From a virus, in the IMG/VR virus record IMGVR_UViG_3300030103_000498, positions 1 to 43,305 of that record: a stretch of DNA of 43,305 nt. The stretch is one strand, 5' to 3'. Under the pieces are notes generated by a model. It was not told the origin of the DNA, made no database searches, and saw only the letters and a list, made by a program, of their open reading frames with translations. This document shows positions 1 to 43,305 of the stretch, in pieces; position 1 is the first letter of the stretch, and each line of letters opens with the position of its first letter. The position numbers and the translations under genes were made by a program.

Positions 1-15
1 AAGGAAGTAAGTAAA

Positions 16-891
16 ATGAATACAGAACTAGCGATAGCAAATGATTTAGGTATGTCACTTGCAGAGGCAGTAGGTGTAAATCCTAACAGTGGTGATGGTG
101 AGAGAAAGACACCTGTTTTACCTAGAGTAAACCTAATGCACACAGGTATCATGGGTGAGATTGATGTTAATGGTAAGCCCATTAGAACTGAGGTTGTACC
201 ATCAGGATCATTCAAGATTACAAGAGGCGAGGACGATGTTGTTTATGCATCTAAACCTGTTGTACGTATCTTTGCAATCAGACAGCAGTGGTCTAAGTGG
301 GACGCCAAGGATGAGGTAATGATGAAAACTATCATGTCTAATGATCTTAAAGGTGACCTCAAAGATAACATGGGTACGTTTAATTTAGGTAGACCATCAG
401 GTTATATCGAAGATTGGGATAGCTTACCAGACAAAACAAAAGATCTCATACGTAGCATTAAGCGTAAGAAGATTCTCTTTGGTGAGTTGAGTGCGGCAGG
501 TGTTACTGACGAAGCAGGTAATCCAGTTGAGCCTATTACTGATATGCCTTTTTACTTTGAAGTACCACCTTCAAGCATCAAGTCTTTGGATGCAGCAGTG
601 AATGCATTGTCACGTAAAAACGTATTACCTATTCAGTGTATGATTACATTAGGTTCAGACTTAGTTAATTCTAATACAGGTAATACCTTTGCTGTTATGA
701 CTTTAGAATCAGGTGATAAGGTTGACTTAAAGCATGAAGATCAAGAGACACTACACAACTTCTTGGACTACATCACTACTCAAAACTCTTACATTCTACA
801 ACAGTGGAGTGAAAAGAATCAAAAGAATATCTCTGATGATGATGCTGCAATAGTAGCAGAGTTTGTTAACGTAGAAGAGGCAGAAGAATAA
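16..891 (+). CDS. Possible ssDNA-binding or replication-associated protein
   Basis: A 291-residue soluble protein. The ATG follows an AAGGAAG ribosome binding site at 1-7 by eight bases. I do not recognise a definite domain. The C-terminus is acidic (ISDDDAAIV, then VEEAEE), which resembles the acidic tails of phage ssDNA-binding proteins such as T7 gp2.5. The next two genes are a recombination-type nuclease and a T7 endonuclease I-like resolvase, so SSB is the most natural role by position. This is inference from tail and neighbours only. The stop codon overlaps the ATG of the nuclease gene (TAATG), suggesting coupled translation. It could equally be another replication accessory factor. Confidence 0.8.
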   Translation: MNTELAIANDLGMSLAEAVGVNPNSGDGERKTPVLPRVNLMHTGIMGEIDVNGKPIRTEVVPSGSFKITRGEDDVVYASKPVVRIFAIRQQWSKWDAKDEVMMKTIMSNDLKGDLKDNMGTFNLGRPSGYIEDWDSLPDKTKDLIRSIKRKKILFGELSAAGVTDEAGNPVEPITDMPFYFEVPPSSIKSLDAAVNALSRKNVLPIQCMITLGSDLVNSNTGNTFAVMTLESGDKVDLKHEDQETLHNFLDYITTQNSYILQQWSEKNQKNISDDDAAIVAEFVNVEEAEE

Positions 892-1754
892 TGAACCACC
901 CTGCTGAACTAGCTGTCTTTGAGTACCTTGGTAAAGCTATCAAGGGTGAAACAGATATGGCTGAAGACATACGTAAGCAAGTTGCTTCTGATGTTGAAGC
1001 TGCACTGGAGAAGCAGTTCGGTGGCAAGCCTCGTGATGAGTTTAGATTAAGGATGTCCAACATTGGGCGTCCTACTTGTCAGCTATGGTTTGAGAAGAAT
1101 GACCCTAAAGATAAGACACCACTACCACCGCACTTCTTGATTAACATGATCATAGGTGACATTGTGGAAGCAGTGTTCAAGGGTCTTCTCCGTGCTGCTG
1201 AAGTAGACTTCAAAGATAATGACAATGTAACTCTTAAATTAAAGGATGGCACAGAAGTAAAGGGTGAGTACGACATGGTGCTTGATGGTAAGGTAGACGA
1301 TGTTAAGTCAGCCTCACCCTGGTCATACAAAAATAAGTTTAACAGCTTAGAGACTTTAGCTAAGAGTGACAGCTTTGGATACGTGTCTCAACTAGTAGGT
1401 TATGCTGAAGCTGCAGGTGTAGATGTCGGTGGTTGGTGGGTAGTCAACAAAGCCAATGGTGAGTTTAAATACGTTGATGCAAACGATGTAGACAAAGGTG
1501 CAGTAATGGAAAGCATCGAAGATACAGTAGAGTACATCAATGAAGACAAACCTTTTGAGCGTTGTTTTGAAGCTGTACCTGAGACACACTTCCGTAAACC
1601 TACAGGTAACCTAAAGCTAGGGTCTGAATGTAGCTTCTGTTCATTTAAACATAAGTGTTGGTCTAGTATACAAACACGTACTGCTGTAATGTCTAAAGCT
1701 CAGAACCCACCTATGGTAGACTATGTTCTATTGAGTCCTGAGTATGCGGCATAA
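891..1754 (+). CDS. Cas4/RecB-like PD-(D/E)XK nuclease with Fe-S cluster
   Basis: A 287-residue PD-(D/E)XK superfamily nuclease, probably a DNA-end-processing exonuclease for replication or recombination. Visible motifs: E93 in GDIVEAV, D128 in GEYDMVL, the D137-V-K139 catalytic pair in VDDVKS, and Q167 in the YVSQLVGYA motif. One cysteine near the N-terminus (C63 in PTCQLW) and three at the C-terminus (C247, C250, C256 in CSFCSFKHKCW) match the split four-cysteine arrangement that binds a 4Fe-4S cluster in Cas4 and AddB nucleases. The gene overlaps the upstream stop by one base and the resolvase start by eleven. Family assignment is by motif; whether it acts 5'-3' like T7 gp6 or otherwise cannot be read from sequence. 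Confidence 0.88.
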   Translation: MNHPAELAVFEYLGKAIKGETDMAEDIRKQVASDVEAALEKQFGGKPRDEFRLRMSNIGRPTCQLWFEKNDPKDKTPLPPHFLINMIIGDIVEAVFKGLLRAAEVDFKDNDNVTLKLKDGTEVKGEYDMVLDGKVDDVKSASPWSYKNKFNSLETLAKSDSFGYVSQLVGYAEAAGVDVGGWWVVNKANGEFKYVDANDVDKGAVMESIEDTVEYINEDKPFERCFEAVPETHFRKPTGNLKLGSECSFCSFKHKCWSSIQTRTAVMSKAQNPPMVDYVLLSPEYAA

Positions 1755-2172
1755 CAAAGCTAGGTATCGCAGCGGCTTAGAAAAAGAGGTTGCTGCGTAC
1801 TTACGTAAGAAACAAAAGAAAGTTAGATATGAAGTATTGAAGGTAGAGTGGGAAGACCTACGTTATCGCACCTACACACCAGACTTTGTATTGGACAATG
1901 GTATTATCATAGAAACTAAAGGTATCTTTGATAGCGCAGATAGACGTAAACATCGTGAGATACAGAGGCAACATCCTGAGTTAGACATACGATTTGTATT
2001 TAGTAATTCAAACTCAAAACTATACAAGGGTGCTAAGTCTAGGTACTGCAACTGGTGTGACAAGTATAAGTTTCAATGGGCGCATCGTGTTATACCTGAA
2101 GAGTGGTTAAAAGAAAAAGGTAAAGAGATTACAGTTAAGCGAATAGAATTAAAAACAAAAAGGAAAGACTGA
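1744..2172 (+). CDS. T7 endonuclease I-like Holliday junction resolvase
   Basis: A 142-residue homologue of phage T7 gp3, which cuts branched DNA and resolves junctions before packaging. The catalytic set E13, D47 (TYTPDF), E57 and K59 (IETKG) has spacings of 34, 10 and 2 residues, nearly identical to T7 E20, D55, E65 and K67. The C-terminal half contains YCNWCDKYKF, with a CxxC pair. The start overlaps the preceding nuclease gene and the stop overlaps the next ATG (TGATG), so the genes are co-translated. Length fits the family (T7: 149 residues). Confidence 0.93.
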   Translation: MRHNKARYRSGLEKEVAAYLRKKQKKVRYEVLKVEWEDLRYRTYTPDFVLDNGIIIETKGIFDSADRRKHREIQRQHPELDIRFVFSNSNSKLYKGAKSRYCNWCDKYKFQWAHRVIPEEWLKEKGKEITVKRIELKTKRKD

Positions 2173-2507
2173 TGGGACATGACTTAGACGATGACGAGAT
2201 AGCAATAGTTATAAGTCCAGTAAATTATAAAGACACTAATAAATGGGAAGGTGAAACAAATGTGTCCATAGCTATATCGCCTGAACACAATTTACCTGAT
2301 CCTATAATTAATGGCATTGTTGATGTAGCCACTATGATGTCAGCCTTTTTAGATCTGGCACACGAGCAACCATACCTATATGCTCAAGTAAAAGAACACA
2401 GGGATTATCTAATAGCTATGGATGAAGAAGATGAAAAAGCTGTTGTAACAAAAGAAGGAAATGTATATAGACTTAACAAGTGGACAAAAACGAAGGGAAA
2501 CGCATAA
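2172..2507 (+). CDS. Hypothetical acidic protein
   Basis: A 111-residue acidic protein of unknown function. The start is supported by AGGA eight bases upstream and by overlap with the resolvase stop; its own stop overlaps the ATG of the DUF3310 gene. It begins MGHDLDDDEIAIVISP and is soluble, without cysteines or membrane segments. Position inside an uninterrupted recombination and nucleotide-metabolism operon argues that it is real. Confidence 0.75.
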   Translation: MGHDLDDDEIAIVISPVNYKDTNKWEGETNVSIAISPEHNLPDPIINGIVDVATMMSAFLDLAHEQPYLYAQVKEHRDYLIAMDEEDEKAVVTKEGNVYRLNKWTKTKGNA

Positions 2508-2785
2508 TGCTATCAGATTCTGATCTAACTATTACACTAACTGGTGATACAACACTAGACCATGATCAAGTAAATAATCCAGTACACTACAATCATAGTG
2601 GCATAGAATGTATTGAAGCCATAGAAGCAATGACAGAGAATATGTCAGGCGCTACAGCACCTCACGCTGCTAATGTATTAAAGTATTTATGGAGGCACGA
2701 ATATAAGAATGGATTAGAAGATATAGATAAAGCTATCTGGTATCTCAATAGACTTAAAGATCGCTACAAGGAGATACATAAATGA
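2507..2785 (+). CDS. DUF3310 (SaV-like) protein
   Basis: A 92-residue member of the DUF3310 family, common in phages and of unknown biochemical role. Diagnostic elements are NNPVHYNHSGIECIEAIEA near the N-terminus, then VLKYLWRHEYKNG and DIDKAIWYLNRL. I chose the ATG at 2507 because it overlaps the previous stop (TAATG) and has AAGGG upstream; an earlier in-frame ATG at 2480 would only add residues lying inside the previous gene. The MazG-like gene follows with a four-base overlap, a pairing seen in many phages. Confidence 0.9.
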   Translation: MLSDSDLTITLTGDTTLDHDQVNNPVHYNHSGIECIEAIEAMTENMSGATAPHAANVLKYLWRHEYKNGLEDIDKAIWYLNRLKDRYKEIHK

Positions 2786-3138
2786 TAACGCCAGATGATA
2801 TAGACGCTTGGAAAGATATGTATGAAATGACATTTGAAGAGTATCAGATTGAAGCAGAGAAGACTGCTATATATCCTAAAGAGCATGAGATAGTTTACCC
2901 TGCGTTGGGACTCGCAGGTGAAGCAGGTGAAGTAGCCAACAAAGTAAAGAAGATGTTAAGGGATGGGACGTTTAACAGAGATGATGTAGCAGCAGAGATA
3001 GGTGATTGTCTGTGGTACATTGCAGCTTTATGTCGTGACTTAAACTTTGATATGACAGACCTTGCCCAACGCAACTTAAATAAACTTAATAGTCGTATGG
3101 AACGAGGAACCATTCAAGGCAGTGGCGATAAAAGATGA
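2782..3138 (+). CDS. MazG-like nucleotide pyrophosphohydrolase
   Basis: A 118-residue single-domain MazG-like protein, expected to hydrolyse (d)NTPs to monophosphates plus pyrophosphate. The metal-binding helices are visible as GLAGEAGEVANKVKK (ExxE) and AAEIGDCLWYIAAL (ExxD). It overlaps both neighbours by four bases (ATGA), within the same operon as the ribonucleotide reductase. In marine phages MazG is often proposed to tune nucleotide pools or (p)ppGpp; the substrate here is not determined. Confidence 0.88.
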   Translation: MITPDDIDAWKDMYEMTFEEYQIEAEKTAIYPKEHEIVYPALGLAGEAGEVANKVKKMLRDGTFNRDDVAAEIGDCLWYIAALCRDLNFDMTDLAQRNLNKLNSRMERGTIQGSGDKR

Positions 3139-3299
3139 AGTTTAATATTAAACTAACAATAGAAATAGACGAGGAAGAGCGAATACTACCGATAGTAGCA
3201 GAGATGCACGAGGAGGCAGTTACTGAGTTATTCCAAAATATTATTTATGATATTGATGGTGCAGTAATTAGAAAGATAGAGGTGAAAAAACATGAATAA
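3135..3299 (+). CDS. Small hypothetical protein
   Basis: A 54-residue acidic protein beginning MKFNIKLTIEIDEEER and ending VIRKIEVKKHE. It starts by ATGA overlap with the MazG-like stop and overlaps the ribonucleotide reductase start by eight bases, exactly bridging what would otherwise be a 153-base gap in the operon. Alternating hydrophobic residues at the N-terminus suggest a beta strand followed by a helix. Function unknown. Confidence 0.75.
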   Translation: MKFNIKLTIEIDEEERILPIVAEMHEEAVTELFQNIIYDIDGAVIRKIEVKKHE

Positions 3300-5187
3300 C
3301 TACTTACCAACCGACTACCAAAGCTTTATACACAAGTCACGGTACGCTAAATACATTGATGGAAAGGGTAGAGAATCTTGGCCTGAAACAGTTAGCCGTT
3401 ACATAGGTAACGTAGTAGGTGACAAGGTAGATAAAGAAACATCTACTGAGATAGAGCAAGCTATCCTGTCGTTAGACATCATGCCTAGCATGAGAGCCAT
3501 GATGACAGCAGGACCAGCTTTGGATAGAGACAACACTGCAGGATATAATTGTAGCTACTTACCTGTAGATGATCCAAAGTCCTTTGATGAGGCTATGTAC
3601 ATCCTGCTCTGTGGAACTGGTGTCGGCTTCAGTGTTGAGAGGCAGTTCATTAGCAAGCTTCCCGAAGTGCCTGAACTGTTCGATAGTGATACTACCATTG
3701 TGGTAAAGGACAGCAAGGAGGGCTGGGCTAAGGCGTTCAGACAATTGTTGGCACTCTTATGGGCAGGTGAGATTCCTAAGTGGGATGTTAGCAGAGTACG
3801 CCCTGCAGGTTCAAGGTTAAAAACATTTGGTGGTAGAGCCAGTGGACCTGCACCCCTTGTTGAGCTATTTAACTTTGCAGTAAAGACATTTAAGGATGCT
3901 CAAGGGCGTAGGCTATCTAGCTTAGAATGCCATGACCTAATGTGTTTCATTGGTCAGATAGTTGTAGTAGGTGGTGTTAGACGTAGTGCTATGATTAGTT
4001 TGTCTAATCTCAGTGATGATAGGATGCGTCATGCTAAGTCAGGACAGTGGTGGAACGAAGCTGCACACAGAGCTTTAGCTAATAACAGTGTGTCATACAC
4101 AGAGAAACCAGATTCGGAAACGTTTATGCGTGAGTGGTTATCTTTAGTAGAAAGTAAGTCAGGAGAACGTGGTGTATTCAATCGTCAAGCAAGTAAGAAT
4201 CAAGCTGCTAAGTATGAAAGGCGTGATCCTGACCATGAGTTTGGAACTAATCCTTGCTCTGAAATTATTCTTAGACCATATCAGTTTTGTAATCTTACTG
4301 AAGTGGTGGTTAGGGCTACGGATAACGTGGATGATCTGGAAAGAAAAGTTAAACTGGCTACTATTCTTGGTACGATTCAATCAACGTACACCAAGTTTCC
4401 ATACTTGCGGAAGGTGTGGACAACGAATACGGAAGAGGAGCGTCTGTTGGGTGTGTCACTCACAGGGATAATGGACAATCCTCTTATGACATCAACAAAC
4501 AAAGGATTGGAGAAGACTCTTGAACATTTACGAGAAACTGCTGTTCGTACTAATAGTGACTGTGCTAACCGCCTTGGCATTGCACCAAGTGCAGCAATTA
4601 CCTGCGTCAAACCTAGCGGAACAGTATCACAATTAGTTGACTCAGCATCAGGTATACATGCACGTCATGCACTACATTACATTAGAACTGTGCGTGGTGA
4701 CAATAAAGATCCACTTACACAAATGATGAAAGATCAAGGTATACCTAACTCACCTTGCGTTATGAAACCTGATAGCACTACAGTGTTTAGTTTCCCAATG
4801 AAGTCACCAAGAAAAGCTGTAACTCGAAACGATATGACAGCCATTGAACAGTTGGAGACATGGCTAACTTATCAGCGACACTGGTGTGAACACAAGCCTT
4901 CCGTAACAGTAACGGTTCGCTCAGATGAGTGGATGGAAGTAGGCGCATTTGTTTATAAACACTTTGATGAAATGTCAGGCGTGTCTTTCCTACCTCACTC
5001 AGATCACACTTATCAACAAGCACCATACCAAGATTGTACTAAGGATGATTACAATAAACTTAGTAAGATAATGCCAAAGAGTATTGATTGGTCTAAGCTT
5101 AGTGAGTATGAACAAGAAGATAACACAGTTGCTATGCAAACAATGGCTTGCAGTGGTGACGTGTGCGAAATAGTAGACATAGTATAA
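3292..5187 (+). CDS. nrdJ: Class II (B12-dependent) ribonucleoside-triphosphate reductase
   Basis: A 631-residue monomeric adenosylcobalamin-dependent reductase that makes dNTPs from rNTPs for phage replication. Key residues: C87 (GYNCSY) and C333 as the redox pair, the active-site motif N320-P-C322-S-E324 with C322 as thiyl radical site, and the C-terminal shuttle cysteines C620 and C625 (CSGDVC). This matches the layout of Lactobacillus leichmannii RTPR. It is shorter than that enzyme (739 residues), typical of phage forms. It needs host-supplied cobalamin. The gene closes the nucleotide-metabolism operon; 40 bases of non-coding DNA follow. Confidence 0.95.
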   Translation: MNNYLPTDYQSFIHKSRYAKYIDGKGRESWPETVSRYIGNVVGDKVDKETSTEIEQAILSLDIMPSMRAMMTAGPALDRDNTAGYNCSYLPVDDPKSFDEAMYILLCGTGVGFSVERQFISKLPEVPELFDSDTTIVVKDSKEGWAKAFRQLLALLWAGEIPKWDVSRVRPAGSRLKTFGGRASGPAPLVELFNFAVKTFKDAQGRRLSSLECHDLMCFIGQIVVVGGVRRSAMISLSNLSDDRMRHAKSGQWWNEAAHRALANNSVSYTEKPDSETFMREWLSLVESKSGERGVFNRQASKNQAAKYERRDPDHEFGTNPCSEIILRPYQFCNLTEVVVRATDNVDDLERKVKLATILGTIQSTYTKFPYLRKVWTTNTEEERLLGVSLTGIMDNPLMTSTNKGLEKTLEHLRETAVRTNSDCANRLGIAPSAAITCVKPSGTVSQLVDSASGIHARHALHYIRTVRGDNKDPLTQMMKDQGIPNSPCVMKPDSTTVFSFPMKSPRKAVTRNDMTAIEQLETWLTYQRHWCEHKPSVTVTVRSDEWMEVGAFVYKHFDEMSGVSFLPHSDHTYQQAPYQDCTKDDYNKLSKIMPKSIDWSKLSEYEQEDNTVAMQTMACSGDVCEIVDIV

Positions 5188-5227
5188 TTACTATGATATT
5201 ATAAACTTGTATTAGAAAGGAAATAAT

Positions 5228-5341
5228 ATGCAAGCATTTGGAGTATTAGTAGCGTTAATTGTAGGGCTAGAATTGTTTGAGAAATATGATAATGACTCAG
5301 TCGATTCTGAGACTCCTGAAGTTGTAGAAAGCACAGAGTAA
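5228..5341 (+). CDS. Very small membrane-anchored peptide
   Basis: A 37-residue peptide beginning MQAFGVLVALIVGLELFEKY, so a single hydrophobic segment (residues 3-17) followed by an acidic tail of about 20 residues. AAAGGAAATAAT upstream provides a ribosome binding site, and the stop overlaps the ATG of the next gene (TAATG). No family recognised. The coupling to neighbours and good binding site make it likely genuine. Confidence 0.6.
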   Translation: MQAFGVLVALIVGLELFEKYDNDSVDSETPEVVESTE

Positions 5342-5532
5342 TGTATGTTTTAGTACTCATAATGTCCATTGCACCAGGTTATGTACAAGTTAAAGCTGTG
5401 GATTACATCTACCCCACAATGGAAGCATGTAAACAAGGAGCAAGGTACATGCGTAGTGAGCTTATGAGTACTAAACCAACACCTAAATCTACAGTATCAG
5501 CTTACTGTACAGAGATACCAACGGAAGTATAA
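5341..5532 (+). CDS. Small exported-type protein with two cysteines
   Basis: A 63-residue protein with a hydrophobic N-terminus (MYVLVLIMSIAPG) and two cysteines (in EACKQG and AYCTEI) that could form a disulfide, suggesting export to the periplasm. Function unknown. Its architecture resembles the 66-residue protein at 34309-34509. It overlaps the preceding peptide gene by one base. Confidence 0.65.
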   Translation: MYVLVLIMSIAPGYVQVKAVDYIYPTMEACKQGARYMRSELMSTKPTPKSTVSAYCTEIPTEV

Positions 5533-5538
5533 TAATAT

Positions 5539-5745
5539 ATGAGCCTAGAAAAAGAAGCGAAAGACTTTGTATCTAGGAGACAAGATCATTTCAAAGAGGG
5601 TATGCAGAAACGCGGTGAAGCACTGGAAAAGTTTATTTCAGATAACTTGTATCACAGTACGGAAACGCACGAAGCATTAAAAAGTTTAATTGAAGTACAG
5701 ATGTGGTCAGAACGTGCCTCAAAAATGTATGGTATAAAAAAGTAA
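5539..5745 (+). CDS. Small helical protein resembling Acb2/Tad1 hairpin family
   Basis: A 68-residue protein predicted to form a helix (about 5-36), a turn around NLYHSTET and a second helix (43-63). The second helix reads THEALKSLIEVQMWSERA, which looks like the conserved helix of the Acb2/Tad1 hairpin domain (pattern ALxxLxxAxMWAxxA) found in phage proteins that sequester cyclic nucleotides and block CBASS or Thoeris. The likeness is from memory and short, so the assignment is tentative. It is the last gene of the rightward block, a usual place for small host-interaction genes. Confidence 0.55.
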   Translation: MSLEKEAKDFVSRRQDHFKEGMQKRGEALEKFISDNLYHSTETHEALKSLIEVQMWSERASKMYGIKK

Positions 5746-5770
5746 GGGCGCTAAATGCGCCCCTCTTCTT
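5740..5770. terminator. Bidirectional terminator between convergent blocks
   Basis: GGGCGC (5746-5751), loop TAAAT, GCGCCC (5757-5762): a perfect six-pair GC stem immediately after the stop of the last rightward gene and seven bases from the stop of the leftward block. The + strand continues CTCTTCTT; the - strand continues into TTACTTTTTTATA, a better U-tract. Position between converging operons supports termination in both directions, stronger on the - strand. Confidence 0.8.
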
Positions 5771-8700
5771 ATCTAGTAGCAGCTTCTCTCTCTGCTTTTG
5801 CGTAAGTCTTACCTGCCTGTATATACCACAGCATGAGTATTGATTTACGTGTTTCTTTTTCATCAGCATCTAACTCAGGATCTGTATCAATTCTTTCTGC
5901 TGATTCTTGTACAGTTAGGCCAGAAAATCCATATCTCTTATTTTGTATAGACCATCCTCGCTCCGCTTCTTCCCTTTGCTTAGGTCCAAGAGCAAAATAC
6001 TCACCTCTTACATATGCATTGAAGTCTGACCTGTACTTTTCTTTTTTAGCTGCAAAGTCTGACAATATAAATTTAGCGTCTGCTCTTGTGTCTTTTATCT
6101 TAGATTTTATTCTTTCTTCTAGTAAGCCCCTACGCACATCAAAGTCAGAGTTTAAATATATACTGTCTGTGGTTATGTAGTTCTCTATATCCTCAGCCAA
6201 CTTACCTTGAAGCATCTGTTGAGTAAATAACTCCAACGCACTATTCTTTTCAGCGTAAGGATTGTATATTTTAAATGGGTCTATCTCTAGTCTAGCCATT
6301 TCTAACTTCAAGGCATTCTTTGGTGGCTCTCTAGTAAACCCAGTTATCTGTTTTAGAAAAGGATTTAGCTGTCTCAAAGGACCGTCACCATATATGTCAT
6401 GCCTTACTGCATCATATCCTGTGTCTCTATTATCGGGGTCCATCATTTGAAAATGTGTACGAGTAGAAGACCCCATAAACTTTAGCAATCCTTGCATTTC
6501 AGTTTCACCTAAGTCAATACCTGTAACATTTTTAAGATTCTTTGACATTTCATTCAGGTTAAAGTCAGGAAAACTTTTAGCAGCCCTACCATATAAATAT
6601 AAAAGAGGGCTGTTAGGACCACCCATATCTACCAGAGATACTGTAGCATCTAATGTTTGAGGTATGTATGCTGAACGAGGATCAAACTGACCATAGAAAT
6701 CTTTTACTACAGCAGCAGGATATGTAAAAGAACTAAGGTAATCTCCAGCAACTTTTAAAGCAGGTTGATAGTTTGGCTTTCCATCCATAATAGATTGAGC
6801 TACACGTACAGTCTCATCCACTATTGTACCACCTGGTCTAAACTCTGAGCCTACCATAAGTTTAGTTATGTCTTTCATAAACAAACCAGTGTCATCCTGT
6901 AGTTTATTAGGCATACCCATTTCCACCCTTGCTAATTGATTAGCTACATAGTGAATAGGTGCTGCTGGACCCATAGCAGCTTGAGCGTTTGTTACATCTT
7001 TGTTTGTCAACTGCTCTTCAAACCACTGTAGTCCATTAGTTATGTTATCTTTCTGTATCATGTAAGCACCAGCAAACATCATAGCGCCTGACATCTGTCT
7101 TGCTACGGCTTCCTGTGTTTGCCCTGTACCTCTACGTAAAGTGTTTAATAAAAAGTAATCATTAATAAACTTTGCTTGAGATGCCATATATCTTGGGAAA
7201 GGAATGACGGTGGTCATGCCTGTGTTGTGAACTAAATCAATGACTTTCTTAACAGCTTTGTTTGTATCGCTTGCATCCTTACCACCAAACCTACGTTGGA
7301 ATGTAAAGGCTAAACTATCATCAAGGGCTTTGTTTATTATGTCATCAGGTATTTCACTGATGCGCCCCTCTGCCATTACTTGATAAAGATTAAAGCCTAA
7401 AAAGTCATCGTTATTGTCTATCATATCCAACAAGTATTTATTAAAGCTTTCTGGAGTATCATCAACCCTTAGTTTTTGAATAAACTTATCATAACCCAAC
7501 TGATCTAAATCTTTAAGATATTTATTAAACTGTGATTCAATACTTCTATCTAAATCTTTTTTAGCTAAACCCTCTGGCATCCCTGCTTTTAGTTGAGCTA
7601 TAGCACGTTGTTTTAACTCACGATCAACAGTACCTGCAACCACAGCTTTCTTAAATACGTGATCCGACATTGTGTTAAGTGTGTTTACTGCTGTGCCTAG
7701 CTTGGCTAGTTTAGTATCTCTAATAGTACCAGCTTCTGCTTGAGCAGCTTCATAGAATGCTCTCTTCATAAGCTCTGGTGCATCTTCTTTTAGAGAGTAC
7801 ACAAGTGCGTCAGCTACATATTGATCTTTAGTTAGATACTTTAATATATCTGTAGTGCCTTGACGTGTAGCTGCAGCGTTACCTTTACCTGTAACTTTTT
7901 GTATAGCGTACAGATTGAACTGATCTAGTATATCGATGCCTGTCATGGCAACACCAAATATATTGTTACGCATGGTGGTAGCAGGTTGAGAAGTCATAAA
8001 AGCTCTACGTGTATCCTCAATGTTTTTCAAGGATCTAAATACTTTTCTAGTTGCACCAATCTGCATCTGTGCATCTTTTAACTCTTGAGCATCTCTACCT
8101 GAAACTGTTGACATACCCATGTCATACAATTCATCTAGCTTATCTCTAAACTTACCTGCTGCTTCTACTGCTTCTCTACCAGTGATAACTTTTCCTGAAG
8201 CACTCTTAAATTGTTTAGCTGATACAAGAGTACGAGCAGCCTCAGAATATTCTGCAGCAAATACAGCAGCTAGTTGTCTACGTGACAGTCCATACTTACC
8301 AGCAATACTATCAAACATATCTACACCAAAGCCTTGATCAATTGCGTTGGCAAGAAACTCTGTAACTCTCATGCCTTTCTCAGGCTTAAACTCTGGGTTG
8401 TAAGACTTTATAGTACGTGTTAGCTCAACGGCTGCAGCACCTAGTCTCTGTATAGTTTGTCTGTCTAGTCCACCAATAAGTCCGTCAGGCAAGTCTTTAC
8501 TAAGTATGTTTATCTTAGCTGACATACCTTCTTCAACAAGCTTAGGATCAATAGCTGCTAGTAGTTTGTTTTTAGTAAAGCGTATGTAACGTCTACCCTC
8601 TGCTGTTGAGGCGTGTTTCTGTAAATCGTCTACTGCTCTTTGTGCAGCAGAAGCATGTCTTGCAGTCTTAGCTGCATCACCTGCTTTTACAGTATCTATA

Positions 8701-9404
8701 AGTCTCTTAGCACCTTTGTATTGTTGTCTGGCTGGTATTGCATAACCTGCAGCACCTAATGTTAAACCTGTAGCACCTGCTAAAGCTATGTTACCTTTGC
8801 TTATTTTATAGTCTTCGCCAATCGTCTTCTTAGCTTTTTGTTTAATCATCTCTTCGCCTAGCTGTGCTGATGCAGCAACAGATCCTTCAAGAGTAGATGC
8901 CATAACACCTCGCTTGATAAGATTTTTTGTTACCTTTTTTAAGCCTTCTAGCGTACCTATTTTAGATGCTTGTATAGCAGCAGTACCAGTTCCAGCAGTC
9001 AGAGGCAGTGCTGCAACAGAAGCAAAAGTAGATGGCGCTGTAGCAACACCTTCTACGTAATCAAATATCTTAGCGCCCCTATTGTCTAGTAGACCTTCTC
9101 CCTTAGCTGCATCAAAGGCTGAGTACAGTCTCGCATAAGCTTGTTTATCTGTTTCTTTTACGTTGTTGTCACTTACAAAAAAGTAATCTCTACCCATACT
9201 TACTTCGTTTGTATTCATTATACGAAAGTGTTCTAGTATATCATATGTAATATCACTAGCTGACTTCTTCCTCAGTTCTTCATCAGTGTAACCTTTCCTG
9301 TCGCTTTTAAGAAAGGTGATTGCATCTGCTAGAAAAGCTCTATCTTTTTTTAAATCAGATAGCTTTTTATCTTGCATCTTTTCAGGTGTGTAATAATCAC
9401 TCAT
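5769..9404 (-). CDS. Large internal virion (DNA ejection) protein
   Basis: A 1211-residue protein, last gene of the late block. In podoviruses this position and size belong to the internal core protein that is ejected to form the DNA channel (T7 gp16 analogue). Two glycine/alanine-rich hydrophobic stretches lie at about residues 120-145 and 204-224, possible membrane-interacting segments; the rest is largely helical and charged. No peptidoglycan hydrolase motif is obvious, and a separate GH19 protein is encoded upstream. Assignment is by position, size and composition, not by recognised homology. Confidence 0.72.
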   Translation of the reverse strand: MSDYYTPEKMQDKKLSDLKKDRAFLADAITFLKSDRKGYTDEELRKKSASDITYDILEHFRIMNTNEVSMGRDYFFVSDNNVKETDKQAYARLYSAFDAAKGEGLLDNRGAKIFDYVEGVATAPSTFASVAALPLTAGTGTAAIQASKIGTLEGLKKVTKNLIKRGVMASTLEGSVAASAQLGEEMIKQKAKKTIGEDYKISKGNIALAGATGLTLGAAGYAIPARQQYKGAKRLIDTVKAGDAAKTARHASAAQRAVDDLQKHASTAEGRRYIRFTKNKLLAAIDPKLVEEGMSAKINILSKDLPDGLIGGLDRQTIQRLGAAAVELTRTIKSYNPEFKPEKGMRVTEFLANAIDQGFGVDMFDSIAGKYGLSRRQLAAVFAAEYSEAARTLVSAKQFKSASGKVITGREAVEAAGKFRDKLDELYDMGMSTVSGRDAQELKDAQMQIGATRKVFRSLKNIEDTRRAFMTSQPATTMRNNIFGVAMTGIDILDQFNLYAIQKVTGKGNAAATRQGTTDILKYLTKDQYVADALVYSLKEDAPELMKRAFYEAAQAEAGTIRDTKLAKLGTAVNTLNTMSDHVFKKAVVAGTVDRELKQRAIAQLKAGMPEGLAKKDLDRSIESQFNKYLKDLDQLGYDKFIQKLRVDDTPESFNKYLLDMIDNNDDFLGFNLYQVMAEGRISEIPDDIINKALDDSLAFTFQRRFGGKDASDTNKAVKKVIDLVHNTGMTTVIPFPRYMASQAKFINDYFLLNTLRRGTGQTQEAVARQMSGAMMFAGAYMIQKDNITNGLQWFEEQLTNKDVTNAQAAMGPAAPIHYVANQLARVEMGMPNKLQDDTGLFMKDITKLMVGSEFRPGGTIVDETVRVAQSIMDGKPNYQPALKVAGDYLSSFTYPAAVVKDFYGQFDPRSAYIPQTLDATVSLVDMGGPNSPLLYLYGRAAKSFPDFNLNEMSKNLKNVTGIDLGETEMQGLLKFMGSSTRTHFQMMDPDNRDTGYDAVRHDIYGDGPLRQLNPFLKQITGFTREPPKNALKLEMARLEIDPFKIYNPYAEKNSALELFTQQMLQGKLAEDIENYITTDSIYLNSDFDVRRGLLEERIKSKIKDTRADAKFILSDFAAKKEKYRSDFNAYVRGEYFALGPKQREEAERGWSIQNKRYGFSGLTVQESAERIDTDPELDADEKETRKSILMLWYIQAGKTYAKAEREAATR

Positions 9405-9406
9405 AC

Positions 9407-11206
9407 TTAATTACCTAATTCTTTTTTAATGGCTTTGCTGTATTCTAAAGTCATATTAGTCTGGCCACCCTTTTTACTCTTTATTTCCAGCATTGTTTTT
9501 AGCATTCTTATAAGACTATCATTTATTGGCAAGTCATTTTGCTTCATCCAATCTTTAAGTTCACTATCATCGCTTCCCTCTTCTAAGAAAACATTAAAGT
9601 CGGTAAACTCGTCAGACACCATACTAGCTGCTTTTATAGCTGTCATAGCTAATTCTTTTTTACTAAGACTTTCACCAGCCTCGTCTTCTCCACCTTTAAA
9701 GTATTGCTTAGGGTTTAAACCAAAAGCTTCTGCACTTTCAAGCCCTGTGGCAGGTAGTCCTGCTTCTTTTGCTTCGCTACGACTCATACCTTGATACTCT
9801 TCATACGTAATCTTAGAAGCTGCTTCTCTGTATGCATCTACTTTATCTATTCTTCTTTTAGTGACTTCGCCTACATTAGGTGTACCAAGATTTATACCAT
9901 CGTCTTCACCTGTTTCATTAGCAATTACAGTGTCTATCATCTCATCTACTTCTGACTGTTCAGAGCCACCACCTGTTTTAATTAGGTCATCGTTTGCCTC
10001 TGATACAGTTGGTATCGTTCCTGATATTTGTTCAAACGCATCAGCTTCACCACCCATTTGACCGCTTAGATTTAAAGACTCATTAGATACACTAGACCCA
10101 CCTTCAGTTTTTTTACCTTTAAGTATTTCAGCTTCATTTCCTAGTATCATGTTGATGTATTCTTGAGTTAACCCACCATGTTTATTTATTGACTCACTAA
10201 TTAAACGTGATGCATTACCATCTTTCTCAGACTCTTTAAATGCCTTGAAGTCTGCAACATTTTGTATGGCGGCTGTTAGCTTATTCATCGCAGCCGTTCT
10301 TACGAAAGAAGCTTCGTGTCCATACGTTGTAGCAAGCTTTAGATCAATGTCTGCCATAAGGTTACCACCCATCATTAATGAACTGTCTAGCTGTTCTTCA
10401 TCCTGTTCTCCCATCTTAGCTAAAATTTCATCCACATCAGCAGAACTAGAAACAAACTCAGAAAACTCCTCATAGTTTGTAAATTTACGTGTAAAATGCC
10501 TTCTAAAGGTATCTGCTGTTCTAGCGTAATCCCCAGATTGATAATCAGTGATCTCAATGTTGTATATAGGTTTACCAGAAACACCAGCTAAAGGTTTGTA
10601 TCTCTCACCTGCTGATGCTTGATACAACATCAAGTCTTTATATGGCACACCCATAACTGACATTGCATTAAGCATATCATCAGCTTGGTTACGAGGGTTG
10701 ATCATCAATGTGTTAGCTAATGCTTTACCCCAAGAACTACTTGCCTTACCTTCAGACTTATCTGTTGGATCTTCTGCTAAATTATTAGCGTAGCCCATAA
10801 AGATACTACGTACAGCTTGCTCTTTAGACATGCCCTCTGGTAGCTCTATGTTGCTAGGTATATTTAGAGGACCAAGTATTTTTGCTTTATCTAGAGTTGC
10901 ACCCTCTGGCATCTTAGCTTCTGCTTCTGCCACAGCAGCGTATATCTGTGTGACATCATACGTTTGAGCCATAGCAATAAACTCTTCTGGCGTAATGTTA
11001 TACTCTTTACCAAACGCATTCATCATTTCTACAGCAGCATCTGCTTCTGACTTTGACTTAGCATACTTAGGAGCTAACCTTTTAGCTGACTCTAAAGACT
11101 CATCAAATATTGCATCAAATCTATTTTGTCTTCTCTCTACACCTTGTTGTATACCTGTGGCAAAGCCCTCTGCTAAACCTGCTCCAAACGCACCTCTAAT
11201 AGCCAT
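9407..11206 (-). CDS. Putative internal virion protein
   Basis: A 599-residue, acidic, largely helical protein beginning MAIRGAFGAGLAEGFATGIQQG, an amphipathic glycine-rich N-terminus like those of ejected core proteins. The middle (about 390-450) is low-complexity and acidic. It abuts the 1211-residue ejection protein with a two-base gap and overlaps the upstream gene by one base, so it is probably a second component of the same internal core. No specific family recognised. Confidence 0.65.
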   Translation of the reverse strand: MAIRGAFGAGLAEGFATGIQQGVERRQNRFDAIFDESLESAKRLAPKYAKSKSEADAAVEMMNAFGKEYNITPEEFIAMAQTYDVTQIYAAVAEAEAKMPEGATLDKAKILGPLNIPSNIELPEGMSKEQAVRSIFMGYANNLAEDPTDKSEGKASSSWGKALANTLMINPRNQADDMLNAMSVMGVPYKDLMLYQASAGERYKPLAGVSGKPIYNIEITDYQSGDYARTADTFRRHFTRKFTNYEEFSEFVSSSADVDEILAKMGEQDEEQLDSSLMMGGNLMADIDLKLATTYGHEASFVRTAAMNKLTAAIQNVADFKAFKESEKDGNASRLISESINKHGGLTQEYINMILGNEAEILKGKKTEGGSSVSNESLNLSGQMGGEADAFEQISGTIPTVSEANDDLIKTGGGSEQSEVDEMIDTVIANETGEDDGINLGTPNVGEVTKRRIDKVDAYREAASKITYEEYQGMSRSEAKEAGLPATGLESAEAFGLNPKQYFKGGEDEAGESLSKKELAMTAIKAASMVSDEFTDFNVFLEEGSDDSELKDWMKQNDLPINDSLIRMLKTMLEIKSKKGGQTNMTLEYSKAIKKELGN

Positions 11207-11754
11207 TACATATTCTCCTTAGACATAAGACCTTTTGGCTCAGTAGGCATAGCCTCTGTTTCAGGTTCTTCAGTTTTCATCAACTCTTGTTGTGCTTGTT
11301 CTGTTATTCTATCACCTTCATCCATAGTGCTAGGCTGTACTTTTTCTGTCATGTTTCTAATCTTAGCTTCTAACACACTAGCTTTACGTTGTTTATCTGC
11401 CTCAGTTGTATCATCGTAATCACGCATTGACATCTTATAGTCTATTCCTGTTACCTCTGCTAAAGATTTAATGTGATCCTCTACAAAAGGTTTTATTATA
11501 AGCTTTACATCTATAGAATGTTCGCCATCCATTACAGCTACTGTAAGCATAGAACTAGCTATGACTGAAACAGGTATACCTACCTCTAACATCTCCATTA
11601 TGTTGTCTACAGTATTTTCATCTGTCAGTTGCTTCATATGGAACTCTAGTGCGTCCATAGGTTCTGTTATTCTTGCAGGATATTCCCAAGGTACGTTCTT
11701 AGGCTGTGATGTTAAAGACTGTCCTGGTATTGGTGCTTCTAGTGGGTGAACCAT
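11206..11754 (-). CDS. Hypothetical late protein
   Basis: A 182-residue acidic protein between the holin-like gene and the internal virion proteins. It starts MVHPLEAPIPGQS and has a central segment rich in hydrophobic residues (GIPVSVIASSMLTVAVM) that could be a buried helix or strand pair, followed by charged helices. It is probably a virion component by position. No domain recognised. Confidence 0.65.
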   Translation of the reverse strand: MVHPLEAPIPGQSLTSQPKNVPWEYPARITEPMDALEFHMKQLTDENTVDNIMEMLEVGIPVSVIASSMLTVAVMDGEHSIDVKLIIKPFVEDHIKSLAEVTGIDYKMSMRDYDDTTEADKQRKASVLEAKIRNMTEKVQPSTMDEGDRITEQAQQELMKTEEPETEAMPTEPKGLMSKENM

Positions 11755-11765
11755 TTTATTATTTC

Positions 11766-12209
11766 CTATTTAGTAAATCCAGCGCCAAAGTATAATCCTA
11801 CTATGGCTGATACAATGTGTGTGTCTAGTGGTGTGATTACAAAACCTTGCGCCATCTTCCACTGTATAGCTTCATCTGGTCCAAACAACCAGTTCATAAA
11901 ACCACCAGTAGCTTCAGTGTATCCTACATATACACTCACTTCAGGATACCATACAGCAACTAGCTTTGGCAACACGATTATAGAGAACACAGCAGATAAA
12001 GCTATGAGCCTACGTGTCCATGCAAAGTGTGAATCATTCTTACCTGCGTCACGAGCTTCTTTAACTGCATTCTTTCTAAAGTTAGCACGTTCCATGAGCA
12101 TGTCATTCTGTGCTTGTTTAGCTTTTATTGACTGACCCCATATAGACATTACCCCACCAAGTACAGTGGAGAAAAGCATAGTGATTAGTTCTAGTGGTAA
12201 TCCAAACAT
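11766..12209 (-). CDS. Holin-like membrane protein (three predicted TM segments)
   Basis: A 147-residue protein with three hydrophobic segments: about 4-22 (ELITMLFSTVLGGVMSI), 67-86 (LIALSAVFSIIVLPKLV) and 123-145 (FVITPLDTHIVSAIVGLYFG). A basic, charged loop separates the first two. The pattern, including the SHFAWTRR element before the second segment, recalls the three-TM holin family of gene transfer agents. It directly follows the GH19 enzyme gene (one-base overlap), a natural holin position. The alternative is a membrane component of the ejection apparatus. Confidence 0.65.
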   Translation of the reverse strand: MFGLPLELITMLFSTVLGGVMSIWGQSIKAKQAQNDMLMERANFRKNAVKEARDAGKNDSHFAWTRRLIALSAVFSIIVLPKLVAVWYPEVSVYVGYTEATGGFMNWLFGPDEAIQWKMAQGFVITPLDTHIVSAIVGLYFGAGFTK

Positions 12210-13708
12210 TAGCTATTCCTATTAACTAATACTACTAATTGCATATCGGTAGCATTATCTGGTATATTAACATCATTTTCAGTTAGCCATTCCATCATAG
12301 CATCTCTACTGTCTGGACCTATAATACCGTCTATTTTAGACTTGCCATTTGCATATGTTCCAGTTATTCCTGATATTCTTTGTGCAGCATACTCATTTCT
12401 TAACTGCATCTCTTCTGCTTTATCTTGCTCTCCTGCGTTTTCAAGAGCGTTAACAACAGCACCCCATCTTTCTTCAGCAATTTCGGAAGAGGCTCCTGTA
12501 TTTATAAGATTGTTAAGTTCTTTAGCAGAGCTATTTTCTGCAGAATTATTATTTAAACCTACATGTTCAAGATAAGCTAGGGCAACAGGTAAAGCATACT
12601 TATCATCAAGAGCTAATTCTGGGTTGTTTACTAAATCAATATTAATACCTTTTGACTTAAGTACATTATCAACAGCTTGATAGTTACGTCTGTGCGTTAA
12701 TTGTATTAGACCTCTACCTTTGTATGCACTTCCACCATCATATTGGTCATCAGCTAATGCTATACCATACATGTTACGGTCTTCTGATGTATCTTCTCCA
12801 TTATTTAATCTTGCTTGTACATCTGTTGGTAGTGTTGCTAAAACTCTATTTGCATCCTCAGTTCCAAACGTTTTTCTTGCGTTAGAGGGTTTATAATATA
12901 ACTCTTCTTCAACTGGCCCTGCATCACCTACTTCTATATCCATAGTACCTTTTAGTAAGGATTGTATATACGGATTTGTTACAGAATCATCTAATGCTTT
13001 TTGCAGAGCTACCTGAGAAAAATTACCATCAAGCCCTGTTATACTAGTATTAAAGTAAGCGTTTATAATAGGTTCACCTTCACCTAAAGGTTCTAATTCA
13101 GATAAGTCCTTGCTAGGAGGTTTACCCATTAGCCCACCTGTAGGTGCATCATCTAAGTTAGGCTGATTGTCTTGGGCTTTCCCAACATCATCAATAGCAC
13201 TACTAGCAATATCAGCAATCTCTGCATCTGTAAGCGCCTCCTCTGTTTGTTTATTTGTTTCATCAAATGTTTCAGTTGGTATCTCAAGTAGATCAGGATC
13301 TCTTAGCATTGGGTCAACAAACTTTTCTACTTCTTGTTCTACACCTGCTTCAGTTAACATTGGAGAAAGAGGACCACCTATGAAAGGATTAGGCTTAGAC
13401 TTTAGTTGAGTATTCTTTATATTATCTATATAATCAAAAGCCTTTTTATTTATATCTGCAAGCTGCTCTTCTAAAGTTTCTTTAGCTTCCGCAACCTTCT
13501 GTGTATTAAGCATCAGAAACCTGTCAAGAAAATCTAAGGCATTTTCAGCATCTTGATTTTCTAAGGGTTCTACAGTTATCTGCTCTTCCATTAAACCACT
13601 AACAGAATCAGCTTCTTCATCTCCTAGTCTTTCTTTTCTCCTAGCCCTAAGATACTCCCTTATCTCTTCTGGAGTTCGCGTATCTCTGTTATTCATTTTA
13701 TCAAACAT
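12209..13708 (-). CDS. GH19-type peptidoglycan hydrolase with C-terminal PG-binding domain
   Basis: A 499-residue protein with three parts: a long acidic N-terminal region (1-225), a GH19 chitinase/lysozyme-like domain (about 235-415) containing AYKGRGLIQLTHRRNY, and a C-terminal peptidoglycan-binding-like module (KIDGIIGPDSRDAM, 457-471). GH19 enzymes cleave the sugar backbone of chitin or murein. E259 aligns with the usual catalytic Glu of the HE motif, but the preceding His is Ile. The long N-terminal extension suggests a virion-associated enzyme rather than a simple endolysin, although the adjacent holin-like gene favours lysis. No signal peptide. Confidence 0.82.
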   Translation of the reverse strand: MFDKMNNRDTRTPEEIREYLRARRKERLGDEEADSVSGLMEEQITVEPLENQDAENALDFLDRFLMLNTQKVAEAKETLEEQLADINKKAFDYIDNIKNTQLKSKPNPFIGGPLSPMLTEAGVEQEVEKFVDPMLRDPDLLEIPTETFDETNKQTEEALTDAEIADIASSAIDDVGKAQDNQPNLDDAPTGGLMGKPPSKDLSELEPLGEGEPIINAYFNTSITGLDGNFSQVALQKALDDSVTNPYIQSLLKGTMDIEVGDAGPVEEELYYKPSNARKTFGTEDANRVLATLPTDVQARLNNGEDTSEDRNMYGIALADDQYDGGSAYKGRGLIQLTHRRNYQAVDNVLKSKGINIDLVNNPELALDDKYALPVALAYLEHVGLNNNSAENSSAKELNNLINTGASSEIAEERWGAVVNALENAGEQDKAEEMQLRNEYAAQRISGITGTYANGKSKIDGIIGPDSRDAMMEWLTENDVNIPDNATDMQLVVLVNRNS

Positions 13709-13718
13709 AATTATACCC

Positions 13719-16700
13719 TTAACTAGCCGCTGCTGCTATGGCTGCTGCTTGGTTTGGAAACAATGCAGCCATTAAATAGTTACCACCTATACTTAATAAT
13801 TTACCAAAGGCGCTACCTTTAGCTTGATCAACCTGAGCCTGAGCTTGCATCTCCGCGATCAAAATGCTTTTTTGTCTATCAAGAGAACTTTCAGCGGATC
13901 TCCATGCGTAATCCATTATATCCCTATCCCGTTGCCATATTGTATCTAGTGCTGCTTGAGATATATTATTTACTTGTTTAGCATACTCCATGTTTGAAGC
14001 GTTAATTGCTGCTGTGTTCATGGTCTGAACAGATTGTCTCCACTGAGCGTTAGCTTGTGCCACAGTTAAATAGTTCTGTGCATTAAACATTTCACGAGCA
14101 GACTGTAGATCAGCGTTAAACTCTAGCAAAGCATTAGCTTCATTTACATTAAACTGTTGCATAGCGTTAGCTTGAGAAGCATTAAACTGATTTGTTTGAG
14201 ATGCTAGGTTATTAAAAAACTGTTGTGTTTGATTTTCGCTTGTAGCATTAAATTGCTCTGCTGCATTTTCTGCTGCTTGATCTGTAAACAAAGCTTGTAC
14301 ATTCTGTTGAGATTTAAACATAGCAGCTTGTTGTAGGTTAGAAAGGTTAGACATATCCATCTGTAAGAAGTTCTGTGCATTCTGTACTTCAGCCTGTTGT
14401 CTATTGTTTAGATTAGCCATATCTAGATTAGCTAGTGCAGCAGCTTCTGCCATAACTACAGCTTGATTATTAGATAGGTTACCTAGTTCCATAGTATTTG
14501 CAGCACGAGAATCTTCTAGAGCTATCTGTTGATCAGCAGTGAAGTTCATATTAGCTATGTCTGCAATCTTTGCTGCGTTTTGCACACGAGCTTGGAATGC
14601 TTGATCAAACTCTTGACCTATAAATGTAGCACGTTGTTGTGCTGCAAGCATAGCTCTTTGTTGTCTGTTTGATAAGTTCTGTGCTTCAAACTGTGCCATA
14701 GTCTGAGCATCCATTTGTGCAATAGGTAATGCAGACTCCATTGCAGCTTGTATGACAGCTTGACCTGCTAGACTAGACGCACCTAAACCACGAGCAGAGA
14801 GTGTAGCCATTGCGGTACGCATAGATCCAGCAGCCCAAGCAGGTGTCTCACCACCCTCAAAGTCAGCCATTAGTTTTTCTAGCTGACCTGCAACTGTTGC
14901 TTGTTTACTTGGTGTAGCTTCTGCGTGTTGTACTGCTTCAGAAAATGCAGCAGCAGTGTGGGCATTAGCAGCACCAGATATTATTTCGCTTACACCTGTA
15001 ACAGGATCAGTTTGTATCTGTCTTCCTTCAGGTCCATTTATTTTTATAAAAGTACCTTGTGCAGCTTTAACGTCATCAAGAGATGATTCATCCTGTGTCT
15101 GTGCGGTTATTGTTTTTGTAGGATCGCCTGTTACACCTGTTAATTTAGCTGTCTCTGTTTTTACATCTCCTACAGCAGTTTGTGCAGTCATAGAACCTGC
15201 AGGTGTAGTTGTTTTAGTTACTGGGTCTGCCTGTAATACTTGACCTACTTGTGCAGGAGTAGTTACAATAGGAGCTACAGGTATAGCTTGACCTGCAGTA
15301 GACTCTACAACACTACCTGCTATTTGCTCTGGCTGCATCGTAGCTACAGGTGTTGCTGCTACATTTCCTGCCTGATTAAGATAAGCATTTAGTAGCATGT
15401 TTTGTTGTCCTGCCACTAGAGCATCTGCCATTTCCGACGTTGGCTGACCTACAGTGGTTGTACCTATAGTTACAGGCGCTGCTCCGCTATACTGTAAACC
15501 TCCCACGCCCCCTCCTGGCGCATACCCTCTAACTGCACCACCTTTATTATACTGACCTAACATATCAAGCAATTTGTTAGTTCCACCCAGCATCCCTGCT
15601 TTTAGTTGAGCTATTCCCGATCCTCCAGACTGAGCAGCATCCTGAGAAGCTTGAGCAGAATCTTGCTGAGGAACTTGAGGGGTTTGTATTGGTGTAGTTT
15701 GATCAGTTACCTCAACATATCCAGGTGGTATATACTGTTGAGGTACTCCTCCTATAAAGGTGATGTACATTGACATACCTTGAGCGTTACGAAATAAACG
15801 TGTTTCAATCTGACCTGGCGCAGTGCCACCCTGCTGTATTTTTTCGTACATAGTCTGAGGTTGATAATAAGCTTGTTGTGCATCTGCCCTGTCTACAAAC
15901 TGTCCTACTTGATTTGTGAATAAGTTTTGATAACCTGGCACATTCATAGCTTGAGTACCTGAAGTAGGTGTTATATTTGCTGGACCTGCTGCAGGTACAA
16001 ACTCTCTGTAAGAATCTGGTACATTAGCAGCAGGAGTAACATACCCACCTACAGGGGGTGTTACATCAGCATAACCTGGCATTATACCAGCACCTGACGT
16101 GGTAGAAAAGTTAGTTCCCTCTTTTAGTGGTGGCTTCTTCTTTTTATCAAATTGAGACATAGCCCATTGTAAAGAGTTTTGTAATATAGGTTTACCACCA
16201 CGAAAACCTTGAGATCTTAATTCTGTTTCTTCATAAGTTTCACCTAGCTTTGAATCATAGTTAGAAAGGTTTTCTAGGTTTGCAATCGTAGGTACGTTAT
16301 TCTGTTGTACATGGTTATTTATAAGTTCCTGATTAGCAATATTATCATTAACCATAAATTTATATTCAAAGCCGTCTGGATTATCTTCTGTTATTGTAGA
16401 GGGGTCAATTTTACCTGCGTACTTTTCTAGGTTTTCTGGAGTGCTCTCTAAGTATCCAAATTCATTAACAGCAGTTTGCACAGCAGAATGATGTGCAGCT
16501 AATCCTTCATCTTTAGGAGCCTGTGTTAAACTTTGATTATTATAAAATGTAGCGGATTGACCTTGGAGATAACCAAAATCACGTAAGAAAGTACCTGCAG
16601 GGTCCATTCCAAACTCATCAAATGTGGTATTTGGATCAATGCCTACCGCTATTTTTGCAGCATTCATTACATCCTCTGATACACCCGTAGTCTGAGCAGC

Positions 16701-16769
16701 ATAAACAGTATCTGCAAGAGCTATAACGTCAGCTTCTGTATACTCTACACCATTATTTGTCATCGTCAT
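13719..16769 (-). CDS. Large Gln/Ala/Asn-rich virion protein
   Basis: A 1016-residue protein, likely a structural or internal core component. Residues 210-560 are proline-, threonine- and glutamine-rich and low in charge; residues 408-420 carry adjacent NKGG and GYAPGG motifs that recur in other late proteins here. Residues about 690-990 are a long helical array rich in Gln, Asn and Ala with repeated segments such as QFNASQANAMQQFN, suggesting an extended coiled-coil rod. The C-terminus is hydrophobic and alanine-rich. The start ATG follows AAGGA by seven to eight bases. Internal virion protein is the best guess by position before the lysis and ejection genes. Confidence 0.72.
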   Translation of the reverse strand: MTMTNNGVEYTEADVIALADTVYAAQTTGVSEDVMNAAKIAVGIDPNTTFDEFGMDPAGTFLRDFGYLQGQSATFYNNQSLTQAPKDEGLAAHHSAVQTAVNEFGYLESTPENLEKYAGKIDPSTITEDNPDGFEYKFMVNDNIANQELINNHVQQNNVPTIANLENLSNYDSKLGETYEETELRSQGFRGGKPILQNSLQWAMSQFDKKKKPPLKEGTNFSTTSGAGIMPGYADVTPPVGGYVTPAANVPDSYREFVPAAGPANITPTSGTQAMNVPGYQNLFTNQVGQFVDRADAQQAYYQPQTMYEKIQQGGTAPGQIETRLFRNAQGMSMYITFIGGVPQQYIPPGYVEVTDQTTPIQTPQVPQQDSAQASQDAAQSGGSGIAQLKAGMLGGTNKLLDMLGQYNKGGAVRGYAPGGGVGGLQYSGAAPVTIGTTTVGQPTSEMADALVAGQQNMLLNAYLNQAGNVAATPVATMQPEQIAGSVVESTAGQAIPVAPIVTTPAQVGQVLQADPVTKTTTPAGSMTAQTAVGDVKTETAKLTGVTGDPTKTITAQTQDESSLDDVKAAQGTFIKINGPEGRQIQTDPVTGVSEIISGAANAHTAAAFSEAVQHAEATPSKQATVAGQLEKLMADFEGGETPAWAAGSMRTAMATLSARGLGASSLAGQAVIQAAMESALPIAQMDAQTMAQFEAQNLSNRQQRAMLAAQQRATFIGQEFDQAFQARVQNAAKIADIANMNFTADQQIALEDSRAANTMELGNLSNNQAVVMAEAAALANLDMANLNNRQQAEVQNAQNFLQMDMSNLSNLQQAAMFKSQQNVQALFTDQAAENAAEQFNATSENQTQQFFNNLASQTNQFNASQANAMQQFNVNEANALLEFNADLQSAREMFNAQNYLTVAQANAQWRQSVQTMNTAAINASNMEYAKQVNNISQAALDTIWQRDRDIMDYAWRSAESSLDRQKSILIAEMQAQAQVDQAKGSAFGKLLSIGGNYLMAALFPNQAAAIAAAAS

Positions 16770-16779
16770 GTTTTGTTCC

Positions 16780-17034
16780 TTACTTACCCATTGTCATCCA
16801 TACCGCACCTGCAATAAATGTCAGGACTCCAACGGTAGCTAATTTTACTACAGTAGACCATATTGATCTACGTGTATCTCTCCATGCTTCTATCAAGTTA
16901 CGCATTTCTAGTATATCTTTTTGTGCATCGTCATCAAGCAGACCAATAGAACGTAGTGCCTCTTTAGCACCTCGCCTAGCTGCGTTGTCCAACATCTCTT
17001 CTAATTCTTCTGGGGTTAGCTTAATGTCACTCAT
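16780..17034 (-). CDS. Small C-tail-anchored membrane protein (DUF6127-like)
   Basis: An 84-residue protein with an acidic helical N-terminus (LTPEELEEMLDNAARRGAKE), a charged middle (EAWRDTRRSIW) and one C-terminal membrane segment (58-80, TVVKLATVGVLTFIAGAVWMT). The layout resembles DUF6127 proteins of phages and prophages, sometimes annotated as holin-like. It lies between the tail-fibre module and the large virion proteins. It could be a second holin or antiholin; this is inference. Confidence 0.65.
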   Translation of the reverse strand: MSDIKLTPEELEEMLDNAARRGAKEALRSIGLLDDDAQKDILEMRNLIEAWRDTRRSIWSTVVKLATVGVLTFIAGAVWMTMGK

Positions 17035-17059
17035 AGTTAAACTTATAAATCCTTATTTG

Positions 17060-17524
17060 TCAAGGTTTTGTAGGCCAATCAGAGTCTTCTAAGTTAGGCC
17101 AGTTTTCATGCGTTGGCAAATCCCGTAAAGACTGTCTATAGGTTTTCATTTCATCAGTCATGGTTACGTCTGTTAGACCATAGATGTCTGTATCTGATAA
17201 CAATCCGTTTCTAATACCTCTTTGAGTAATTGCATGATCAGAGTCATAAGTAGCTATTTCTTCTGTTGTCCTATCAACAATAGTCCAATCTACAGTCCAT
17301 GTACCATCTACTAAAGAAGGTTCTGTATCTTGAATAATCTTTTTAGTTCTTATATCGTGACTAGGTTCTGCTACGTAGTTTACAGGATAAACTCCATAAC
17401 TTTCAGCTAACTCATCACTAATATTTAAAGGGAAAGAAGTATCTGGATTTTCTGCTTTTAAACTAGCTTTACTATAGGGATACTTTTCTATTTTACCATC
17501 TTTTATTTTTACACATAAAACCAT
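17060..17524 (-). CDS. Tail fibre assembly chaperone-like protein
   Basis: A 154-residue protein directly downstream of an adhesin gene. The C-terminal region YRQSLRDLPTHENWPNL followed by DSDWPTKP is the signature of phage tail assembly chaperone-like (DUF4376/APC-type) proteins that help fold or attach tail fibres. The N-terminal half is predicted beta-rich. AAAGGA lies eight bases before the ATG. Its 12-base separation from the propeller gene suggests that protein as its client. Confidence 0.75.
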   Translation of the reverse strand: MVLCVKIKDGKIEKYPYSKASLKAENPDTSFPLNISDELAESYGVYPVNYVAEPSHDIRTKKIIQDTEPSLVDGTWTVDWTIVDRTTEEIATYDSDHAITQRGIRNGLLSDTDIYGLTDVTMTDEMKTYRQSLRDLPTHENWPNLEDSDWPTKP

Positions 17525-17535
17525 TATTTTTTCCT

Positions 17536-18930
17536 TTAAGAATCGTATTCTTTAACTACGTTAGGGTTTCCTGATATTGCAGACATATCGGCTGACGTGC
17601 CATGAGTAGCAGGATTAAAAGTGTCACCATTAGAATAACTAGCACTGTTAAAATTATAAGTACCAGCACCACTAATACTAACACTAGCATTACTATCTAT
17701 TGAAAAAGTGCCGCCACTGTTATTAATAGTAAAAGTACCTGTTACTGAACCATCTCTAGGATATTTAATGTAACCTTGTTGCATACATATATAAATATGC
17801 CCGTCTGCTTTTGGGTCAACTTGAATCATTCCTGCTCTTGTATCTGAATTTTGAATCCTAAAATTCCTAGTCCATTGATGTGTTCCTGAATTATTATAAT
17901 GAATTACAGTTGTCATCCAATGACCACTAGTATTTTCAGTGGTAAAGGAATGAAAATAATGCTCATCTGTAGCACTACCACTGGGACTACGATCAGCAGC
18001 AGCACCGCCAGAAATTTGACCAAATCTATTTACGTAAGAAGAGTTTTTAGTATAAGACTTAAAAAAATTATTGGTAGTAAAGTTAGAGCCATAAACACCA
18101 AATTTTAAAGAAGAATCACTGGTTAGTATGTGTAGAGCCTGAGTCTGATTTTGACCACACATTAATGGCCTCATACTTTCATCGCTTAACCATTTAGATT
18201 TATTAAAATGCTCACCTGCTCCATTTAGATACCCTGCAATGGTACGGCCTTTAGATGCACCCACCCAATAACAACCTTGATTATTATTTTGTTGAGCACC
18301 ACCTATACAAAGACCTCTTGCATAAGCACTAGAAGATCCTTGACTTTGTATTTCTCTAGCTTCCCCTTCTGTGTAACTACTATTACCAGGAGTAAATTGC
18401 ATAATAGCAACTTTGTTAGTGTGGACTAACCCTCCGATTACCCATAAATCATCTTGATCGTCAATACCTAAAAACCTTGCTTCGTGTGTTACAATGTTTC
18501 TAAATCCAGGGCTACTATAGCTAGGATGTCTTATACCTCTACTATAATTTGTTGAGCCATCTGAAGTATCTATACACGCTAAATGAAAACCACTAGTAGT
18601 ATCTTTAGTTAAAACATGTAACCTGTCTTGAGAGTCTATTACTAAACCATGAGCAGACTCACTACTGCTCGTTCCATAACTATGCCCTACATCCCATAAA
18701 AGATTTCCATCAGAATCATGTGCAGCTAGTCCATTAGCACCAGAACTACTGCTTGTAATATCCCATAAAGAATACACATTATAGTTACTGTCTACAGCCA
18801 CATTTGTGCATTTTTCTGCATCTCCCCAAATGCCAGATGACCCTGATAAATTTACATAAAATAAACTACCTGGACCTCCTCCACCTGCACCACCTGCAGC
18901 AGCAGCAATAATTGTGCTGTTATAACTCAT
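17536..18930 (-). CDS. Putative receptor-binding beta-propeller adhesin 2
   Basis: A 464-residue secreted-type tail protein. A glycine-rich leader (GGAGGGGPG) is followed by repeated blade-like units such as VAVDSNYNVYSLWD, VIDSQDRLHVLTKD and GIDDQDDLWVIGG, the pattern of SBBP/NHL-type beta-propellers. The C-terminus contains KYPRDGSVTGTFTI, also present in diverged form in the protein at 20413-21783, so the two are paralogues. It overlaps the upstream fibre gene stop by four bases. Probable role is host recognition at the fibre tip. Confidence 0.7.
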   Translation of the reverse strand: MSYNSTIIAAAAGGAGGGGPGSLFYVNLSGSSGIWGDAEKCTNVAVDSNYNVYSLWDITSSSSGANGLAAHDSDGNLLWDVGHSYGTSSSESAHGLVIDSQDRLHVLTKDTTSGFHLACIDTSDGSTNYSRGIRHPSYSSPGFRNIVTHEARFLGIDDQDDLWVIGGLVHTNKVAIMQFTPGNSSYTEGEAREIQSQGSSSAYARGLCIGGAQQNNNQGCYWVGASKGRTIAGYLNGAGEHFNKSKWLSDESMRPLMCGQNQTQALHILTSDSSLKFGVYGSNFTTNNFFKSYTKNSSYVNRFGQISGGAAADRSPSGSATDEHYFHSFTTENTSGHWMTTVIHYNNSGTHQWTRNFRIQNSDTRAGMIQVDPKADGHIYICMQQGYIKYPRDGSVTGTFTINNSGGTFSIDSNASVSISGAGTYNFNSASYSNGDTFNPATHGTSADMSAISGNPNVVKEYDS

Positions 18931-20153
18931 CCTACTGCATCTCCTGCACGAAAACCATACCAGTTGCTGCCACCATCATGTGAAATAAAAGCAAAAACAT
19001 CAGTCTCTCCTGAAGCAGGTGCATCTGGTGCGCTACCTCCAGGCCAATCTACTGTGTTAGGCCACGTTAAACTGTGTGTGCCTCCTGCAGTAACCTTTAA
19101 CACAAAGCCATGAACGTCATTAGTTGTTAATTGAATATTACCATAATTAAATACAAACGTAGTGTTTTGATTTGTGGTTAATGTAAAAAAGTTTCCTGTA
19201 GCTAAATCTAAAGTTACAGATGAACCTGCAGATAATGCAACCACAGTCTCTAAGTAAACTTTAGCTTGGACTTCTTCACTAAGTTTTATATTACCATTAG
19301 CATCAGCACTAACAGCTTTACTTGCTGCACTTGTACCTAACGTAGCAATATCTACATAGTTAAGTTCTGCTGCAGTTGCTGTTACACCGTCTAAAATATT
19401 TAATTCAGCAGCAGTTGAAGTAACACCATCGAGTATGTTAAGCTCCGCTGCAGTAGAGGTAACACCGTCAAGTATGTTAAGTTCTGCTGCAGTAGAGGTA
19501 ACACCGTCAAGTATGTTAAGTTCTGCTGCAGTTGAAGTAATTGCTACTCCACCTATTTGTAATGCAGTACTAGCATTAATTGTTGGTGCAGCTAAAGTTC
19601 CAGTAAATGTTGGTCCTGCAATAGCAGCTTTTGTATCTATCTGAGTTTGTATCGCAGATGTTACACCGTCTACGTGATTTAGTTCAGCAGTTGTAGCTGT
19701 TACTCCATCTAATATATTTAACTCTGCTGTAGTGGATGTTACACCATCTAGTATGTTAAGTTCTGTTGCTGTAGCAGTAACGCCATCTAGTATATTTAAC
19801 TCTGCTGCTGTAGAAGTTACGCCATCTAGAATGTTAAGTTCTGCTGCAGTTGCTGTTACACCATCAAGTATATTTAACTCTGCTGCAGTTGAAGTGACAG
19901 CAGTTCCGTTAATAGATAAACCATCTGCTTCTAGTGTACCATCAATATCAGCATCACCTGATATGTCTAACGTAGCAGCATCTAACTCTCCTGTAAGAGT
20001 TACATTTCTAAAGCTAGAAACGTCTTTATTGCTATCCGCAACTACAGCTTTTGAAGCTGTTATAGTTCCTGCAGTAACACCGTCTAATACATCAAGCTCA
20101 GTGTCACTAACACCTGTTGAAATATAGTCGGCTAAGTCTCTTGCTCTAGTCAT
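18927..20153 (-). CDS. Tail fibre with TAELNxLDGVT repeats (fibre 2)
   Basis: A 408-residue fibre protein of the type widespread in marine phages. Eleven copies of the 12-residue repeat (TSTAAELNILDGV form) occur in two clusters, residues 87-166 and 207-269, which form a trimeric shaft. A degenerate copy (SDTELDVLDGVT) lies at 16-27. The C-terminal domain (about 295-408, beta-rich, with WYGFRAGDAVG at the end) is probably a knob or an attachment site for the propeller protein encoded next. Fibre function is well supported by the repeat family. Confidence 0.88.
   Translation of the reverse strand: MTRARDLADYISTGVSDTELDVLDGVTAGTITASKAVVADSNKDVSSFRNVTLTGELDAATLDISGDADIDGTLEADGLSINGTAVTSTAAELNILDGVTATAAELNILDGVTSTAAELNILDGVTATATELNILDGVTSTTAELNILDGVTATTAELNHVDGVTSAIQTQIDTKAAIAGPTFTGTLAAPTINASTALQIGGVAITSTAAELNILDGVTSTAAELNILDGVTSTAAELNILDGVTSTAAELNILDGVTATAAELNYVDIATLGTSAASKAVSADANGNIKLSEEVQAKVYLETVVALSAGSSVTLDLATGNFFTLTTNQNTTFVFNYGNIQLTTNDVHGFVLKVTAGGTHSLTWPNTVDWPGGSAPDAPASGETDVFAFISHDGGSNWYGFRAGDAVG
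19347..19535 (-). repeat. Five tandem 36-base tail-fibre repeats
   Basis: Coding direct repeats, each 36 bases, encoding the TSTAAELNILDGV unit of the fibre at 18927-20153. Several copies are almost identical at DNA level (for example around 19430-19530). Confidence 0.85.
19656..19895 (-). repeat. Six tandem 36-base tail-fibre repeats
   Basis: Second cluster of the TAELNxLDGVT unit in the same fibre gene, ending in a variant (TAELNHVDGVTS) that leads into a coiled-coil-like AIQTQIDTKA segment. Confidence 0.85.
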
Positions 20154-20158
20154 CTATC

Positions 20159-20371
20159 CTATCCCTTTTCTTCCTCTGCTAGTTTTGCAGAGAGTAAATT
20201 TATAAACGCATCTCTTCCAACTCTTAGTTGGTCTATATTAAATTGTGCTGTATTTAATTTTCTACCTAAGTCAGCAATATGGTTTACCATTGTTTGCTGT
20301 TCTGGAGTCATATCCTCTACGATATACTCTTTGTCGTTGATAGTAATTGGGGTCTTTTTATCTTTTCCCAT
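20159..20371 (-). CDS. Small DUF6447-like protein
   Basis: A 70-residue protein with an N-terminal beta hairpin (PITINDKEYIVEDMTPEQ) followed by one long helix (about 24-66). This resembles DUF6447 proteins, which sit beside tail-fibre genes in cyanophages and other marine phages. Here it lies between two fibre modules. Function unknown; a fibre-associated chaperone or virion component is plausible. Confidence 0.75.
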   Translation of the reverse strand: MGKDKKTPITINDKEYIVEDMTPEQQTMVNHIADLGRKLNTAQFNIDQLRVGRDAFINLLSAKLAEEEKG

Positions 20372-20412
20372 TGTACCATTCTCCTTTATGTTATGGTTTT
20401 ATTTTATCCTAC

Positions 20413-21783
20413 TCATATATCTAATTTATTAGGTGTTACACTTGGTGAACTTGTAGACCAATTAGATTGACTTGATTTACTAACTGTCCTACTTTCTGGT
20501 GATGTGGTAGCAGAGTAGAAGTCTTTATCTTCAGCGTCTACATCTGCAGCACTATTACCTCCAATAGTAAAATTTACGCTATTAAGAGTGTAGTCACCAT
20601 AAATGTCTGAACCATCTTTTATAGGAAGTTTAAGAATGTAGTTTTTACCGTTAGCTTTTGCGTGATGATAAACGTGAGTATCAGTTATTAAAGCTCCTGC
20701 ACCTGTTAATGTTAATGACTGTTGCCAGTTTGAACTTGTGCAAGTAATACCGTAACTTTCTGAAAGTCCACCATTACTATCGGACAATAAAGAAATGTTA
20801 ATGTCGTTGTTTGTTCCATTTACGTTTTTATTATCTTCGTGAATAGTAACTATACCCTGCGATGTTTTTTTAATAGCAATACCTGTCTGCGTAGACTGAC
20901 CACTTATAAAGCCATTTGTGTTGTTGTCACCTTGTAACCTTATAGATTTACGCCACTGTGCTGATCCCGATGAGTTTAATTTAGTAACAAGATTATCTCT
21001 TGTATTTGGATACCCAAGTTCACAAAAACCAATTGCGTAAATGTTGCCAGAGCTATCTACGTCTAAATCGTTGCAGTAACCAATTTTATCTTGATACGCA
21101 ACAGAAAGTGCAACGCTTGAAAAATCAGAACCAAACTTCATTACAGTAAATCTATCGCCTGACGTTCCCATACGAAAGTTACCACCAACATAAATATTAT
21201 TAGAAAATACTTTTAAGACACGATGTGCATTACTGTCTACACCATGATACGCATGGCCAGAGCTTACGTTCAAATTGCTTCCGTTTAATACAAATCCAGT
21301 AGGTCTTTTTCCTGACGATAGATCAAAATATGTATTTATATAAACGTTACTACCACTAGCTGTTATACTATGATAACTACCAGTATTTTCATTTGAGTAG
21401 GAGTAATAAGCCTCCTCTTGTTCAGCTAAACTTGAATTTAATTTAATCAGCCCTATTCTTGATTGGCTGCTAATATCTTGCCTAGTACATAGATAAAGAT
21501 TTTCACTGCTATCAACTGCCATTGTAGGATAGTATGAATAATAAGTGCTTGAGGAAACTCTTTTGTCAGCTAAAACAGTGCCGCTTTTATCAAACTTAAC
21601 AATAACTGCCCCATCTGCGCTAGTACCTGATCCCATAGCGACATACATATTTCCACTATCTGTGCCATCTGCTGAAAGAACTGGTGACCCAGCACCCCAA
21701 GCAGTGCTAGAGTTATACTCTAGTATAAATCCCCCTGCACCGCCACCCGATGCACCTAACATAAGCATCATAGCGCCTGACAT
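20413..21783 (-). CDS. Putative receptor-binding beta-propeller adhesin 1
   Basis: A 456-residue protein with a methionine- and glycine-rich N-terminus (MSGAMMLMLGASGGGAGG) and blade-like repeats (TMAVDSSENLYLCTRQD, DVDSSGNIYAIGF, GNMYVAMGSGT), typical of beta-propeller adhesins. I chose the ATG at 21783 because it overlaps the stop of the upstream fibre (TAATG); an upstream in-frame ATG at 21840 would place 19 unrelated residues inside that fibre gene. The C-terminal LPIKDGSDIYGDYTL matches the paralogue at 17536-18930. Likely receptor-binding tip of fibre 1. Confidence 0.72.
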   Translation of the reverse strand: MSGAMMLMLGASGGGAGGFILEYNSSTAWGAGSPVLSADGTDSGNMYVAMGSGTSADGAVIVKFDKSGTVLADKRVSSSTYYSYYPTMAVDSSENLYLCTRQDISSQSRIGLIKLNSSLAEQEEAYYSYSNENTGSYHSITASGSNVYINTYFDLSSGKRPTGFVLNGSNLNVSSGHAYHGVDSNAHRVLKVFSNNIYVGGNFRMGTSGDRFTVMKFGSDFSSVALSVAYQDKIGYCNDLDVDSSGNIYAIGFCELGYPNTRDNLVTKLNSSGSAQWRKSIRLQGDNNTNGFISGQSTQTGIAIKKTSQGIVTIHEDNKNVNGTNNDINISLLSDSNGGLSESYGITCTSSNWQQSLTLTGAGALITDTHVYHHAKANGKNYILKLPIKDGSDIYGDYTLNSVNFTIGGNSAADVDAEDKDFYSATTSPESRTVSKSSQSNWSTSSPSVTPNKLDI

Positions 21784-24700
21784 TAGCTTACATTCCCTGT
21801 TACTACGCAGACAGTTCCACTTATAAATAGAATCGTACATACGCCTCTAGTTGCAAGCGTCACACTATTTTTATCAGAGTCTTCACCTGCAATGTAAGCA
21901 GTTGAGATAGATAAAGTAATAGTACGATCACCAGATGTATTGTTAAATATAGAAACTGCATCTCCTGCTGCAAAGGTGCTGTTTGGAACGGTTATTGATC
22001 CACCTGATCCAATACCTATAAAGTTTCCTACATCACCAGCAACTAAACTGTAACTAGATGTTTTATCAGAACCAGACTGAGGAATAGCTCTTATTTTACC
22101 ATCACCGTCACTTACAGTGCCACTAAAAGTTGGGGATGCAGTAGGAGCTTTAGCATCTAATTGTGTTTGTATTGCAGATGTTACCCCATCAACATAGTTT
22201 AATTCTGTAGTTGTAGCAGTAACGCCATCTAGCAAATTCAATTCTGTTGCTGTAGCTGTTACTCCATCTAATATATTTAACTCTGCTGTAGTGGATGTTA
22301 CACCGTCAAGTATATTTAGTTCGGTAGCAGTTGCTGTTACACCATCTAAAATATTTAATTCTGCTGCAGTTGAGGTAACACCATCAAGTATATTTAACTC
22401 TGCTGTTGTAGATGTAACACCATCAAGAATATTAAGCTCTGCTGCTGTAGATGTAACCCCATCTAAAATGTTTAACTCAGCTACTGTAGATGTTAGTGTA
22501 CTAAAGTCTTTTCCGCTATATACAGTTGCGCCCATAGCTGAGTGGTTGGTGCAGTAGTAGTACAAAACATCTGGTGCATCTTGCTCAAGAGTTACCTGTG
22601 TGTAAGCTCCTGCAGAACCTGGAGTACCTACTGCTGTTACACCTGTAGTAAATGCACTACCACCACCATGAGTACCGTTTGAAGTTGCACTTAGTCGTAG
22701 TGGGTGTCCTGAGTTACTGCTGTCACTTTGATCAAATCTTATAGTCACAGACTTTTGTAGTAGTGCAGTCTGCTGTTGCGCTCCATCAAGAAAGTACTTG
22801 TTAGCACCACCAACGTTTTGAACAGTAACCGCTATAGTGTGGTAAGGTTGTTTAGCGTCTATCTGAGTTTGTATTGCAGATGTTACACCATCTACATAAT
22901 TTAACTCAGTAGTAGTTGCTGTTACGCCATCTAGTATGTTTAACTCTGCAGCAGTAGATGTTACACCATCTAGTATGTTAAGTTCAGCAGCAGTTGAGGT
23001 AATACCTAAATTAGTAATAGCTGTAGCAGCACTAGTTAAATCAGATAAATTGTTTGACTCTAATAAGTACCTAGCATCAGCTTCTGTTTTAGTGTAATGA
23101 GTTGATAAACTAAACGTACCATAGGCTACAATGTCTACTATATCATTTACTGCAGCACCAGAGGCTAATACAATTGAAGTACCTGATGTAGCAGTAAAGT
23201 CTGTACCTGCTAGTAGTTTTACACCATTAAGATAGACATCTACAAAGCCTGAATCGTATGTAGCTGCAAAGGTAGTTTGACCTGCAGTAGCTGTATAAGT
23301 GTTACGATTTGAGGTTCCATTGACTGAGCTACCTGCATTTTGAAATCCACCAGAACCAAAAACCTGCATAGAATTTGTGCTAGTATTAAAGTACAAAGTT
23401 CCAACAACTAAAGAATCCCCATCGTTGTCTGTAGAGGGCGCTGAAGATTTAGCACCAAGAAACCTGTCATCAAATAAATCAAAACTGGCGGCTGCAGATG
23501 TTGCGCTAGAAGCTGCTGCTGTTGCACTACTTGCGGCTGCAGTGGCACTTGAGGCACTAGCAGTTGCAGAACTAGCAGCAGCAGATGCTGAGGTAGAAGC
23601 TGCAGTAGCTGAACCAAGTATACCATCTACGTATGTTTTCGTTGTGAGATCAGCATTAGCACTAGGCGTATAGGTAGCAGTAATCTTGTTACTACCTGCT
23701 GCTACTGCACCTGTCAGGGTTCCACCTGCTAATGGTAAAAAGGTATCTGTTGTATACTTTTTAGTTGCTGCATCTTGATCTGATGTTGGGTCACCCAAGC
23801 CTGTAATTTTAGATGTACCCATGGCAATAGCACCAGACATTGTACCACCTGCAAGCGGTAGCTTGGTAGCTATACTATTTGTAATAGTTGTAGAAAAATC
23901 TGCATCGTCACCTAGAGCAGCAGCTAGTTCGTTTAGTGTGTTTAGTGTACCTGGAGCAGAGTCAACAAGCCCAGCTACTTCTGTATCGACATAATTTTTT
24001 GTGGCAGCATCCTGTGCATTACTAGGATCTGTAACGTTAGCGATCGTTGTACCTGTAACGTCTAGTGTTCCGTTGACTGTGACATTGTTAAATGTAGATG
24101 TACCAGAACCTGCAGTTACGTTACCTGTCACATTACCAGTAATGTTTCCTGTAATGTTACCGTCTATATCCCCTGTAATATTACCTGTCAAATCTCCGAC
24201 AAAACCAGAGCTTGCTGTAATAGTTGTACCTGTTATGGCTGCTGCTGTGCTGCCTCCAATAACAGCACCATCAATAGTACCACCATTAATATCAACAGTA
24301 GTTAGTGTTGCTTGACCAGATGTAGAAACAGTTGTAAAACTACCTGCTGCTGCACTAGAAGCACCAATTGTTGTACCATCAATAGCACCGCCATTAATAT
24401 CTACTGTGGCATGTGTCGAGGTTCCTGAGCTTGTTAGGTCTGTAAATGTACCTGCACCTGCAGAAGAACCTCCAATAGTAACACCATCTATTGCTCCACC
24501 GTTAATATCAACAGTAGTTAATGTAGAAGTTCCTGAAGCACTTAAAGTGGTAAAGCTACCTGCTGCTGCAGTAGAACTACCAATGGTAGTATTATCCATT
24601 GCTCCTGAATTAATATCAACAGATGTAAGAGTTGCTGCTCCTGTAAAGCTAGACGTACCAGTTACAGCAAGTGTGCCGCCCATAGTAACATTACCTGTAA

Positions 24701-25190
24701 CGCCAAGAGTGCCTCCTACCGTAGCATTACTTGATGCTGCCATTGTAGTAAAGCTACCTGCTGCTGCACTAGAGCCACCTATTACAGCGCCATCTATTGC
24801 ACCTCCATCAATATCTACAGAGTCAAAATAACCAACACCATCAATATATAAATCTTTAAATTCTAAACTAGATGTACCAAGGTCTATATCGTTATCAGTT
24901 ACAGGAACAATAGCACCATCTTGAATACGTAATTGCTCTACTGCAGCAGATGATACTTCAGTAAAAAAACCTATGCGGTTATTACTAGTGTCTATTACAA
25001 CTTTGTTTAACGCATCTGTATCAGCTATTAGTGGTACATACGCACCTTCAGTAGAACTACCGTCATGTTTATGCCCACTTGCAAAAGCAAATGCATCTCT
25101 TATTGCATTATATTCTGCGTTTACTGGTGCAGCTTTAATAACCGCATTAGCGATAATATCTGCTGCTGATTGTCTTGAATAACCTGCCAT
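21783..25190 (-). CDS. Large tail fibre with several repeat families (fibre 1)
   Basis: An 1135-residue fibre. The N-terminal part (1-120, with DAFAFASGHKHDG and DIDLGTSSLEFKDLYIDG) is probably the virion-attachment part. It is followed by five repeats of the GGAIDGxxIGGSSAAAGSFTT type, glycine- and threonine-rich shaft segments, an Ala/Ser heptad-like coiled coil, a YTATAGQTTFAATYDSGF beta domain, and eleven TAELNILDGV repeats in groups of three and eight. Such mosaics are typical of cyanophage and pelagiphage fibres. It lies directly downstream of the tail nozzle gene, the usual fibre position in podoviruses. Confidence 0.9.
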   Translation of the reverse strand: MAGYSRQSAADIIANAVIKAAPVNAEYNAIRDAFAFASGHKHDGSSTEGAYVPLIADTDALNKVVIDTSNNRIGFFTEVSSAAVEQLRIQDGAIVPVTDNDIDLGTSSLEFKDLYIDGVGYFDSVDIDGGAIDGAVIGGSSAAAGSFTTMAASSNATVGGTLGVTGNVTMGGTLAVTGTSSFTGAATLTSVDINSGAMDNTTIGSSTAAAGSFTTLSASGTSTLTTVDINGGAIDGVTIGGSSAGAGTFTDLTSSGTSTHATVDINGGAIDGTTIGASSAAAGSFTTVSTSGQATLTTVDINGGTIDGAVIGGSTAAAITGTTITASSGFVGDLTGNITGDIDGNITGNITGNVTGNVTAGSGTSTFNNVTVNGTLDVTGTTIANVTDPSNAQDAATKNYVDTEVAGLVDSAPGTLNTLNELAAALGDDADFSTTITNSIATKLPLAGGTMSGAIAMGTSKITGLGDPTSDQDAATKKYTTDTFLPLAGGTLTGAVAAGSNKITATYTPSANADLTTKTYVDGILGSATAASTSASAAASSATASASSATAAASSATAAASSATSAAASFDLFDDRFLGAKSSAPSTDNDGDSLVVGTLYFNTSTNSMQVFGSGGFQNAGSSVNGTSNRNTYTATAGQTTFAATYDSGFVDVYLNGVKLLAGTDFTATSGTSIVLASGAAVNDIVDIVAYGTFSLSTHYTKTEADARYLLESNNLSDLTSAATAITNLGITSTAAELNILDGVTSTAAELNILDGVTATTTELNYVDGVTSAIQTQIDAKQPYHTIAVTVQNVGGANKYFLDGAQQQTALLQKSVTIRFDQSDSSNSGHPLRLSATSNGTHGGGSAFTTGVTAVGTPGSAGAYTQVTLEQDAPDVLYYYCTNHSAMGATVYSGKDFSTLTSTVAELNILDGVTSTAAELNILDGVTSTTAELNILDGVTSTAAELNILDGVTATATELNILDGVTSTTAELNILDGVTATATELNLLDGVTATTTELNYVDGVTSAIQTQLDAKAPTASPTFSGTVSDGDGKIRAIPQSGSDKTSSYSLVAGDVGNFIGIGSGGSITVPNSTFAAGDAVSIFNNTSGDRTITLSISTAYIAGEDSDKNSVTLATRGVCTILFISGTVCVVTGNVS
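22176..22495 (-). repeat. Eight tandem 36-base tail-fibre repeats
   Basis: DNA repeats coding for TAELNILDGV units near the C-terminus of fibre 1. They share long near-identical stretches with the repeats of fibre 2, 2-3 kb away. Confidence 0.85.
22880..23004 (-). repeat. Three tandem 36-base tail-fibre repeats
   Basis: Second, shorter group of TAELNILDGV-coding repeats in fibre 1, bounded by an AIQTQIDAKQP segment that is also seen after the other groups. Confidence 0.8.
24230..24840 (-). repeat. Fibre shaft repeats (GGAIDGxxIGGSSAAAGSFTT)
   Basis: About five coding repeats of roughly 90-120 bases encoding VDINGGAIDG, IGGSSAAAGSFTT and short spacers in the N-terminal half of fibre 1. Boundaries are approximate. 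They resemble glycine-rich shaft repeats of other marine phage fibres. Confidence 0.7.
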
Positions 25191-25191
25191 G

Positions 25192-26967
25192 TTACAACCT
25201 GTCTCCTACTCCAAATGTAATCACTAAACCTTGAATACTGTGTGATGCATCTGAGTCATTAGTTACGTATCTGAAAGATGCTGATTTACCTGATCCTGAT
25301 ATGTTAGTTCTTTGTACTGGTGATGGATTACCATCAAATATTGCGGTGCTATTGTATATAGCTTCATTATAGTAAGCAGCCGCACCTGCTGTTGATAACG
25401 TAAAGTTAGTTGGGTTAAGTGTAGCTACATCTTCATAATCATAAACAGCAGACATAGCTATTTCATTATCCCCTTCAGAACGTAAATATGTAGCCACAGT
25501 GTAAAAAATCTTGCGTTGCTCTGGGTCTTGCATATAGTAAAAAGGGGTTTGAAATATACTTAATATATTTTCTCCATCAAAATCATTACCTTGTTCTTGT
25601 CTATGGACTTTACCTGAGCTATCACCATGTAATACAAACTCATCTTGTCCTATGTAGCCGCTATCAGAACAGGTAGCTCTTATACCTAGCATCTGACTGT
25701 ATTCAAATTGTAAACCGTTAGGTGTTTGTCTGAAGCCTCCTATAATACCTTGAGAATCAGAGGCAGCAAAGAAATACCTAAACTGTGTTTTTTGTCTTAT
25801 TACAACAGCGTTAAGACCTTCTAAGTCTATATTAAATACGATGTCTGTAAAGATAGACTGTACGTCTTTTGATACAGTTTCTAAATTAACGTCACCTATT
25901 TTATCTGTGCCTGAAATTGGACGTAATCCATCTTGAGATAGAAATAATAAATCGCCACCAATTTCTATAACACTATCTGTAGCTAAACATCCTAGATCAT
26001 CAGTAACAGTTTCTAAAACAAAGTTAGAAATATTATTGCCAATAAGCTTACGAATGTTGTTACTGCCAAAAATATACAAAGCATCACGAAAGGTCTTTAT
26101 TGCTACTACAGGAAACCCTACGTTTATTACACCAGATCCATTAGCTGTACTAAAATCTGTTTCTGCATAGGGTGCGCTGAAGTATAGGTTTGTTTCTTCG
26201 TTTGGGTCACCTGCTAAGAATAAATGATTTTGGAAAATAGCAGAGAACTTGGGATCATCAGGGGCATTAGCATGTGTTATCTGTGTATACGTGCTGCCAT
26301 CATAAGTTGCTGCAGGATTTACACCATCTGTAAGAAGTACCTTTGGACTACCAAAATTATACCTACTAAATCTAACTTTAGATACGCCAGTCATTGTAGG
26401 AGATCCAGAAGTCGTTACAGCAGCCCATCCTACTTTAGCAGGTACAGAAGTTAAAGTAGTGCTAGTACTAAAGCTATCATCTGATATAGCATTACCATTT
26501 GTAAAAATAGATGTGCCTGGAACTTTACCAAAGTCTACTACTATTGTATTAGAGCTTTTAGATATAAGTGTTCCTGTTACAGTAGTTGCTGTACTAGAAT
26601 CACCTGCAGTTTCTCTTTCTGATATAGTTTGACCGACAGTTAAATTAGCATCAGATGCTACCGTAAAAGTGTAATAAAAGCTCCAATGATGTAAATAGTT
26701 ATTACCAGATGAAGGTGTCCTACAAGCTAATATACCTTGATTTATTCCATTAGCAACACATACACCAAGAACACTTCCTGTTCCTGTAACTGATCCAAAA
26801 TCATTTGAGAACCCACTAATTTTTCTATAGCCACCAGTAACAGCAGGTTCATAGTTAAGTAAAGTTATAGCTGAACCAGGTTGAGTTTGACCTTGAGAAA
26901 GGACATCTCTACTTGTGTTTAAGCCGCCTTGACAGAATACTTGAAACGAGGCTAGATTATCTGCCAT
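25192..26967 (-). CDS. Tail nozzle (tail tubular protein B-like)
   Basis: A 591-residue protein, expected to form the hexameric nozzle at the end of the short tail. The N-terminal FCQGGLNTSRDVLS followed by GGYRKISGF is typical of marine podovirus nozzle proteins, and the rest is beta-rich. It lies immediately after the tail adaptor gene and before the tail fibre, the standard order adaptor - nozzle - fibre. The start ATG is two bases from the adaptor stop. Confidence 0.85.
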   Translation of the reverse strand: MADNLASFQVFCQGGLNTSRDVLSQGQTQPGSAITLLNYEPAVTGGYRKISGFSNDFGSVTGTGSVLGVCVANGINQGILACRTPSSGNNYLHHWSFYYTFTVASDANLTVGQTISERETAGDSSTATTVTGTLISKSSNTIVVDFGKVPGTSIFTNGNAISDDSFSTSTTLTSVPAKVGWAAVTTSGSPTMTGVSKVRFSRYNFGSPKVLLTDGVNPAATYDGSTYTQITHANAPDDPKFSAIFQNHLFLAGDPNEETNLYFSAPYAETDFSTANGSGVINVGFPVVAIKTFRDALYIFGSNNIRKLIGNNISNFVLETVTDDLGCLATDSVIEIGGDLLFLSQDGLRPISGTDKIGDVNLETVSKDVQSIFTDIVFNIDLEGLNAVVIRQKTQFRYFFAASDSQGIIGGFRQTPNGLQFEYSQMLGIRATCSDSGYIGQDEFVLHGDSSGKVHRQEQGNDFDGENILSIFQTPFYYMQDPEQRKIFYTVATYLRSEGDNEIAMSAVYDYEDVATLNPTNFTLSTAGAAAYYNEAIYNSTAIFDGNPSPVQRTNISGSGKSASFRYVTNDSDASHSIQGLVITFGVGDRL

Positions 26968-26969
26968 TG

Positions 26970-27695
26970 TTAAATAAATCTCCCAAATGTACTTGTATTT
27001 GATCTTGTTATTACTGTGGATCTTACAATAAGGGGATCATCAACTAGAACTCTACGCATCTGCTTTATGCCAAGATCAAAGTTATTTTGATGCATAGCAG
27101 CACTTTGTTCGTTACTACGAAAGCGCATCATAAACATCATAGCGCCATCAATAACAACGTGGTTAAACCTATCAGGTATAACTGAAGTATCATTAAAGTT
27201 AGTTAAGTCACTGGGGAAAGACCAATAGATGTACTCTACTTGGTAGGCTGCATCTGGCACAGGAGTAACACCAAACTTTTCTTCTAGTGTTTGATATACA
27301 TATATTGGAGCACCATCTCCATTTGTTTGGTCACCTGTATCATCAATGTTTCTGTGGTTTTGAATATAGTCATCATAACTGATTGGCTTTAATCTTACAG
27401 GGGCATTATCTTTAGAAGTTAATTTTTTAAGATAAAACGTATCCCAATCTGTGCTGGAGTAATCAGTAGGAAAACTATACTGCCTAGTACCTGCAGCAAG
27501 TGTTTGTGTTTCTGTTGTTTTTAAAAAAGGAAACTCTTGTCCTGTTTGTACAATGAGTCTAATACTATTATTAATTGCATCTTTAGCTAAAGCGTGAACA
27601 TTACGTACAGTTGTAAATCCATCACCTGCAGTATCTAGACTAACCTCATTTAATCTACGTAGTAGTTCATTAACAAGTGTAATATATGTAGCCAT
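26970..27695 (-). CDS. Tail adaptor (tail tubular protein A-like)
   Basis: A 241-residue protein expected to form the dodecameric ring joining portal and nozzle. It begins MATYITLVNELLRRLNEV, the helical N-terminus common to podovirus adaptors, and continues with AKDAINNSIRLI and TRQYSFPTDY, motifs I associate with the T7 gp11 family. Size (T7: 196 residues) and gene order agree. Confidence 0.87.
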   Translation of the reverse strand: MATYITLVNELLRRLNEVSLDTAGDGFTTVRNVHALAKDAINNSIRLIVQTGQEFPFLKTTETQTLAAGTRQYSFPTDYSSTDWDTFYLKKLTSKDNAPVRLKPISYDDYIQNHRNIDDTGDQTNGDGAPIYVYQTLEEKFGVTPVPDAAYQVEYIYWSFPSDLTNFNDTSVIPDRFNHVVIDGAMMFMMRFRSNEQSAAMHQNNFDLGIKQMRRVLVDDPLIVRSTVITRSNTSTFGRFI

Positions 27696-27721
27696 ATTGA
27701 TGCCCTTTAGATGTACGTAGA

Positions 27722-27741
27722 GGGGCTAGTTTCCCAGCCCC
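27722..27741 (-). terminator. GC hairpin after decoration-protein gene
   Basis: On the - strand GGGGCT, an eight-base loop, AGCCCC: a six-pair stem in the 62-base gap between the genes at 27758-28294 and 26970-27695. It has no U-tract afterwards (UCUACG), so it may be a partial terminator or an RNA-stabilising or processing hairpin that limits read-through from abundant capsid mRNA. Confidence 0.5.
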
Positions 27742-27757
27742 CCACTTTTAAGTTATA

Positions 27758-28294
27758 TTACGCAAGTAGATCTCTATCTACTTCATCAGGAGCACGTCCA
27801 CCTCTAGCACCTGTGTCAATGCAACATGCCATAACACGTAGAATACCAGATGTAACATCTGCAGAACCTGCAATCAACTTAACGTCAATTGTGTCTGTAG
27901 CTGTTACGTGCTGTGTGAAAGTTGAGGCAGAGCCTGTTCCCACAACCATAGCCTGACCGTTTGTTCCTGAAGCTAAGAAGCCAGCGGAAGAAACGTCACC
28001 ACCATCAACGATATCATCACCTGCTGCAAAATCAATATCTACAGTTGGCGATGTGCCATTGAAAGCAGTTTCAACTTCAGCACCTGCAAACACTACTAAT
28101 GTATTTGCTGGTATTTCTAGAAGTTGGAAGATGTCTCCATCTGCGTTTGAGTACCCTGCTGCAACCAACTTAGCAATGTCAAGACGTGCTTCACGCATGT
28201 ACATTCCCATTGCTTGATGGCGAGAGGTAGCTGTTGCACTGCTGTCTGAACTGACACCAACAGTGGCTTTTGAAGTCATGTCATAAGTAGCCAT
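27758..28294 (-). CDS. Probable capsid decoration or head fibre protein
   Basis: A 178-residue beta-rich protein directly downstream of the major capsid gene (14-base gap) with a strong AAGGGGGGA ribosome binding site. Small, beta-rich proteins in this slot are commonly head decoration proteins. Segments such as DGDIFQLLEIPANTLVVFAG and TFTQHVTATDTIDVKL suggest a jelly-roll-like fold. No family recognised; the role is inferred from position and composition. Confidence 0.65.
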   Translation of the reverse strand: MATYDMTSKATVGVSSDSSATATSRHQAMGMYMREARLDIAKLVAAGYSNADGDIFQLLEIPANTLVVFAGAEVETAFNGTSPTVDIDFAAGDDIVDGGDVSSAGFLASGTNGQAMVVGTGSASTFTQHVTATDTIDVKLIAGSADVTSGILRVMACCIDTGARGGRAPDEVDRDLLA

Positions 28295-28308
28295 TATTCA
28301 ATCCCCCC

Positions 28309-29379
28309 TTACGCTGCGTTGTACTTGGCAGTAACGATTGCTTCTGGACGAAGAATCTTCCTACCATATAGGTGCATTCCGCGAACGATGTCACTGAATG
28401 AGTCTGGATCACGATAAGTTTCAACTTTGTTGATTTGCTCTGCAGTTGCTACTGAAGAGTCGTGACCAGCTACGATTACACCAAAGTTACTGTTTTGGTT
28501 AGCTGTACCTGTTGTACCTGGACCTGTTCCAACTGAAGGAAGGTTTGATGAAGTATACATACGGAAACCGTGAATGTTATTCAATACCAAACCGTTTTGT
28601 AGTCCTGCTCCACCGAAGTCAGCATTTAACATGCGTGAGTCTTCATCTTTGAGTAGTTCTACAAACACAGGGTCAACAACTAGCCATCTACCTCTTGTAT
28701 CAACTTGTTGTTGATCTAAAAGGCGTCCCATACGAGCAATAACTTGTAATGGGGTTGCTGTTGCAGTATCGGCAGCAGTTGCGCCACCTAAACGTGGTTT
28801 CAATGGAATTGAGTGATCATCGGCAGAACCTGTAGTGATGTTTCCAAAGGAACCCTTCTTTAGCTTCATAGAAGAAAGAAGTTCGTCTGAACCTGCAGTT
28901 GATACAGCTTTAGTGCCGTTTACCACGTCATTAGCTGTACCTGCATTTGCGTGTAACGCAGACTGTTTAAAGCCTGACAGATAGCCTAGAACTTCTTGGT
29001 CCATCTGATCAGCAAGTCTGTATGCTGCACGATCTGTTGCAAGTTGCATAAAATCTACATGACTATGAGCTTCTTCAATATCGTCCATCTTAAAAGCAAA
29101 GTAGTTAGCTTTATCAACAGTCAATTGAAACTCTTCGTCATCAAGATCTTGTGCTGAGATTTGTGTACCGCGAGAGTATGAGGACACGGAAATTTCCGGC
29201 TCCTTAATAATTTTCACAGTATCACCTTGGTTTGCGATCTCCCCAAAATAATCAGAGTTTGTGATCGCATTAGCTACGGCACTCTTGCGGAACGCAAGTT
29301 GTACCTGCTTGGAATAGATTATTGGCGAAAAATTACCATTAGGTAAATTGCCATAACCTGCTGCGGTTGCGAAAGCCAT
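28309..29379 (-). CDS. Major capsid protein
   Basis: A 356-residue HK97-fold-type major capsid protein. The N-terminal YSKQVQLAFRKSAVANAIT, then EPEISVSSYSRGTQI and the long DLDDEEFQLTVDKANYFAF strand-helix region are typical of podovirus capsid proteins (P22/T7-like marine group). It follows the scaffold gene, has its own consensus promoter and a 232-base leader, and a strong AAGGAG ribosome binding site six bases before the ATG. The unusually long non-coding leader points to independent high expression. Confidence 0.92.
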   Translation of the reverse strand: MAFATAAGYGNLPNGNFSPIIYSKQVQLAFRKSAVANAITNSDYFGEIANQGDTVKIIKEPEISVSSYSRGTQISAQDLDDEEFQLTVDKANYFAFKMDDIEEAHSHVDFMQLATDRAAYRLADQMDQEVLGYLSGFKQSALHANAGTANDVVNGTKAVSTAGSDELLSSMKLKKGSFGNITTGSADDHSIPLKPRLGGATAADTATATPLQVIARMGRLLDQQQVDTRGRWLVVDPVFVELLKDEDSRMLNADFGGAGLQNGLVLNNIHGFRMYTSSNLPSVGTGPGTTGTANQNSNFGVIVAGHDSSVATAEQINKVETYRDPDSFSDIVRGMHLYGRKILRPEAIVTAKYNAA

Positions 29380-29544
29380 TGTGTTTCTCCTTATATAGAT
29401 ATGGCTATGTTAAAATGTACACATCATATCCACCAAAGAGGCCGTTCATATTAGGGTATCAACATGCTAATCAGTTGGCCGACTTCATAGCGTTGGGCCT
29501 ATATTGCAGGGTAGTTCTTATTGTGGCTTAGTGTTAGTCACGAT

Positions 29545-29566
29545 AGAGTAACATATAAGTCACTCT
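29545..29566 (-). ncRNA. 5' hairpin in capsid mRNA leader
   Basis: On the - strand AGAGTGAC, loop TTATAT, GTTACTCT: an eight-pair stem with one G-U pair, lying within about 15-40 bases downstream of the -10 box at 29580-29585. It would sit near the 5' end of the capsid transcript, where hairpins can protect mRNA from decay. Further downstream ATTAG/CTAAT and GGCC/GGCC can also pair. This is a predicted structure only. Confidence 0.5.
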
Positions 29567-29579
29567 TATCATGTTAATA

Positions 29580-29607
29580 GTTATACTTATGATTTTTTAG
29601 TTGTCAA
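29580..29607 (-). promoter_or_regulatory. Sigma70-type promoter for the major capsid gene
   Basis: On the - strand TTGACA (29602-29607), 16-base spacer, TATAAC (29580-29585). The -35 is perfect and the -10 matches five of six. It lies just outside the scaffold stop, about 200 bases before the capsid ATG. The same TTGACA-N16-TATAAC arrangement occurs at 42324-42351. Confidence 0.75.
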
Positions 29608-29611
29608 GCAA

Positions 29612-30559
29612 TTATTTAGACAAATCATAAATAAACTTACCACTACGGATAGCTTCCATAATTTCATCTGAATGCTTTTCGTATTCCCTAGTGGACATCT
29701 TCTTAACCTCAGATTCACGAAGGTATGTTTTACTTTCATCAGTCTCAGGTGTATTACGGACACGAGCTTTTACAGCCTTAGCTGCGTCTTTATCACTAGT
29801 ATCACGTTTCTTTGTAGTGATGTTATTATCTGCTTTATACAAGTCGATTACTCTTGCTACAGATTTAGCATCATCAACATTCTCATAAAGTGCATCTTGC
29901 ACCCACTTAGGTTGAGCTTTAGCCCATCCATGAAACTCATCATCAGCACGTATCTCTTGGAAGTCAGGGTGTATACTTAGTAACTCAGCCTCAGCCTTTT
30001 CACGTTTAGCATTTACACGTAACTCTTCTACTTCTTTCAAACGTTTATCTATATCTAGTGAACGCTCTTGTGCTTTCTTATCTGCTATGGCCTCTACTAT
30101 ACCTGCTACATCAGGATACTTTTTAGACCAAGCTTCTATCTCTTTATCACTCTTAGGGAGAACAAGTTCATTCTTAGCTGCTGAGTCTAGCTGACCTTTT
30201 AGCTTTTCTATTTCTTTCTTGTGCTCTTCAGCTTTGTCCTGCATGAAACGTTGGATGTCAGCATAGCGTTGCTTAAATGTTTTTTCTTCTGCACTTAAGT
30301 CATCGTCTGCAGCTTCTTCTTGTGCTTCAGCTTTTGGTTCTTCTTTTTGTTCTGAACTACTCTCTGCCTGAACTTTGGTGTCCTTAACAGCTTCGCTACT
30401 GGATTCTTCTTCCTGTTCTGAGTCACCTGTGTGTTCCTCTAAAAGTTGCTTTAGCTCTTCTTCATCACGTTTAGCACGTTCTGCATTTCTACGATGTGCT
30501 GCAGAGTCTATCACTATAGGCTTTGCTTCTTCTGTTGCTGCTGCTGTTTGTTCTACCAT
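29612..30559 (-). CDS. Scaffold protein
   Basis: A 315-residue, strongly charged, helical protein immediately before the major capsid gene. Residues 1-105 are Glu/Lys/Ser-rich and low complexity (EEQEEESSSEAV region); 105-240 form predicted coiled coils (AEEHKKEIEKLKGQLDS), and the C-terminus is basic-acidic mixed (SDEIMEAIRSGKFIYDLSK). This composition and position are characteristic of podovirus capsid assembly scaffolds that leave or are retained in the procapsid. Confidence 0.85.
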   Translation of the reverse strand: MVEQTAAATEEAKPIVIDSAAHRRNAERAKRDEEELKQLLEEHTGDSEQEEESSSEAVKDTKVQAESSSEQKEEPKAEAQEEAADDDLSAEEKTFKQRYADIQRFMQDKAEEHKKEIEKLKGQLDSAAKNELVLPKSDKEIEAWSKKYPDVAGIVEAIADKKAQERSLDIDKRLKEVEELRVNAKREKAEAELLSIHPDFQEIRADDEFHGWAKAQPKWVQDALYENVDDAKSVARVIDLYKADNNITTKKRDTSDKDAAKAVKARVRNTPETDESKTYLRESEVKKMSTREYEKHSDEIMEAIRSGKFIYDLSK

Positions 30560-30581
30560 TTTGTTTCTCCTTATGATGGGG

Positions 30582-30595
30582 CCAGCCGAAGCTGG
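30582..30595 (-). ncRNA. UUCG tetraloop hairpin upstream of scaffold gene
   Basis: On the - strand CCAGC-TTCG-GCTGG: a five-pair stem closed by the exceptionally stable C(UUCG)G tetraloop, in the 58-base gap before the scaffold gene and just upstream of its AAGGAG site. It may protect or punctuate the mRNA. There is no U-tract, so a full terminator is unlikely. Confidence 0.6.
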
Positions 30596-30617
30596 GTATC
30601 CTTATTGTTATATGGAA

Positions 30618-32033
30618 TTAGTCATCTTGATCTTGATTACTGCCAAATGATGTAGGATCTGGTGCAGGACTTGGTCCTTTGTAATCATCTGTACCAAATC
30701 CTGTTTCCTCTCTTTTTAAAGCAGTAAATGCCCTACTAGCTTCTGATTGTAATTTAATTGCTTTATGATAAGCTATAGGATCATCGCTAGGATGTAATGA
30801 ATTTTTAAGAGCTGTTGCGTCTTGCCATGCATTAGACGCATTTTCTGAAGAATTTCCATACTTCTCTTTAACTAAGTCAATATCTTCGTTTGTTAAGCTA
30901 CCTTTAAGTTTATCAAGAAAACCATCAAATAAACCTAATTCTTTACTTTTTTCATTTATTGAGTCTTCATATTTTTCTTTACTTAAAAGTTCTTGTCTTA
31001 ATACTTCTAGTCTTTCTTTTTCAGTCTGATCATTGCTCTCATTAATTTGTTTATTTATACCATCTAATAGAAAATTCTTTTGTTTTTCTTGAGATTTATC
31101 ACCTGCAAAATAAGTTAAAAAACCTAAAACAGGATTAACCGATCCAGTAAGTAATGCGCTTTGAAGTGGTGAAGCGGAATGATAGTCTCCTATTGCATTC
31201 TTAATACTTGCTTCATCTGTAAAATTTACAGCTTTTTCTTCATCTTCTTTATCAAATACTTTTTTCATTAACGCTGGACTAACGGGGTCTTTCTTTTCTG
31301 GTTTATCTTCTTCTGTAACAGGTGTAATAGTCTGTGTTGTTGTATATTCTTGGCTTATATAATTGTCATACTCTGCTTGAGTATTAGCTGTAACTATTTC
31401 ACCATTAGGACCATATAAAATTACAGGAGTAAATGAAGGTGTAAGACTAGGTGCAGAACCAAACAAACTATACCCTACGTAATTACTAGCTGGTGGCATG
31501 TATACAATACCATCCTTTATCTGGGTCTGTGGTGTATTAGATACGTTTGCAGGAACAGTATTAGTATTGTTAACGAAGGGGCTATTAATTGGGTTTCCAA
31601 AAGGATTAAGTTGTACAGTACCACCTGGTGCGTAACCTGTATTACCCATAGCAACAGGTGCTCCTTGTCTATACATCATCCTCTGCTGTTCATACGGATC
31701 AGGTGTTGTCGCTTGAGTAGGCTGTCCTGTCATGTAGCCACCTACTGCTGCATCCACAGGTTGACCACCAATACGTCCCTCCGCTTCCATTCTAGCTAAC
31801 TCTATCTTAGCATTCTCTCGTAAGTCTTCAAAGAATTTCATACCATAAAAACGAAGAACATCAGCAGGTACTACATACTCGCCTTCTGATAATTGTGCAG
31901 GAATATCATCTCTTACTTCTTTGGCTAAAGAACCTGGTGGTACATCATTACCTGATACAGGATCTTTATCCTTACCATCGTCCACCATAAAAGCCATGAT
32001 CATTTGATCTTCTTCTTTTTTATTTGCTGCCAT
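30618..32033 (-). CDS. Virion-associated protein of unknown function
   Basis: A 471-residue protein between portal and scaffold. Residues 45-72 contain LSEGEYVVPADVLRFYG and KFFEDLR, a segment I recall from many marine phage proteins near the portal gene. Residues 133-138 carry the GYAPGG motif. The middle (140-260) is Asn/Thr/Pro-rich and probably disordered; the C-terminal half is charged and helical. It overlaps the upstream small gene by 14 bases. Probably a minor head component; no enzymatic motif visible. Confidence 0.72.
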   Translation of the reverse strand: MAANKKEEDQMIMAFMVDDGKDKDPVSGNDVPPGSLAKEVRDDIPAQLSEGEYVVPADVLRFYGMKFFEDLRENAKIELARMEAEGRIGGQPVDAAVGGYMTGQPTQATTPDPYEQQRMMYRQGAPVAMGNTGYAPGGTVQLNPFGNPINSPFVNNTNTVPANVSNTPQTQIKDGIVYMPPASNYVGYSLFGSAPSLTPSFTPVILYGPNGEIVTANTQAEYDNYISQEYTTTQTITPVTEEDKPEKKDPVSPALMKKVFDKEDEEKAVNFTDEASIKNAIGDYHSASPLQSALLTGSVNPVLGFLTYFAGDKSQEKQKNFLLDGINKQINESNDQTEKERLEVLRQELLSKEKYEDSINEKSKELGLFDGFLDKLKGSLTNEDIDLVKEKYGNSSENASNAWQDATALKNSLHPSDDPIAYHKAIKLQSEASRAFTALKREETGFGTDDYKGPSPAPDPTSFGSNQDQDD

Positions 32034-32214
32034 TAACCTTTTCCCTCATATATTTTATTCTTCTTAATATTCCTATTGCACCTTGGCAACGATGTAGATC
32101 TATAGCTGTATCAGATTGTTCTAAGCGTCTTTGCTGTTCAACAATCATGTTGTCTACTTCTTCACAGAATGCATCCCATTCTTTTTTATTATTTACAAAA
32201 GACTTAAGCGACAT
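32020..32214 (-). CDS. Small helical protein downstream of portal
   Basis: A 64-residue helical, charged protein (MSLKSFVNNKKEWDAFCEEV, then RRLEQSDTAIDLHRCQGAIG). It overlaps the portal stop by 11 bases and the next gene by 14. Small helical proteins in this slot are frequent in marine podoviruses; the role is unknown. Confidence 0.72.
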   Translation of the reverse strand: MSLKSFVNNKKEWDAFCEEVDNMIVEQQRRLEQSDTAIDLHRCQGAIGILRRIKYMREKVNGSK

Positions 32215-34309
32215 TACCAGTAAACCCTGGCTCTTCAGGACCAGGTACTACACCTGTACCAATATTACCTCCCCCTGCACCTGTTGGATCTTGAACATCC
32301 GCACCTGCTGGAGCACCTTCAGGTGGCATTGGTGGTGGTTGCATAGGTTGTTGAAAACCCTTCATTATCTCAGCTTGTATAGCTGCGTCCTGCATAGAGT
32401 TAGTAATTTTATCAGGGTCTAGATCCATGCTCTTAGCAATCTCTCTAATAATGTAATCCATTTTCGCAAAGGGAGCAAGAACTGGATTCTGTGCTACCTG
32501 CAAGAACTGCATCAAGCGTTGACTACGTACTTCGTTAGCCATTAAGCTTTCTGTACCACTTGCTTTAATTTCTAAATCACCTCTTATGCTTTCATCAAAG
32601 TCAAATTGCATATTGAATGAAAAGAAAGCCTTACCTAAAGGTGATATAAGATAATCATCTACATTCTTTACAACAGTCCTAATGCTACCGTTGGCAGCAG
32701 ACATAAGCATAGAAATACCAGAAGCAGTACGGCCAACTCCACTAACGCCTGTCTGACCATGAGCGAAAGATGGGAAACCAGTTGATTCATCTGCTAATAC
32801 TCTTGCCTTATCAAATAGCTGCATGTTTTCACCTGCAACGTTTGGAAACTTAGTACCAAAGATGGCTTGACCAGGCGCACCCCCTTGTCTGCGAAAGACT
32901 TTGCCAGGATGCACGCTCATGTCTTGTCCTGGTACTAGATTGGTTTCGTCTATCTCAATAAGAAGATTACCAGAAAGAACAGCATTGTCAACAGCCATTC
33001 GCATAAAACCATTCATCAACGTTTGTGTATCATCCATGTTTTCTGCAATACCTACACCAAAGAAGGAATAAGGGTTATGCTCAAACGGTACTGCATAATA
33101 AGGTATACGTGCAGGTTTAAATGGATTTAGTACACATCGAATAACTTTACCGTTTACTGTCCAGATGTTAGCACTTATCTCATACAAGTCTTGTAGTTCT
33201 TTAGGTATCTTTATACCATTCTCTTCTAGTACTTCTTTATCCACGTATCCCCAGAACTCTAATACTTCCCAACGCTCACTGTCTGTGGAAATACTATCAT
33301 CGTCCTCCATCTTCATTTCCCAATGCTTACGCACATAATCTGAGCCAGTAGATACAGCTTCTTCAATCGAGTCTTCAATAAAGTAAGGTCTGTCTTTCAG
33401 TGCACGTAGTTGGTTTCTAGAAAGTTTATGTCTTTCAATAACGTACTCAGCATCATCCATAGACGTTGCTTCAGGATCAGGATAAAAGTTCCATATACTT
33501 ACGTGATTAGTAGAGGGTACAGTTTTTGTTAGTGGGTCATAGTCACCATTGTCATCCCAGTTAGGATACTCTTTATCTACTGCAAACGGACCTTTCATTA
33601 CACCTGTGCCTAACAAGGCCATCTCAAATGCCATAGACCTTAGATGTTTTGTTGCACCCGACTCCTGTAACTGATCATGTATTTTCTTTTCCATCTTTTT
33701 AGCTGCTACCATAGCAGGATGAAACGTTACACTAGTAGGAGTTGTACCATCACCTTCAATTACTTTTTCTGATACAGATGAAAGCTTATCACTTACACTA
33801 CCCATCTTCTTTTCTAAATCGTAAAGTGTTTCGCCAGGTTTTAATTTTGTATCTGGTGTAATAAGGTAGGGCTTGTTTGTTTCTGTGGTAAACGTGGTCT
33901 TTAGTTCTTCTGCTGCTTTGTCTGCATTAGGGTCTAAATTAATATGCACTGACTCAGCTACACCATCAGGTAATACGGATGGATCTACAGAAAGAGGAAA
34001 TTTATTATTACCAAACAATACATCTACTATCTGACCATAAGCAGCTAGTGTTTTTGTCTTAGTTACTTTTACAAATACCCTAGATTTTTCTGATGAAGTA
34101 AACTGAACGTCTGGTCCATATATACCTCTATAGTTACGGTAGGCTCTCATCCAGCGGTCTTCGTCACCCAATCGAGCATCTTCTGCACGTTTGTATCGAT
34201 CTCCTACAAATGAAACAATGCTGCTTACACTTTCAAAAAGTTTATCTTCTGTGTCTTCTGCCGCTATCACATCATCAGTTTCAAACGCCATTTCATCAAT
34301 TTCTGCCAT
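32204..34309 (-). CDS. Portal (head-tail connector) protein
   Basis: A 701-residue portal protein that forms the dodecameric DNA gate. Supporting features are order (terminase - small gene - portal - scaffold - capsid), size, and elements such as RWMRAYRNYRGIYG near the N-terminus, SIWNFYPDPEATSMDDAEYV in the middle and GVGRTASGISMLMSAANGS in the clip/stem region. The C-terminus is Pro/Gly/Met-rich and probably disordered. It starts where the preceding small gene stops. Confidence 0.88.
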   Translation of the reverse strand: MAEIDEMAFETDDVIAAEDTEDKLFESVSSIVSFVGDRYKRAEDARLGDEDRWMRAYRNYRGIYGPDVQFTSSEKSRVFVKVTKTKTLAAYGQIVDVLFGNNKFPLSVDPSVLPDGVAESVHINLDPNADKAAEELKTTFTTETNKPYLITPDTKLKPGETLYDLEKKMGSVSDKLSSVSEKVIEGDGTTPTSVTFHPAMVAAKKMEKKIHDQLQESGATKHLRSMAFEMALLGTGVMKGPFAVDKEYPNWDDNGDYDPLTKTVPSTNHVSIWNFYPDPEATSMDDAEYVIERHKLSRNQLRALKDRPYFIEDSIEEAVSTGSDYVRKHWEMKMEDDDSISTDSERWEVLEFWGYVDKEVLEENGIKIPKELQDLYEISANIWTVNGKVIRCVLNPFKPARIPYYAVPFEHNPYSFFGVGIAENMDDTQTLMNGFMRMAVDNAVLSGNLLIEIDETNLVPGQDMSVHPGKVFRRQGGAPGQAIFGTKFPNVAGENMQLFDKARVLADESTGFPSFAHGQTGVSGVGRTASGISMLMSAANGSIRTVVKNVDDYLISPLGKAFFSFNMQFDFDESIRGDLEIKASGTESLMANEVRSQRLMQFLQVAQNPVLAPFAKMDYIIREIAKSMDLDPDKITNSMQDAAIQAEIMKGFQQPMQPPPMPPEGAPAGADVQDPTGAGGGNIGTGVVPGPEEPGFTGNVA

Positions 34310-34509
34310 TATCGGTCATCCTTATTAAAACAATCAAACTGTAAACCATAGTACTCATTCTGTTCATACTTTTCCCAATTAGAACTTTGCACTATTTGTT
34401 GGCATTGCTCTTTAGTAAATAATTCTTGCATTATATATTGGTTACCTGTGTAGACCCATTCTGTGCCTGTGTTACCCCACATACTTATTACAACAACAAA
34501 TGATTTCAT
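34309..34509 (-). CDS. Small exported-type protein with two cysteines
   Basis: A 66-residue protein with a weak hydrophobic N-terminus (MKSFVVVISMWG) and two cysteines (EQCQQI, FDCFNK) that could pair in the periplasm. It lies between terminase and portal and overlaps the portal start by one base. It resembles the 63-residue protein at 5341-5532 in layout, not obviously in sequence. Function unknown. Confidence 0.62.
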   Translation of the reverse strand: MKSFVVVISMWGNTGTEWVYTGNQYIMQELFTKEQCQQIVQSSNWEKYEQNEYYGLQFDCFNKDDR

Positions 34510-34511
34510 AT

Positions 34512-36101
34512 TTAGTATCCGAAGGTAGGGTCTGACATTTGAAAGCCAGATCGTTGTGTTGCAGGATTAAAATCCCATATAGAACTTCTTGGTCTAGTCA
34601 TTATACCGTAACGTAATGCGTCATACAAGTGGTCTTCAGAATTTGTATCTACATCTTCAGGGTTTTTCTTGTCTAGCGGAATCGCAGGGATTTGCGCTAT
34701 AGTATTCGTGCAGGTGGAAAAGAACACGAGTCTAGGCTCTTCGGTGAACTCGTCCACCTGCAACCTACGATGTATTTCGTTCTTACCAGCAACCCTAGAA
34801 CCACGAGAGCGATCAGAGGGACGCCATCTGCATCCCTTCATGTTCATCTGCTCTGCAAGTGATGGGCCAGTGTCACCTCTTTTATGCCAGAGGGATGAAT
34901 CCAATACACCGTACCTCATAGTACCATCTTCTGATTCAGCTTCAATAATCATATCTGCTAAATCTGTAGCTGTAACCTTAGAACAATATAGCTCTCTATA
35001 GACAACCAATTGCTCACTTGGTGAAACAGCGATCCATAAAACTCCAGTGTAGGAGCCGTAACCATAGTCGCAAGCTCTAAATCTAACCCATGATTTAGGA
35101 ATAGTGTATGGCTCTACAACATGTATACTTCTATCAAACTCAGGAAATGCTGCTCCTTCGTTAATATCCCAGTTACCTTCAAGCAACTGTTTTCTCTGAT
35201 GCTCAGGCAGTGATAGTAGCATTGCTTCGTAGTCACCACTGTCTGATAGATATGGATTATCAAACAAACTAGCAGGTATGAACCTGCGCCTAAACAAGGG
35301 CTGTCCTTCTCGACTATGCCCTTTAGGAAACTTTATCGTGTCTCCTGTTTCAATATTAGTTGCCCAAAAAGGGTCATTTGGTGGGGCAGGATCAATAAAC
35401 ATTTTCTTGACCCACTGGTGTCCGTTACCGCCAGGGTTTGTAGTGCCTCGCATGTAAAGCCCTAGTTGTGAACTAAAGGCTGAACGAAGTCGTGACCTCA
35501 TGTAATCCCAAGCGTAAGGAGTAGGCCACTGTGTAAGTTCGTCAAAGCCAATCCAGTTAAACGCTTGTCCTTGATATCGTGTCACGTCCATGTCTTTATC
35601 TAAGTAAGACATCCACAGTCTACCACCTCTAGGTGCAATCCACTGTGACTTACGTTCTGACCACTTGATACCAGGAATAGCTTTAGGGTAAAGTTCTTGA
35701 CTCTTCTGTATAAGTTCTCTAAGTTCTTCCGTAGTATGTCGGACAAGTAGACCACTAAAGTTAGGGTCATTTAAACCGTGAAGTGGGTCAGCCAGCATCG
35801 CAAAACTCTTACCACCGCCAGCCGCCCCACCGTACAAAACTTCCCTTTCAGATGCGGATAGGAAGTTTGTCTGTGGACCTGGGTTTGGTTTAAACACGAT
35901 GTCTTGTGCAATGTCAACGTCAAACTCAGGTGCTTTGACTTCTGCTGCTACAATCTCTAATTCAGGCTCTTGCTTCGTTGGCTGTGTTTGTGTAGGCTCC
36001 GATACATTCTTCTTCAAGCTTTTTGATTTCTTGTAACGTTTCTTCGAGCCTTTTGGCAAGCTTCCGTTTAATTGTAGCTGCTTTCTTACGTTTTCGCTCA
36101 A
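34512..36101 (-). CDS. terL: Large terminase subunit (packaging ATPase-nuclease)
   Basis: A 529-residue DNA-packaging motor. ATPase: Walker A GGAAGGGKS (91-99), Walker B WIGFDE (D187, E188) and coupling motif GTTNPGG (219-225). Nuclease: D345 in RACDYGYG, D401 in YGVLDSS, and D490/D494 in EDHLYDALRYG. The frame begins with TTG at 36101, which overlaps the small-terminase gene by 140 bases; residues 1-70 are basic and low complexity, and no ATG lies before the conserved core, so the true start is uncertain. Confidence 0.95.
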   Translation of the reverse strand: MSENVRKQLQLNGSLPKGSKKRYKKSKSLKKNVSEPTQTQPTKQEPELEIVAAEVKAPEFDVDIAQDIVFKPNPGPQTNFLSASEREVLYGGAAGGGKSFAMLADPLHGLNDPNFSGLLVRHTTEELRELIQKSQELYPKAIPGIKWSERKSQWIAPRGGRLWMSYLDKDMDVTRYQGQAFNWIGFDELTQWPTPYAWDYMRSRLRSAFSSQLGLYMRGTTNPGGNGHQWVKKMFIDPAPPNDPFWATNIETGDTIKFPKGHSREGQPLFRRRFIPASLFDNPYLSDSGDYEAMLLSLPEHQRKQLLEGNWDINEGAAFPEFDRSIHVVEPYTIPKSWVRFRACDYGYGSYTGVLWIAVSPSEQLVVYRELYCSKVTATDLADMIIEAESEDGTMRYGVLDSSLWHKRGDTGPSLAEQMNMKGCRWRPSDRSRGSRVAGKNEIHRRLQVDEFTEEPRLVFFSTCTNTIAQIPAIPLDKKNPEDVDTNSEDHLYDALRYGIMTRPRSSIWDFNPATQRSGFQMSDPTFGY

Positions 36102-36387
36102 TGTCTACTCTTTTCTTTAGCCCTGTATCAGATATGTATCTACCTGTTTGTTTTGTTAACCACAGTGCTACTTCTCTGTAAGAGTACTGCATAAGGTGTT
36201 TCTTTGCAAGTTCTAATGCTTCTAGCTCTGTAACTACGGGCTGAAGTATTTTATCATTGTCAGGATGCACTTCATAACCAAATGGTACTGTTCTAGTTAC
36301 TCTAGCTATTATATGCCACTCTTTTTCTGCACCCTTATGTGGTTTAGGTAATTCCCAATATCCTAATGACTCACGGTATTTAGCTAT
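35962..36387 (-). CDS. Small terminase-like packaging protein, apparent AUA start
   Basis: A basic protein with a helix-turn-helix-like core (QYSYREVALWLTKQTGRYIS) and a Lys/Arg/Glu coiled C-terminus, resembling small terminase-like proteins of marine phages. From GTG at 36270 it would be 102 residues, but the frame stays open 39 codons further upstream, and the added sequence (RVTRTVPFGYEVHPDND) looks like the conserved N-terminus. No ATG, GTG or TTG exists there. AUA at 36387 overlaps the upstream stop (ATAG) and has AAGGA eight bases before it, giving 141 residues. GTG 36270 has no ribosome binding site. Confidence 0.75.
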   Translation of the reverse strand: MAKYRESLGYWELPKPHKGAEKEWHIIARVTRTVPFGYEVHPDNDKILQPVVTELEALELAKKHLMQYSYREVALWLTKQTGRYISDTGLKKRVDIERKRKKAATIKRKLAKRLEETLQEIKKLEEECIGAYTNTANEARA

Positions 36388-36755
36388 TCGTTTGTTCCTT
36401 CTTTAGATGGTAATATAAATACGCCACCACTAGATGACGATACGTCTACTCTTTCTACTTTACCTAGTCCTGCCCGATCAAGCAAGTCTTTAGCTGCTGA
36501 CATCTTATCTCGTATGCCTAGTTCTGTAGGATCGCTTAACGCACCCACCATAGCCATAGCAGCTTTAGGTGCTGTACGTGCAAAGTAACTACGTGTACGA
36601 TCACCAATCTCGTCTTTCAATGATTCTACGATAGATGTAGTGCTAGTACTATCACCATATCCAGCTAGTTTCTTAGCTTGTACGACATCACCACCTGCAC
36701 CGTCAAATAAGACTTCAAGGAACTTCTGTTGTTTCTCTGTTAGATTTCTAGACAT
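36384..36755 (-). CDS. Terminase small subunit-like DNA-binding protein
   Basis: A 123-residue protein: LTEKQQKFLEVLF, then QAKKLAGYGDSTSTTSIVES, a helix-turn-helix pattern seen in small terminase subunits that pick the packaging site, and a conserved-looking APKAAMAMVGALSDP and AAKDLLDRAGLGK tail. I chose the ATG at 36755 because it overlaps the upstream stop (TAATG) and has GGTGG four bases before it; an earlier ATG at 36827 would add residues encoded inside the membrane-protein gene. The next gene downstream is a second small-terminase-like protein. Confidence 0.8.
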   Translation of the reverse strand: MSRNLTEKQQKFLEVLFDGAGGDVVQAKKLAGYGDSTSTTSIVESLKDEIGDRTRSYFARTAPKAAMAMVGALSDPTELGIRDKMSAAKDLLDRAGLGKVERVDVSSSSGGVFILPSKEGTNE

Positions 36756-37213
36756 TATGCCACCATGTAAATTATAAACCCTAGCATCCCTGCTCCAGTT
36801 AGTATTATTAAAATAGAAAGAGTCCAAGTAACTATTGCTTCTTGTATCTCTGCTTTGCGATACTCTTGTTCTTTCTTCTGCTTACGTATCTTACCTTCAG
36901 TAGCTACAAGCTCATCCCAAGCAGATGGTCCCATGCTAAAACTGATCCAATCTTTTAGCTCTTTTCGCATTGCATCAGCTTTTCTTTTAGCTGTAAATAT
37001 TTCTAGAGCCTCTGCTTCAACAGACCCTCCATTTAGTGCTTTCCACCAAGGAGGGTTCTTGTTTTTCTGTTCAGCATAAGACAGATCACTCATGCAACCT
37101 GCCCATTGGGTCAACTGTCCTGACATATCTTGTAGGTCTTTACCTACCTGAAAGCCTTTCTTCAACGCATTGAAGGCTACGGTTGCACCACCGATAATTG
37201 TAACTGGGTCCAC
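36755..37213 (-). CDS. Conserved-type phage protein with C-terminal TM segment
   Basis: A 152-residue protein starting at GTG (37213) with a very strong GGAGGAGG site. It has FNALKKGFQVGKDLQDM near the N-terminus, a charged coiled region (80-127) and one C-terminal membrane segment (about 128-151). I recall proteins of this layout next to terminase genes in cyanophages and pelagiphages. Its role is unknown; a spanin-like or virion membrane role is possible but unsupported. Confidence 0.72.
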   Translation of the reverse strand: MDPVTIIGGATVAFNALKKGFQVGKDLQDMSGQLTQWAGCMSDLSYAEQKNKNPPWWKALNGGSVEAEALEIFTAKRKADAMRKELKDWISFSMGPSAWDELVATEGKIRKQKKEQEYRKAEIQEAIVTWTLSILIILTGAGMLGFIIYMVA

Positions 37214-37264
37214 GAGCCTCCTCCAAAAGAACTCCTAGTATCATTAAAGAACTTATTGTGTTTT

Positions 37265-37429
37265 TCAAAGAGCCTTACCTGTTAGTATAACTCTTTCTAT
37301 ATCACACCTAACTATACCTACGTCTTGTAGTTCTCTGTCAGTCATTTTGTGAAGTTGCATACGTGCAATCTTACGTCTAGCTGACTCTGCTCTTGCCTCT
37401 ACTAATCTATTAAATATTCGTCTAATCAT
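37265..37429 (-). CDS. DUF1127 (YjiS-like) small arginine-rich protein
   Basis: A 54-residue protein. Residues about 30-50 (LHKMTDRELQDVGIVRCDIE) match the DUF1127 signature, a domain of small bacterial proteins abundant in Alphaproteobacteria and linked to RNA turnover and phosphate or stress responses. The N-terminal half is Arg-rich (RRIFNRLVEARAESARRK). I chose ATG 37429 for its AGGAG site seven bases upstream. It stands alone between two short gaps in the late block. Presence in a phage suggests a host-regulation function acquired from an alphaproteobacterium. Confidence 0.82.
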   Translation of the reverse strand: MIRRIFNRLVEARAESARRKIARMQLHKMTDRELQDVGIVRCDIERVILTGKAL

Positions 37430-37520
37430 TATGTATTCTCCTATGTTAGCCCTGTCTTTTTGGGCATACATAGTTATACATAACTAACTCTAGGTTAGTA
37501 GAGACAATACGGAATAGCCG

Positions 37521-37886
37521 TTATGTAGGTTGGTAATGTTCTTCTCCAGAAAGTATTACATGAAAGTCTGAGCTAGACTCTTCAAAACCTACAATCTTGT
37601 CTCCTGCAGATAGGGCAAGATATGCCCCACCTTCTATTACTTCTTCTAAGCCATTAGCTGCAATACTGTGATCATCTATAATAAAATGATACGTTGTTGT
37701 TGAAGCTTCGTACCACTGAAGACTATACTTCTTAGTTGAAGCAGAACCGTTGGATACATGTAAAAATCTAATCAGACTAACAAAATTATTGGGACAGGTG
37801 TATATAACGTTACCACTAGCCCCACCCGAAGTTGCAGTAAGGTCTTTAGCTGCTGAGAAAAATTTAGCGTCTGATAGTATTGTCAC
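37521..37886 (-). CDS. Small beta-rich, probably virion-associated protein
   Basis: A 121-residue beta-rich protein (DLTATSGGASGNVIYTCPN; FVSLIRFLHVSNGS; then GDKIVGFEESSSDFHVILSG). The alternating strand pattern with a C-terminal HYQPT is like small jelly-roll proteins I recall from marine phages, possibly head or tail decorations. It overlaps the upstream gene by four bases. Function is not established. Confidence 0.68.
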   Translation of the reverse strand: MTILSDAKFFSAAKDLTATSGGASGNVIYTCPNNFVSLIRFLHVSNGSASTKKYSLQWYEASTTTYHFIIDDHSIAANGLEEVIEGGAYLALSAGDKIVGFEESSSDFHVILSGEEHYQPT

Positions 37887-38173
37887 TTTTTGCCTTTAAC
37901 TTTTTTAACTACTTTAGTTGTCCAAGCTTCATTCTCAGGTGTATCAGGGTCATCAGCAATATAGTGACCTTTTTCATTTCTAGCTCTAACAGTTTCAACT
38001 GTAGCTTTACCTGCCATCAAAGCTTCTAGTTCTGGTACTTCAGTTATAAACCCACCGTCACGATCTGGCTTATCCATTACTACTGCTTTATTACTGTCTA
38101 TAACTGTGTTACCCATTACAGTGTAACCTAGAGATTCTATAGCTTCTTCTTGCTCTTTAGTTAAGTCGGTCAT
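37883..38173 (-). CDS. Hypothetical small protein
   Basis: A 96-residue protein with N-terminal TDLTKEQEEAIESLGYTVMG and a basic C-terminus (TKVVKKVKGKK). It overlaps both neighbours (one and four bases) in the late block, which supports expression. No domain recognised. Confidence 0.68.
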   Translation of the reverse strand: MTDLTKEQEEAIESLGYTVMGNTVIDSNKAVVMDKPDRDGGFITEVPELEALMAGKATVETVRARNEKGHYIADDPDTPENEAWTTKVVKKVKGKK

Positions 38174-38547
38174 TACTTACGAGCCTTTCTGTTTGGTGGA
38201 ACTGATGCACCTGCATTAGCTCTAATTTTACCACCTTTAGCCATGCCTTTTTTCTTCATCATAGCACCGCCATTAGCCATACCTTTTTTCTTCATCATGG
38301 CTCCACCTTTAGCCATGCCTTTTTTCTTTTTCTTTTTAGCCATACCACCGTTAGCCATTTTGCCTTTGCCATCAGCAGCGTAAAACGGAACCATCTTTCC
38401 ATCTTTACCCTTGACCATTTTCAAGCCACCTGCTGCATAACCTTTTTTCTTCATGCCGCCCTTAGCGTAGCCCTTCTTTTTCATACCGCCTTTGGCATAG
38501 CCTTTTTTCTTCATGCCGCCTTTAGCGTATCCCTTCTTCTTCATCAT
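38173..38547 (-). CDS. Extremely basic Lys/Gly repeat protein
   Basis: A 124-residue protein made of tandem units: MKKKGYAKGG four times (last copy ends AAGG), then KGKDGKMVPFYAADGKGK, then KKKKKKGMAKGG and two AMMKKKGMA(N/K)GG units. It has dozens of lysines and almost no acidic residues, so it should bind nucleic acid strongly. GAGGA lies eight bases before the first ATG. Similar Lys/Gly repeat proteins occur in pelagiphages. A DNA-condensing or virion DNA-neutralising role is inference. Confidence 0.78.
   Translation of the reverse strand: MMKKKGYAKGGMKKKGYAKGGMKKKGYAKGGMKKKGYAAGGLKMVKGKDGKMVPFYAADGKGKMANGGMAKKKKKKGMAKGGAMMKKKGMANGGAMMKKKGMAKGGKIRANAGASVPPNRKARK
38425..38544 (-). repeat. 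Four tandem 30-base coding repeats (KKKGYAKGG)
   Basis: Direct repeats of 30 bases encoding MKKKGYAKGG, near-identical at protein level with silent differences between copies. More diverged AMMKKKGMA(N/K)GG units follow at about 38200-38330. Confidence 0.85.
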
Positions 38548-39226
38548 CTGTTATATCCTCACTGTATAGATTGTTAAAGACTCGTTGCGTATCCCATACA
38601 TAGTCTACGTCTTCTTTTGAGTTATATATGTTTTGGTTTGGCCTAAAGTCTGGAGCGCCTTGTCCAGTTTCAAACCAAGCTGGGTGAGTTACTCTCACTC
38701 TATTATTGGGCAACGCAACTATGTTACCTGTGTACTCACCTGCATCTAACAACTCCAGTACATGTGACTGTTTATGTTGTGCAGGATCATCAGCTACTTC
38801 GTTATCTGTGTAGTCTACTGTGAAGTAATACTTCGCAGGGTAGAACTCACCATCTACTTTAGCTATCCAAGGCGCTGGGCTTGCTCTTTCTAACTTATAC
38901 ACTGAGTGTGTATGAGACATACAATCCCAAGGCTGTGCCATATATGGTGGTAACTCTTCAGGCCATTCCTCTAAGGGGGTATCAGCTACAAGTGCAGTCA
39001 GAGGCATCCTAGCCCACATCGCACCACCATGTACATTTTCTGAGTCATCAAAGTCTGACTCGCATCCAGTGAATATAACTTGAAAGCTTAACGTTCTGTT
39101 TGGCATGGTGGTTACACCTATGACCATACAATGTAAAAACTCTCCGTGATATTCTTCTAAGTTCTTCGTGTATTCTCTACGTACCCATGCTTTGAAGTAC
39201 GGTATGCTACTTTGTAGATACGGCAT
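38522..39226 (-). CDS. Conserved-type marine phage protein, unknown function
   Basis: A 234-residue protein, starting MPYLQSSIPYFKAWVRREY, with further blocks GGAMWARMPLTAL, YMAQPWDCMSHTHSV, FYPAKYYFTVDYTD and SHVLELLDAGEYTGNIVALP. I recall near-identical blocks in cyanophage and pelagiphage genomes, so it is a conserved phage protein without assigned function. I start at ATG 39226; an upstream in-frame ATG at 39274 would add 16 residues lying inside the preceding gene. The end overlaps the repeat-protein gene by 26 bases. Confidence 0.85.
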   Translation of the reverse strand: MPYLQSSIPYFKAWVRREYTKNLEEYHGEFLHCMVIGVTTMPNRTLSFQVIFTGCESDFDDSENVHGGAMWARMPLTALVADTPLEEWPEELPPYMAQPWDCMSHTHSVYKLERASPAPWIAKVDGEFYPAKYYFTVDYTDNEVADDPAQHKQSHVLELLDAGEYTGNIVALPNNRVRVTHPAWFETGQGAPDFRPNQNIYNSKEDVDYVWDTQRVFNNLYSEDITDDEEEGIR

Positions 39227-39512
39227 CTTTCTTATGTTTCCTTCGCAATTCTGCTTTAGCTTGTTTGAAGACATTTGCTATCGCTGTCTTGCCCATGACT
39301 TTAGCACGTTGTTCTGCTACGGTCAATATTTGGATCTTCCTTGCGTAAGGTTTCTTTATTCTTTTTACTTTAGCTACGGTAGCTCTTGCGTCTTCCATAG
39401 TAGCAAACTTAATCGATACGGTATCTTTAGGGTTCTCGTCTGTGTATAATCTACGTCCAGACCCTTTAGGTTTTTTACCTGTTCCTACTTTTGGGTCTTT
39501 TCGTTTTGCCAT
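39207..39512 (-). CDS. Small basic protein
   Basis: A 101-residue Lys/Arg-rich protein (AKRKDPKVGTGKKPKGSGRR; KRIKKPYARKIQIL; ELRRKHKKDAVSTK). It is one of a series of short basic proteins here. The start may be ATG 39512 or TTG 39518; AAAGG precedes both. It overlaps the upstream 49-residue gene by 38 bases and the downstream gene by 20. A nucleic-acid-binding role is suggested only by charge. Confidence 0.7.
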   Translation of the reverse strand: MAKRKDPKVGTGKKPKGSGRRLYTDENPKDTVSIKFATMEDARATVAKVKRIKKPYARKIQILTVAEQRAKVMGKTAIANVFKQAKAELRRKHKKDAVSTK

Positions 39513-39624
39513 TACCAACTATACCTTTTAAAGTCTTTGCTTGACCTGCGTGTAACTTAGAAGCTTTGTTTAAACCTTTAATTACTTTTTTTACTTTTGA
39601 TTTACTTTGTTTTGATAAAGTCAT
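39475..39624 (-). CDS. Very small basic protein (49 residues)
   Basis: It reads MTLSKQSKSKVKKVIKGLNK, then ASKLHAGQAKTLKGIVG and a basic tail. The segment KVIKGLNKASKLHAGQAKTLK is one I recall from many cyanophage and pelagiphage genomes. It overlaps the upstream gene stop by four bases. Predicted single amphipathic helix; function unknown. Confidence 0.72.
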   Translation of the reverse strand: MTLSKQSKSKVKKVIKGLNKASKLHAGQAKTLKGIVGNGKTKRPKSRNR

Positions 39625-39959
39625 TTCTTACCCTTTGGTTTAACACCACGTTTCTTCATACTAATAGCGATAGCTGCTTGTTGTCTAGGACTTTTAGCGA
39701 CACCACCTTTGTTCGCTCTAAATCGTCTAGTTTTATCTGCGACTTTCTTAGGTTGAGATACATGCTGCTTACCTGACGCCTTGCCTTTTCGTTTAGCTCT
39801 GGTTGTAGCTGCATACTCGCTACTGCTAAGAGACTTAATAGCCGCAGAAGGGAGGTAACGTTCACCAGTAGCTTTAGGACCTTGCGTAGAAGGTTTACCA
39901 CTCTTGGTTCTCCATTTCTGGTCACCCCACTTTTTTAATGACTTCTGTGGTGCTTTCAT
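39621..39959 (-). CDS. Basic protein of the DUF5872 type
   Basis: A 112-residue basic protein. The N-terminal KKWGDQKWRTKSGKPS, ERYLPSAAIKSLSSSEYAAT and KRKGKASGKQHVSQPKKVA match the DUF5872-like proteins found in cyanophages and some giant viruses. The tail (ANKGGVAKSPRQQAAIAIS) carries the NKGG motif and a helix seen in other small basic phage proteins. It overlaps both neighbours. Structural or DNA-associated role unknown. Confidence 0.8.
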   Translation of the reverse strand: MKAPQKSLKKWGDQKWRTKSGKPSTQGPKATGERYLPSAAIKSLSSSEYAATTRAKRKGKASGKQHVSQPKKVADKTRRFRANKGGVAKSPRQQAAIAISMKKRGVKPKGKK

Positions 39960-40381
39960 TACTTAAATAAACCCTTTTTTCTGTAGTCTATTAAGCCACC
40001 TTTATTTTTTCTTAAGGACATATTTCTTGAAAATCTGCTAGACGACTCAGGTCTACTAGAGGGTCTAACTAATTCAGGCTCAAGCATTCTAATACCTATA
40101 GTCGTATCATCAGAAAATGAAGTTCCACTTCCTCCTGATCTACCTATACTTACAACTCTAACTCTAGGATTTCTTTCCTCCTGATAGCTTAAATTTGCTT
40201 TAGCTCTTTCTTTTTGACCCTGTACTTTTTCAGATGCTAATGCTTTTTTTCTAGCCTCTTCTTCGGAAGAAGCTGTCACTTTAATAATAGAAGCTACGCT
40301 ATAGTCTACTATAGGTCTTCCTGTATCAGTCCTTGCAGGTTTACCTATTTTATATTTTACAGTGTATTCTTTATCTGCCAT
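39959..40381 (-). CDS. Hypothetical basic protein with NKGG tail
   Basis: A 140-residue protein. The N-terminal half looks folded (EYTVKYKIGKPARTD; SVASIIKVTASSEEEARKKA), like a small alpha-beta domain; the second half is Ser/Arg-rich and disordered and ends RKNKGGLIDYRKKGLFK. The stop overlaps the next ATG. No family recognised. Confidence 0.68.
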   Translation of the reverse strand: MADKEYTVKYKIGKPARTDTGRPIVDYSVASIIKVTASSEEEARKKALASEKVQGQKERAKANLSYQEERNPRVRVVSIGRSGGSGTSFSDDTTIGIRMLEPELVRPSSRPESSSRFSRNMSLRKNKGGLIDYRKKGLFK

Positions 40382-40396
40382 TGTCTCATATCTTTC

Positions 40397-40471
40397 TTAA
40401 CAGCAGTCACACTCTGGGTGACACTTACGATTGATAATCGCACACCACAATCTTTTTATGTATCTTCTCAC
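40397..40471 (-). CDS. 24-residue Cys-rich microprotein
   Basis: GTG at 40471 overlaps the upstream stop (GTGA) and follows a strong GGTGGAGG site by nine bases. The product starts MRRYIKRLWCAIINRK and ends CHPECDCC: a basic amphipathic helix followed by a CxxxCxCC cluster, five cysteines in all, which could bind metal. It fills the otherwise empty gap 40382-40467. The ribosome binding site is in the end of the previous gene, so expression is inferred from coupling. Confidence 0.6.
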   Translation of the reverse strand: MRRYIKRLWCAIINRKCHPECDCC

Positions 40472-40650
40472 GATTTGTATCCTCCACCTTTTGCTTTATA
40501 CTGCTTGGCAAGCATCTGCGCTTTACGTGCTGACCATTGTCCAGGGCTTCCACCTTTACCACTTGCTTTGATCCTGTTAAATAAGTTCTTACGCATTGTC
40601 GGTTTGGTGTAGTTACCAGCAGCATTAACTGTACTCTTCTTCTTTACCAT
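40468..40650 (-). CDS. Small basic conserved-type protein
   Basis: A 60-residue protein: KKKSTVNAAGNYTKPTMRKN, then LFNRIKASGKGGSPGQWSAR and KAQMLAKQYKAKGGGYKS. I recall this pattern from many cyanophage and pelagiphage genomes, where it is annotated as hypothetical. It is strongly basic and glycine-rich at the end. It overlaps both neighbours by a few bases. Confidence 0.8.
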   Translation of the reverse strand: MVKKKSTVNAAGNYTKPTMRKNLFNRIKASGKGGSPGQWSARKAQMLAKQYKAKGGGYKS

Positions 40651-40928
40651 GCTTTACAACTCCAATATCTTGCTGTGAATTTATCTGTTGCTGTATCACA
40701 ATTATGTCTAGCCCGAAAGCTTTTACGTCTTTCAGGGTTATCTTTCTTGATACTCATATTAGGATCACCGAAACGAACTACCTTTACCTGCTCACCCTTC
40801 TTGGCTAACACGGCTGACTTCTTTGCAGCGCCTGGGGTCTTCTTAGGTTTGTTGTACCCTGGGTATGTTTCACCACGGTACTTTAATTTTCCGCTAGGTA
40901 AACGTTCTACATCTTTAGTTGTAGCCAT
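40644..40928 (-). CDS. Small basic conserved-type protein (DUF6321-like)
   Basis: A 94-residue protein with LPSGKLKYRGETYPGYNKPK, QVKVVRFGDPNMSIKKDNPE and RRKSFRARHNCDTATDKFTA. These blocks recall a DUF6321-like family common in marine phages. It contains two cysteines (HNCDTA, WSCKAW) and ends in aromatic residues. Function unknown. Confidence 0.8.
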   Translation of the reverse strand: MATTKDVERLPSGKLKYRGETYPGYNKPKKTPGAAKKSAVLAKKGEQVKVVRFGDPNMSIKKDNPERRKSFRARHNCDTATDKFTARYWSCKAW

Positions 40929-40937
40929 TGGTGTTCC

Positions 40938-41306
40938 TTAAAATGTTATACGCGCACCCATAGTGATGTCACTAAACTCAAAGTCACGATCTGATGATAC
41001 TTCAGAGTACAGCTTTATGTTTGTGTCTGGTAGGGTGTAGTCTACTACGTAATCCAAGCCTGTAAATACTTCATCAGCTTGTAGATCAAGCATATCTATT
41101 GTAGTTTCTACAGAGAAGTTAACTCCACTGTATTCAACACCTGCGCTGGGTACAAGTTCCCAATTCCACTCTTCAATGCCTGTCGTATAGTTAATATCGT
41201 TCTCTGCTCCAATTGACAGAGTTTGTCCTGCTACTGGAATGTCCATCGCTACTGCTGGTGCAGCTATCATGCTCGACAATCCTAATACTACTGCTAAATT
41301 TTTCAT
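40938..41306 (-). CDS. Exported, outer-membrane-like beta protein
   Basis: A 122-residue protein with a classic signal peptide (KNLAVVLGLSSMIAAPAVA, cleavage near residue 20). The mature part alternates polar and hydrophobic residues (VNFSVETTIDMLDL; YVVDYTLPDTNIKLYSEVSS) and ends MGARITF, a C-terminal Phe as recognised by the Bam machinery of outer-membrane barrels. About 102 mature residues is short for a lone eight-strand barrel. It may oligomerise or act as a partial porin-like protein. In a phage this suggests surface modification, superinfection exclusion or lysis; no function is established. Confidence 0.75.
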   Translation of the reverse strand: MKNLAVVLGLSSMIAAPAVAMDIPVAGQTLSIGAENDINYTTGIEEWNWELVPSAGVEYSGVNFSVETTIDMLDLQADEVFTGLDYVVDYTLPDTNIKLYSEVSSDRDFEFSDITMGARITF

Positions 41307-41327
41307 TTTGTGTCTCTCTATATTATT

Positions 41328-41687
41328 TTAATTTCTGGGGTCCATCATGTCCATGTGGTCACGATTCATAAACTTCATAGTGTTTTCCAACAAAGCTAAT
41401 CTTTGCTGTATGGCAGTGATAGCGCCTATCGTTTTGGTTAAGCTTTCTGTTTCTTCCCATAGTTCTTCTATCTCAGCAAACGCACCATCGATGTAATCCA
41501 TGTTGTCTTGCACGTCACGCTTGAGATTAACGTTATCCTCTACAGCCATCTTACTAGCAAACTGTGAGACTGACTCTTCTAAGCTTTCTATAGTAGCAGC
41601 TTGTTGCGATACCCACCACACACCACCTGCTAGTTGTGCACCCATCGCTACTACAAGTGCTATAGGTAACTTCATATTGCTATCCAT
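41328..41687 (-). CDS. Membrane-anchored coiled-coil protein
   Basis: A 119-residue protein with one N-terminal membrane segment (KLPIALVVAMGAQLAGGVWW) and a long periplasmic-side coiled coil (about 28-105; SLEESVSQFASKM, AEIEELWEETESLTK). Type II topology with coiled coil resembles inner-membrane spanins, but no partner lipoprotein is seen. I prefer ATG 41687 (AGGGA eight bases before it) to the GTG at 41693. It is the second gene of the late block. Confidence 0.72.
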   Translation of the reverse strand: MDSNMKLPIALVVAMGAQLAGGVWWVSQQAATIESLEESVSQFASKMAVEDNVNLKRDVQDNMDYIDGAFAEIEELWEETESLTKTIGAITAIQQRLALLENTMKFMNRDHMDMMDPRN

Positions 41688-41937
41688 ATTCACGTTCCCT
41701 GTCTGGATCTAGTACTTCATGCTTAGTTAACATACCCTCAAGATACATTGCACGTTCAACGTGGTCTAACGTGTACCATTCACCAGTACGATTATATATT
41801 GCTTCTCTAACGTAAAACACATCCGACTTTGGAATGTGTACTTTACGTATTGCACGAGCGTCATTGTTAGCTAATGCATTGTAAAAATCTGTTAACACAT
41901 CTTCGGATGCATATAGTTTTACTTTGGATTTATCCAT
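41680..41937 (-). CDS. Hypothetical protein, first gene of leftward block
   Basis: An 85-residue soluble protein (MDKSKVKLYASEDVLTDFYN; ARAIRKVHIPKSDVFYVREA) with mixed alpha/beta character. I start at ATG 41937; TTG 41943 is the only upstream option. There is no clear ribosome binding site before the ATG, which is odd for this genome. It overlaps the next gene by eight bases. No family recognised. Confidence 0.65.
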   Translation of the reverse strand: MDKSKVKLYASEDVLTDFYNALANNDARAIRKVHIPKSDVFYVREAIYNRTGEWYTLDHVERAMYLEGMLTKHEVLDPDREREYG

Positions 41938-41969
41938 TGTCAAGAAAAAGTTTTAATAATTTATACAAA

Positions 41970-42064
41970 TACGTGTGTAGACTACGTAGGCATAAGTACA
42001 AACTACATTAGAGGGAGGAGGAGACACTGTGGTTATAACTTACACAGAGTAATCTACACACGTA
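41970..42064 (-). repeat. 12-base inverted repeat in late leader
   Basis: TACGTGTGTAGA (41970-41981) and TCTACACACGTA (42053-42064) are perfect inverted copies 71 bases apart. In leftward RNA they would form a long-range stem enclosing a pyrimidine-rich stretch (CTCCTCCTCCCTC), just before the first late gene. Confidence 0.7.
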
Positions 42065-42107
42065 GTTACAACAAGTTTTATAATTATAATATATTGTAAC
42101 TAGGGTA

Positions 42108-42137
42108 AGTATAACATTAGTGTTTTAATACTGTCAA
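42108..42137 (-). promoter_or_regulatory. Leftward sigma70-like promoter P1
   Basis: On the - strand TTGACA (42132-42137), 18-base spacer, TATACT (42108-42113). It would give a leader of about 165 bases before the ATG at 41937, including the 12-base inverted repeat. Confidence 0.6.
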
Positions 42138-42302
42138 CAATATAAATAATATATTATTATCCTATGTAATACATTTAATGTTTTAATATATTATTAATAT
42201 TATTATATATTTTAACAATAAGTATTATTACTATATGTATTACATTTAATGTTTAAGTATTTTATGTATAAATATATTATTATGTAATAACATTAATGTT
42301 AT
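42113..42302. repeat. Four AACATTWATGTT-like near-palindromes in AT-rich DNA
   Basis: Related elements at 42113-42124 (AACATTAGTGTT), 42171-42182 and 42242-42253 (ACATTTAATGTT) and 42289-42300 (AACATTAATGTT). The last is the centre of a perfect 16-base palindrome, 42287-42302. Spacings are 58, 71 and 47 bases. Possible protein-binding sites or origin iterons. Confidence 0.65.
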
Positions 42303-42323
42303 ACATACCCCCTTACCCCCATA

Positions 42324-42351
42324 GTTATAAGTATTGTCAACTGTTTGTCAA
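42324..42351 (-). promoter_or_regulatory. Leftward sigma70-like promoter P2
   Basis: On the - strand TTGACA (42346-42351), 16-base spacer, TATAAC (42324-42329), the same arrangement as the capsid promoter. A second TTGACA lies inside the spacer (42335-42340). Transcription would run through the AT-rich repeats toward the late genes. Confidence 0.68.
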
Positions 42352-42490
42352 GGAATCCTTAGTATTAATTTAAATAACCTTACGTAACAGTATTAACTTT
42401 TTATGTAATAGTGACATATGTGCAACACATTAGGACTGCCAGGTGCAAAAAACCCCGTGTGTGTATTTGTACATATACGTATAACGTATA

Positions 42491-42519
42491 CCCCCACCGT
42501 GGCCCTTGCCCCTACCCCC
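42491..42519 (-). other. G-quadruplex motif on the - strand
   Basis: The + strand has C-tracts of 5 (42491-42495), 3 (42503-42505), 4 (42509-42512) and 5 (42515-42519) with loops of 7, 3 and 2. The - strand therefore fits the canonical G3+N1-7 quadruplex rule, in an otherwise AT-rich genome. Confidence 0.75.
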
Positions 42520-42670
42520 TTGAATCTTTGTAAGTCTTTGATTTTATTAGCTTTTCTTTATTGGTTCTTGCTAGGAATAAATATTTCATACAGTTTTAGC
42601 TAGTGTTTTACTATGTAAGCTATTGATTTTACTGGGTTCTGCTACTGATATTACTTCACTGGTTATGGTG

Positions 42671-42917
42671 TGGTCACAAAATAGCCACCCCTCATTGTGT
42701 TTTGTGTGGAATACACCCCTAGACGTGCATGGTCATATATACTTTGTGGTCACAAATTAGCTATCCATATATTACACACAAGTGATTCGTTTCTGCATCT
42801 GCACAATATGTTTGCACTCGCAGCATTCACCAGGTGGTGTTGCAGTTTTGCCACACATCGATGCCCCTTATTTTTATAGCAAATATGAAAGTGACGTAGG
42901 GTCACAAAAAAAGCTAT
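42671..42917 (+). repeat. Three TGGTCACAAAnnAGCYA elements
   Basis: Copies at 42671-42687 (TGGTCACAAAATAGCCA), 42747-42763 (TGGTCACAAATTAGCTA) and 42899-42917 (GGGTCACAAAAAAAGCTAT). Start distances are 76 and about 152 bases, i.e. one and two units of 76. All lie upstream of the rightward early genes in the same orientation, so they may be phage promoter or operator elements. Confidence 0.68.
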
Positions 42918-42976
42918 TGAGTTTTAACATGTTCTGGTTCTTAATGATTACACAACTTCAATAGGAGAATTTCAAA

Positions 42977-43168
42977 ATGAATAACTTAAGTATACACAAT
43001 GTAAAAAATATCAGCATAACTTTACCTAAAGTAATGAATAAAGGCATTGAAAAGCTCGGCAAAGAATACACCCATAGAGAACTAGAAATTGAAACAGAGG
43101 AGGGAATATTTAAAATATCATTATTTGGAAATACTATTGAAGATATTAAAATGCATATGGAATTATAA
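42977..43168 (+). CDS. Hypothetical early protein
   Basis: A 63-residue protein beginning MNNLSIHNVKNISITLPKVM, with alternating charged and hydrophobic residues. AGGAG lies nine bases before the ATG. It is the first gene of the rightward early block, next to the control region, where small host-takeover proteins are common. The stop TAA overlaps the next strong ribosome binding site. No family recognised. Confidence 0.72.
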   Translation: MNNLSIHNVKNISITLPKVMNKGIEKLGKEYTHRELEIETEEGIFKISLFGNTIEDIKMHMEL

Positions 43169-43216
43169 GGAGGTGTTATTTTATTGGTGGCATCCATTGA
43201 GGGTGTCACTAAATAA
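43166..43216 (+). promoter_or_regulatory. Perfect ribosome binding site plus hairpin and possible leader peptide
   Basis: TAAGGAGGTG (43166-43175) is fully complementary to the 16S rRNA tail, yet no long frame follows. Eight bases later TTG at 43184 opens a 10-codon frame ending TAA at 43216. Inside it GTGGCATCC (43187-43195), loop ATTGA, GGGTGTCAC (43201-43209) forms a nine-pair stem with two G-U pairs. It could be a leader peptide or a translation-control element for the next gene. Confidence 0.5.
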
Positions 43217-43240
43217 AGCAACACAAACGGAGGAAAGACA

Positions 43241-43305
43241 ATGAGTAATTACAAACTACTAGGTGTTGGCACTAATGCGAAAACTGTAAAGGGTGATGGT
43301 AGCGA
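43241..43305 (+). CDS. Probable gp88-family protein, N-terminal fragment
   Basis: The first 21 codons of a gene cut by the window edge. It starts at ATG 43241 with CGGAGGAAAG upstream. The sequence MSNYKLLGVGTNAKTVKGDG matches the start of phage gene product 88-like proteins (pattern LLGxxTNAKTxKG), conserved early or middle proteins of unknown function with cysteine motifs further on. Only the N-terminus is visible. Confidence 0.72.
   Translation, partial: MSNYKLLGVGTNAKTVKGDGS

Follow-up and report, generated by a model that had tools for sequence, protein, structure and literature searches.

A very small phage-encoded protein of probable outer-membrane beta-barrel type, carried as a one-gene cassette in an HMO-2011-type phage, with relatives in other marine phages

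The window, a 43,305-nucleotide stretch of viral DNA (IMG/VR record IMGVR_UViG_3300030103_000498), encodes on its minus strand a 122-residue protein (40938..41306, ATG start, TAA stop). The sequence, conservation across the family and the predicted structure give good support to its export and to a beta fold of outer-membrane type. From these features we infer insertion by Bam, location in the outer membrane and barrel closure. Sequence comparison establishes the gene, its conservation, its leader, its beta pattern, its cassette nature and its neighbourhoods. Our reading of the protein as an accessory channel or permeability factor for small solutes is tentative, held with somewhat less than even confidence.

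A conserved family in marine phages

On the plus strand, stops interrupt reading at 40938-41306, and the pairwise dN/dS ratios of the mature part (0.05-0.18) mark the minus-strand ORF as a real gene. IMG/VR scans retrieved close relatives at 12 loci (84-93% identity, full length), a 116-residue branch at about 45% identity and further branches. In a larger locus set, 157 loci carry a family member; the number of distinct contigs is smaller, since overlapping pieces of the same contig account for some of the loci. Like the window itself, many relatives are fragments, and most relatives come from uncultured phages. The net charge of the mature protein ranges from -9 to -19 across the family.

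No significant sequence match was found in Pfam, PHROGs, the PDB or isolated phages. Pfam matches to outer-membrane families were weak and below threshold (Phenol_MetA_deg, 0.0022; DUF1302, 0.07), and the Pfam profile of the Lom/Ail family gave no match at E<=1. Two short-pattern scans of GTDB genomes, which reach close relatives only, returned no host homologue.

The portal protein of the record is 84% identical to those of Roseobacter phages CRP-2 and CRP-603 and 70% identical to that of HMO-2011, which identifies the record as an HMO-2011-type phage. The order of the portal, the terminase and the small-gene arm agrees with that of such phages. The family also occurs in marine phages outside the HMO-2011 type. 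Among the several short basic proteins encoded in the arm is a Lys/Gly-rich protein of low complexity with KKGYAKGGM repeats (window 38173-38547).

Export leader, strand pattern and predicted fold

The leader comprises residues 1-20 (MKNLAVVLGLSSMIAAPAVA; 41247..41306, minus strand), with a basic n-region, a hydrophobic core and an AVA motif ahead of the likely cleavage site. By simple n/h/c-region rules and by its conservation, it corresponds to the signal peptide that an earlier note on this DNA had proposed, and to the Sec signal peptide expected, on these rules, of outer-membrane beta-barrel proteins. In a first family set of 93 ORFs, some from overlapping loci, 88 passed a filter for a leader and a terminal aromatic residue; the remaining five are truncated at contig ends, and no other plausible ORF in these loci combines both features. 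Leader and terminal Phe are retained in all full-length members checked, and the lack of a functional signal peptide, which the earlier note had named as a refuting outcome, did not appear. Export seems to have outlasted an apparent leader swap in one relative, L008. Its mature part shares 98% DNA identity with L001, but its leader (83% identity to that of L268, 64% to that of L001) seems to have been exchanged for one like those in a different branch; the new leader, too, is a signal peptide.

The mature part (102 residues from M21; 40941..41246, minus strand; net charge -17) ends in Phe122 (...ITMGARITF), so that translation bears out both the proposed length and the proposed terminal residue. 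The alternation of hydrophobic and polar residues, also claimed in advance, held up as well: its level was matched by one of 2000 shuffles of the mature part and, for the family profile, by one of 5000 column permutations, and 15 other proteins of the window scored lower. The protein thereby combines the amphipathic strands and the C-terminal Phe of integral outer-membrane beta-barrels.

AlphaFold2 predicted a beta-meander with 39 relatives (mean pLDDT 75.6, pTM 0.60) and with 57 relatives (mean pLDDT 78.6, pTM 0.66). In the monomer models the leader is disordered and is followed by seven strands, the first one short. The confident soluble, non-barrel fold that would have spoken against the proposal did not emerge. 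Foldseek returned nothing from the PDB at E<=0.001, its top matches being OMPLA and porins at E 0.03 or worse, and with VIA-align 2 most of the highest-ranked matches were outer-membrane barrels (Z up to 8.6), avidin-like barrels also appearing; these scores lie within the range that unrelated models also attain and may mean a common arrangement only. The best structural matches in the PDB were mainly OMPLA, OmpF/OmpC, the R. blastica porin, KdgM, NanC and OmpG. KdgM/NanC/OmpG-type and classical porins have 12-16 strands. The predicted meander resembles slices of such barrels, whose chains are roughly 170-350 residues long compared with about 100 here, and a PDB search gave no sequence match.

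In our model, the membrane would be crossed by six amphipathic strands, each about 9-14 residues long, with both termini of the protein in the periplasm, a topology drawn from the even strand number and the terminal Phe. Periplasmic termini would place loops 1 and 3, the best conserved, outside the cell. Loop 1 (YTTGIEEW; 41166..41189, minus strand) has a mean entropy of 0.79 and loop 3 (SSDRDFEFSD; 40968..40997, minus strand), the most conserved, one of 0.61 (alignments A2, A4 and A6), compared with about 1.2-1.7 for the strands. Loop 2 (DMLDLQADEVFTG; 41058..41096, minus strand), also putatively extracellular, is acidic. Such conservation of outside loops is, in our judgement, unusual among surface proteins. 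All closed monomeric bacterial outer-membrane barrels known to us have eight or more strands. Six strands fall below this minimum, so that several chains probably act together as an oligomer; alternatively, the short N-terminal strand may complete a barrel of smaller size. The inward-facing residues of the mature protein are mostly acidic.

An exported soluble beta protein of the periplasm, not integrated into the outer membrane, would suit the strong acidity, a mature length that is short for an outer-membrane barrel, and the presence of avidin-like soluble barrels among the structural matches. We regard it as the least likely of the alternatives, since the six strands have a hydrophobic face, the terminal Phe is invariant and the best matches are outer-membrane barrels.

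A one-gene cassette and its neighbours

The gene forms an inserted one-gene cassette (40929..41327, minus strand) that consists of a 21-nt spacer with purine-rich AGAGAGA, the ORF and a 9-nt spacer. Downstream lies a small, basic, conserved gene (phrog_7595; 40644..40928, minus strand), which served for finding relatives. The upstream gene (41328..41693, minus strand) encodes an N-terminal TM segment and a coiled coil and gave a weak Rz-like spanin match (phrog_739, E 0.0011); we treat it as a neighbour whose topology would fit an i-spanin. In the isolates CRP-2 and CRP-603, the homologues of the two flanking genes are adjacent, with no small outer-membrane gene, and 1-6 bp separate the upstream stop from the downstream ATG in L098, L070, L018 and others; about 400 nt, gene included, separate the same two genes in the window. 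Among 16 large HMO-type records chosen through the flanking genes, two carry the gene.

The intergenic site between the coiled-coil and phrog_7595 genes is an insertion hotspot whose small-gene content varies among relatives (L099, L101, L145, L148, L152, L161 and L162). Upstream of the gene string, a sigma-70-like promoter match (TTGACA-18-TATACT, 11/12; 42108..42137, minus strand) is a consensus match only, the number of such matches in the region equalling chance. A Cys-containing protein of 61-64 residues with the start MWxAxxL.C often adjoins the outer-membrane gene (L192:4797-4991 and many other loci). Strict pairing of the two was rejected, the Cys protein occurring at 6 of 13 loci with the outer-membrane gene and at 38 of 147 others.

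The gene order, a TM/coiled-coil protein followed by a small exported envelope protein of outer-membrane type, mimics Rz/Rz1, and lysis genes lie near in many relatives. The protein might then help lysis by weakening or bridging the outer membrane as an o-spanin substitute, possibly with the upstream protein as its inner-membrane partner. The weak Rz-like match would agree with such a role, as would a lipobox scan of the window, in which no credible lipoprotein came up. Kongari et al. (2018, PMC6139136) suggest that phages lacking spanins might use an OMP in the o-spanin role, and the phages they list as spanin-less include several cyanophages carrying the PF24653 protein discussed below. Many family members have an M15 endolysin gene (phrog_465) and a holin-like gene nearby. 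Among the other large HMO-type records, all ten with the outer-membrane gene (G004, G005, G017-G019, G033-G035, G037, G039) contain phrog_465, and none of 14 without the outer-membrane gene does. However, phrog_465 is missing from window-type records, and eight other records bear it and no outer-membrane gene. These exceptions speak against a strict pairing with the endolysin, and the association probably reflects lineage. Nor is strict pairing with the coiled-coil gene supported, since that gene persists in many relatives without the outer-membrane gene. Furthermore, distant family members adjoin phosphate genes, and the window is a fragment, so that a spanin could lie elsewhere. The lipobox of an o-spanin is absent: the protein (P0001) contains no cysteine, and it differs from a short lipoprotein of the Rz1 kind by its SPase I-type leader and its beta-barrel pattern. 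A lysis helper is, on balance, unlikely.

A one-gene accessory cassette at a variable site, in few of the records, would also suit a surface-remodelling protein that blocks or masks a receptor and excludes sibling or rival phages. The best-conserved parts are the putatively extracellular loops, a pattern that would fit binding to a conserved target on the surface, and exclusion proteins acting on outer-membrane receptors are known, such as Cor on FhuA (PMC11436027). However, the gene lies in a string toward packaging and structural genes and may thus be expressed late, at a stage where exclusion would bring less benefit; no receptor is known, and the phosphate-gene neighbours of distant members are left unexplained. 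We therefore hold this role to be improbable.

Possible solute entry and the cyanophage parallel

An outer-membrane solute channel leads among the readings because of the neighbours of distant members in other phages, which adjoin PstS (L331/L332, L320/L321) or a Na+/Pi cotransporter (L328/L329, apparently the same locus as L320). The earlier note had suggested receptor blocking, nutrient entry or help with lysis; nutrient entry is the best supported of the three, circumstantially, through these neighbours. At the apparently shared locus, PstS (L320:2708-3679) and the cotransporter (L328:3067-3540) replace each other. In non-HMO phages, the outer-membrane gene is immediately preceded by a tmRNA gene with the tags ANDNFAPSGFALAA and ANDNFAPTGYALAA (L311:1009-1397; L331/L332:3642-4022; readable in L320 at about 3640-4000).

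As a solute channel, the protein would be expressed along with the minus-strand gene string that continues into the genes for packaging and structure. Sec would export it, insertion into the host outer membrane would follow, and an oligomeric channel would help small solutes to enter the infected cell, with a possible link to phosphate uptake in some related phages. Membrane location, oligomer, channel activity, substrate and timing are inferred. Neither PstS nor a Na/Pi cotransporter was found in the tested HMO-type carriers of the gene, window included, and no PhoH above the cut-off in HMO-type records with the gene. The phosphate-linked loci showed no credible upstream Pho box, and two other non-HMO locus types (L311; L314-L323) had no phosphate-uptake gene on the contig. 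The mostly acidic inward residues and the negative net charge throughout the family would count against an anion channel.

A weak structural match to cyanophage 'DUF680' proteins led to a P-SSM4 protein that matches Pfam PF24653 (Phage_OMP). Since 462 cyanophage records encode a similar protein, the earlier statement that phage outer-membrane proteins are rare was too strong, and it is in this part, not in export or the outer-membrane-type fold, that the earlier interpretation is not supported. Like the proteins of PF24653/phrog_417 ('DUF680', T4-GC 241), the window protein is small, phage-encoded and beta-rich, has a signal peptide and ends in an aromatic residue, Phe. The mature part of the cyanophage proteins has about 93-104 residues, and their gene sometimes adjoins pstS (S-SCSM1 and SynMITS9220M01, two of nine cyanophages examined). 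They differ in their cyanobacterial hosts and in a charge that is mostly less acidic (-2 to -13). A PF24653-type protein has been reported from the virion proteome of cyanophage S-SZBM1, with mention of pho boxes in the upstream region of its gene (PMC9146016).

Homology between the two families was ruled unproven. The PF24653 profile matched neither P0001 (E<=1) nor 39 + 9 further members (control P0002, 7.9e-40), the A4 profile reached the P-SSM4 protein at a non-significant E of 2.7, and hhalign gave a probability of 5-14%. With a profile comparison probability of only 14%, the cyanophage parallel is best taken as an analogy: this kind of protein is already known from cyanophages, and the present family stands, by sequence, without demonstrated homology to it. 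Marine phages also encode outer-membrane pore proteins, through the CsgG/CsgF genes of pelagimyophages and of OM43 phage Melnitz, whose role is debated (PMC9004378); these form a separate family, with a CsgG-type multimeric pore and periplasmic helices.

More speculatively, and with considerable doubt, the family may represent a new minimal outer-membrane type, each chain having six strands and about 100 residues. Such proteins would form an oligomeric pore and be traded as a single-gene cassette between unrelated marine phages, retuning the outer membrane of the host for nutrient entry during infection. A confirmed oligomeric barrel of this size would rank with the smallest outer-membrane building units found in nature, and the relatives beside phosphate genes offer a way to test the function. 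If the proposal is true, tiny outer-membrane proteins are carried not by cyanophages alone but also by phages of the abundant HMO-2011 type and by further marine phages, adding a level of host takeover that is overlooked in present annotation.
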